NCBI GenBank assembly: GCA_947626515.1
Contig: CANQSL010000008.1
Span: 1 to 40,270 of the forward strand
Length of the DNA stretch: 40,270 nt
DNA from: an uncultured Bacilli bacterium
GTDB lineage: Bacteria; Bacillota_I; Bacilli_A; RF39; UBA660
Direction: 5' to 3'
The notes beneath the pieces are model-generated. The model was not told the origin of the DNA. It did no database searches and worked only from the letters and a program-made list of their open reading frames with translations. Positions 1 through 40,270 of this stretch are shown here, piece by piece (position 1 is the stretch's first letter; the number at the start of each line of letters is the position of its first letter). The translations under genes and the position numbers were made by a program.

Positions 1-3
1 TTA

Positions 4-37
4 GGCACTTATTCTAGCGAATGAGTGTCATTTTTTT
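4..37 (+). terminator. Intrinsic terminator of a rightward RNA antisense to the 30-residue peptide gene
   Basis: An 11-bp stem (4-14 with 19-29, two G-U pairs, loop TAGC) is followed by seven T residues at 31-37. Read rightward it is a strong intrinsic terminator. It overlaps the stop codon of the leftward peptide gene, so an RNA entering from beyond the left edge would be antisense to that gene's 3' end. Read leftward there is no T-run inside the window. Confidence 0.7.
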
Positions 38-120
38 ATAACTACTATCATAATGATAAGGAGAAATAAAATGATAGCAATGAGCTTTAAAACTTTTAAA
101 ATAAAAGTTTTAGTTTTCAC
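28..120 (-). CDS. 30-residue hydrophobic peptide, putative type I toxin (GTG start)
   Basis: The ORF begins with GTG at 120 and encodes 30 residues: a basic start (MKTKTF), one hydrophobic segment of about 20 residues (roughly 8-28) and a KK end. That is the build of small single-span membrane toxins. A GGAGG ribosome binding site lies 9 nt upstream (134-130). A plausible promoter is at 186-214. The stop codon lies inside a hairpin that terminates an opposing RNA, the usual layout of antisense-controlled holin-like toxin genes. The peptide lacks the YET-type motif I associate with the Hol_Tox family, so I do not assign a family. It could instead be a harmless small membrane peptide. Only the peptide build, start signals and flanking structure are seen; toxicity is inferred. 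Confidence 0.55.
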   Translation of the reverse strand: MKTKTFILKVLKLIAIILFLLIIMIVVIKK

Positions 121-129
121 TATATCAAA

Positions 130-163
130 CCTCCTCTCTATAAAGATTAGAGGTAGACACTCA
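130..163 (-). promoter_or_regulatory. 5' UTR element: anti-Shine-Dalgarno hairpin and fold-back sequence
   Basis: In the leftward mRNA, ACCTCT (154-149) can pair with the AGAGG/GAGGT that carries the ribosome binding site (138-129), so the start can be masked. Just upstream, TGAGTGTC (163-156) is exactly complementary to GACACTCA at the 3' end of the same gene (29-22), giving an 8-bp 5'-3' pairing. Both are seen in the sequence; the regulatory role is inferred. Confidence 0.5.
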
Positions 164-185
164 ACAACTGATATTCCCTATAGAA

Positions 186-214
186 ATTATAAATAATATA
201 ACAATATAAAACAA
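186..214 (-). promoter_or_regulatory. Promoter for the 30-residue peptide gene
   Basis: Leftward -35 TTGTTT (214-209), 17-nt spacer and -10 TATAAT (191-186). The predicted RNA start near 179 gives a leader of about 59 nt. Confidence 0.5.
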
Positions 215-313
215 GCGAACAAAACAAAAATTTAAAAAATATGATAAAGACTCTACTTGTATTCCTTTTATAATTCTAAACACCATATATCAAACTCAAA
301 TTCAAGAACGCAC

Positions 314-342
314 TTGATAAAAGTACGTTTTTATGTTATCAT
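314..342 (+). promoter_or_regulatory. Promoter for the putative antisense RNA
   Basis: TTGATA (314-319), a spacer of 17 nt, and TATCAT (337-342). The predicted start is near 349. The -35 overlaps an imperfect hairpin (307-329, followed by five T), so this stretch could instead be a weak terminator; the promoter reading is preferred because the downstream terminator at 423-459 otherwise has no source. Confidence 0.4.
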
Positions 343-370
343 GAATATGTGCATGAAACTTGCATAAAAT

Positions 371-410
371 AAAAAAGGATACATTTGATTGCGAGAATCA
401 GATGTTATCC
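371..410 (-). terminator. Terminator of the 25-residue peptide mRNA
   Basis: On the minus strand a stem of about 14 bp with one bulge (410-396 with 390-377, loop CTCGC) is followed by six U residues (376-371). It lies 50 nt beyond the peptide stop codon. Confidence 0.7.
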
Positions 411-422
411 CTTATTGGATTT

Positions 423-459
423 CATCTGAAATCAACGATTGTTGAAATCAGATGTTTTT
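423..459 (+). terminator. Terminator of the rightward antisense RNA
   Basis: CATCTGA..TCAAC pairs with GTTGA..TCAGATG (423-436 with 441-454, two internal A-A mismatches), then five T (455-459). It ends 1 nt before the stop codon of the opposing peptide gene. Confidence 0.65.
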
Positions 460-460
460 A

Positions 461-538
461 TTACCTAAATAGTAAGGTGATTACTACAAAGAATAATAGC
501 AAAATTATAATAAATTGAGAAAGTACTCTTTTTGTCAT
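461..538 (-). CDS. 25-residue hydrophobic peptide, putative type I toxin
   Basis: ATG at 538 is preceded by an excellent ribosome binding site (AAAGGTGG, 554-547, 8 nt spacing). The 25-residue product starts MTKRVLSQF, then has about 15 hydrophobic residues, and ends TLLFR: a short basic head with one membrane span. It has its own promoter (645-616) and terminator (410-371). The predicted 5' end of the mRNA (GGATACATTTGA at 609-598) is perfectly complementary over 12 nt to the 3' arm of its terminator (388-377), as in fold-back-inhibited toxin mRNAs of the hok and AapA type. An opposing RNA overlaps the tail. The gene layout is seen; the toxin role is inferred by analogy. Confidence 0.6.
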   Translation of the reverse strand: MTKRVLSQFIIILLLFFVVITLLFR

Positions 539-597
539 AATTAACACCACCTTTCTTTTATCTTCTGATAATTGAAAGGGAAAACACCTAATATATT

Positions 598-609
598 TCA
601 AATGTATCC
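598..609 (-). promoter_or_regulatory. 5'-terminal fold-back element of the 25-residue peptide mRNA
   Basis: The mRNA is predicted to begin at 609 with GGATACATTTGA. Its exact complement TCAAATGTATCC forms the last 12 nt before the terminal U-run (388-377). Pairing of the two ends would compete with the terminator hairpin and could hold the full-length mRNA in an untranslated form. Confidence 0.5.
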
Positions 610-615
610 ATTAAC

Positions 616-645
616 ATTATATCAAACACTTGTTCTTTTTTACAA
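616..645 (-). promoter_or_regulatory. Promoter for the 25-residue peptide gene
   Basis: Leftward -35 TTGTAA (645-640), 18-nt spacer, and a perfect -10 TATAAT (621-616). The RNA start is predicted at 609. Confidence 0.65.
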
Positions 646-692
646 ATGATAATTTAATATTAAAACAGAAATTTTTAATAAAAGAGGTCAAT

Positions 693-761
693 ATTAAAAA
701 AGAAAAAATTATTATTTATCTCATTATTATAATGTTGCTATACTATTATCAGATTGATTGA
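693..761 (+). CDS. Possible 22-residue hydrophobic peptide with ATT start
   Basis: AGAGG (683-687) is followed 5 nt later by ATT, opening a 22-residue frame: KKEK, then an Ile/Leu/Tyr-rich stretch, ending QID. A perfect terminator follows the stop within 4 nt. The composition resembles the two peptides to the left, but ATT is a rare start and no ATG, GTG or TTG with a ribosome binding site is in frame. It could also be a leader peptide in front of the Nudix gene, or not coding at all. Confidence 0.25.
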   Translation: MKKEKIIIYLIIIMLLYYYQID

Positions 762-764
762 TAG

Positions 765-792
765 CTCGAACTTTTTTATTAGTTCGAGTTTT
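765..792 (+). terminator. Intrinsic terminator
   Basis: A perfect 8-bp stem CTCGAACT/AGTTCGAG (765-772 with 781-788), an 8-nt loop and TTTT at 789-792. It lies about 60 bp before the Nudix gene, so it may attenuate or insulate that gene. Confidence 0.7.
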
Positions 793-853
793 AATATGAA
801 TAATTTTATGATAAAATTATTTTAACAAATGTATATTAGAAAGTTGGTAGCAA

Positions 854-1345
854 ATGCATTTTTATTTATTAGATCATGAAGCGACAAATGAAGATTTAAA
901 AATATTTAATCTTCCTAATCAAAAAATAGGAGTTATTGTGCATATAGAAAATTTTGCGGGAGAAATTCTTTTACAACAACGAGGAGAAAAATCAAGGGAT
1001 GAAAATAATTTATATGAAAATATTGGTGGAAAAGTAGAACCTGAAGATATAAATTTTAAAGCTGCAATTATCCGTGAAATAAGAGAAGAAGCTGGAGAAG
1101 AAATTAATTTAGAGTTAAATGATTCAATTGGAATCTATCATCACTTTAAAAATAATATAAATTGGATATTTATAATTTATTTTGCCAAATATATCAATGG
1201 TAATATTAAAGTTATGGAACCAACAAAATGTAAAGGCTATAATTTCTTTAAATATAATGAAGCAATAAATTCAAATATAGTAACTGAGAGTTCTAAATAT
1301 TTAATTAAAACAATAAAAAATATGGATTTAAATAGAAAGGATTAA
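854..1345 (+). CDS. Nudix hydrolase
   Basis: A 163-residue protein with a Nudix box at residues 58-81: GGKVEPED, then REIREEAG at 74-81. The box departs slightly from Gx5Ex7REUxEExGU, with Asp near the first Glu position and one extra residue before RE. Family members hydrolyse nucleoside diphosphates linked to another group; the substrate here cannot be read. Residues 25-50 form the usual strand before the box (GVIVHIENFAGEILLQQRG). No convincing ribosome binding site precedes ATG 854. A TATATT at 832-837 could give an almost leaderless mRNA. The next gene starts 1 nt after the stop, so the two are very likely co-transcribed and may act on the same nucleotide pool. Confidence 0.85.
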   Translation: MHFYLLDHEATNEDLKIFNLPNQKIGVIVHIENFAGEILLQQRGEKSRDENNLYENIGGKVEPEDINFKAAIIREIREEAGEEINLELNDSIGIYHHFKNNINWIFIIYFAKYINGNIKVMEPTKCKGYNFFKYNEAINSNIVTESSKYLIKTIKNMDLNRKD

Positions 1346-1346
1346 T

Positions 1347-1808
1347 ATGATAATAAATTATTCTGATAACAAAGTTATAAAAGCAAAAAAATCTATTTTT
1401 TTAGCAGGTCCTACACCAAGAAGTCTAGATATTGAAACATGGCGTAAAGAAGCTATAAAAATATTAGAAAAATTAAAATTTGATGGTATTGTATATATAC
1501 CTGAATTAGAACATGATAATAGAACTTTTAATTATGAAAATCAAGTATGGTGGGAAAGAGAAGCACTATATAACGCAAGTGTTATAGTATTTTGGATACC
1601 TCGTTCTGAAGCTCTACCAGGATTTACTACAAATGTAGAATTTGGATACTGGCTAGCTAAAAACAAAACTAAAGTTATTTATGGAAGACCTGATGATTCT
1701 GAAAAAAATAAATATTTAGACTGGTTATATGAAACTGAAACTAAGAAAGTTCCATTTAACGACTTACAAAATTTATTAAAAGAAGCATTAAAAATGGCAA
1801 ATGAATAA
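1347..1808 (+). CDS. Nucleoside 2-deoxyribosyltransferase-like protein
   Basis: A 153-residue protein with the Rossmann-like features of the nucleoside 2-deoxyribosyltransferase-like family (PF15891 type): FLAGPTP at 18-24, VFWIPR at 81-86 and TNVEFG at 95-100, where E98 is the expected catalytic glutamate. Relatives cleave or exchange the N-glycosidic bond of (deoxy)nucleosides or nucleotides. The start lies 1 nt after the Nudix stop, with a GAAAGG ribosome binding site inside the end of that gene. Nudix plus base-releasing enzyme suggests nucleotide salvage or clean-up. A role in NAD/ADP-ribose metabolism or phage defence is possible but not shown. Confidence 0.8.
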   Translation: MIINYSDNKVIKAKKSIFLAGPTPRSLDIETWRKEAIKILEKLKFDGIVYIPELEHDNRTFNYENQVWWEREALYNASVIVFWIPRSEALPGFTTNVEFGYWLAKNKTKVIYGRPDDSEKNKYLDWLYETETKKVPFNDLQNLLKEALKMANE

Positions 1809-1842
1809 ATATAAAATTTTATATTTTAAGTAGGAGTATCTT

Positions 1843-2748
1843 ATGGATTTATTACACACTCATCTTAACAAAATTAAATCATTCTTAAATAATACTGATA
1901 AAGAAAGTTATCAAAATAATTTAAGTGAACTTTATAAATATGTTAAAAAAATTACAAACTATTACTATAATGGCATTAGTATGTCACAAGATTATAAAAC
2001 AATATGTGATGAAATATTAAAACAAGAATCTAAAATTAATAATCAAAAATTACTAATAACTCCTATTAATTTTAATAAAAATGAAACTGATTTTAATTTT
2101 ATAGAATATTTGGTATATTCTACAAGATTATTTTTATATAATAAACATACTTATGGGTTCTATCACAAAGATTTCGAAAATATTAATTTAACAAATGATT
2201 GTAAATTAGCATCTAACTATATTAATAAAAAATGTTTAAAATATAACGTAAAATGTTATACTTTTACAATTTATCCAGGATATGAAAATAAAATACAAAT
2301 ATATAATGGCTCAGGGTATCATTATTTTAATATAGTAAAATATATAAATGATTATTATTTAGTTGATGTTACTTATTCACAATTTTTTTATAAGAATAAA
2401 AATAATTTAGATAGATTAGGCATAGTTAACCTATCTGGTTGTAATGTAGGAAGATTTATGATAATGACAGATTATTCTAAAAGTATTGCATCAAAAATAT
2501 TAGAAGACGGATATATAAAATTAGATACAACAATATTAAAGAATTATTTAGATGCTTTTACTGTATCTTTTAGAAATGGTTTATATTATGAAAATACAAA
2601 TGATTTTTCATATAAGACAGATTATACCCTTAGAGATTATAATAATTTCTTTAGAGGACTAGATAATCAAATAAACCACGAAAATTTAGAATATTTAGGA
2701 TATCAAAAAAAGCCACTTAAAAATTGGCAATTGGATTTTAAAAAATAA
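1843..2748 (+). CDS. Transglutaminase/papain-fold protein
   Basis: A 301-residue cytoplasmic protein with no signal peptide. The middle has a convincing Cys-His-Asp triad in transglutaminase order: C120 in NDCKLAS, H160 in GYHYFNIV and D175 in YYLVDVTY. The spacing (40 then 15 residues) fits bacterial transglutaminase-like cysteine peptidases or amidases. The first 110 residues are helical and unassigned; the last 100 are rich in Tyr, Asn and Asp. The ribosome binding site is TAGGAG, 6-7 nt before ATG 1843. It lies 34 nt after the deoxyribosyltransferase-like gene on the same strand, so a three-gene unit is likely. The substrate is unknown. Confidence 0.65.
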   Translation: MDLLHTHLNKIKSFLNNTDKESYQNNLSELYKYVKKITNYYYNGISMSQDYKTICDEILKQESKINNQKLLITPINFNKNETDFNFIEYLVYSTRLFLYNKHTYGFYHKDFENINLTNDCKLASNYINKKCLKYNVKCYTFTIYPGYENKIQIYNGSGYHYFNIVKYINDYYLVDVTYSQFFYKNKNNLDRLGIVNLSGCNVGRFMIMTDYSKSIASKILEDGYIKLDTTILKNYLDAFTVSFRNGLYYENTNDFSYKTDYTLRDYNNFFRGLDNQINHENLEYLGYQKKPLKNWQLDFKK

Positions 2749-2749
2749 A

Positions 2750-3166
2750 TTAAGCAAATAAGTTTTCTAAATATTTTATATTATATTCACTTTGAACAAT
2801 ACATAAATCTTCTTTTTCTTTAAATACTTCGAAAGTATCATTTGACTTTATTATAAAAGGCAACGATTTTCCATTTTCAAAATTGATAATTATACTGTCT
2901 ATTGTTATTCCATCTTTTATTATATTAAAAGCATTTTCTTTTAAATTTTTATTTGTTAAATTATATTCTATAATTTTATTTTTTAATTTTATCATAAAAA
3001 AATTTCCTATCAAAGAGCTATCGCTATCAATTTGATCATAAGGAATTTCATCTCCATTACTATCTATATTAGAAACATAAAGATTAGTAAATAATTCACT
3101 GGGTGCAACGATGGTTTTATTATTTTCTAAATTAATTATTATATTTTTAATTCCTGATACTTTCAT
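2750..3166 (-). CDS. Small protein of unknown function with two similar halves
   Basis: I do not recognise this protein. ATG 3166 is preferred over the ATG 30 nt upstream because the AGGGTG ribosome binding site lies 6 nt before it and a promoter (TAGACA, 18-nt spacer, TATAAT at 190-185 of the 3000s, i.e. 3190-3185) overlaps the longer reading. The 138 residues contain two similar stretches: GIKNIIINLENNKTI near the start and TIDSIIINFENGKSL at about residue 88, each followed by a strand-rich stretch, suggesting an internal duplication. No signal peptide or membrane span. It is convergent with the preceding cysteine-enzyme gene, with 1 nt between the stops. Confidence 0.65.
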   Translation of the reverse strand: MKVSGIKNIIINLENNKTIVAPSELFTNLYVSNIDSNGDEIPYDQIDSDSSLIGNFFMIKLKNKIIEYNLTNKNLKENAFNIIKDGITIDSIIINFENGKSLPFIIKSNDTFEVFKEKEDLCIVQSEYNIKYLENLFA

Positions 3167-3184
3167 TACCATCACCCTAATAAC

Positions 3185-3214
3185 ATTATATCTCAAATTT
3201 ATTTTTTTTGTCTA
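3185..3214 (-). promoter_or_regulatory. Promoter for the 138-residue protein
   Basis: Leftward -35 TAGACA (3214-3209), 18-nt spacer and -10 TATAAT (3190-3185). Confidence 0.5.
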
Positions 3215-3224
3215 TAAATTTTTA

Positions 3225-3255
3225 TAAAAAAATCGATATTTTTTTATATCGATTT
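3225..3255 (-). terminator. Terminator of the P-type ATPase gene
   Basis: A perfect 10-bp stem AAATCGATAT/ATATCGATTT (3230-3239 with 3246-3255) followed on the minus strand by a U-rich run (3229-3225). It lies about 115 bp beyond the ATPase stop; the stretch between holds nothing else I can see. Confidence 0.7.
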
Positions 3256-3371
3256 CTTTATAAGACTATCATATATTCTTAGCAAAGTTTTTTATATTAA
3301 TATTTCTTTAAATATAAAGTCAATACAAATATGTTTTAGTTTTTTTACACTACTTAATTTTAAAAAAATTA

Positions 3372-5918
3372 TCAAATATAATCGATAACTTTTTTCTTTT
3401 TAAATAATAATTTTCTAAATAAATCTACAGGGATTACAGAAAATGCTAATAAAATTACAATAATTAATTCTTTTAAAGATAATCCATAAGTTCTAAAAAC
3501 ATTTCCTCCATAATATATTAAATATATTTGTACAATGCTAATACATATAAATACAATTGTAAAAATTTTATTTTTATTTAAATTACTCAATAAATTTAAT
3601 CTTGTTGTTCTAGCATTAAAAGCATTAAATATACCCATAAAAATAAATAAAGCAAAAAAACCAGTCATGTAATATAAATCATTTTTAAATAGACTTCTTA
3701 TAAAATTACTAGATAAATAAAATATACATAACAATGAAGAATATATACCAATTATAATTATTTCAAAATACATAAATTTATTTATTATAGATGCATTTTT
3801 CTTTTTTGGTAATTCTTGCATGTATTCTTTTAATGGAGCTTCATAACTAAAAGCTAGTCCAGCTAATGTATCCATAATCATATTTATCCAAAGCATTTGA
3901 ACAACAGTAATTGGAGTAGATATTCCTATTAATGGCCCTACTATACTCAATATTAATGCACAACAATTTACTGTAAGTTGATATATTATAAATTTTCTTA
4001 TACTTTTAAATATTGTTCTACCATATAAAATAGCATTACTTATTGATATTAAATTATTATCCATTATAACAATGTCAGAAGATTCTTTTGCTATCTCTGT
4101 ACCACTTCCCATTGCAAAACCCACATCAGCAATTTTTAATGCAGGAGCATCATTTACCCCATCTCCAGTCATTCCTACTACTAATCCTTTCTTTTGACAA
4201 ACTTTGACTAATCTACTTTTATCAGTGGGCAATGCCCTCGCTACTACTCTCAAATTAGGTAAAATATCTAATAGTACTTCATCACTCATATTATTTAAGT
4301 CATCACTAGTTATTACTAAATCTTTATCACTATTTATTAAATTTATATCTTTTCCTATACTTATAGCAGTATCTTTATCATCACCAGTTATCATAACGAT
4401 TTGTATACCAGCAGATTTAACCAAATTAACCCCATTTAAAGCATTATCTCTAATTTCATCTTTTATAACTACAAAACCTATAAAACATAGATTACTTAAA
4501 ATAGAATTTCCAGTTTTATAAGCTACTGAAATTATCCTCATTCCTTCTCTAGTTAAATTTGAAATTATTTTAAATAAATTTTCTTTATTTTTTAAAATTT
4601 GTTTATATCCTAATTCATCTAAATAATAATCACATTTATTAATAATTACTTCATTAGCACCTTTAAAATAAAAAATATTTTTATCAACTATTTTACTACA
4701 AGAATATTTATTTTTACTATTAAAATTTACTATCATTTCACTATCTTCAATTTTATCAAGTTTTAAATAATTCATTATAGCTTTATCAGTACTATTCCCA
4801 CCAATTACATCATTATTACTATAAATACTTGCATTATTATATAAAAGACTATCTATAAATATTTTCTTATATTTTTCTCTACTACATTCTTCCCCTTTAT
4901 AATTTAATAATTTTTTTACACTTAATTTACCACTAGTAATAGTACCAGTTTTATCAGTAAAAAGAATATTAATATTTCCAGCTGTTTCTATTCCAACTAA
5001 TTTTCTTACTAAAACATTTCCTTTTAACATTCTTTTCATATTACTAGATAATACTAATGCTACCATCATAGGAAGGCCTTCTGGAACAGCTACAATAATT
5101 ACAGTAACACATAATGTTAAAGCATATATTAAATAATCTATCATTATTTTAGGAGTTGTGACAGTTTTAATTATCAAATCCATATCATAATTATTATTTA
5201 TAACTATTGTTGAAAATAAATATGAAATAACAACTAATATAGATCCAATGTAACCAATTACACTTATAACCTTAGCCAGTTTACGCAATCTTATTTTTAA
5301 AGGACTATCAATTGTTTTGGACATTATCTCTTTTTCTATATTTCCATACATCGTATTTCTACCTACACTGCTTACTTTAATATAACAATTTCCATCACAA
5401 ATTATACTTCCTTTAAAAATTTTACTATTAATATTTTTTTCTACTTCTTTACTCTCGCCATTTAATGCTGATTCATCTATAAGAATATTTCCCTTTAATA
5501 TAATTCCATCAGCAGGAACTAAATCTCCACTTTCTAAATAAACGATATCGTCTACTACAACTTCACTCATTTTAATAGTTATTAATTTACCATTTCTTTT
5601 TACTTTTACATTTATATTTAAATTTTCTTCTTGTAATCTTTTAAAAGCCTTTTCACTGCCATATTCACTAATAGATGAAATAAAAGAAGCTAAGAAAACA
5701 GCAATTAAAATTCCCAATGTTTCAAACCAATCAAAGTCTCTAAATAAAAGTACAACTTTAACAACAAGTGCAATAAGCAATATTTTTATTATTGGATCTC
5801 CAAAAGATTCTATAAATAGTGAAAAAAAACTATGAGATTTTGTATTTTCTACTTGATTAGATCCATATTTTTTTCTATTAATTTTTACTGTTTCATCACT
5901 TAGTCCATTTAGTTCCAT
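3372..5918 (-). CDS. Calcium-type P-type ATPase (P2 family)
   Basis: An 848-residue cation pump of normal length. Visible landmarks: the actuator motif as NGES (153-156, usually TGES), PEGLP in the fourth membrane helix (279-283), the phosphorylated aspartate in DKTGT (322-326), the nucleotide-domain KGA (419-421) and the hinge TGDGVND (584-590). The sixth-helix region reads NMIMD followed by TLAGLAF, typical of Ca2+ pumps. The first 30 residues match the N-terminal cation ATPase domain. It would use ATP to export Ca2+ across the plasma membrane. It has its own ribosome binding site (TAGGAGG) and terminator and looks monocistronic. Ca2+ is favoured, but Na+ or Mn2+ cannot be excluded. Confidence 0.92.
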   Translation of the reverse strand: MELNGLSDETVKINRKKYGSNQVENTKSHSFFSLFIESFGDPIIKILLIALVVKVVLLFRDFDWFETLGILIAVFLASFISSISEYGSEKAFKRLQEENLNINVKVKRNGKLITIKMSEVVVDDIVYLESGDLVPADGIILKGNILIDESALNGESKEVEKNINSKIFKGSIICDGNCYIKVSSVGRNTMYGNIEKEIMSKTIDSPLKIRLRKLAKVISVIGYIGSILVVISYLFSTIVINNNYDMDLIIKTVTTPKIMIDYLIYALTLCVTVIIVAVPEGLPMMVALVLSSNMKRMLKGNVLVRKLVGIETAGNINILFTDKTGTITSGKLSVKKLLNYKGEECSREKYKKIFIDSLLYNNASIYSNNDVIGGNSTDKAIMNYLKLDKIEDSEMIVNFNSKNKYSCSKIVDKNIFYFKGANEVIINKCDYYLDELGYKQILKNKENLFKIISNLTREGMRIISVAYKTGNSILSNLCFIGFVVIKDEIRDNALNGVNLVKSAGIQIVMITGDDKDTAISIGKDINLINSDKDLVITSDDLNNMSDEVLLDILPNLRVVARALPTDKSRLVKVCQKKGLVVGMTGDGVNDAPALKIADVGFAMGSGTEIAKESSDIVIMDNNLISISNAILYGRTIFKSIRKFIIYQLTVNCCALILSIVGPLIGISTPITVVQMLWINMIMDTLAGLAFSYEAPLKEYMQELPKKKNASIINKFMYFEIIIIGIYSSLLCIFYLSSNFIRSLFKNDLYYMTGFFALFIFMGIFNAFNARTTRLNLLSNLNKNKIFTIVFICISIVQIYLIYYGGNVFRTYGLSLKELIIVILLAFSVIPVDLFRKLLFKKKKVIDYI

Positions 5919-5944
5919 AATGCCTCCTAAATAAACTTATGTAT

Positions 5945-5972
5945 AAAAAAAAAGAATAAAACATTTATTCTT
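5945..5972 (-). terminator. Terminator after the DUF362 gene
   Basis: A 9-bp perfect stem AAGAATAAA/TTTATTCTT (5952-5960 with 5964-5972), followed leftward by seven U (5951-5945). It also lies just upstream of the ATPase start, separating the two transcripts. Confidence 0.75.
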
Positions 5973-5988
5973 TTCTTCGACAAAACTT

Positions 5989-6864
5989 TTAATCAATTGT
6001 AATTAATTCATATTCTTTAGAACCTATACCTAATTTTTCTGCAGCATCTATAGTATGCGTTCCATGTCTTGAATCAATTCTTTCAAGTAAATGATCTCTT
6101 CCTGGATCTGCAGAAGATTTAACTAAATCAATACAAGCCTGATCTATTGCAACAGGATCAGTTGATGCTAATATACCAATATCTTTCATACATGGATCTT
6201 CAGCTACTGCACAACAATCACAATCTACAGACATATTGCACATAACATTTATATATACAATATTATCCTTAAAATAATTTACAACACTACTTGCTGCATC
6301 AGCCATAGACTCTAAAAATTTCTCTTGATCTTGTTTAAACATATCCTCATATGATCCTTCTTTTCCGCAACAGTGAATATATCTTTTTCCACGACTAGAT
6401 GCAACTCCAATGGATAGCTGTTTTAAAGCGCCACCATATCCACCCATTGGATGTCCCTTAAAATGTGATAAAACTAACATAGAATCATAGTTTTCTATAT
6501 TTTTTCCAACATAATTTTTCTTTAAAATAATTCCATTTGGTATGGATAGTTCTAAATCCTCTTTTGCATCCATAATATCAACATTATAGTATTTACTCCA
6601 TTCATGTTCTTCCATCAATTTAATGTGTTTTTCAGTAGTATCTCTTTGTCCATCATAAGCTGTGTTGCACTCTACTACAGTTCCTTTAACATATTCAATT
6701 ATTGGTTTCATAAATAGAGGACGCAAATAATTTTGATTTCCCTTTTCTCCAGAATGAACCTTTACTGCTACATTACCTGTTAAATTTTTATTTAACATTT
6801 TATAAATCTCAACAACCTTTTCAGGTGTTATTTCTTTACTAAAATAAACTTTTGATTTTTCCAT
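5989..6864 (-). CDS. DUF362 family protein with cysteine cluster
   Basis: A 291-residue protein of the DUF362 family, recognised from VAVKVHSGEKGNQNY near the start, LSHFKGHPMGGYGGALKQLSIG-type glycine-rich motifs around 132-153 and STDPVAIDQAC near 234. Cysteines at 209, 215, 217, 218 and 225, plus C165-C166, suggest an iron-sulfur or other metal site. The family's activity is not well defined; it is often called a (4Fe-4S) or uncharacterised protein. It is the last gene of a minus-strand run with the deoxyribosyltransferase (11-nt gap) and the 312-residue helical protein. The ribosome binding site AAGGAGG is strong. Confidence 0.85.
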   Translation of the reverse strand: MEKSKVYFSKEITPEKVVEIYKMLNKNLTGNVAVKVHSGEKGNQNYLRPLFMKPIIEYVKGTVVECNTAYDGQRDTTEKHIKLMEEHEWSKYYNVDIMDAKEDLELSIPNGIILKKNYVGKNIENYDSMLVLSHFKGHPMGGYGGALKQLSIGVASSRGKRYIHCCGKEGSYEDMFKQDQEKFLESMADAASSVVNYFKDNIVYINVMCNMSVDCDCCAVAEDPCMKDIGILASTDPVAIDQACIDLVKSSADPGRDHLLERIDSRHGTHTIDAAEKLGIGSKEYELITID

Positions 6865-6875
6865 ATTTATCCTCC

Positions 6876-7331
6876 TTAATTATTTTTATATAATCTTAAT
6901 TTTTTTATACAATCTTCAAAATTTCCTTCAACAATATTAACTGATTCAGCTATCATCAAATTTATAGGTTTTTTAAAATCTTCTACAATAAATCCATTAG
7001 AATCTTTATTTCCAATTTTGGTAATTAAATCTCTTACATCATCCATATAACCATATAATAATTTATTTTTTGCATATCCATAACCTATTTCAAAGGCAGT
7101 TCCATCATCCATTGTATCCCCTCTAAAATTATTTAGATTAGCAACGATTATATCACTCTGTTCTATTAAGTTAATATTGCCTAAAAAAATTTCTTTTGAA
7201 GTTTCTAATTCATTATCCAAAGGATATAATCCAATAAAATTATATTTTTTACAAATATTTTTATAATACTCACCTATTTCAAAAGCATTTTCACAAAATA
7301 CATCGAATCCTGCAATATATATTTTTTCCAT
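6876..7331 (-). CDS. Nucleoside 2-deoxyribosyltransferase
   Basis: A 151-residue PF05014-type protein: KIYIAGFDVF at 3-12, IIVANLNNF at 61-69 and DDGTAFEIGYGYA at 75-87. E81 is the expected nucleophile that forms the deoxyribosyl-enzyme intermediate; D75/D76 belong to the nucleoside-binding loop. The enzyme would transfer deoxyribose between bases or hydrolyse deoxynucleosides in salvage. It lies 9 nt after the helical protein gene and 11 nt before the DUF362 gene, so the three form an operon. A second, distantly related member of this fold is encoded at 1347-1808. Confidence 0.85.
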   Translation of the reverse strand: MEKIYIAGFDVFCENAFEIGEYYKNICKKYNFIGLYPLDNELETSKEIFLGNINLIEQSDIIVANLNNFRGDTMDDGTAFEIGYGYAKNKLLYGYMDDVRDLITKIGNKDSNGFIVEDFKKPINLMIAESVNIVEGNFEDCIKKLRLYKNN

Positions 7332-7340
7332 AAATACCTA

Positions 7341-8279
7341 TTATTTAGTTAATTTCTTAGTTTTTATATCTTTAGTTTCCATATATTTTTTTAATTCATT
7401 CTTATATTCATCATCACATAAATTAAATAAATTATTTAAATATATATCAAAACTATTTATTTTTTGCATTTCTTCACAAGTTAAATTACTAGATAGTAAT
7501 AATCTAATAAAATTATTATAATTTACCCTTAGTTTAGAATTAAATAATTCACATTTATTAATTGTATCTCTATTTAATAAATCATCTTTAATAAAAGTAG
7601 TTAAAATATCATTAGTAATGTCTCCATTAACATTATCTATTATTTCTATAACCAAATTATTATCTATTTTTATATTTTTTATATGTCTATCTAATATTTT
7701 GCTTAATAAATAAGTTAGATTATTTATTCTTTCCAAATATACTTCCTTTTTTGGAGGAATAATCTTTTTTAAAATATTATCTTCTCCTATATAAACCTTA
7801 TCAGGAATTTCTGAACACAATTCATTTAATGCTTTTAAATGAATCAAAATATTTTGAACTGTATTTTCAGGATTGAAATTTTTAAAGTTAATAATATATT
7901 CAGTTAATTCTTTATTATTAGAAAAATCTAATAAATTTCCTAAAAGATAATCTTTAATTAAATCTCCTAATTTAGAATCAAGTAATTTTATAATAGCTTG
8001 ATTATTTATTTCTTCTTTTGCAAATTTATAAATAATATTATTAAATTTATCACTGATTATATCATATAAATCACATATATAATCAAATCTTTCCAAATTA
8101 ACATCAAAGTTACTATTTAACATTAAATTATAAACTATTTCATAAGTAAATGCCTTTTTATCAGAAATTAAATTTTTATTTTTCAATATAAATTTTTTTA
8201 ATAAAGATATTGCTCCATCATTTTTACTCTTTGCTAAAGTTAAACATAATTCTTTTAATAATTTTTCATTCATAACCAT
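7341..8279 (-). CDS. Helical cytoplasmic protein of unknown function
   Basis: I do not recognise a family. The start at 8279 is chosen because GGAGGG lies 5-6 nt upstream of this ATG; a longer reading would include that site in coding sequence. The 312 residues are Asn-, Leu-, Ile- and Lys-rich, with no signal peptide, no membrane span and no visible catalytic motif. The pattern of repeated amphipathic helices suggests an alpha-solenoid or scaffold. It is the first gene of the operon with the deoxyribosyltransferase and DUF362 protein. Its own weak promoter (TTGAAT, 16 nt, TATCCT) may lie just upstream. Confidence 0.6.
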   Translation of the reverse strand: MVMNEKLLKELCLTLAKSKNDGAISLLKKFILKNKNLISDKKAFTYEIVYNLMLNSNFDVNLERFDYICDLYDIISDKFNNIIYKFAKEEINNQAIIKLLDSKLGDLIKDYLLGNLLDFSNNKELTEYIINFKNFNPENTVQNILIHLKALNELCSEIPDKVYIGEDNILKKIIPPKKEVYLERINNLTYLLSKILDRHIKNIKIDNNLVIEIIDNVNGDITNDILTTFIKDDLLNRDTINKCELFNSKLRVNYNNFIRLLLSSNLTCEEMQKINSFDIYLNNLFNLCDDEYKNELKKYMETKDIKTKKLTK

Positions 8280-8359
8280 TTGTACCCTCCACTTTAAGGA
8301 TATCATAAATTTATAAAAATTCAATAAATAAAATTTATTAATACGCTTTTCATTTCATT

Positions 8360-10522
8360 TTATTTCTTATTAATTTTTTTTATTTCTTTAAAAGTTGCAA
8401 ATATAATTATTGCTAATCCTGCTAAAAGTAAATATAACCAAAAAGGTATTTTTAACCAGATATCTTTTAATCTATATAATATATTAATAATTAATATTAC
8501 AATTCCATAATAAAATAGTTTTTTAAATCTATCAGATATATTGCTTATTATAATTAATATTAATGATATAAGCCCTATATAAATACCATAAATATAACTC
8601 TCTTTATAAAACAAAAGTAATAAAATTATTGATGAAAATATATAAAATACGATATTTTTTCCCGTCTGATCTTTAACAAAGTTATAAATAAATACTATAA
8701 GTATATAATAAAGAAATAAATTTAAAAGTATGTCTTTAAATATAATATTTAAATCCATATTATATAATAAAGTAATTATTGGAAATGCTATGAATACTAA
8801 AAGATATTTAAAATACTCTTTTTTATTATCCAATAAATATAAAATAAATATTATCAAGATATTTAATAAAAATCTATTATATAAATCAAATACATTATTA
8901 AATAGAATAAAATAACTTGAAACTATTAGAAATAAGAAACTATATTTAAAATATAGATTATTATTTAATTTAGATTGTATTAATGGAATAAATAAACTTA
9001 ATATAGATAATATTATAATTATTATGTTACTTTCATCTATACAAGAAAAAGTATTTATAATTAGCAATACAAACAAAGTACAAAAGCTAATGCTCTTTAT
9101 ATTACTATTTTTTATAAATAACATATAAAGTGAAATAGTCAAAATAAGTACTAATAATATCATTCCAAAAGTAATATTTATATATAAACTAACTAATCTT
9201 GTAACTGTTAGTGATAGCATAAGTATATTTAAAGGTATTATACAATATTCTACATCATCAGATTCATATTTTTTTGAGAAATATTTATAAAATATTAATG
9301 CTAATAATCTAATTATAATAACGTATATAAGAACTTTAAAATTTAGAAAGAATGATATTAAAGTAAATATAAACATAGCAATATTATAAAATATAGTTGT
9401 AATTCTTTTTGTCATCAATGTATTTTTATTTAAAAATATATTTAATATAAAATAACAAAACATAAATAACATACTTAATATAATATTTCTTTCTATATAA
9501 TTAAATTGATTTATAAAAATAACAAATTCAAATATATAAATATAACTTAAAATAGGTGTTACAAATTGAAGAAAACTATCGTCTTGTGTTTTAATTTTAA
9601 CATAATTAATAAAAATAAAATTTATAATAAGCAATAATATAAACGAAATAGAATTATAAAAATTAAATATTACTAAAAAATTAAATAAATAACATAATAT
9701 ATAATTATAATTTTTTAAATAATCATTGTTGGATATTAAATTTAATACTATTGCAATAATATTTAATATCAATATTATTTGAAGATATGAAAAATCTAAA
9801 AATATTAACAGATTTACTAAAGATAAATTTAAACAAATCAATATAAAATAATTTATATATTCTAATTTAATAAATTTTTTCACATTATTTAAAATGATGC
9901 TAATTACTAATAAAAGTACCGTATAAAATATATTTTTTCCTAATCCTAATGGAGAAAAATAGTTGCCAAAAAATTTATAATATCCTAAAGCTAAAAAAGT
10001 TAAAACAATAAAAGAATTATATAAAATATAATATAGTTTTTGTGAACTAGGTAAAATTATTTTTATACTAAATAATTTATATAATAAATAAAATATTAAA
10101 GTAAAAATAATTAAAAATATTGATACAATCATTTCATTAAAGATATTCCAATCACTAAATATAAATATTAAACAAGAAAGAATTATTAAACTTATACCTA
10201 TTTTAATAAGAATATCTATTCTTTTTATTTCTGGATCAATATCAATATTGGGACTTCTACTCCTTTTAGTTTCTTTGTCGATCTCACTTATAAAAAACAA
10301 ATTTATAAAAGAACTTAAAGGTGATACAGCTAATAGAAAAATAGATAAAATTAATATAATTTGTTTTTTAGATTTTAAATTTTCACTATATGAAAATAAA
10401 ATAAAAATAATACCCGTAATCATAGGAAAAATTGAATAAAATAAAGAAATACCAGTAAATCTTGTAAATATTATAGATACCAAAATATTAATTATCCCAC
10501 TAATTACTAACCCAACTCTCAT
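8360..10522 (-). CDS. Large polytopic membrane protein of unknown function
   Basis: A 720-residue protein that is almost entirely hydrophobic: about 20 predicted membrane helices, with one notable charged stretch at about 80-105 and a short basic tail (KEIKKINKK). The region 105-190 has the look of DUF2157-like membrane domains (a helix pair with an SDW motif between them), but this is only a resemblance. No catalytic or transport motif is visible. GAGGAG precedes ATG 10522. The next gene downstream is 80 bp away. Function unknown; a polymer flippase, transporter or signalling protein are all possible. Confidence 0.7.
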   Translation of the reverse strand: MRVGLVISGIINILVSIIFTRFTGISLFYSIFPMITGIIFILFSYSENLKSKKQIILILSIFLLAVSPLSSFINLFFISEIDKETKRSRSPNIDIDPEIKRIDILIKIGISLIILSCLIFIFSDWNIFNEMIVSIFLIIFTLIFYLLYKLFSIKIILPSSQKLYYILYNSFIVLTFLALGYYKFFGNYFSPLGLGKNIFYTVLLLVISIILNNVKKFIKLEYINYFILICLNLSLVNLLIFLDFSYLQIILILNIIAIVLNLISNNDYLKNYNYILCYLFNFLVIFNFYNSISFILLLIINFIFINYVKIKTQDDSFLQFVTPILSYIYIFEFVIFINQFNYIERNIILSMLFMFCYFILNIFLNKNTLMTKRITTIFYNIAMFIFTLISFFLNFKVLIYVIIIRLLALIFYKYFSKKYESDDVEYCIIPLNILMLSLTVTRLVSLYINITFGMILLVLILTISLYMLFIKNSNIKSISFCTLFVLLIINTFSCIDESNIIIIILSILSLFIPLIQSKLNNNLYFKYSFLFLIVSSYFILFNNVFDLYNRFLLNILIIFILYLLDNKKEYFKYLLVFIAFPIITLLYNMDLNIIFKDILLNLFLYYILIVFIYNFVKDQTGKNIVFYIFSSIILLLLFYKESYIYGIYIGLISLILIIISNISDRFKKLFYYGIVILIINILYRLKDIWLKIPFWLYLLLAGLAIIIFATFKEIKKINKK

Positions 10523-10678
10523 ATATTCTCCTCATTATAATTATACTACATTGCACTAAATAACAAAACAATTTTTTAAAACAACCATAGTATATATTTA
10601 AATATAAGTAGCATATCTATAATATACAAATATTTCTTATACAATAATATATATAGAAATTATTTTAGAGGTGAGGTT

Positions 10679-11005
10679 ATGGAAAATTTAAGAAAGTTAA
10701 GAGAAAAGAAAAAAATCACCCAAATTAGATTAAGTATTGCTGCCGAAGTAAGTCAAGAAACTATATCTGCTTACGAATCTGGCAAATCTTTTCCTTCTGT
10801 AGAAACTTTAATTAAAATGGCTGATTTTTTAGGTACATCTACAGATTATTTGTTAGGAAGAATCAATGATGATATGCCACTTTTAAGTATTAAAAAGAAT
10901 GGCTTTGATGTAACTGATTTAATGTTATTAGATTTATTTGAAAAATTAAGTAAAGACAAGAAAAATAAAGTATTAGGATATCTAGATGGATTAAATACAA
11001 AATAA
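10679..11005 (+). CDS. XRE-family transcriptional regulator
   Basis: A 108-residue protein with an N-terminal helix-turn-helix of the Cro/CI type: ENLRKLREKKKITQIRLSIA, then the recognition helix in SQETISAYESGKSFPS and the closing LIKMADFLGTSTDYLLGR (to about residue 61). The C-terminal 45 residues are a short helical tail, probably for dimerisation. The ribosome binding site is GAGGTGAGG. It is transcribed away from the large membrane protein; the 156-bp gap between them is AT-rich and could hold its operator, but I see no clear palindrome. Targets unknown. Confidence 0.9.
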   Translation: MENLRKLREKKKITQIRLSIAAEVSQETISAYESGKSFPSVETLIKMADFLGTSTDYLLGRINDDMPLLSIKKNGFDVTDLMLLDLFEKLSKDKKNKVLGYLDGLNTK

Positions 11006-11027
11006 AAACAACACATGTTGTTTTTTT
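11003..11027. terminator. Bidirectional terminator between the XRE regulator and the pyrophosphatase
   Basis: AACAAC/GTTGTT stem (11007-11012 with 11017-11022, loop ACAT) flanked by an A-run on the left and a T-run on the right, so it works for both convergent genes. Confidence 0.7.
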
Positions 11028-12636
11028 AATTAATTTTTTCAATGACTTCCATAATATTAGGAACAATTTGTTTTTTTCTAGATAAAATATCTTTTATTAT
11101 AATGCCTTCATAAATATTTTCTAAATTATAAGCATCTTTTATTATTTTTTCACTATCTATATTATATATTACACAAGAACTTTTATCTATTATATTTGTT
11201 ATAAATAAAGTACATAATTCATAATTATTATTCTTAGCTATAGTATTCAATTCTTCAACAAAAGCATCAATAGTATTTTTATAATCATTATAGTCTACAG
11301 TTAAAATTTGTCCTATTCCAAATTTATAATCTAAAACTGAATATGTTTTAAAATCGTGATATATTATATCTTGTGTTGAATAATTTTCAAAATTCATACC
11401 ACTTTTTAATAATTTCATCCCATATTCTTTATAGTCTATAGATGAGATTTCTGATAACTCTTTTAAAACTGTTGTATCATAAACAGTAGTTGTAGGACTA
11501 TTTAATAAAACTGTATCAGATATAATTCCACTCATCATTAAACCTGCTATATCTTTAGGAATATCTATATTATTTTCTTTATACATATAATAAAGTATAG
11601 TATTTACACTTCCAACTGTCATATTTCTAAAATTAATTGGCATTTTAGTACTAATATCACTTATATTATGATGGTCTATCACTTCTAATATTTCCGCTTC
11701 CTCTAATCCATCAACACTCTGTTTAAACTCATTGTGATCTACTAATATAACTTTATGTTTTTCATATTCAATAGTATCGATTAATCTTAACATACCATGA
11801 CATCTTCCCCTATTACTTACGATTGGATAGTTAGTATGTTTTGTCTTATTAGCAATATTAATAAAATCACTCATATAATCAATTGGCTCTAAAGTAATGC
11901 AATTCTCATTTCTTTTAATACTATCTATTTTATTTGATAAACATAATAATTTAGATATTTCTAATACATTTAATTTTGTATTTATAAAATTAATATTTTT
12001 TTCTTTACATTCTAACATAATATCTAAATTTAAATCATCATTTCCAACTAATATAATCATTTTTACATTACTATCAATAGCGTTTTTTATTATTTCTCTA
12101 TCATTTTCACATACTAAAATAGTATTTTTATTTATATTAATATTTTTATTTTTTAAAGAAATATAAATTTCACCAATTATATAATTATCAATTTTTATAT
12201 ACTTATCACTCTTTAATATTTCTAATAAACTATCAAATGATGTATCGATATTATTACTTATATTGCTTATCATATATTTTGCAATTTCTTTTAAAGAAAC
12301 ATATCCTACAAACATAGAATCATCTTGAACTAAAGGTATACCCGTTAAATTATTCTCATTCATGAAATTATAAGTTTTATATATACTTGCATCTTTTTCT
12401 ATATAATAATCTTTATGATATTTTATATCTTTAATTTTTATTTTTACATCATTTAAATATTGTGGCACTTCAAAATTAAAATAATCTAATGCAAATTTAG
12501 TTTCTTTATTAATTTCGCCTAATATTCTCGGTTCAGTATCAGCACCTAATTTATTCTTTAAAAAAGATAAAACTATAGCAGCACAAACACTATCAGTATC
12601 AGGATTCTTATGTCCAAATATACGAGTTTTTTTCAT
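11026..12636 (-). CDS. ppaC: Family II manganese-dependent inorganic pyrophosphatase with CBS and DRTGG domains
   Basis: A 536-residue enzyme hydrolysing pyrophosphate to phosphate. ATG 12636 is chosen because GGGGTG precedes it and the protein then starts MKKTRIFGHKNPDTDS. The DHH-type catalytic motifs are GHKNPDTD (8-15), DHNE (300-303) and DHH (321-323). Between the first and second motif lie a CBS pair (about 75-125 and 250-295) and a DRTGG-like domain (about 155-240). That insertion is known in Clostridia-type enzymes, where adenine nucleotides bind to it and tune activity. Divergent from the pncC-like gene with overlapping promoters. About 200 residues longer than the simple Bacillus enzyme. 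Confidence 0.93.
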   Translation of the reverse strand: MKKTRIFGHKNPDTDSVCAAIVLSFLKNKLGADTEPRILGEINKETKFALDYFNFEVPQYLNDVKIKIKDIKYHKDYYIEKDASIYKTYNFMNENNLTGIPLVQDDSMFVGYVSLKEIAKYMISNISNNIDTSFDSLLEILKSDKYIKIDNYIIGEIYISLKNKNININKNTILVCENDREIIKNAIDSNVKMIILVGNDDLNLDIMLECKEKNINFINTKLNVLEISKLLCLSNKIDSIKRNENCITLEPIDYMSDFINIANKTKHTNYPIVSNRGRCHGMLRLIDTIEYEKHKVILVDHNEFKQSVDGLEEAEILEVIDHHNISDISTKMPINFRNMTVGSVNTILYYMYKENNIDIPKDIAGLMMSGIISDTVLLNSPTTTVYDTTVLKELSEISSIDYKEYGMKLLKSGMNFENYSTQDIIYHDFKTYSVLDYKFGIGQILTVDYNDYKNTIDAFVEELNTIAKNNNYELCTLFITNIIDKSSCVIYNIDSEKIIKDAYNLENIYEGIIIKDILSRKKQIVPNIMEVIEKIN

Positions 12637-12694
12637 TAATTTCACCCCTTTATTATACATAATATTATCATATTTAATATTTTGTATCAATATA

Positions 12695-12723
12695 TTGACT
12701 TTAAAAAAAATTAATATTATATT
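12695..12723 (+). promoter_or_regulatory. Promoter for the PncC/CinA-C gene
   Basis: TTGACT (12695-12700), 17-nt spacer, TATATT (12718-12723). A leftward promoter for the pyrophosphatase gene (TTGATA, 17 nt, TAATAT) lies immediately to the left. Confidence 0.6.
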
Positions 12724-12745
12724 AATAATTAATAAGGAGTTCATT

Positions 12746-13231
12746 ATGAAAATTTTTGATAATATTGTAAAATTGTTAAATGAAAAAGAATTAACTATTG
12801 CAACTATGGAATCATGTACTGGAGGTGCTTTAGCATCAGAAATAACTAATCATCCTGGAGCAAGCAATATACTTAAATTTTCTGCTGTTACATATTCAAA
12901 TGAATATAAAATAAAAATGGGTGTCGATAAAGATATAATTGATAAGTATAGTGTATATAGTATTGAAACAGCAATGGAAATGGCAAAAAACATATCTATT
13001 TTTGCCAATAGTGATATAGGTGTTGGTATAACTGGCAAAATAAATAATCCAGATCCGCAAAACTTATATGGAAACGATGATACAATTTTTATATCAATAT
13101 ATGAAAAGGATAATGATAAATATCATAAATACGAAATAAAAACTATTAATGAATCTAGAAAGAAAAATAAAGAATATATAATTAAATTTATTGGTGAAAA
13201 CTTATATAAAAATTTAAATGAAAATTATTAG
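12746..13231 (+). CDS. pncC: CinA C-terminal-type protein (nicotinamide-nucleotide amidase)
   Basis: A 161-residue stand-alone CinA C-terminal domain. ATG 12746 follows AAGGAG with 6-7 nt spacing; a longer upstream reading overlaps the promoter and is not used. The signature ESCTGG is at 22-27, followed by the typical SNILKFSAVTYSNEYK and GVGITG strands. This family deamidates nicotinamide mononucleotide to nicotinate mononucleotide in NAD salvage. The C-terminal segment (KIKTINESRKKNKEYI) resembles the RxxNK region of relatives but is degenerate. Its stop codon lies in the stem of a short terminator hairpin. Confidence 0.85.
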   Translation: MKIFDNIVKLLNEKELTIATMESCTGGALASEITNHPGASNILKFSAVTYSNEYKIKMGVDKDIIDKYSVYSIETAMEMAKNISIFANSDIGVGITGKINNPDPQNLYGNDDTIFISIYEKDNDKYHKYEIKTINESRKKNKEYIIKFIGENLYKNLNENY

Positions 13232-13250
13232 TTTATCTAATAGTTTTTTT
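13226..13250 (+). terminator. Weak terminator after pncC
   Basis: TATTAG/CTAATA stem (13226-13231 with 13237-13242) followed by a run of T to 13250. The stem is only 6 bp and includes the stop codon. Confidence 0.45.
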
Positions 13251-13300
13251 ATAAAAACTTAAAAAATGATATATAATAATAAACGAATGGAGGCAACTTT

Positions 13301-15247
13301 ATGTTTGAATTAGTATCTAATTATTTGCCCAATGGAGATCAACCAAAAGCTATTGATGAATTAGTAAGTGGAATAAATGAGGGAAAACGAAATCAAGTTT
13401 TACTTGGTGCAACTGGTACTGGTAAAACATTTACAATTGCAAATGTCATAGCAAAAGTTAATAAACCTACTTTAGTTTTAGCGCATAATAAAACTTTAGC
13501 GGGACAATTATATGGAGAATTAAAAGAGCTATTTCCAAATAATCACGTCGAGTATTTTGTATCTTATTATGATTATTATCAACCAGAAGCTTATGTTCCA
13601 TCAAGTGATACATATATAGAAAAAGATGCAAGTATTAATGATGAAATAGATGAATTGAGACATAGTGCTACTGCAAGTCTTTTAAAAAATAAAGATACTA
13701 TAGTTGTCGCCAGTGTATCTTGTATTTATGGTATTGGAGATGTTGAAGATTATAAAGAAAAAATGTTAATTATAAACTTAGGAGATATCATAAAAAGAGA
13801 TGATTTACTAAAAAAACTTATAGATATGACTTATGAAAGAAATCAAATAGATTTTCATAGAGGAACATTTAGAGTAAATGGTGATATCATTGAAATTATT
13901 CCAATAGCGGAAAAGAAAAATGGTATTCGAATTGAACTATTTGGTGATGAAGTAGATAGAATATGTGAATTTGATATATTGACTGGAATAATTAAACAAA
14001 ATAAAAAAAGCGTTACTATATTTCCAGCAAGTCACTTTGTAACAAGTGAAGAAAAATTAAAAATTTCTATAGAAAGAATAGAAAATGAACTTGAAGAAAG
14101 GCTAAAGTATTTTAAAAATAATAATAAATTAATTGAAGAACAAAGACTTAGAGAAAGAACTTTATACGATATAGAAATGTTAAAAGAAACTGGCTTTTGC
14201 CATGGAGTTGAAAATTATTCAAGACATCTATCTTTAAGAGAAGAAGGAGAAACTCCAAATTGTTTAATAGACTTTTTTCCAAAAGATTTTCTTTTAGTTA
14301 TAGATGAATCTCACGTTACTGTTCCACAAGTTAGAGGAATGTATAATGGAGATAGAATGCGTAAACAAACATTGGTAGATTATGGATTTAGACTTCCTAG
14401 TGCATTAGATAATAGGCCTTTAAAATTTAATGAATTTGAAGAAAAAATTAATCAAGTTATATATGTTTCAGCAACTCCTGGAGATTATGAACTAGAACTT
14501 GTTAATAATAACTATATAGAACAGATTATTAGACCTACAGGATTATTGGATCCAACAATCGATGTAAGAAAAACAGAAGGCCAAATTGATGATTTAATTG
14601 GAGAAATTAATAAACGAATAGATAAAAATGAAAGAGTATTAATCACAACATTAACAATTAGAATGGCAGAAGAGTTATCAAATTATTTAAAAAGTTTAGG
14701 AATTAAAGTTGCTTATTTACATAGTGAAGTAAAAACTTTAGAGAGAATGAAAATAATAAGAGATTTAAGATTAGGAACTTATAATGTACTTGTAGGTATA
14801 AATTTATTACGTGAAGGAATAGATATTCCAGAAGTAAGTTTAATAGCAATAATGGATGCTGATAAACAAGGTTTTTTAAGAAGTGAGAGAAGTTTAATAC
14901 AAACTATTGGAAGATGTGCAAGAAATGCAAACGGTCATGTAATAATGTATGCTGATAAGATAAGTGAAGCTATGGAATTAAGTATTAATGAAACTAAAAG
15001 AAGAAGAAATATACAAGAACAATATAATAAAGAGCATAATATTATACCAAAAACTATTATAAAAAGTATAAAAGAACTTATTAGCAATGAAGTTGAAGAA
15101 GATAAAGATAATAAAAAACTAAATAAAAAAGATAAGCAAAACATGTTAATTAAAATAGAAGAAGAAATGCGCGAAGCTGCTAAAATGATGGATTTTGAAA
15201 GAGCAGCTGAACTTAGAGATATTCTTTTTGAATTAAAAAGCGAATAA
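13301..15247 (+). CDS. uvrB: UvrABC excinuclease subunit B
   Basis: A 648-residue protein of normal UvrB length. Walker A is GATGTGKT (36-43); the beta-hairpin that inserts between DNA strands is in [10 protein letters not shown] and following (89-113); the Walker B motif is DESH (335-338). The helicase motif VI arginines fall in QTIGRCARN. The C-terminal UVR domain (about 612-646, [26 protein letters not shown]) binds UvrC. It verifies damage in nucleotide excision repair together with UvrA and UvrC, neither of which is in the window. GGAGG precedes ATG 13301. Confidence 0.98.
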
Positions 15248-15289
15248 AAATAAAAAGTGTGCTACAATATTAATCTTAAGGGGGAAATT

Positions 15290-16183
15290 ATGAATAAATA
15301 TCAAGAAATAATAGATATAGCTGAAAGAGCCTATAAAAAAGTAACTAATGAAGATGATGATGAAAATCTTTATAAATATAATTCAATTTATTCTTTTACT
15401 ACAGAAAATATAAAATCATATTATAAAAAAGAAGATATATTTAATAAAGATATTTTAACGGTCACATCTTCAGGAGATCATATGTTTAATGCTATGCTAC
15501 TAGGCGCAAAAAGCATAGATTGTTTTGATATAAATGTATTTACAAAATATTATGTACAATTAAAAAGTGCAGCAATAAAAGTATTAAATTATGAAGACTT
15601 TTTTACTTTTTTTCTAGTTGAAAAAAATAAATTATTTAAAAATAAAAAAGTTTTTAATAAAGCAACTTACCAAAAGATAAGAGACTATTTACCATTAGAT
15701 GCAAAAATTTTTTGGGATATATTATTTATATATAAAGATGGATATAAATTAAAAACATCACCTTTATTCTTTAAAGATGTTATTAAATCTGAAATTATTA
15801 GATATAATTTATATTTAGAAGAAGAAAAATTTTATAAATTAAAAAATATAATTAATAATTATGATCCTAAATTTTATAATTGCAATATAATTGATTTACC
15901 AAATATTTCAAAGAAATTATATGATACTATATATTTATCAAATATTATTAATTATTCAGGATACTATTTTGACGCACCTATAATAATAAATTATAAAAAT
16001 TTTATAGAAAATAAATTATCTAAAATGTTAAAAAATAATGGATTAATATTTTTAGCATATCTTTATTCAAATTATTCAATTAATGATAAAGAATATTTTA
16101 ATGAATCCCATTTTGAAATAAAAAATATAGCACCTATTTCTTATGAAGGCAAAGATAAATTATATGTATACAAAAAAGATTAA
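15290..16183 (+). CDS. DUF3419 family SAM-dependent protein
   Basis: A 297-residue protein. ATG 15290 is used because AGGGGG lies 6 nt upstream and a TACAAT promoter box overlaps the longer reading. The Rossmann region has ILTVTSSGDHMFNAMLLGAK then CFDINVFTKYYVQLK, the pattern of DUF3419 proteins related to the BtaA S-adenosylmethionine 3-amino-3-carboxypropyl transferase. A late strand, KNNGLIFLAYLYSNY, fits the same fold. BtaA builds betaine lipids, but no BtaB partner is present here and many Firmicutes homologues have no known product. It directly follows uvrB but has its own promoter-like box. Confidence 0.75.
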   Translation: MNKYQEIIDIAERAYKKVTNEDDDENLYKYNSIYSFTTENIKSYYKKEDIFNKDILTVTSSGDHMFNAMLLGAKSIDCFDINVFTKYYVQLKSAAIKVLNYEDFFTFFLVEKNKLFKNKKVFNKATYQKIRDYLPLDAKIFWDILFIYKDGYKLKTSPLFFKDVIKSEIIRYNLYLEEEKFYKLKNIINNYDPKFYNCNIIDLPNISKKLYDTIYLSNIINYSGYYFDAPIIINYKNFIENKLSKMLKNNGLIFLAYLYSNYSINDKEYFNESHFEIKNIAPISYEGKDKLYVYKKD

Positions 16184-16192
16184 CTAGCTTAA

Positions 16193-16834
16193 TTACTTAT
16201 ATGAATTTTTATATATAATTTTAAAATTAAAATATTTAAGATTAATCAAAATCAAGAAAATAAAAGCAAATGCAATTATATATATATTAAAAAAATTAAA
16301 GACTATATAATTAACTAAAAGTATAAATATTAAAGATAATATATTCTTATATCCTAAAAAATTTAAAATTGTTATAAATATTATATTTGTTGATAAGCAA
16401 TACAAAATTGGTATAAATATAAAATCTATTTTTAAATGTATTGTTGGAAAAAATAAATGTATAACAAAAATTTCTAATAATTTTATTATAAATATAAATA
16501 ATATAATTAGAGCTAATTTATTAATTAACCATTTTTTATGATTTATACGTAAAATTATATTTTCAAAAGAATTATCAAACTCAAATGAATAATATAAATA
16601 AATTAAATAATTAATAAAAATTATTTGAAATATAATTAGTAAAGACGAAACAAAACTTATTTTTTTTATATTAGGGTATCCAATTAATATTAAGAAATTC
16701 TCTATATTAAATTTTATTTCTTTTGGTTTAACTTTTATAAATATAATTCCTAGTCCTATTAGGATTACACCAAATAAAATCCAAAGTAAATTTTGTTTTA
16801 AGATTTTTAAAAAAATTTTTAATTGCAATCTCAT
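16193..16834 (-). CDS. Membrane protein, putative permease of the secreted-peptide ABC system
   Basis: A 213-residue protein with about six hydrophobic helices, a basic N-terminus and no soluble domain. No family can be named. It overlaps the upstream permease gene by 4 nt (ATGA), so the two are translationally coupled, as expected for permease subunits of one transporter. Last gene of the five-gene minus-strand run that starts with the putative secreted peptide at 19581. It could serve as an immunity protein instead. Confidence 0.65.
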   Translation of the reverse strand: MRLQLKIFLKILKQNLLWILFGVILIGLGIIFIKVKPKEIKFNIENFLILIGYPNIKKISFVSSLLIIFQIIFINYLIYLYYSFEFDNSFENIILRINHKKWLINKLALIILFIFIIKLLEIFVIHLFFPTIHLKIDFIFIPILYCLSTNIIFITILNFLGYKNILSLIFILLVNYIVFNFFNIYIIAFAFIFLILINLKYFNFKIIYKNSYK

Positions 16835-17574
16835 AGTAAATCCTTTTTCTTACAAGAAAATATTGAATAAATAACCTTAATAATACCTATCAATAAAATT
16901 ACCTCTAATATAGAACAAATTAATTCTAAAAGAAAATCTGTATATAAAGTAGGTATATAATAATAATGTAATAATATCGGCATATTATAAAAATGTGGAA
17001 CTTTCAATTTTCCAATAGATATAAACATAAATAAAGAACTATTTATAATTATAATCAATAAATTAGTAAACTTATTAAATTTAATAAATAATAAAAATAA
17101 TAATACATTAATTAAAGACGATATAATTAAACTTCGAATAAAAAAGAAAATAATATAATATATTATAGAAAAATTATAAAAAGAATGATTAATAATTTGA
17201 AAATTTCCAAACGAAAATAAAATTGCACCAGAAATAGATAAAATTAATGCAATAAATGAAAAATAAATAGTAAATATAATTATATCTTTTATAAAAATAT
17301 TTATCATTTGCTTAAAATTTTGATACCTTATGATAAAATCATATGATTTTAAGCATTCGCTTATATAATAAATGGTATTTAAACCTATTGCAAAAAATAA
17401 CATCATATTGAAAAAACTACTATTTTGAATATTAAATAATCTATACCAAAAATTATGATTAACATTTCCTGATAATGTAGGAATAAGAACACCTAATAAA
17501 ATTAGCAAATATATTAATAATATATTTTTTTGGTTCAAATGGTTATTTATTTTTAAATATAAATTCTTAAACAT
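16831..17574 (-). CDS. Membrane protein, putative ABC-2-type permease
   Basis: A 247-residue protein with about six membrane helices and short hydrophilic loops, the layout of ABC-2 permease subunits, though sequence identity cannot be judged here. Its start at 17574 is 1 nt from the stop of the ATPase gene (17576), and it overlaps the following permease by 4 nt. The three are therefore one transcription unit. It probably partners the ATPase in moving or expelling a peptide. Confidence 0.65.
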   Translation of the reverse strand: MFKNLYLKINNHLNQKNILLIYLLILLGVLIPTLSGNVNHNFWYRLFNIQNSSFFNMMLFFAIGLNTIYYISECLKSYDFIIRYQNFKQMINIFIKDIIIFTIYFSFIALILSISGAILFSFGNFQIINHSFYNFSIIYYIIFFFIRSLIISSLINVLLFLLFIKFNKFTNLLIIIINSSLFMFISIGKLKVPHFYNMPILLHYYYIPTLYTDFLLELICSILEVILLIGIIKVIYSIFSCKKKDLL

Positions 17575-17575
17575 A

Positions 17576-18208
17576 TTACTTATTTATCAATTCTCCATTA
17601 TCAAAAATAAAAATCTTATCTGAAAGTTTGTTTAGGTCTTCTTTTATATGAGTACTAATAATTATTAATTTATCTTTATCTTTTTCTTTTTTTAAATAAT
17701 CAATTAATTTTTTCACAGTTTTTTCTTCTATACCATTAAAAGGTTCATCTAATATTAATATTTTAGGATCTTCCATAATTGCTTGTGCAATTCCTAATTT
17801 TTGTTTCATTCCCAACGAATATTTACAATATTTTTTATCCTTTTCTTCATATAAGTTCACAATTTTTAATGCATTAACTATATCATTATCTGATATTTTT
17901 TTTTGAATATTTGCTAATAATTTTAAATTTTCAAATCCGGTCAAATCGGGTAGAAAATTTGGTTTTTCTATTAAAGCTCTTAAATCGGGAGGATATTCTA
18001 ATTTTAAATTGTAATTTACATTATCAAATAAAATTTCTCCTTCTGTAGGAATGTAAAAACCTGAAATTAATTTTAACAATACACTTTTACCTGCGCCATT
18101 TCTTCCGTAAAATCCATATATATTTCCACTAGACATTTTTAAATTAATATTATTCAAAACAGTAATTTTTTTAAAAGATTTTGATAAATTTTTTATTTCT
18201 AATTCCAT
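17576..18208 (-). CDS. ABC transporter ATP-binding protein
   Basis: A 210-residue nucleotide-binding subunit. ATG 18208 follows AAGGAG with 6 nt spacing; a longer reading overlaps the upstream stop region and lacks a site. Walker A GRNGAGKS (35-42), signature YSLGMKQK (130-137), Walker B ILILDEP (150-156), followed by an STH switch region. The short A-loop and the EKP motif at 81-83 resemble multidrug/bacteriocin-immunity exporters. The gene sits between three polytopic membrane proteins and downstream of the secreted peptide. Confidence 0.93.
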   Translation of the reverse strand: MELEIKNLSKSFKKITVLNNINLKMSSGNIYGFYGRNGAGKSVLLKLISGFYIPTEGEILFDNVNYNLKLEYPPDLRALIEKPNFLPDLTGFENLKLLANIQKKISDNDIVNALKIVNLYEEKDKKYCKYSLGMKQKLGIAQAIMEDPKILILDEPFNGIEEKTVKKLIDYLKKEKDKDKLIIISTHIKEDLNKLSDKIFIFDNGELINK

Positions 18209-18218
18209 TATAAACTCC

Positions 18219-19118
18219 TTAATTTTTTTCACTATATATAACTAATTTCTCTTTATTATTATATAAAATATGCAAAGCAATATAAGATATAATTAATAAA
18301 ATAAATGGTACAATAAGCGATGTATATATACCTTCTTGATCATTTAAGGCAAGCATATTAATTATATTAAAATTATGTCCCCAAGAAGATTTTAATATAG
18401 AAGTAAATATAATTCCGTTAAATAATATTTCTAATATTGCTTCAATACCAATAAACATTAAAAAAGATGATATAACAGCTATAAAATAATTATTGTATTT
18501 TCTTACTATTAATAGTCCAATATTAACATATAATAAACTATGTATAAATATATTAAAAACATATACAATAATAAATAAAATTGGTTTAGATAAAGTATTA
18601 GCACTCCACCCTGTTGTTGAATATTTTATTGCATAATCTGCATTAAAAGTTCCTGTATATAAATATGATATTATAAAAGAAATAATTATAATAGTAGGTA
18701 AAATAAATGCAGATAAATAAGCTTTTTTAAATAGTCTTTTTTTTATTACTTTATAATTGCATCTTGTTAGCTCATTTTTTAAAAAATTATTTTTTAAATA
18801 TTTACATATATAATATAAACTAGGTATTGTAATAAATAAGAATAATACATATGAAATATTACCATAACCAAAAATAACAATATTAGTTAATACTGTAAAA
18901 AAATCTACTTTTTCTTGATTTGAAAGTACATTATTGCAATATGATTCATATTCGGAATCTTTATAATTAATGCTTAAACAATAATCATATGCCTCTTTGT
19001 TTTTTTTATTTATTTCATTTATATTATTAATAAATGAATATGAATTAAATATTAATAATACTAATAATATTAAAAAAGATATAATCTCTAAAAAATTATT
19101 TTTTAACTTTACTATCAT
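18219..19118 (-). CDS. Membrane protein, putative permease of the secreted-peptide ABC system
   Basis: A 299-residue protein with an N-terminal helix (about 9-29), an extracytoplasmic loop of about 45 residues holding two cysteines (about residues 47 and 62), then five or so further helices. AGGAG precedes ATG 19118. The stop is 10 nt from the ATPase start. The arrangement is typical of ABC-2-like exporters. The large outer loop could contact the secreted peptide encoded just upstream. Confidence 0.65.
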   Translation of the reverse strand: MIVKLKNNFLEIISFLILLVLLIFNSYSFINNINEINKKNKEAYDYCLSINYKDSEYESYCNNVLSNQEKVDFFTVLTNIVIFGYGNISYVLFLFITIPSLYYICKYLKNNFLKNELTRCNYKVIKKRLFKKAYLSAFILPTIIIISFIISYLYTGTFNADYAIKYSTTGWSANTLSKPILFIIVYVFNIFIHSLLYVNIGLLIVRKYNNYFIAVISSFLMFIGIEAILEILFNGIIFTSILKSSWGHNFNIINMLALNDQEGIYTSLIVPFILLIISYIALHILYNNKEKLVIYSEKN

Positions 19119-19143
19119 AAATTTACTCCTAAAAGTTTTAAAA

Positions 19144-19155
19144 AGAGTTTGTTAT
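19144..19155. repeat. 12-bp inverted repeat, left copy
   Basis: AGAGTTTGTTAT here is the exact reverse complement of 19597-19608. The pair flanks the secreted-peptide gene, so the leftward mRNA carries complementary sequences in its 5' leader and just after its stop codon. Confidence 0.8.
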
Positions 19156-19164
19156 AATTAAAAA

Positions 19165-19581
19165 TTATTTTGGATTAATCATCCATTGAGAACCATGATA
19201 TGTAGTTAATAGTGTTGTATCAAACCTCCAAATATTTAATCTATAATTATCTGGTGTTTGAAAATTTGTTGGGTTCGTGAAACCCTTTTTATCTCCAGTA
19301 ACTGTAACAACAGCTACACCTATATCGCCATTTTCTGTATAAGGCTTAGCAGCTACTTTACATTTTGGACATGGATTTGTCAACCAAGTAAATGAATTTA
19401 AATGCTCATAAGTCATAGTTGACCAAGTATTCTTTGTTCTGTAATCTGTCCATTCAGCATTATTTTTATCTAATTCAAGTGAAAATACAGTCCCAGACAC
19501 AGTTGAATAAGCAAATGCAATTGACATATCAGCTATTATAGCTATAATTAATGTTAAAAATGAAATTTTTAAAAACTTCAT
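19165..19581 (-). CDS. Putative secreted peptide or bacteriocin-like protein
   Basis: A 138-residue precursor with a clear signal peptide: MKFLK, a hydrophobic core to about residue 22, and an AFA-Y cleavage site after residue 24. The mature part of about 114 residues is rich in Thr, Tyr, Trp and Asn, has a single CPKC pair (71-74) that could form a disulfide or bind metal, and ends with a pattern of YRLNIWRFD, TTYHGSQW. I recognise no family. Its size and the ATPase and permease genes directly downstream resemble the layout of lactococcin-972-type and related secreted peptides with ABC immunity systems, an analogy only. The leader has a hairpin next to the ribosome binding site GGAGG. Confidence 0.7.
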   Translation of the reverse strand: MKFLKISFLTLIIAIIADMSIAFAYSTVSGTVFSLELDKNNAEWTDYRTKNTWSTMTYEHLNSFTWLTNPCPKCKVAAKPYTENGDIGVAVVTVTGDKKGFTNPTNFQTPDNYRLNIWRFDTTLLTTYHGSQWMINPK

Positions 19582-19586
19582 ATTTA

Positions 19587-19619
19587 CCTCCTTTACATAA
19601 CAAACTCTCTCTATGTAAA
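19587..19619 (-). promoter_or_regulatory. 5' leader hairpin beside the ribosome binding site of the secreted-peptide gene
   Basis: An 8-bp perfect stem TTTACATA/TATGTAAA (19619-19612 with 19599-19592) ends directly against GGAGG (19591-19587). The 12-nt loop contains most of AGAGTTTGTTAT, whose complement lies after the stop codon. The hairpin and the distant complement could be alternative structures controlling translation. Nothing else was found in the gap up to 19773. Confidence 0.5.
19597..19608. repeat. 12-bp inverted repeat, right copy
   Basis: ATAACAAACTCT, exact inverse of 19144-19155, placed in the loop and 3' arm of the leader hairpin of the secreted-peptide gene. Confidence 0.8.
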
Positions 19620-19773
19620 AGTTACAATACTCTTACAAATACAGATTACCATTAATTTATATAATAACCGCTAAATTTGCATATAACTATATTCATTTTG
19701 AATAAAAAAACATAAATTTAATTTAAACAAAGAATTATTTTTATTTTTAGACATTAAAATACACATTTAAAAA

Positions 19774-20643
19774 CTAATTACATTTACCACAATTACTACA
19801 TCCATTACATATTATTCTACTTCCACAAGTATTACATTTATCTTTAAAATAAGGTACATATTTATTATCCCATAGACTCTCTTGGTAATTTTTTAAATTA
19901 TATTTTATCTCTTTTCCTAAATAGCTTAAATTAGATTTATAAGCTATTTTACTTTGTATTTCTTTAGAAGGAATATTATAAATAATATTTCCTTTTTTAA
20001 ATTTAGTTCCAGTTTCCATAAAACAAAATTTTACATTATATTTTTTACATTCATCACTTATTAATTTTACCCAATCATAGTCACATACTCTAGAGCCATC
20101 ATAGTTTTCTCCACCCGCTATAACTTGTTCAATTAAATTAGTTTTTAAATATTTATCGATATCCACTTTACCTATAAATGGAGCAACCATAATACCTCTA
20201 TGTCTTGCAGGAATTGATAATAAAATAGGTATTCTTTCTTCCGCTCTTTTTTGATTTTCTGCAGTTACATTTAAAATTACGTTTTCATATCCTTCGTTCC
20301 AATCACTTGGTAAATTATCTTTTATTCTATCTGCTCTTTTAGTTAAAATAAAAAAAATTACATCACTCCTTTTTTTAATTATTTTCCATACATCATCTCT
20401 CCATTCATCAGTCTCACTTAAGAAAAAATCACTAGTCATACAAATTCTAATAGTTTCTCCACTTTTAATCTTATATTCACCATATTTATCTTTTTGCAAT
20501 GGATAATTAAAATTAGTTTTAGATTTATAAATAATAGCGCCATCTTTATTACTTCTAACTTTGTCTAAATAATACATATAGCAATTTTCGCAGCCTTCGC
20601 TTATTTTTTTACAGCCATGCCAAGGATTCCAAATATCATGCAT
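19774..20643 (-). CDS. DUF5131 (phage Gp37/Gp68) radical-SAM-like protein with C-terminal zinc-ribbon-like tail
   Basis: A 289-residue protein; ATG 20643 follows AGGTGA and is preferred to the GTG 9 nt upstream. The start MHDIWNPWHGC with C11, C18 and C21 (CX6CX2C) is the hallmark of the DUF5131/Gp37Gp68 family, which is related to radical SAM enzymes and expected to carry an iron-sulfur cluster. Other landmarks are TSDFFL and ILTKRADR near residues 70-105, and GGENYDGSR near 190. The last 20 residues hold six cysteines (270, 273, 279, 282, 285, 288) in CX2C spacing, resembling a zinc ribbon or second metal site. The reaction is unknown. Confidence 0.85.
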   Translation of the reverse strand: MHDIWNPWHGCKKISEGCENCYMYYLDKVRSNKDGAIIYKSKTNFNYPLQKDKYGEYKIKSGETIRICMTSDFFLSETDEWRDDVWKIIKKRSDVIFFILTKRADRIKDNLPSDWNEGYENVILNVTAENQKRAEERIPILLSIPARHRGIMVAPFIGKVDIDKYLKTNLIEQVIAGGENYDGSRVCDYDWVKLISDECKKYNVKFCFMETGTKFKKGNIIYNIPSKEIQSKIAYKSNLSYLGKEIKYNLKNYQESLWDNKYVPYFKDKCNTCGSRIICNGCSNCGKCN

Positions 20644-20677
20644 AAAAATCACCTATAACTATTATAAATTAGCACAC

Positions 20678-20703
20678 AAAAAAATACAATTTAGTTGTAT
20701 TTT
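20678..20703 (-). terminator. Terminator after the LRR-transglutaminase gene
   Basis: A 9-bp perfect stem AAAATACAA/TTGTATTTT (20681-20689 with 20695-20703) with a short leftward U-run. It lies 12 bp after the stop at 20716 and about 35 bp upstream of the DUF5131 start. Confidence 0.7.
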
Positions 20704-20715
20704 CCTAACAGTTTT

Positions 20716-22122
20716 TTAATGTCTATTTTTTCTCTCATTGATTAAATCTTCTGCTTTTTTTCTTTTTCTTGTTAAAAGTCTAATAATAGCTTTTATTAGT
20801 GCAAATGATACAATTCCAGTAGCAATTACTTTCTTATATTTACCAAATATAACTTTGTAAGATTTATCCTTACTTTCAATATTATCTACAGGAGAAATAG
20901 TAATATAAGTAGGAAAATTTGTTGCACTATGAGATGGAGTATTTTCGACTTCGAATAAGTAATTATCCAATGATTCATACTGTTTATTTTTTATTAAATT
21001 TGAAGGTTCAAATATTATGTTAGGAAAATCTATTCCAATTGTAAATTCATTATCTAGCCATGTAGGATCTACATAATAATATTCATCTTCTATATTAACT
21101 AAATTCCATGCATGATCATCACTGAATATAAATTGTGTTTCTAAATCTAATCTATTAGCTAAAGCTTGTAGTAATGCTGCATAATTTCCACAAATTATAT
21201 CTCCGTTTCTTTCTAATGCACCATATAAATATCCATTATTATAAAATTTTGATGTAATATTATTTTCAGAATCATTTGAATATTCATAATTTTCTAATAT
21301 ATAAACTAATATAGCATCTAATTTATCTTGATCACTACTATTTACATCTACATTTAGTTTAGAAACTATATTGTCAATTGTTGCATCTATTTCTCTAAGT
21401 TTTTGAACATTTACTCCGTTTATTATTACATTATGACTTTCTAAATAATTTAATTGTTCACTGTCTAACCCTATCGCTAAACTATATGCTTCTGCATCTT
21501 TTATCCATAAATATTTTAATTTTGGAAATTTAGAAAAATCTAAATCTAAATCATAATCACAATGAATTAATTCTATTGATTCTAAATTTGTAAATTGTTC
21601 TAAAAATCTATAATCAATACTAGATGTATACTCATCCTTTTCTATTTGTATTTCTTTTAAATTAGGAAAATTAAATAAAAATGAAAAATTATTTTCACAA
21701 AAATCTACACTATCTTTACATCCTAAATATATAGAATTTAAATATGGTAAATTATTTAATTGATTTATATTTTCAATATCATTTAAGTTAATATTTTCTA
21801 AAGAAATATGTTTTAAAGTAGTACCATTTAATCTATTTAAATCTATAAATCTTTTTTTATTATTATCATATAAATCTGATGAATAAATAGATCCTAATTT
21901 ATTTAAAGAATCAGTTTGCTCATAAATATCAAACATACTATTTTCCCCATAAGTATCATTAATATATATATTTTGTTCAATATTATCTTCTGCTTTTACT
22001 TTTTTAGGAAAAGCACCAGAATACAATGATAAAGATAAAATACCACTTATAGCTATGGCAGAAGTTTTCTTTAAAGAATTAAAATCTATTTTTTTATGAT
22101 TTTTATTTGCTACTAATTTCAT
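20716..22122 (-). CDS. Secreted, membrane-anchored LRR and transglutaminase-domain protein
   Basis: A 468-residue surface protein. Residues 1-44 look like a signal or anchor sequence (basic start, hydrophobic 20-36). Residues 95-235 contain about five leucine-rich repeats with the pattern NLxSIxL. Residues 255-360 are a transglutaminase-like domain with the triad C311 (DIICGNYAALLQAL), H337 (DDHAWNLV) and D352 (YYVDPTW). A membrane helix near 430-450 is followed by the charged tail KRKKAEDLINERK, so the protein should be held with its domains outside the cell. It begins inside the upstream DUF1292-like gene (20-nt overlap). Catalysis and substrate are inferred. Confidence 0.8.
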   Translation of the reverse strand: MKLVANKNHKKIDFNSLKKTSAIAISGILSLSLYSGAFPKKVKAEDNIEQNIYINDTYGENSMFDIYEQTDSLNKLGSIYSSDLYDNNKKRFIDLNRLNGTTLKHISLENINLNDIENINQLNNLPYLNSIYLGCKDSVDFCENNFSFLFNFPNLKEIQIEKDEYTSSIDYRFLEQFTNLESIELIHCDYDLDLDFSKFPKLKYLWIKDAEAYSLAIGLDSEQLNYLESHNVIINGVNVQKLREIDATIDNIVSKLNVDVNSSDQDKLDAILVYILENYEYSNDSENNITSKFYNNGYLYGALERNGDIICGNYAALLQALANRLDLETQFIFSDDHAWNLVNIEDEYYYVDPTWLDNEFTIGIDFPNIIFEPSNLIKNKQYESLDNYLFEVENTPSHSATNFPTYITISPVDNIESKDKSYKVIFGKYKKVIATGIVSFALIKAIIRLLTRKRKKAEDLINERKNRH

Positions 22123-22348
22123 TTTTTATTCCTTCTAACATTTTTTCAATTAATTCTATTTCTTTTTCAGTTATATTTGTATCTAATTCTTCTATGTTAT
22201 CTTTATATCTTGCTATATAAGTATTATTGCCATCTAAAGTTTTATATATAACATAATTTGATTTAACATCTTTAAGTTTAAAAGTTAAAACTAATTCCAT
22301 TTTTTCTTTTTCACCTAAACTGTTATAGATATAAATATAATCTTTCAT
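22103..22348 (-). CDS. Small DUF1292-like protein
   Basis: An 81-residue protein, MKDYIYIYN..., resembling DUF1292-type small Firmicutes proteins: a beta-rich middle (KMELVLTFKLKDVKSNYVIYKTLDG) and an acidic helical tail. It probably has a regulatory or structural role, not catalysis. It is translationally coupled to the LRR-transglutaminase gene, whose start lies 20 nt inside its 3' end. GAGGAA precedes ATG 22348. Family assignment is tentative. Confidence 0.6.
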   Translation of the reverse strand: MKDYIYIYNSLGEKEKMELVLTFKLKDVKSNYVIYKTLDGNNTYIARYKDNIEELDTNITEKEIELIEKMLEGIKNEISSK

Positions 22349-22402
22349 AATTCCTCCATTTTCTCTATTTTATTATACTAAATAATAATATTTTATACAA
22401 AT

Positions 22403-22425
22403 AAAAAAAGTTAAGTTACTTAACT
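22403..22425 (-). terminator. Terminator after the ClpC-like gene
   Basis: AGTTAAG/CTTAACT stem (22409-22415 with 22419-22425) with the loop TTA, followed leftward by a run of U. The loop is the stop codon of the ClpC-like gene. Confidence 0.7.
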
Positions 22426-24275
22426 AAATTTTTACTATTTAAACTTATTTTTATACCTCTAAATCCATAATTTTTATAGTCACATTTAGATATATCAAAA
22501 TCTTTAATATTATTATATTCTATATATTTATTAATAGAGTCAATTCCTATACTATTAAATTTTACTATATAATCAACTTTATTTAAAACTTCTTTATTAT
22601 CATATATTATATTATTTAATAAATTATTAAATCCAATATTATATAATATTTTATTAGTTGCACTCAAAAATATAAAACTATTATTTAATTTTTTATCTAA
22701 TAATTCTCTATCTTCTATTAATTTTAAAATAATATCTAATATATTTTTATTATATTTTTCTATATTATCAAATAGAATAATACTATTATCATTTATTCTT
22801 TTATAAACACTATTTTCACCATTATAAAAATTATTGATACTATAACTATTAGTATACTCACTCATATCAAATCTTATAAAGTTTATATTTAGTTCTTTAC
22901 TTATTTCACTTATACTTAAACTTTTTCCTACTCCTATTCCACCTAATAATAATATACTTTTAAAAGAATTATTTTCTGCTAATATATTTATTATTTCTTC
23001 AATTGCTATATCTTGACCGAATACAACATTAGATACTTTACTTTTTATATTTTCTTTATTAATATTAAATTTTCTTTTTATTTTTCTTTCTATAACATAT
23101 TCTATATCTTCTTTTAATATTTTATCTTTATTTTTATTTTTTACTAATGAACATACACTATCTAAAACATCTAGTGTTTTATCTGGATTATTTTTATTTG
23201 TAATATATTTATTAGAATATTCTAATATAGTATCTAAATTTTTCTTAGTAATATTTATATTATAATATTTTTTATAATTATCTTTTACTTTATATAGTAT
23301 CTCTTTAGTTTCTTCTAAATTAGGCTCTTTTACATTAATTATTTCAAATCTTCTACATAGAGCTTTATCTTTACTCAAATAAGTATTATATTCATTTATT
23401 GTAGTTGCTCCAATTACTTTAATATCACCTTTACTTAAATATGGTTTTAATATATTAGCAGCATCTATAGCACCTTCAGATCCACCCGCATTTATTAATG
23501 TATGTATTTCATCGATAAATAAAATTATTTTTTCATTGTCAATAACTTCTTTTATTACATCATTTAATCTTTCTTCAAAATCTCCTCTATATTTACTTCC
23601 TGCTACTAATAAAGACATATCTAAATAGAATATTCTATAACCTTTTAGCATACTATAATACCCATCTTTTATTCTCTTTGCTAGTCCTTCTACTATTGCT
23701 GTCTTACCTACGCCTGCTTCTCCTATTAACAATGGATTATTTTTATTTTTTCTTAAAATAATCTCTACCATTTCATCCATTATATCTAATCTACCATATA
23801 AAACAGTATCATTATTTGATAAATCATAGCCATATTTATTTAATACATTAGTTATGAAGCCATTACTCTTTTTTAAATCCTTATACATACTATCTAAATC
23901 TATATTCATATTAATTAAAATTCTAACTCCTATTCCATCTCCACTTTCTAATATACTTAAAAATAAATGTTCAGGAGTAACTGTTCCATTATTATTTTCT
24001 TTTGCACACTTAATAGATTCGTTTATAATACTTTTTAACAAAGGTGTATGTAATATAGTTTCACTTTTAATATTAGATTTACCAATTATATTAATTAATT
24101 CTTCTTTAAAATTATCATAGTTTAAATCATATTTTTCTGTAATATAATTTATATTATTTTCTTTTAATAAAGCTAATATTAAATGTTCACTACCAACATA
24201 TGGATGATTTAACATAAGCATTTCCTTTTCTGCAACTTTTAATATCTTTTTTACAAAATCATTTTTACGTGTCAT
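22416..24275 (-). CDS. Divergent ClpC/ClpA-like AAA+ ATPase with degenerate second ATPase domain
   Basis: A 619-residue protein, about 200 shorter than typical ClpC. Residues 1-140 are two Clp N-domain repeats (SEHLILALL at 29-37, PEHLFLSIL at 101-109). The first AAA+ domain is intact: Walker A GEAGVGKT (185-192), pore-loop segment GSKYRGDFEERL (226-237), Walker B ILFIDEIH (251-258) and arginines R308/R309. The second is compressed: Walker A GGIGVGKS (445-452) and Walker B IILFDNIEK (499-507), where Asn504 replaces the catalytic Glu. I see no GYVG pore motif in it and no ClpP-binding loop. It may be a stand-alone unfoldase. It has no promoter room upstream, so it depends on read-through from spo0A. 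Confidence 0.85.
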   Translation of the reverse strand: MTRKNDFVKKILKVAEKEMLMLNHPYVGSEHLILALLKENNINYITEKYDLNYDNFKEELINIIGKSNIKSETILHTPLLKSIINESIKCAKENNNGTVTPEHLFLSILESGDGIGVRILINMNIDLDSMYKDLKKSNGFITNVLNKYGYDLSNNDTVLYGRLDIMDEMVEIILRKNKNNPLLIGEAGVGKTAIVEGLAKRIKDGYYSMLKGYRIFYLDMSLLVAGSKYRGDFEERLNDVIKEVIDNEKIILFIDEIHTLINAGGSEGAIDAANILKPYLSKGDIKVIGATTINEYNTYLSKDKALCRRFEIINVKEPNLEETKEILYKVKDNYKKYYNINITKKNLDTILEYSNKYITNKNNPDKTLDVLDSVCSLVKNKNKDKILKEDIEYVIERKIKRKFNINKENIKSKVSNVVFGQDIAIEEIINILAENNSFKSILLLGGIGVGKSLSISEISKELNINFIRFDMSEYTNSYSINNFYNGENSVYKRINDNSIILFDNIEKYNKNILDIILKLIEDRELLDKKLNNSFIFLSATNKILYNIGFNNLLNNIIYDNKEVLNKVDYIVKFNSIGIDSINKYIEYNNIKDFDISKCDYKNYGFRGIKISLNSKNLVK

Positions 24276-24281
24276 AAAAAA

Positions 24282-24316
24282 ATCCTCCTTATATATCTTA
24301 TGTATATAATGAGGAT
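24282..24316 (-). promoter_or_regulatory. Hairpin between spo0A and the ClpC-like gene that covers the Shine-Dalgarno site
   Basis: In the leftward RNA, ATCCTCATTATATA (24316-24303) pairs with TATATAAGGAGGAT (24295-24282) at 13 of 14 positions, loop CATAAGA. Six U follow, then ATG 24275. So the stem carries the whole AAGGAGG site of the Clp gene and also looks like an intrinsic terminator for spo0A. Possible readings: terminator with read-through, translational blocker, or RNA thermometer. The structure is seen; the role is not. Confidence 0.7.
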
Positions 24317-24332
24317 AAAATTTAATTTTTAT

Positions 24333-25085
24333 TCAAAATTTAGTTTCTAATTTTAATTTATCTGTCAAAGTCGCAATAAATTCACTATTAGTTGGTCTTG
24401 CCTTATCATAATCTACACTATGTCCAAAAACTTCTTCCATTAAATCATAGTCTCCTCTATTCCAACTAATTTCTATTGCATGTCTTATTGCTCTTTCAAC
24501 TCTACTACTCGTAGTATTAAATTTAGATGCAATTTCTGGATACATTTCCTTGGTAATAGCTCCCAATAAACTAGGATCGTTATACATAAGACCTATACCT
24601 TCTCTAATATATTCATAACCTTTTATATGTGATGGTACACCTAAAGAGTGTAAAAGATTAGAAATTGCAGATTGTAATTGTCTATTTTTATCTACTATAT
24701 TTTCCTGTCTAATATTTAAATTTAATATTTGGCTTTCCAAATCTTTTAAATCAAATGGTTTTAACATAAAATAATTAATATTATAAAGACTTATTTGTTT
24801 TATAACATCTAAAGAATTATATCCTGTTAAAACTATTATATCTTTGTCTATTTTATTTGCTCTCATATCTTTAATTAGACTCATACCATCCTTATTAGAC
24901 AAAATCAAATCTGTAATAACCACATCAAATTTATTTGGAAATGTTTTAATAAAATTTGATGCTTCTAAACCATCACTAAATTTTTTAACTACATTGATTA
25001 CTGCGTGACTGCTAAAATACTGCTCCATACTTCTTAATTGTTCTTTATCAGAATCAATTAGTACTACACGTATTTTATTTTTCAT
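24333..25085 (-). CDS. spo0A: Sporulation master response regulator Spo0A
   Basis: A 250-residue response regulator. ATG 25085 follows AAGGAG. The receiver (1-120) has D59 as phospho-acceptor, T87 and K109; the usual DD pair is D11-S12, and the MP-x-x-DG motif reads LSNKDG. The Spo0A-specific DNA-binding domain (145-250) is very typical: GYEYIREGIGLMY, then SSRVERAIRHAIEISWNRG (193-211), the recognition helix, and a conserved C-terminal ARPTNSEFIA. It would switch genes on or off at 0A boxes as cells enter sporulation. A 0A box and a good promoter lie upstream. Downstream is the Clp-like gene, separated by a hairpin. Confidence 0.95.
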   Translation of the reverse strand: MKNKIRVVLIDSDKEQLRSMEQYFSSHAVINVVKKFSDGLEASNFIKTFPNKFDVVITDLILSNKDGMSLIKDMRANKIDKDIIVLTGYNSLDVIKQISLYNINYFMLKPFDLKDLESQILNLNIRQENIVDKNRQLQSAISNLLHSLGVPSHIKGYEYIREGIGLMYNDPSLLGAITKEMYPEIASKFNTTSSRVERAIRHAIEISWNRGDYDLMEEVFGHSVDYDKARPTNSEFIATLTDKLKLETKF

Positions 25086-25150
25086 ATTATTCTCCTTTTT
25101 CCCACGCAAATTAATTATAGTATATAAAGTGACAAATTAAAAGAATATAT

Positions 25151-25178
25151 ATTGTAAAGTTCTGTAAATATATGTCAA
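25151..25178 (-). promoter_or_regulatory. Promoter of spo0A
   Basis: Leftward -35 TTGACA (25178-25173), 16-nt spacer and -10 TACAAT (25156-25151). Leader of about 60 nt to ATG 25085. Confidence 0.6.
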
Positions 25179-25191
25179 TTAATGTAATATT

Positions 25192-25199
25192 TTGTCGAA
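25192..25199 (-). promoter_or_regulatory. Candidate 0A box (Spo0A binding site)
   Basis: TTGTCGAA on the plus strand (25192-25199) contains the 0A core TGTCGAA and lies 13 bp upstream of the spo0A -35 and immediately after the stop codon of the S41 protease gene. Autoregulation by Spo0A is the natural reading; binding is not tested. Confidence 0.6.
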
Positions 25200-26390
25200 T
25201 TATTCTGTTAATATTCTTAAAGCTTCGTTTATTTGATTATCATTTTCTTCAATTGGATTATTTAAAAAATTTTCATCAAGCTTAACCTCAACATCTGGTT
25301 TTAGTCCAATTTCATCAATACAATCTCCATTTGAAGTATACCATTTCGCCGAAGTGTATTTAATCATAGTACCATCATCTAATTTTCCTGTTGTTTGTAC
25401 TTTTCCTTTACCATAACTCTTCGTTCCTACTAAAGTTGCACCATAACTATATTTTAAAGAACTTGCTAATATTTCACTTGCAGACGCTGTCGCACCATTA
25501 ATTAAAACAACAATTGGATAATTCCTACTTGTTTCAGTAGTATCCTTATAATCAGTAGTCTTTGTTTTTGATTTAATAGAATACATCAATGCGTTCTTTT
25601 TCAAAAAGAGTTCAACAATATTAGTACAAGAATTTAAATATCCTCCTGTATTTCCTCTTAAATCGATTATCAATGAATCAATTCCTTCTTTCTCCATACT
25701 TAATAGAGTTGATTCTACTTGAACATCTAATGTATCCGAAAATGCCTCTAAATACATATACCCAACTTTTTTTCCATTATATTCTTTTATAGAGGAAGTC
25801 AGTGCTGGCTGTATCAATACTTTTTTTTCAATAGTAAATTCTTTTTCTTCTTCTCCACGCAATATTTTAAATTTTATAGTACTTTCATCAGTTTTGACCA
25901 AACTAGTAGCATAAGCCAAATCTTTTCCACTCAAATCATTATCATTAATTGAAAGTATTATATCGTCTGGTTGCAAGCCAGCTTCACTTGCAGGACTGTT
26001 ATCTAAAACTTCATCAATAAATATTTGTTCATTTTCATTAGTTTTAATAACTATTCCTACGCCTTCATAAGTTCCAGTTAATCTCTCATTTAATGAATAA
26101 GTTGCATCTTCATCCATATAAATAGTATAATCATCTCCAGTATAATTTAACATTCCATTTATTGCGGCATCAACTAATTCATTTTCATCTAAATCTTCAT
26201 AATATTCATCTAATAATTTATTATAAGTATTAATAAATTGATTTATGTATTTATTATTAGTTGTAGTAACTTTTCCTGTTGTATTAAGTTTTCCATATAC
26301 TAATGACCCTGTTACTAAAGATAATATTATACTAGATATACCAACAATAACTAAAAGTTGAGGTAAACTTATTTTTATTTGATTTTTCAT
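25200..26390 (-). CDS. S41 family carboxy-terminal processing protease with PDZ domain
   Basis: A 396-residue membrane-anchored serine protease. Residues 10-32 form an N-terminal anchor helix. Residues 104-190 are a PDZ domain (GVGIVIKTNE, SPASEAGLQPDDIILSIND). The S41 protease domain has IDLRGNTGG (242-250), the Ser S303 in NGATASASEI and the general base K328 in YGKGKVQ, 25 residues apart as in Prc/CtpB. It is the gene directly upstream of spo0A, the position of spoIVB in Bacillus. Relatives of the CtpB type cleave a sporulation checkpoint protein; that role here is inferred. It is separated from gene 26428-26937 by a terminator only 15 nt before its start. Confidence 0.9.
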   Translation of the reverse strand: MKNQIKISLPQLLVIVGISSIILSLVTGSLVYGKLNTTGKVTTTNNKYINQFINTYNKLLDEYYEDLDENELVDAAINGMLNYTGDDYTIYMDEDATYSLNERLTGTYEGVGIVIKTNENEQIFIDEVLDNSPASEAGLQPDDIILSINDNDLSGKDLAYATSLVKTDESTIKFKILRGEEEKEFTIEKKVLIQPALTSSIKEYNGKKVGYMYLEAFSDTLDVQVESTLLSMEKEGIDSLIIDLRGNTGGYLNSCTNIVELFLKKNALMYSIKSKTKTTDYKDTTETSRNYPIVVLINGATASASEILASSLKYSYGATLVGTKSYGKGKVQTTGKLDDGTMIKYTSAKWYTSNGDCIDEIGLKPDVEVKLDENFLNNPIEENDNQINEALRILTE

Positions 26391-26404
26391 AAACTATCCT
26401 CCAT

Positions 26405-26428
26405 TAAAAAAGATGTGTACACATCTTT
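26405..26428 (-). terminator. Terminator between the thioredoxin-like protein and the S41 protease
   Basis: A perfect palindrome AAAGATGTGT/ACACATCTTT (26409-26428) followed leftward by a run of U (26410-26405). The GGAGG site of the protease gene begins within about 5 nt, so no promoter fits between them. Confidence 0.75.
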
Positions 26429-26937
26429 TATTTTAAAATGCTTTTAATACTATCAAAATCACTATAGCACTCAGTTACTTTTCCATCTTTGATTTTATAT
26501 AATGTAGGACCAGTAACACTTACTTCTTTACTATTTTTAGGAGTTTTATTTAATGTATCTTTTAAAGCACCATTATTAATTTTTAAATCTAAATTAACAT
26601 AATATGTTTTTATATAATTTTCACTTGATCTATATATATTTAATAAAGTATCATATTTCATTCCATCATCTTCTTTTGAATAAAGTATGACATAATACTC
26701 ATCTTCTACTCTATTAAACATAGTACCAACTATAGCGCTATCATAATCAATTTCAGCAGTTGCAGTCGATGTGTCACTTTTTTTAATTAAATCTTTATCA
26801 ACTAATTTTTCGGTTAAAAAATATATTCCAACACAAATTAAAATAACTATAACTAACAATATTATTAAATTTCTAATTTGAGTCATATCTTCATTAACCT
26901 GTTTTTTTTGTTTTAATACTCTTTTTTTATTTGCCAT
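26428..26937 (-). CDS. Membrane-anchored protein with thioredoxin-like fold, no active-site cysteines
   Basis: A 169-residue protein; ATG 26937 follows AGGTGG and the GTG 9 nt upstream is not used. Residues 1-20 are basic and cytoplasmic, about 22-43 are a membrane helix, and the rest is outside. The outer part looks thioredoxin-like: an early strand YYVILYSKEDD, a later YYVNLDL, then VTGPTLYKIKDGKVTE, where the Pro before Thr-Leu mimics the thioredoxin cis-proline loop. No CXXC is present, so it is unlikely to be a redox enzyme. It lies 43 nt after the carboxypeptidase-like gene and may be in its operon. Confidence 0.6.
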   Translation of the reverse strand: MANKKRVLKQKKQVNEDMTQIRNLIILLVIVILICVGIYFLTEKLVDKDLIKKSDTSTATAEIDYDSAIVGTMFNRVEDEYYVILYSKEDDGMKYDTLLNIYRSSENYIKTYYVNLDLKINNGALKDTLNKTPKNSKEVSVTGPTLYKIKDGKVTECYSDFDSIKSILK

Positions 26938-26989
26938 ATAAACCACCTAATAGTTATTTTACCACATAAAATGAATTTAACAAATAGTT

Positions 26990-28546
26990 TTATTTAGTAA
27001 ATTTAGTATTTGCCACTGTTGTATATTCAATATTAGAATCATTTTCTTTATGCATTATATATTTTGATTTATACATATATTTTATTTCTTTTATAGTTTT
27101 TAACATATTCATACATGCTTTCATATTAGATTCCATAGTAAGATTATAGTTTCCATATCTATCTCCATAAGGTCCTATAGGATTGCCACCCATTTTAGAT
27201 AACTCTAATAAAAATGCACCTATAAAAGTTTTTCTAAGTAAATCTCCAACTCCTGTTGGAACAGTTGGATAACCAGTAGTTTTATAAGCTAAATTAGAAA
27301 CTGTATCATCACTATTCATTTTTTCTTTATAAACTTCACCAGTTGTTTTAGTATACTCTGTTGCTAAAATATTATTAATTAAAAAACTAAAATCTCTTTC
27401 AACATATCCACCATTTTCTATAATTTCTGTATCTTTTTTCTCATCATAATGAGGATATAAAAAGAGTAAGCCTCCCGTTCCATGACAATTTATTGATGCA
27501 AAATTTAATCCAAATTCATCTTGCTTAAATAAAAAACTTAATAAAGCTTTATTTTCTTCAGCAAAAGTAAACTCTGCATCCATATCATAATTTGGCATGC
27601 CCTGGGGACCAGGTATAGATTTAATAATATTATTATATTTAGATCCGGCATATACTACCTTTTCATTTTTTATTCTATTTTTAAAAATCTCATAATAAAT
27701 TGGGTTATTATCATTTAAGTTTACACCATCAGCATTAGAAAGAAAATTAGCAAGAGTACTTAGAGGGAAATCACCTTTTGAGTATATTCTTGTAATTTTT
27801 TCTTTTAATATTTTATGTGCTTCATCTTTTTCTGGAATACAATCCAAAGTAACATTTTCAAACATTTTTTGATGTTGTTTTTCTAAAGATATAGTGGTTT
27901 GATTATTAAAAACGGTTTCCCAAGCTTCTTTAATAATTTTTGAATCATTTATTTGTAACTCATTTTCAATAAAATTAGCAAATGTTTCAATATCAATTTC
28001 TTTTTTCGTACTAAAATCAAACCAAAATTTATTAATTATAGGCGTTGGTTCTATTGAATAATGTTGAGCGCAAGTTTTTATAACATTATTAATAGATGCA
28101 TAAATTATATTATCATTGCGCATTGCAACATAATATTGTTTTGAAAATTTTTCTATTTCTTCTTCAGTCATTTTTCCCATAATTTGATCTAAAGCATATG
28201 TAGTTACATAAAAACTTTCTGGATTTTGTAGAGGAATAAAATCTATAGTATAAGTATTATAATCAAAGTTCTCAAAATCGCCATTTCCTAATGCCATATT
28301 TTCCATTAATTGAGTAACAAAATCTACGCCAATTATTTCATCTCCATGACAACCACCCATATAAAGGATATGAATAGGACCGCGACCAATAGTATAATGA
28401 TCTATATTAAAGCCACATGATGACTTTCCTATAGGCTCTTGTTTAGTAACTTTAAATTTATTATTTTTATTATTAACTATTTTATCTAGTCTTCGGTTTA
28501 ATTTATCATAATTTAGAATTTCATATCTTATGTCAAATTTTTCCAT
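26990..28546 (-). CDS. M14-type zinc carboxypeptidase-like protein
   Basis: A 518-residue protein with zinc-site motifs of the M14 family: GGCHGDE (65-71) gives the first ligands H67 and E70, and the third is H355 in SINCHGTGG. NPE (108-110) resembles the substrate-binding part. The 285 residues between the first and third ligands are far more than the usual about 110, because of a large mostly helical insertion near 120-300. No signal peptide is visible, so it may act inside the cell. It follows the alcohol dehydrogenase gene by 11 nt (operon). It could trim peptides, peptidoglycan or modified substrates; the true substrate is unknown. Confidence 0.75.
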   Translation of the reverse strand: MEKFDIRYEILNYDKLNRRLDKIVNNKNNKFKVTKQEPIGKSSCGFNIDHYTIGRGPIHILYMGGCHGDEIIGVDFVTQLMENMALGNGDFENFDYNTYTIDFIPLQNPESFYVTTYALDQIMGKMTEEEIEKFSKQYYVAMRNDNIIYASINNVIKTCAQHYSIEPTPIINKFWFDFSTKKEIDIETFANFIENELQINDSKIIKEAWETVFNNQTTISLEKQHQKMFENVTLDCIPEKDEAHKILKEKITRIYSKGDFPLSTLANFLSNADGVNLNDNNPIYYEIFKNRIKNEKVVYAGSKYNNIIKSIPGPQGMPNYDMDAEFTFAEENKALLSFLFKQDEFGLNFASINCHGTGGLLFLYPHYDEKKDTEIIENGGYVERDFSFLINNILATEYTKTTGEVYKEKMNSDDTVSNLAYKTTGYPTVPTGVGDLLRKTFIGAFLLELSKMGGNPIGPYGDRYGNYNLTMESNMKACMNMLKTIKEIKYMYKSKYIMHKENDSNIEYTTVANTKFTK

Positions 28547-28557
28547 TTTTACCCTCT

Positions 28558-29577
28558 TTAAGGTTTAACAATAATTTTTACAGCTGAATCCTTTCCACTA
28601 GTTAAACGTTCAAAAGATTCTTGAACTCTCTCTAAAGGGACAATATCATCTATATACTTTTCGACTTTCAGTTTCCCTTTTGATATCATATTTATAACAT
28701 CTTCAAATTCCTCAACTGTATATGCAATAGCGCCTTGCATAGTAACTTCAGCCATTACAGGCACAACCATAGGAACTGTTATCGGTGTTAAAGAAACACC
28801 TACTAATACAATTGTTCCGCCTGGTTTTACCAAAGTCATAGCCTCACTTACAGCTGGACCATTACCACAACATTCTATTACAATATCAAATCCACCTTTT
28901 GTTTTTTCTATAAGTGTTGGAATTGTTTTTTCATCTAAAGCATCATAATATTCTTTTACCGCGCCAAAACTAACAGCTTTTTTGCCTCTTTCCTTATTAG
29001 CTTCAACAACAGCAATATAACTTGCTCCTTTTATTTTTGCAAATTCTGCTGACATCAATCCAATTATTCCTGCACCTATTATTAAAACTTTTTCTTTACC
29101 TTTCATATTAGCTAGATTAACTGCATGCAAACTTACCGCACTCGGTTCCACCATTGCAGCTTGTTCAAATTTAACATTATCTGGCAATTTTTTTACCATA
29201 TCTGGTCTACAACTAGAATACTCGGCAAAAGCACCAGAATTGTCTAAAGATAATCCAACTGCTTTTTCCCACGTTTTTCTACAATATTGAGGATTTCCTG
29301 ATTTACACGGTTCACACTCTCCACATGGGCTAATTGGTAATCCAGTAATTCTATCTCCAACTTTTAAATCTTTTCTATCTCCAGGATCAACTACTGTTCC
29401 AGCAAATTCATGTCCCATAACTAATCCTACTGGCTCACCACTATCCCAATAATGAATGTCTGAGCCACATATTCCTGCCGCCTTTACTTTAAAAACTACA
29501 TTTCCTTTTTTTACACTTGGTGTATCTATCTCTGATACTTTAAGTTTCTTTTTATCGACTATTTTAACACATTTCAT
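28558..29577 (-). CDS. Zinc-dependent medium-chain alcohol/polyol dehydrogenase
   Basis: A 339-residue enzyme of the medium-chain dehydrogenase family. ATG 29577 follows AAGGAG with suitable spacing; the ATG 6 nt before it is too close. Catalytic zinc residues are C37 (GICGSD) with the GHE motif at 55-57 and E143; the structural zinc is held by C85, C88, C91 and C99. The NAD(P) site is GAGIIG (167-172). The sequence fits the sorbitol/threonine/butanediol dehydrogenase group; the exact substrate cannot be assigned. It heads an operon with the carboxypeptidase-like gene. Confidence 0.9.
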   Translation of the reverse strand: MKCVKIVDKKKLKVSEIDTPSVKKGNVVFKVKAAGICGSDIHYWDSGEPVGLVMGHEFAGTVVDPGDRKDLKVGDRITGLPISPCGECEPCKSGNPQYCRKTWEKAVGLSLDNSGAFAEYSSCRPDMVKKLPDNVKFEQAAMVEPSAVSLHAVNLANMKGKEKVLIIGAGIIGLMSAEFAKIKGASYIAVVEANKERGKKAVSFGAVKEYYDALDEKTIPTLIEKTKGGFDIVIECCGNGPAVSEAMTLVKPGGTIVLVGVSLTPITVPMVVPVMAEVTMQGAIAYTVEEFEDVINMISKGKLKVEKYIDDIVPLERVQESFERLTSGKDSAVKIIVKP

Positions 29578-29607
29578 AATCATTTCTCCTTTTTTATCTT
29601 TACAATA

Positions 29608-29636
29608 ATTATAAATCATTTGTTAAGCATTTACAA
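29608..29636 (-). promoter_or_regulatory. Promoter of the dehydrogenase operon
   Basis: Leftward -35 TTGTAA (29636-29631), 17-nt spacer, -10 TATAAT (29613-29608). AAGC and GCTT flank the -35, so the imperfect palindrome AAGC-N9-GCTT could be an operator. Confidence 0.5.
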
Positions 29637-29774
29637 CGCTTCACCAAATTGTTTACATTAAATTGCACGTAAAATTATAAAAAATCTAATATTTATTTTA
29701 CATTAAAAAATATTTATATTTATCTAATTTGTATTAAATATTCTAATATGTTATAATTTTTAAGAGGTTTTTTT

Positions 29775-31265
29775 ATGGATGTAATTAATTCAATTATAAA
29801 AGCAATTGGTAGTTTTTATTCTACTGGAAATAAAATTAATAGTATTATTGGAACTATATTTGCAATTGCTGTATTATATAAACCAATTTATTTTGTATTG
29901 GGAATGTTTTTTACTAGAAAGTTTAAACCAGCTAAAAAGAAGCATAAATATGGTATAGTCATAGCTGCAAGAAATGAAAAAGCTGTTATAGGCAACTTAA
30001 TAGATAGTATTAATAAACAAGATTATCCTAAAGACTTATACAAAGTATTTGTAGTAGCGGATAATTGTACTGATAATACTGCTGAAATTGCACGTAAAAA
30101 AGGTGCAATATGTTATGAAAGATTTGATGAAGAGCATAGAACAAAAGGTTACGCTCTAGAATTTTTATTTAATAACATCGATAAAGATTATGGAATAGAA
30201 AGTTATGAAGGATATTTCGTATTCGATGCGGATAATTTATTAAAATCAAATTATATATCAAAAATGAATGATGCATTTGACTCAGGAGAAAAAATTATTA
30301 CTTCATATAGAAATACAAAAAATTTTGACGAAAATTGGATAGCATCGACATATGCTCTTCATTGGATAAGATCTAGTAGAATTAATCATAGGGCAAGAAG
30401 TATTTTAAGATTAGCTACTAACATACAAGGTACAGGATTTTTGTTTTCAAATGAAATAGTAAAAAATGGTTGGCATTATATTTCATTAACAGAAGATAGA
30501 GCATTGACAGTAGATGCAGTTGCTCAAGGATATGAAATTTCTTATCAAGATGAAGCAGAATTTTTTGATGAACAACCAGTAAATTTAAAAATAGCTTTAA
30601 GACAGAGACTTCGTTGGTCAAAAGGACATTTACAAGCTTTCTTAGAAACTGGTCCTTATCTTTTTATGAATATATTTTTTGGTAAAAAATTTATAAAAAC
30701 AAATTGGGATAAAAAAAATGTTAATAAAAGTACAGTTAAAAATAAGTATATAGAGTCAATTAGACATAGATTTGCATCTTTTGATATATTAGTGCAAACA
30801 ACACCACTAACATTAATTAATTTAATAAGATGGATGATATTTTCATTATTTATATATTCTTGTTTTACGTATACAAATGGTATTGCAAATGTTTCTATGT
30901 TTAGTGGTGGATCATACTTACCAAAGATGCTAAGAAATTTATTTAACATTAGAATCAATATAAATCCTGGTTTGTATGCTATGTTTATAGGATTTGTAAT
31001 TACAGTTTGGTTTAGATTGCTTTATAGAATTGGTGTTTATTTTGCTAATATGTTAACAGCTGTTTATCTATTTATAATCGAAGAGGCTAGAATTAAAAAA
31101 ATGAGTTTAAAGAAAAAAATATTATATACATTAACTTGGCCTACATTTGATATGATTGGTAGATATACAATGTATTTAGCTGTATTTATGAATGTAACAT
31201 GGAAACCTATACCACACGAAAGTAAAGTAACAATAGATGATTTAAATAAGGTCGGTAAGCAATGA
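29775..31265 (+). CDS. Membrane glycosyltransferase family 2 protein
   Basis: A 496-residue processive-type glycosyltransferase. An N-terminal membrane helix at about 22-46 precedes the GT-A domain: IVIAARNE (61-68), VADNCTDNT (94-102) with D96, the DAD motif (151-153), TED (239-241) and QRLRW (277-281), the set of polysaccharide synthases. The C-terminal part has about four helices (340-370, 400-450 and 460-480). It would link sugar units from UDP- or dTDP-sugars to a polymer or lipid at the membrane, as in hyaluronan, poly-N-acetylglucosamine or cellulose synthases. The product is unknown. The downstream small gene overlaps its stop by 4 nt. Confidence 0.9.
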   Translation: MDVINSIIKAIGSFYSTGNKINSIIGTIFAIAVLYKPIYFVLGMFFTRKFKPAKKKHKYGIVIAARNEKAVIGNLIDSINKQDYPKDLYKVFVVADNCTDNTAEIARKKGAICYERFDEEHRTKGYALEFLFNNIDKDYGIESYEGYFVFDADNLLKSNYISKMNDAFDSGEKIITSYRNTKNFDENWIASTYALHWIRSSRINHRARSILRLATNIQGTGFLFSNEIVKNGWHYISLTEDRALTVDAVAQGYEISYQDEAEFFDEQPVNLKIALRQRLRWSKGHLQAFLETGPYLFMNIFFGKKFIKTNWDKKNVNKSTVKNKYIESIRHRFASFDILVQTTPLTLINLIRWMIFSLFIYSCFTYTNGIANVSMFSGGSYLPKMLRNLFNIRININPGLYAMFIGFVITVWFRLLYRIGVYFANMLTAVYLFIIEEARIKKMSLKKKILYTLTWPTFDMIGRYTMYLAVFMNVTWKPIPHESKVTIDDLNKVGKQ

Positions 31266-31456
31266 AAGATTATATTTATCAATTTTATAATGAAGGTTTC
31301 GCTACTACATTTTATATTAAACCTACTAATTTTATAAATAAAAAATTAAAAAATAAGAGATTAAAAAAAATTATCTTAGTTATATATAAAATATTATATA
31401 CAATTGTTATGATATCAATTGGAATTATTGTATTAATTACAAAATTAAAAATATAA
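31262..31456 (+). CDS. 64-residue membrane protein coupled to the glycosyltransferase
   Basis: The ATG overlaps the stop codon of the glycosyltransferase gene (ATGA at 31262-31265), which suggests translational coupling. The basic N-terminal half is followed by one membrane helix of about 20 residues (40-60, IILVIYKILYTIVMISIGII). Probably a small partner or stabiliser of the glycosyltransferase complex, but no family can be named. Confidence 0.65.
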   Translation: MKDYIYQFYNEGFATTFYIKPTNFINKKLKNKRLKKIILVIYKILYTIVMISIGIIVLITKLKI

Positions 31457-31477
31457 AAAAGCCATTTTGGCTTTTTT
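31456..31477. terminator. Bidirectional terminator
   Basis: AAAAAGCC/GGCTTTTTT stem-loop (31456-31463 with 31469-31477) between convergent genes, with T-runs on both sides. Confidence 0.8.
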
Positions 31478-33422
31478 ATTTACTTTTAAAATAGTTATAT
31501 TTTAACGTCAAATCATTCTTTTTAGTTATAGTATCTATATAATGATTTTTTTCTTCTAATTTTTCTAAACTTATTTTTTTATCATTCTTAACTTCACCAT
31601 TTTCAACATATACATTGCCATCATACCAAGAATAATCACTAAAGAAAACTATCCCTTCATAATCAGGATCCAAAGCATCTTTTTCTAAATAATTGTTAGT
31701 ATTATATTTAACTCCAAATAAATTAAGTATTGTTGGAAGTATATTTAATTGTGAAGTTACTTCTTTTATTGTATTCTTTTTCTTATCACTAGTCCAAATA
31801 AAGAACGGAGTATGATTAATCAAATTATTTGATGTTTCTTTATATTTATCTAATATTGTTTGATCCTCTAAAGTATATAAATAATGATCTGTAAATACGA
31901 CTATTACTGTATCATCTAAAAGACCTTTTTCATCTAAATTTTCTATTAATAGTTGCATCATATAATCTGTTTCTGTAGCTTGTTTTCGCGCACAATCTTC
32001 TTCAGTCATATCACTGTAATCTACTTCTACTTCACTCGAAGCTACCTCCATATCATTTAACATTTTACAAACTCCTTTTGAGCTAGAAAAAGGTAAGTGC
32101 CCAGAGTATGTAATAATATAATCTACAAATTTATTATCCTTATCAAATAATAGTTCGTTGAATTTTTGATTAAGTATTAACTCTCTATCTAATTGATATG
32201 ATTTATCTGAATATTTATCTATATCGATAAGACCATAGTAATGATCATATCCCCAATTTAAATAATTTACTGTTCTTGAATAGTACTCCCCTGTATTCAT
32301 ATGAAATGCGTTAACCATATATCCCATATCTTTAAATATTTTTGCTAAAGAATTAGGAAATTCATTTTTATTAAAAGAATATGCATTTTTATTATATGAT
32401 AGAGGTGTAATATAACCAGTATTAACAGCAAATTCTGAATTAAATGTACTTCCTCCACCATTATAATAAGAATAATGATTAGTAAAATTATATGAATTAT
32501 TCATCATATTATATAAAGTTGGAGTATCTTCTTCAGTTACTAACCAATTATCCATTCCTTCTAATTGTACTAATATTAAATTTTTATCTTTAAATATACC
32601 AGTATATTTATTTTCATGATAATTTTCTTCTAAATATATAGAATCTAGAAATTCTGTATCTTCATAATTCTCTTGTTCTTCTGTTTTTAAAAATGTAATA
32701 TAAAAGTTTCTAATAGAATATTCATATAATCCTGTTATTTTTATACTTTTATTATTATCATTAAATGAATTATATATGTTTCTTGGATTTCTCCAACTTG
32801 CCCAATTTAATTCAGTATTAGCTTTTCCTAAAGTTAAAGGAATAAATAAATGTATAATTATAACTATAACTATAATTCTAAATGCTAATTTAAAATTATT
32901 TTTTTCTATTTTAGGCATTTTTTTAACACCTAAAATTATAAAGAATATAATAGCTATTATTGCAATATAAACCAGTTTATTACAATTTTTTAATGCGTCT
33001 AACATATAAGGAGAGCCCTCACTAGCAGATTCTATTAGACTAAAGTCAAAAAAATTGTTAGTTATAGAATAATACACATTATTTACTAAAAACATAACTA
33101 AAAATAATATATTAAAAAATACGTAAACTATCTTTCCATAATATTTTTTAAATGATAAAGATAATCCTATAAACAAAGTTATCCAATTTAAACTAAATAA
33201 TATTGGAGATATAAATCTATAATTTACATAACTTATATCTCTTGCAAATAAAAAGGTAAAGAAATCCATTAATACAAAAGGTATAATCATCCATATCAAA
33301 TATGATTCTAATATATATTTTATTTTATCTTTTATATTATTAAATAATTTTTTAAATTTTATATATAATAAAGCTTTCTTTATTTTTTTCTTCTTATATT
33401 TCCTTTTTTTCTTTACTTCCAT
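31476..33422 (-). CDS. LtaS-family lipoteichoic acid synthase or phosphoglycerol transferase, copy 1
   Basis: A 648-residue polytopic sulfatase-like enzyme. The first about 200 residues carry five to six membrane helices after a highly basic start; the extracellular catalytic domain begins near 275. The nucleophile is T326 in the GGGSTFNSEF motif, E288 lies in LVQLEGMD, and later motifs (VFTDHYLY, HTPFFIWT) supply metal ligands. LtaS enzymes transfer glycerol phosphate from phosphatidylglycerol to build lipoteichoic acid. A related gene lies at 37034-39028. The sequence cannot tell LtaS from a transferase that modifies other polymers. Confidence 0.88.
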   Translation of the reverse strand: MEVKKKRKYKKKKIKKALLYIKFKKLFNNIKDKIKYILESYLIWMIIPFVLMDFFTFLFARDISYVNYRFISPILFSLNWITLFIGLSLSFKKYYGKIVYVFFNILFLVMFLVNNVYYSITNNFFDFSLIESASEGSPYMLDALKNCNKLVYIAIIAIIFFIILGVKKMPKIEKNNFKLAFRIIVIVIIIHLFIPLTLGKANTELNWASWRNPRNIYNSFNDNNKSIKITGLYEYSIRNFYITFLKTEEQENYEDTEFLDSIYLEENYHENKYTGIFKDKNLILVQLEGMDNWLVTEEDTPTLYNMMNNSYNFTNHYSYYNGGGSTFNSEFAVNTGYITPLSYNKNAYSFNKNEFPNSLAKIFKDMGYMVNAFHMNTGEYYSRTVNYLNWGYDHYYGLIDIDKYSDKSYQLDRELILNQKFNELLFDKDNKFVDYIITYSGHLPFSSSKGVCKMLNDMEVASSEVEVDYSDMTEEDCARKQATETDYMMQLLIENLDEKGLLDDTVIVVFTDHYLYTLEDQTILDKYKETSNNLINHTPFFIWTSDKKKNTIKEVTSQLNILPTILNLFGVKYNTNNYLEKDALDPDYEGIVFFSDYSWYDGNVYVENGEVKNDKKISLEKLEEKNHYIDTITKKNDLTLKYNYFKSK

Positions 33423-33470
33423 ATAATCACCATACGTACATTATACTACAACTTTATTTTTTTTCAATTA

Positions 33471-33497
33471 AAAGAAAAAATAGAATTTTCTATTTTT
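33471..33497 (-). terminator. Terminator after the lipoprotein gene
   Basis: AAAAATAGAA/TTCTATTTTT stem (33476-33485 with 33488-33497) followed leftward by a U-rich run; the stem overlaps the last codons of the lipoprotein gene. Confidence 0.65.
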
Positions 33498-34533
33498 CCG
33501 CTGATACAATAATACTTGTTCCAGTTAAACCTTCTGCAATAGTCATTAACTCTTCGTTATTTAAACTAGAACTTGATATATAATAATCTATTCCATCACT
33601 AGTCCAATATAAACTATTCGCAGAAATTGCACCTATTGTATCTGCCATCATTAATGGTTCTCCATTTACAGGAACTATTTCCATATCTTCATATACTTTA
33701 CTAGCTTCCTCTACTAATACAAATGGATTATCTCCTTTAAAAGTTAAAATTGCTCTTGTACCATTATCGGTATCAATTGTATCTTCTGTACTTAAATGTG
33801 TATTAGTAGGTATATATAAAGGATATATAATGTCATCTAATACTTTGCTCGTACTCTTATCATTATTGCAAGCAGTACCACTACATTCTTCTGATGTAGT
33901 CTTTTCATTTTTTTCATCTTTTACAAAAGATTCTAATGCAAAATATTTTTCATCAAATTTAGGTTTATAGTCTATACTTTTTACGTCTAATGTTATTTTT
34001 ACATTACCATCTTTATCTAATACTTCAACTTTTTTAACTGCATAATCCTTATCTAAATATATTTTTTCACTATTTAAATTTGAATTATTAGGATATTTTA
34101 CTTTAGCCTCTATGTAAGAACTTTCACCGTCTTCACCAATATAATGTTCTGTATCATTTATAACATCATTAACTAAAACATCTAGTAAGTAAGACTGACT
34201 TCCATTATTTGGCCAATCACTTTGAAACTTAAAGCTTTTATTTAAATCTGGCGTAATAACATAAACCCCATCATTATTTTTCAAAATAACTTGTTCATGA
34301 TCATTAGTTTTATTAATTAAGCTAACCATATAGTAATCATCTTTGCTCTTTGCTGCTGTAACATTATAAGTAAATGTATCTTCATTACTTACAATGGACA
34401 TAGTTCCCTTTAATATATAACTATTATTCTTTTCAATCTTTTCTTGAAATTTTTTTACTATATCCTCTTTATTAAATTTTCCACATCCACATAATAGTAA
34501 AAATAAACACATTACAATAAAATACTTTTTCAT
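33490..34533 (-). CDS. LolA-like lipoprotein
   Basis: A 347-residue lipoprotein. The signal peptide MKKYFIVMCLFLLLCGC ends with lipobox cysteine C17. The next 180 residues are rich in beta strands with a repeated pattern of sheets (KGTMSIVSNEDTFTYNV, SFKFQSDWP, EAKVKYPN, KITLDVKSIDY), resembling LolA/LppX-type lipid-binding lipoproteins such as sporulation-related GerS-like proteins. A second domain after about residue 220 carries a possible disulfide (CSGTAC) and a DUF4367-like fold. It is likely attached to the outer face of the membrane. Exact role unknown. Confidence 0.7.
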   Translation of the reverse strand: MKKYFIVMCLFLLLCGCGKFNKEDIVKKFQEKIEKNNSYILKGTMSIVSNEDTFTYNVTAAKSKDDYYMVSLINKTNDHEQVILKNNDGVYVITPDLNKSFKFQSDWPNNGSQSYLLDVLVNDVINDTEHYIGEDGESSYIEAKVKYPNNSNLNSEKIYLDKDYAVKKVEVLDKDGNVKITLDVKSIDYKPKFDEKYFALESFVKDEKNEKTTSEECSGTACNNDKSTSKVLDDIIYPLYIPTNTHLSTEDTIDTDNGTRAILTFKGDNPFVLVEEASKVYEDMEIVPVNGEPLMMADTIGAISANSLYWTSDGIDYYISSSSLNNEELMTIAEGLTGTSIIVSAEK

Positions 34534-34639
34534 AACTTCCCCTTTTCTAATTAAATATATTTTTATTTATTTTTTTTATGAATAATTAATGTATATTATT
34601 TAAAAATATATACATAATAAAAATAGAAAAGAGGTTAAT

Positions 34640-34840
34640 ATGAGTACATTACAAAAAATATGTTTAGCTATAACAATTATAGGAGCAATAAATTGGGGAT
34701 TAATTGGACTATTAGAATTTAATTTAGTTGAAGCCATATTTGGTACGACTTCAATTATTCCAAGAATCATTTACTCATTAGTTGGACTTACTGGTCTAAT
34801 TAATGTTGGCATATTAGTAATGGATTTAAGTGAAAAATAG
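34640..34840 (+). CDS. DUF378 family membrane protein
   Basis: A 66-residue protein with two hydrophobic helices (about 6-26 and 42-62). INWGLIGL after the first helix and a glycine-rich VGLTGLINVG in the second are typical of DUF378. Its function is unknown. GAGG precedes ATG 34640. Its stop touches the stop of the convergent formate ligase gene with no bases between. Confidence 0.9.
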   Translation: MSTLQKICLAITIIGAINWGLIGLLEFNLVEAIFGTTSIIPRIIYSLVGLTGLINVGILVMDLSEK

Positions 34841-34860
34841 TTAGAATAATCCAACTATTT
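34835..34860. terminator. Bidirectional terminator spanning two convergent stop codons
   Basis: AAATAGTT/AACTATTT (34835-34842 with 34853-34860) uses the last codons of both genes as its arms. Confidence 0.6.
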
Positions 34861-36400
34861 CATTATTTATTAAATCTATATTAGATGCATTTGGTTTTTG
34901 TGAAAGACCAGGCATAGTCAATATATTTCCTAAATAAACTGTAATAAACTTAGCTCCATTATTTACTTTAATATCAGTTACTGTAATTGTATAATCTTTT
35001 GGAGCTCCTAATAATTTAGGATTATCACTTAAACTATACTGAGTCTTTGCAATACATATTGGATATTCAATTGATGAATATCTTTTTAATTTTTCTTTAG
35101 CTATATCTGTATATACAACATCTTTAGCATTACAAATTTCTTTACACATAATATTGATTTTATTTTCTAAAGTATCTTCTAATTTATATAATAATTTTAA
35201 ATTTCTCTCTTTTAATTTTAAAATTTCTTCAGATAACTTAATTGCACCATTTTCACCATCTTTATAAGAAGTGTTAACAACAAATGGTACCGAAAATTCT
35301 TCTACGTAATTTTTTATTTTCTCTATATCATTATCTAAATCATCATCAAATTTATTTAATGTAACTATTATATTTTGATTAAACTTTTTTAAAATATTTA
35401 TATGAGCTCCTAAATTGCACAATCCATCTTTTAAATTATCTTTTCCATTATATTTAAGGGCTCTTATTGTACAAATCAACACTACACAATAAGGATTAAT
35501 CGAATTATTTCTACACTTTATATCAAAAAATTTAACAGCACCAGCATCGCTTCCAAAACCAGCTTCTGTAACTACATAATCTGAAAGAGACATTCCCATT
35601 TTAGTAGCAATAATACTATTGCAACCATGAGCAATATTTGCAAACGGCCCTCCATGTATTATTATCGGATTGTTATAAAGAGATTGTACTAAATTAGGTT
35701 TTATAGCATCTTTTAATAATACTATTAAAGATCCTGTTATATTCAATTCTTTTAAATATACTTCTTCATCTAATTCATTTATTCCAATTATAATATTATT
35801 TAATCTCTCTCTTAAATCATCTATATCCTTTGATAAGCAAAATATTGCCATTACTTCACTTGCAGCAGTAATATTAAACTTTGTATCATAAATAGTTTTT
35901 ACATTTCTTAATGATCTGTCATTAACATCTAAGCATCTTTCAAAAAGCACTTTCTTAATCTTTAAAGGATTACCAAAATAGATGCTATTATCTATACATG
36001 CACTTATTAAATTATTAGCACTTGTAATAGCATGAAAATCTCCAGTAAAATGTAAATTAATATCTTCCATAGGAACAACTTGACTATATCCTCCACCAGT
36101 TGCGCCACCTTTTATACCAAATACTGGTCCCATAGAAGGCTGTCTTAAAACAGCTATACTAGATTTTCCTAATTTGTTTAAAGAATCATTAATACCAATA
36201 GCAACAGTGGTTTTACCTTCTCCATACGGTGTAGGATTAATAGCACTAACTAAAATAACTTTACCATTTTTATTAGTTTCAACACTATTTATTTTTGCTT
36301 TATATTTACCATACAAATCTATGTCTTTTATCCCCAAATCATTAGATATAGAAGCTATATCTTTCATTTTAAATTTTTTAGTTATTTCTATATCAGTCAT
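34841..36400 (-). CDS. fhs: Formate-tetrahydrofolate ligase
   Basis: A 519-residue enzyme that makes 10-formyltetrahydrofolate from formate, tetrahydrofolate and ATP. ATG 36400 follows AAGGTG with correct spacing. Diagnostic motifs: TPYGEGKTT (57-65), the ATP loop; GPVFGIKGGATGGGYSQVVP; NLHFTGDFHAIT; and IIHGGPFANIAHGCNS. It is about 35-40 residues shorter than the usual about 556, mostly through shortened surface loops, with the core motifs intact. The gene has a TATAGT-type box upstream and no clear operon partner, although a leftward read-through from 36441-37037 is possible. Confidence 0.95.
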   Translation of the reverse strand: MTDIEITKKFKMKDIASISNDLGIKDIDLYGKYKAKINSVETNKNGKVILVSAINPTPYGEGKTTVAIGINDSLNKLGKSSIAVLRQPSMGPVFGIKGGATGGGYSQVVPMEDINLHFTGDFHAITSANNLISACIDNSIYFGNPLKIKKVLFERCLDVNDRSLRNVKTIYDTKFNITAASEVMAIFCLSKDIDDLRERLNNIIIGINELDEEVYLKELNITGSLIVLLKDAIKPNLVQSLYNNPIIIHGGPFANIAHGCNSIIATKMGMSLSDYVVTEAGFGSDAGAVKFFDIKCRNNSINPYCVVLICTIRALKYNGKDNLKDGLCNLGAHINILKKFNQNIIVTLNKFDDDLDNDIEKIKNYVEEFSVPFVVNTSYKDGENGAIKLSEEILKLKERNLKLLYKLEDTLENKINIMCKEICNAKDVVYTDIAKEKLKRYSSIEYPICIAKTQYSLSDNPKLLGAPKDYTITVTDIKVNNGAKFITVYLGNILTMPGLSQKPNASNIDLINNEIVGLF

Positions 36401-36440
36401 ATAATCACCTTCTAACAATTTTTATACTATAACATATTGT

Positions 36441-37037
36441 CTAATTTTTCTCTACTATATATAAATAATTTTTATCTCTAATCAAAGTTAAATCAGCTTT
36501 TTTATCATATCCTAAATCTTTTTCGTATTCTATATCTAAACTTATTTTATAGCCATCATACTCTTTTTTATCTATTTCATATTTAGTTTCTTCTGGAGTT
36601 GCAACTATTACATTAGAAACAGTAGGTAGTTCTTGTTCTCTTTTTCCGTTAGAATTATCCTTCATATATTTATATAAAGTATTAGCAACATTTAATTTAT
36701 AATTTTCTAATGCACTGGGATATATAAATTCAGTTCCACCTATATCATATACATTCTCTTTTTCATTTAAAGAGTATAAATCTATTAAAAATAACTTACT
36801 TATACTCTTTGCATAATCTAAATAATTTATATTGGAACTTTCCAAATTACTTTTTAATATCATAAATTCATCTTTATATATTTTCATATCTTTATAAAAT
36901 AATACATAATTATATCTCTTCATAGTTATACCTTCATCTTTCTTTGTTTTAAATTCTTTTTTTAAGAAAGTAAATGCTATGCCACCTATACAATAAAGTA
37001 ATAAAATAGAACATATTATTATAATTTTCTTTTTCAT
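36441..37037 (-). CDS. Membrane-anchored protein of unknown function
   Basis: A 198-residue protein with one N-terminal membrane helix (4-24) and a mixed helical and strand outer part. The first 40 residues after the anchor are basic. The end (KADLTLIRDKNYLYIVEKN) is a beta hairpin. Its ATG overlaps the stop of the LtaS-like gene by 4 nt (ATGA), so the proteins should be made together; it may be a partner of that enzyme. I recognise no family. Confidence 0.65.
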   Translation of the reverse strand: MKKKIIIICSILLLYCIGGIAFTFLKKEFKTKKDEGITMKRYNYVLFYKDMKIYKDEFMILKSNLESSNINYLDYAKSISKLFLIDLYSLNEKENVYDIGGTEFIYPSALENYKLNVANTLYKYMKDNSNGKREQELPTVSNVIVATPEETKYEIDKKEYDGYKISLDIEYEKDLGYDKKADLTLIRDKNYLYIVEKN

Positions 37038-39028
37038 TTACTTTGCACATCCTTTTCTTTATCATATTTTATCAAATCATATACAATTATATTATCTGAT
37101 AATTCTATAATATTTTCTGTATAATTTTTACAATTTTCAATATAAGATTCATCTATTGGTTCATTAGATAATACTTTATACTCCTCATTGCCACTATTAT
37201 AGTATACTTTATTTGTTAAAAAATTACCATTAGGGAAAGGAATTATATTATTATTTTTAATTTCAAATATATCATTACCTAAAGCGTATTTTGATTTAAA
37301 ACCAAACATATTTCCTATTGTAGGCAAAACATCTATCATTCCCATATAATAATCTACTTCTTTTTTTATTTGTTTATCTTTGGTCCATATAATTAATGGC
37401 GTATTTTTATTTAACTCATTAGCGTAATAATCATAATCCACATAAGTTGGATCACTCTCATCTTTTATTTCTCCAGTTTCAAAATCAAAATTATAATAAT
37501 TTTTAAATTCACTTCTAGATAATTTAGCATCATGATCACCATAAAAAACAAATACAGTATTGTTCATAATATCGTTTTCATATAATAAATCTATAAACTT
37601 TCCTAAAGCATAATCGGCATAATTTGCACTTTTTATATAATTTCCCAATTTAGTATTTTCTAGATAGTCATAAACTTCTTCTATATAATTACCATATACA
37701 TCTTTATAATGTTTAGTATAAGTTAAATCTAAATCAAAATAATTTTCTAAATCATCGAATGGAGTATGATTAGATAATGTAATTATCGTACCCATATACG
37801 GCTCTTTATTTTCTATTTCTTTTAAAATAGGTATTATTTGATTAAAGAAAGATTCGTCTGATAGTCCTAATCCAACTATATTATCTAAATTATATTTATC
37901 TTCAAAATACATATCAATATATCCTAAACTAGGATGCATTTTATTCCTATTCCACATAGTATCTTTATTGCCATGCATACTAAATGTATAATATCCTTTA
38001 TTTTTAAGTAATTTTTCAATGCTTTCATAATATCTATTATAATAACTTACAAAAACAGTACCATTTTGAACTGGCAATAATGATGTATTTAAAGTAAATT
38101 CAGAATCACTACTAGTTCCAACACTAATTTCTGGGTAAAATTTGCTAAAATATATCCCTTCTTTAGTTAATTTATTTAAATTTGGAGTTATTTCTACATT
38201 ATTTATTTTTAAATCTACAAAAAAAGACATCATACTTTCCATATGTACAAAAACTAAATTTTTTCCCTTAAATATATTTGTATATTCATTTTTATAATCT
38301 TTTACTTTATTATTATCATAATAATTATTAAATTTTTTAAACGCTTCATCAAATCCAAATATAGTATTTACTTTATTTTCTAAAGTACGTAATAAATCAT
38401 TACTTTGATATAAAATAATACCAAAATTCTCAACAATATAATATCTATTTCTCTGTTTATTTAATTTTACTACTGCTGAATCATCTATAAACAATAAATT
38501 AATTATAATAATACTTATACTAACAATAAATATAATAAAAAAATTCTTCTTATTTGTATTTATTTCATCTTCTTTATTCTTGTATTTTTTTATATAATAA
38601 ATAAATAAAATAAATGGGATAAAATATATAAAATGTAATATATTTAATCCTTCTAAAACAACCACACCTATTTCACCAACTTGCCCTAAAGTTGCAAGAA
38701 GTCCAAAAGATGCAAAAGATGAATAAAAAGTATAATATATACTATTTACGAAACAAATAATAAAATAAATAATATAACAAACTAAAAAATATATATGTTT
38801 TTTCTTAATTTTTAATAAATAAGAAATACTACCTAAAATTAAAATAAATGCTAAATCCATTATAAATGGTCTAAAGTTATACCATTTAGCAATAGTACAT
38901 ATTCTTAATAATGTTACTGTAATTATACTAAATAATATATATAATAAAAACAATTTATTAGTTTTAGAATAATTCAAAACATAAAGTTTTAATTTATTTA
39001 ATTTATCATTATTTAAAACTTTTTTCAT
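37034..39028 (-). CDS. LtaS-family lipoteichoic acid synthase or phosphoglycerol transferase, copy 2
   Basis: A 664-residue polytopic sulfatase-like enzyme; ATG 39028 follows AGAGGG and avoids coding over the promoter box TATAAT at about 39055. About five N-terminal membrane helices are followed by the extracellular domain. The expected nucleophile segment reads VGTSSDSEF, where the position usually taken by Thr in KTSDSEF is Ser, with a Thr one residue before. VFYGDHDAKLSRSE and NTPLIIWTKD supply metal-binding motifs, and YTKHYKDVYG lies near the substrate site. Paralogous to the enzyme at 31476-33422. Confidence 0.88.
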   Translation of the reverse strand: MKKVLNNDKLNKLKLYVLNYSKTNKLFLLYILFSIITVTLLRICTIAKWYNFRPFIMDLAFILILGSISYLLKIKKKHIYFLVCYIIYFIICFVNSIYYTFYSSFASFGLLATLGQVGEIGVVVLEGLNILHFIYFIPFILFIYYIKKYKNKEDEINTNKKNFFIIFIVSISIIIINLLFIDDSAVVKLNKQRNRYYIVENFGIILYQSNDLLRTLENKVNTIFGFDEAFKKFNNYYDNNKVKDYKNEYTNIFKGKNLVFVHMESMMSFFVDLKINNVEITPNLNKLTKEGIYFSKFYPEISVGTSSDSEFTLNTSLLPVQNGTVFVSYYNRYYESIEKLLKNKGYYTFSMHGNKDTMWNRNKMHPSLGYIDMYFEDKYNLDNIVGLGLSDESFFNQIIPILKEIENKEPYMGTIITLSNHTPFDDLENYFDLDLTYTKHYKDVYGNYIEEVYDYLENTKLGNYIKSANYADYALGKFIDLLYENDIMNNTVFVFYGDHDAKLSRSEFKNYYNFDFETGEIKDESDPTYVDYDYYANELNKNTPLIIWTKDKQIKKEVDYYMGMIDVLPTIGNMFGFKSKYALGNDIFEIKNNNIIPFPNGNFLTNKVYYNSGNEEYKVLSNEPIDESYIENCKNYTENIIELSDNIIVYDLIKYDKEKDVQSK

Positions 39029-39084
39029 TTTTATCCCTCTTATGAATAAAATTATATCATAGAACATTTTTTTTTTAAATACTA

Positions 39085-39113
39085 TTGAATTCTCTTAAAT
39101 TATTTGATATTAT
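39085..39113 (+). promoter_or_regulatory. Promoter of the tRNA-Gly gene
   Basis: TTGAAT (39085-39090), 17-nt spacer, TATTAT (39108-39113). The RNA would start just before 39124. Confidence 0.6.
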
Positions 39114-39123
39114 ATCTTTACAT

Positions 39124-39198
39124 GCAGGTGTAGTACAGCGGTTAGTATGCGGCCTTGCCAAGGCTGAGACGGCGGTTCGATTCCGCTCACTTGCTCCA
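39124..39198 (+). tRNA. tRNA-Gly (anticodon GCC)
   Basis: A full cloverleaf: acceptor arm GCAGGTG pairs with CACTTGC (one G-U pair), T-loop TTCGATT, anticodon loop TTGCCAA with anticodon GCC, and an encoded 3' CCA at 39196-39198. It decodes GGC and GGU. A terminator follows. Confidence 0.95.
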
Positions 39199-39208
39199 AA
39201 TTAAAATT

Positions 39209-39232
39209 AAGTCCGTAAATACGGGCTTTTTT
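39209..39232 (+). terminator. Terminator of the tRNA-Gly gene
   Basis: AGTCCGT/ACGGGCT stem with one G-U pair, followed by six T (39227-39232). Confidence 0.85.
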
Positions 39233-39248
39233 ATTTGTTATTTGCTCG

Positions 39249-39269
39249 TTACGTAGCATTTACGTAGCA
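39249..39269. repeat. Two direct copies of TTACGTAGCA
   Basis: TTACGTAGCA occurs at 39249-39258 and 39260-39269, 11 bp apart, just after the tRNA terminator and directly before the HNH gene. The position near a tRNA suggests an integration-related or operator repeat. The role is unknown. Confidence 0.6.
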
Positions 39270-39274
39270 AAATT

Positions 39275-39784
39275 ATGATTAGAAAATGTAAAAATTTAAA
39301 ATTAAAGCTAAATCACACTTTTTATTGTAAAAAATATAATAAAGAAATAAATATAAAAGAATGTAGTTGCTGTAAATATAAACAATATGATTATAATAAA
39401 GCATTATATAAAACACCTTTAAAATCATATCAAAACAAGCCAAATAAGAAGAATAAACCATCAGATAGAACAATTGCATTATCTATTCCTAAAAATGTCA
39501 AATTAAAGGTATGGGATAGGGATAATCATGTATGTATAATATGTATGCTATATTATAGTAAAATTACATATGTTCCTTGGAATTATTCTAATTCACATTA
39601 TATTAAACGTTCACATGGTGGTCTAGGTATTGAAGAAAATATTTTTACTGCTTGTTTAGAATGTCATAATAAATTTGATAATACTAATGAAAGAAAAAAC
39701 ATATTACCTATTATAAAAAACTATTTAATAAGTAAATACTATTATTGGAATGAAGATATTCTTATATATAAAAAACACAACTAA
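39275..39784 (+). CDS. HNH endonuclease-like protein
   Basis: A 169-residue protein. The C-terminal half is an HNH nuclease with a zinc-binding pair C87/C90 and C127/C130, the core HYIKRSHGGLG (108-118), N121/N122 and H131. The first 35 residues hold five further cysteines (5, 18, 30, 32, 33), an additional metal-binding part seen in some phage HNH proteins. It would cut DNA; its biological job is unknown. No good ribosome binding site precedes ATG 39275, so translation may be weak or the start uncertain. It could be a phage or mobile-element remnant. Confidence 0.8.
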   Translation: MIRKCKNLKLKLNHTFYCKKYNKEINIKECSCCKYKQYDYNKALYKTPLKSYQNKPNKKNKPSDRTIALSIPKNVKLKVWDRDNHVCIICMLYYSKITYVPWNYSNSHYIKRSHGGLGIEENIFTACLECHNKFDNTNERKNILPIIKNYLISKYYYWNEDILIYKKHN

Positions 39785-39793
39785 TTTATTACA

Positions 39794-39824
39794 TAAAAAA
39801 ACAAGTGGACGTTTAATCCACCTA
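39794..39824 (-). terminator. Terminator after the LysM gene
   Basis: GTGGA/TCCAC stem (39805-39809 with 39817-39821) with a strong leftward U-run (39800-39794); ends the LysM transcript and separates it from the convergent HNH gene. Confidence 0.65.
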
Positions 39825-39841
39825 TTTATATATTTCAATTT

Positions 39842-40270
39842 CTAATTATTAGGTATTTTAATCTTTTGACCGATAATAATTAAATTGGGATTACTAATAT
39901 TGTTGTATTCAGCCAATTTTTGATAAGTAGTTCCATATTTTTTAGCAATGCCTGATAAAGTATCACCTTTTACAACGTTATAAATTATATCATTATTTGA
40001 ATTACTTTTTGCATTAGGTATTCTAATTTTTTGACCGATAATAATTAAATTGGGATTACTAATATTGTTGTATTCAGCCAATTTTTGATAAGTAGTTCCA
40101 TATTTTTTAGCAATGCCTGATAAAGTATCACCTTTTACAACGTTATAAATTATATCATTATTTGAATTACTTTTTGCATTAGGTATTCTAATTTTTTGAC
40201 CGATAATAATTAAATTGGGATTACTAATATTGTTGTATTCAGCCAATTTTTGATAAGTAGTTCCATATTT
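39842..40270 (-). CDS. LysM-repeat protein, 3' end only (runs off the right edge)
   Basis: The last 143 codons of a larger gene. Two complete LysM domains and part of a third are visible (each begins [18 protein letters not shown] and ends [11 protein letters not shown]). LysM binds peptidoglycan, so the product is a wall-associated protein, often an endopeptidase or amidase, whose catalytic end would be outside the window. Repeat units are 55 residues and nearly identical in DNA (see repeat entry). The gene is convergent with the HNH gene. The frame stays open to base 40270, so the true start lies beyond the window. Confidence 0.9.
39849..40270 (-). repeat. 165-bp tandem repeat encoding LysM domains
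   Basis: The marker TTAGGT recurs at 39849, 40014 and 40179, a unit of 165 bp. The units differ by only a few bases; the first differs by the codon change that swaps Arg for Lys near the end of the gene. The spacing keeps the reading frame. Confidence 0.9.

Follow-up and report, generated by a model that had tools for sequence, protein, structure and literature searches.

In Bacillus subtilis, a hairpin in the read-through RNA of spoIIGA-sigE has been proposed to block the translation of sigG, and this hairpin is unable to form in the RNA made from the gene's own forespore promoter (PMC5942855). In phage T4, the Shine-Dalgarno (SD) sequences of genes e, soc, 49 and I-TevI are locked by a helix in long early transcripts, and for e and I-TevI, late promoters situated close to the 5' arm or inside it have been shown to give RNAs that lack the arm and have a free SD (PMC3014915, PMC2988022). 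Because of these examples, the principle of a hairpin lock that one transcript carries and another escapes is already known. In this study, we analysed the junction between spo0A and a clp gene in a window of 40,270 nucleotides (the whole stretch of DNA under study) from an uncultured bacterium of the order RF39, for which a spore-forming capability has been predicted (PMC10868615).

Results

On the minus strand, an S41 protease gene, spo0A and clp follow one another (Table 1). The identities of the last two had been proposed in an earlier reading made from the DNA letters alone (the sequence-only reading) and were confirmed by the TIGR02875 match of Spo0A and the Clp_N, AAA and AAA_2 matches of Clp. 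Since a good sigmaA-like promoter, TTGACA-N16-TACAAT (25178-25151), precedes spo0A, early transcription toward clp is to be expected. The spacer between the two genes is 57 bases long and leads to the clp ATG at 24275 (minus strand); the spo0A stop codon TGA (24335-24333, minus strand) shares bases with the predicted -35 box of clp. In its degenerate second ATPase domain the Clp of the window has ILFDNIE, compared with DEIE in many relatives. A pattern search found no second Walker A motif in the Clp proteins of other genera with the spo0A-clp order (G189, G056, G165, G040), which are 553-659 aa long, whereas lengths of 700-775 aa prevail in the family.

Table 1. Features of the spo0A-clp junction and the evidence for each
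Feature	Position	Strand	Evidence
spo0A (Spo0A receiver and C-terminal domains)	24333..25109	-	Pfam Spo0A_C 4.1e-41; NCBIfam TIGR02875 225 bits, cut-off 200
clp, ClpC/ClpA-like ATPase, 619 aa, degenerate second ATPase domain	22416..24275	-	Pfam Clp_N, AAA, AAA_lid_9, AAA_2
Predicted -35 box GAATA of a putative clp promoter of the forespore (sigmaG/F) type	24330..24334	-	Conserved G-N-A-T-A columns in 49 clp upstreams; matrix rank
Predicted -10 box CATTATA, 18 nt past GAATA, sharing bases with the hairpin 5' arm	24305..24311	-	Conserved columns; matrix rank
Hairpin 5' arm (anti-Shine-Dalgarno), ATCCTCATTATATA	24303..24316	-	Pairing, folding and shuffle tests
Hairpin loop CATAAGA	24296..24302	-	Together with 24295 makes up the CATAAGAT box, counterpart of the family-wide CATAGAAT box
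Hairpin 3' arm, TATATAAGGAGGAT, containing the clp SD AAGGAGG (24290-24284)	24282..24295	-	Pairing, folding and SD accessibility
T6 tract between stem and clp ATG, U-tract of the apparent terminator and also SD-ATG spacer	24276..24281	-	Sequence; T run of at least 4 in 9/9 spo0A-clp pairs

The two arms of the hairpin, ATCCTCATTATATA and TATATAAGGAGGAT, form 13 of 14 possible pairs with a single A.G mismatch, so that the stem over AAGGAGG, followed by six T and the ATG, is as the sequence-only reading had described it. Its folding energy of -11.4 kcal/mol (z -4.1) was equalled in 1 of 200 shuffled sequences, and when the SD and T run were kept fixed and the upstream part alone was shuffled, 23 of 5000 sequences were equally good; the hairpin is thus better than chance. 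As in an intrinsic terminator, the stem-loop (24316-24282) is followed directly by a U-tract (24281-24276). The stem is modest and AT-rich, and a pattern scan in which no mismatches were allowed did not call it a terminator.

An SD-covering hairpin with a T run is present in all nine species, from four genera, in which spo0A lies immediately 5' of clp (G000-G003; G056 and G189; G165; G040 and G179), but at only 3 of the 60 clp genes that have a different neighbour, two of these three being from one genus (Fisher 3.9e-9, the species counted being non-independent). For the count of nine, the cut-off for SD pairing was set at 0.8 and then relaxed to 0.7, because the stricter setting failed on the A.G mismatch. 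Loss of the stem with the gene pair kept did not occur; one candidate for such a loss, L013 (G024), was rejected, as the gene 5' of clp encodes a transporter-like protein and not Spo0A. The comparison of the stem among relatives that the sequence-only reading had called for revealed a two-sided pair-preserving change in G056 (T-A to A-T) and pair-preserving changes on the 5' side in G165 (C-G to T-G) and G179 (A-T to G-T); in addition, the stem of G165 has gained one pair and that of G001 has one uncompensated mismatch. That the changes are mostly on the 5' side is explained by the constraint which the SD places on the 3' arm. The MAFFT alignment misplaced G040, G179 and G165, and pairs were therefore registered by hand on the SD, a procedure that biases toward structure. 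Taken with the neighbour comparison, these data support the proposal that one hairpin looks to combine the terminator of spo0A with a lock for the SD of clp.

In RNA read through from spo0A, the computed unpaired fraction of the SD is 0.004-0.07 in eight of the nine species and 0.29 in G001, while in RNA from the predicted own start of clp it is 0.28-0.82; in G001 the SD is computed to be no freer in its own mRNA, with 0.29 in both RNAs. For the window, the values in the read-through RNA are 0.043, 0.028, 0.026 and 0.033 at 25, 37, 45 and 55 C, respectively, and the SD in RNA from the upstream promoter is thus predicted to be sequestered (0.028 unpaired) and about 97% paired over the whole range. 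Because the computed pairing barely shifts with temperature, an RNA thermometer, which would open the stem at higher temperature as the sequence-only reading had suggested, is unlikely.

To compare promoters, clp orthologues of the family were collected together with their upstreams, including those of genera in which the upstream gene differs. In many genera, TTGNATAAA, then CATNATA, then CATAGAAT stand at fixed distances just 5' of the SD, and the consensus of the family promoter is GNATA-N18-CATNNTA. In the window, the span of its boxes (24334-24305, minus strand) crosses the hairpin. Weight matrices were used to scan stretches of the own genome adding up to 1.31 of the 1.37 Mb of the draft. 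With a matrix built from 39 clp upstreams without the own genus, the window site scored 25.2 bits and the runner-up 16.6 (1.31 Mb, both strands), and with one built from 36 clp genes that belong to other genera and follow a different upstream gene, the site at 24335 on the minus strand ranked first with 22.9 bits, the next one having 16.0 (1.31 Mb). When the matrix was restricted to the -35 and -10 boxes, the clp site came second, and the top four matches also held spoVAC and a DUF2383-like gene; at each of these three genes a hairpin is overlaid. The clp transcript would start at about 24298, within the hairpin loop, a position which hinges on the assignment of the -10 box; the spoVAC counterpart would land in or just 5' of the SD.

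The predicted promoter has a GNATA-like -35 box, a spacing of 17-18 nt and a CATNNTA -10 box, features that it shares with known forespore genes, and GNATA-N17/18-CATNNTA agrees with the sigmaG consensus of B. subtilis. Small acid-soluble spore protein (SASP) genes are classic targets of sigmaG, and in several relatives their upstreams contain GTATR-N17-CATNNTA. A box of this type was found in 8 of 1061 upstreams of the own genome, compared with 2.2 expected (Poisson p 0.002), including those of spoVAC and gerA. Homologues of SigE, SigK and SigG, and also of SpoIVA, are encoded. In Clostridioides difficile the SigF and SigG boxes have been reported to be closely alike, and since the two are hard to separate, the clp promoter is best described as a putative forespore promoter of the sigmaG, or sigmaF, type.

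A sigmaE or sigmaK promoter, active in the mother cell, was also considered, because CATAGAAT is common to the clp upstreams and is represented in the loop by CATAAGAT. This reading was dropped, as a conserved -35 box at the proper distance is lacking while GNATA stands 18 nt 5' of the adjacent CATNNTA. The gene spoIVA is a classic sigmaE gene, and its upstreams are without the layout of the clp promoter. CtsR or CIRCE sites were not seen at clp when the sequence was inspected by eye against the consensus. The CATAGAAT box (24302-24295 in the window) lies two bases 3' of the -10 box in most clp promoters, and its conservation exceeds that of the promoter boxes themselves. It is absent at spoVAC and is clp-specific among the genes looked at, and a sigmaG promoter would give no account of a box in this position.

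In several SASP promoters of relatives (L182, L183, L186, L191), TGTACA flanks the -10 box on both sides, as in TGTACA-CATTCTATTAG-TGTACA, which is possibly an operator. Upstream of a P-type cation ATPase gene of the window (3372-5918, minus strand), CATAAGTTTA lies close 5' of AGGAGG with a T run upstream, and this is perhaps another sporulation-type promoter. Seven genomes (G009, G025, G027, G029, G030, G032, G033) have neither SpoIVA nor SpoVAC, and some of them lack a strong match to the Clp of the window, which would be as expected if clp goes with sporulation.

The same overlay, with the SD in the 3' arm and a T run 5' of the ATG, is found in the own genome between a sigF-like gene and spoVAC, and also 5' of the DUF2383-like gene, a YlbD-like coat gene, a GDPD gene and a small-protein gene. 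These junctions are between co-directional genes with spacers of 34-57 bases, and in shuffle tests 0 to 30 of 5000 sequences were equally good at each. Within the genus, the overlay is present in five of five members at sigF-like/spoVAC, where the -10 box of the promoter lies within the hairpin, in five of five at GDPD, and in three of four at YlbD. Of these junctions, clp, spoVAC and the DUF2383-like gene have a forespore-type box, and none was found at YlbD or GDPD. Counted by a fixed rule over the genome, hairpins of this kind number 12, with 5.6 +/- 1.9 expected; because this enrichment is mild, the count was dropped as strong evidence, and the case for recurrence is made from conservation and from the loci taken one by one.

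The sequence-only reading had also pointed to a similar squeeze 5' of the S41 protease gene (26405-26428). A plain intrinsic terminator, AAAGATGT-GTAC-ACATCTTT followed by T's, is indeed present at this site, where the stretch 26428-26406 (minus strand) is the perfect palindrome AAAGATGTGTACACATCTTT; however, the SD TGGAGG (26403-26398) lies just outside the stem, and there is accordingly no SD lock.

Discussion

We consider it likely that the spo0A-clp spacer serves as a compact insulator between spo0A, which is transcribed before division, and clp, a gene of the forespore. Polymerase arriving from spo0A would make the entire hairpin and terminate at the U-tract, and in any RNA that is read through, the clp SD would stay paired and be poorly translated. 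Later, forespore RNA polymerase carrying sigmaG, or sigmaF, would start at the promoter that covers the 5' arm and the loop. The forespore mRNA would then begin in the loop, and its SD would be freer because the 5' arm is missing, which would allow translation. One DNA sequence might in this way be a stop and a lock for the polymerase from upstream and an open start for the forespore polymerase, a view that we put forward tentatively and would rate at slightly below an even chance. Much the same caution applies to the wider suggestion that a terminator, a forespore promoter and the following gene's SD have repeatedly been fused within about 50 bases, shielding forespore genes from early transcripts; the case for it is nearly balanced, though just on the doubtful side.

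A simpler explanation, which we regard as unlikely but as the most serious competitor, is plain compaction: the hairpin would be just the terminator of spo0A squeezed onto the clp leader, with the SD and its U-rich spacer serving by chance as 3' arm and U-tract, the overlaid promoter would drive clp, and the lock would be a by-product without a role. This would be consistent with the finding that the hairpin tracks the upstream neighbour, and also with the loss of the YlbD hairpin in G002, where the upstream gene has changed. In several other clp promoters of the family, a separate terminator-like hairpin, identified by eye, abuts the -35 box, and overlays occur at junctions without a tie to forespore genes, such as GDPD. 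Against this stands that the lock is physically unavoidable once read-through RNA exists, and that spo0A-clp and sigF-like-spoVAC both pair an early regulator with a forespore gene.

A very different proposal was made in the sequence-only reading, namely that the spacer is too small to hold a promoter of its own and that clp is made by read-through alone when heat or a factor opens the stem. The stem is conserved and the SD is computed to be paired in read-through RNA, as this would demand; nevertheless we regard the proposal as very improbable. A family-wide conserved promoter motif lies inside the spacer, and the predicted start falls between 24333 and 24276, the interval in which, by the sequence-only reading itself, a start would refute the proposal. 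With this forespore-type promoter overlying the hairpin, expression of clp would require neither read-through nor melting. In addition, the computed SD pairing is flat over the temperatures considered, and 57 bases would seem small for a ligand-binding domain. It is hardly credible either that the inverted repeat acts in the DNA, as the operator of a repressor, rather than as an RNA structure: the dyad does lie over a promoter and the CATAGAAT box keeps a constant spacing to the -10 box, but most of the family's clp genes have the promoter without the repeat, the arms differ among the clp, spoVAC and GDPD loci, which have the SD and T run alone in common, and the pair-preserving G-U changes suit RNA.

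If the insulator reading is correct, it would show how a reduced genome controls the timing of development through spacers of only some 34 to 57 bases, and a single spacer is predicted to act differently according to the sigma factor that reads it. It would also connect a little-known Clp paralogue with the forespore.

A literature search for a fusion of terminator, promoter and SD, in which few subscription papers were covered, gave no direct match, and within that scope the variant seen here, in which an apparent intrinsic terminator is fused to such a lock within a very short spacer and the arrangement recurs, was not found described. Like intrinsic (Rho-independent) terminators, the hairpin is a stem-loop with a T run directly after it; unlike the usual ones, it has an AT-rich stem with one mismatch, and its 3' arm is the SD of the next gene. 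In phage T4, the promoter is a late phage promoter and the accessible text describes no overlapping terminator, whereas at spo0A-clp a putative sporulation promoter is combined with an apparent intrinsic terminator. There is also a likeness to sigG of B. subtilis, in that a hairpin would lock the read-through RNA and be absent from the RNA of the forespore promoter. However, the sigG hairpin is described as very large, with 20 or more pairs, while that of spo0A-clp has about 13 pairs in its 57-base spacer; the U-tract of the latter lies directly before the ATG, and the accessible part of PMC5942855 mentions no terminator role for the former. The genes also differ, being sigG in B. subtilis and clp and spoVAC here, and the B. 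subtilis example would, if our reading holds, be extended to a recurrent architecture that includes both spo0A-clp and sigF-like-spoVAC.
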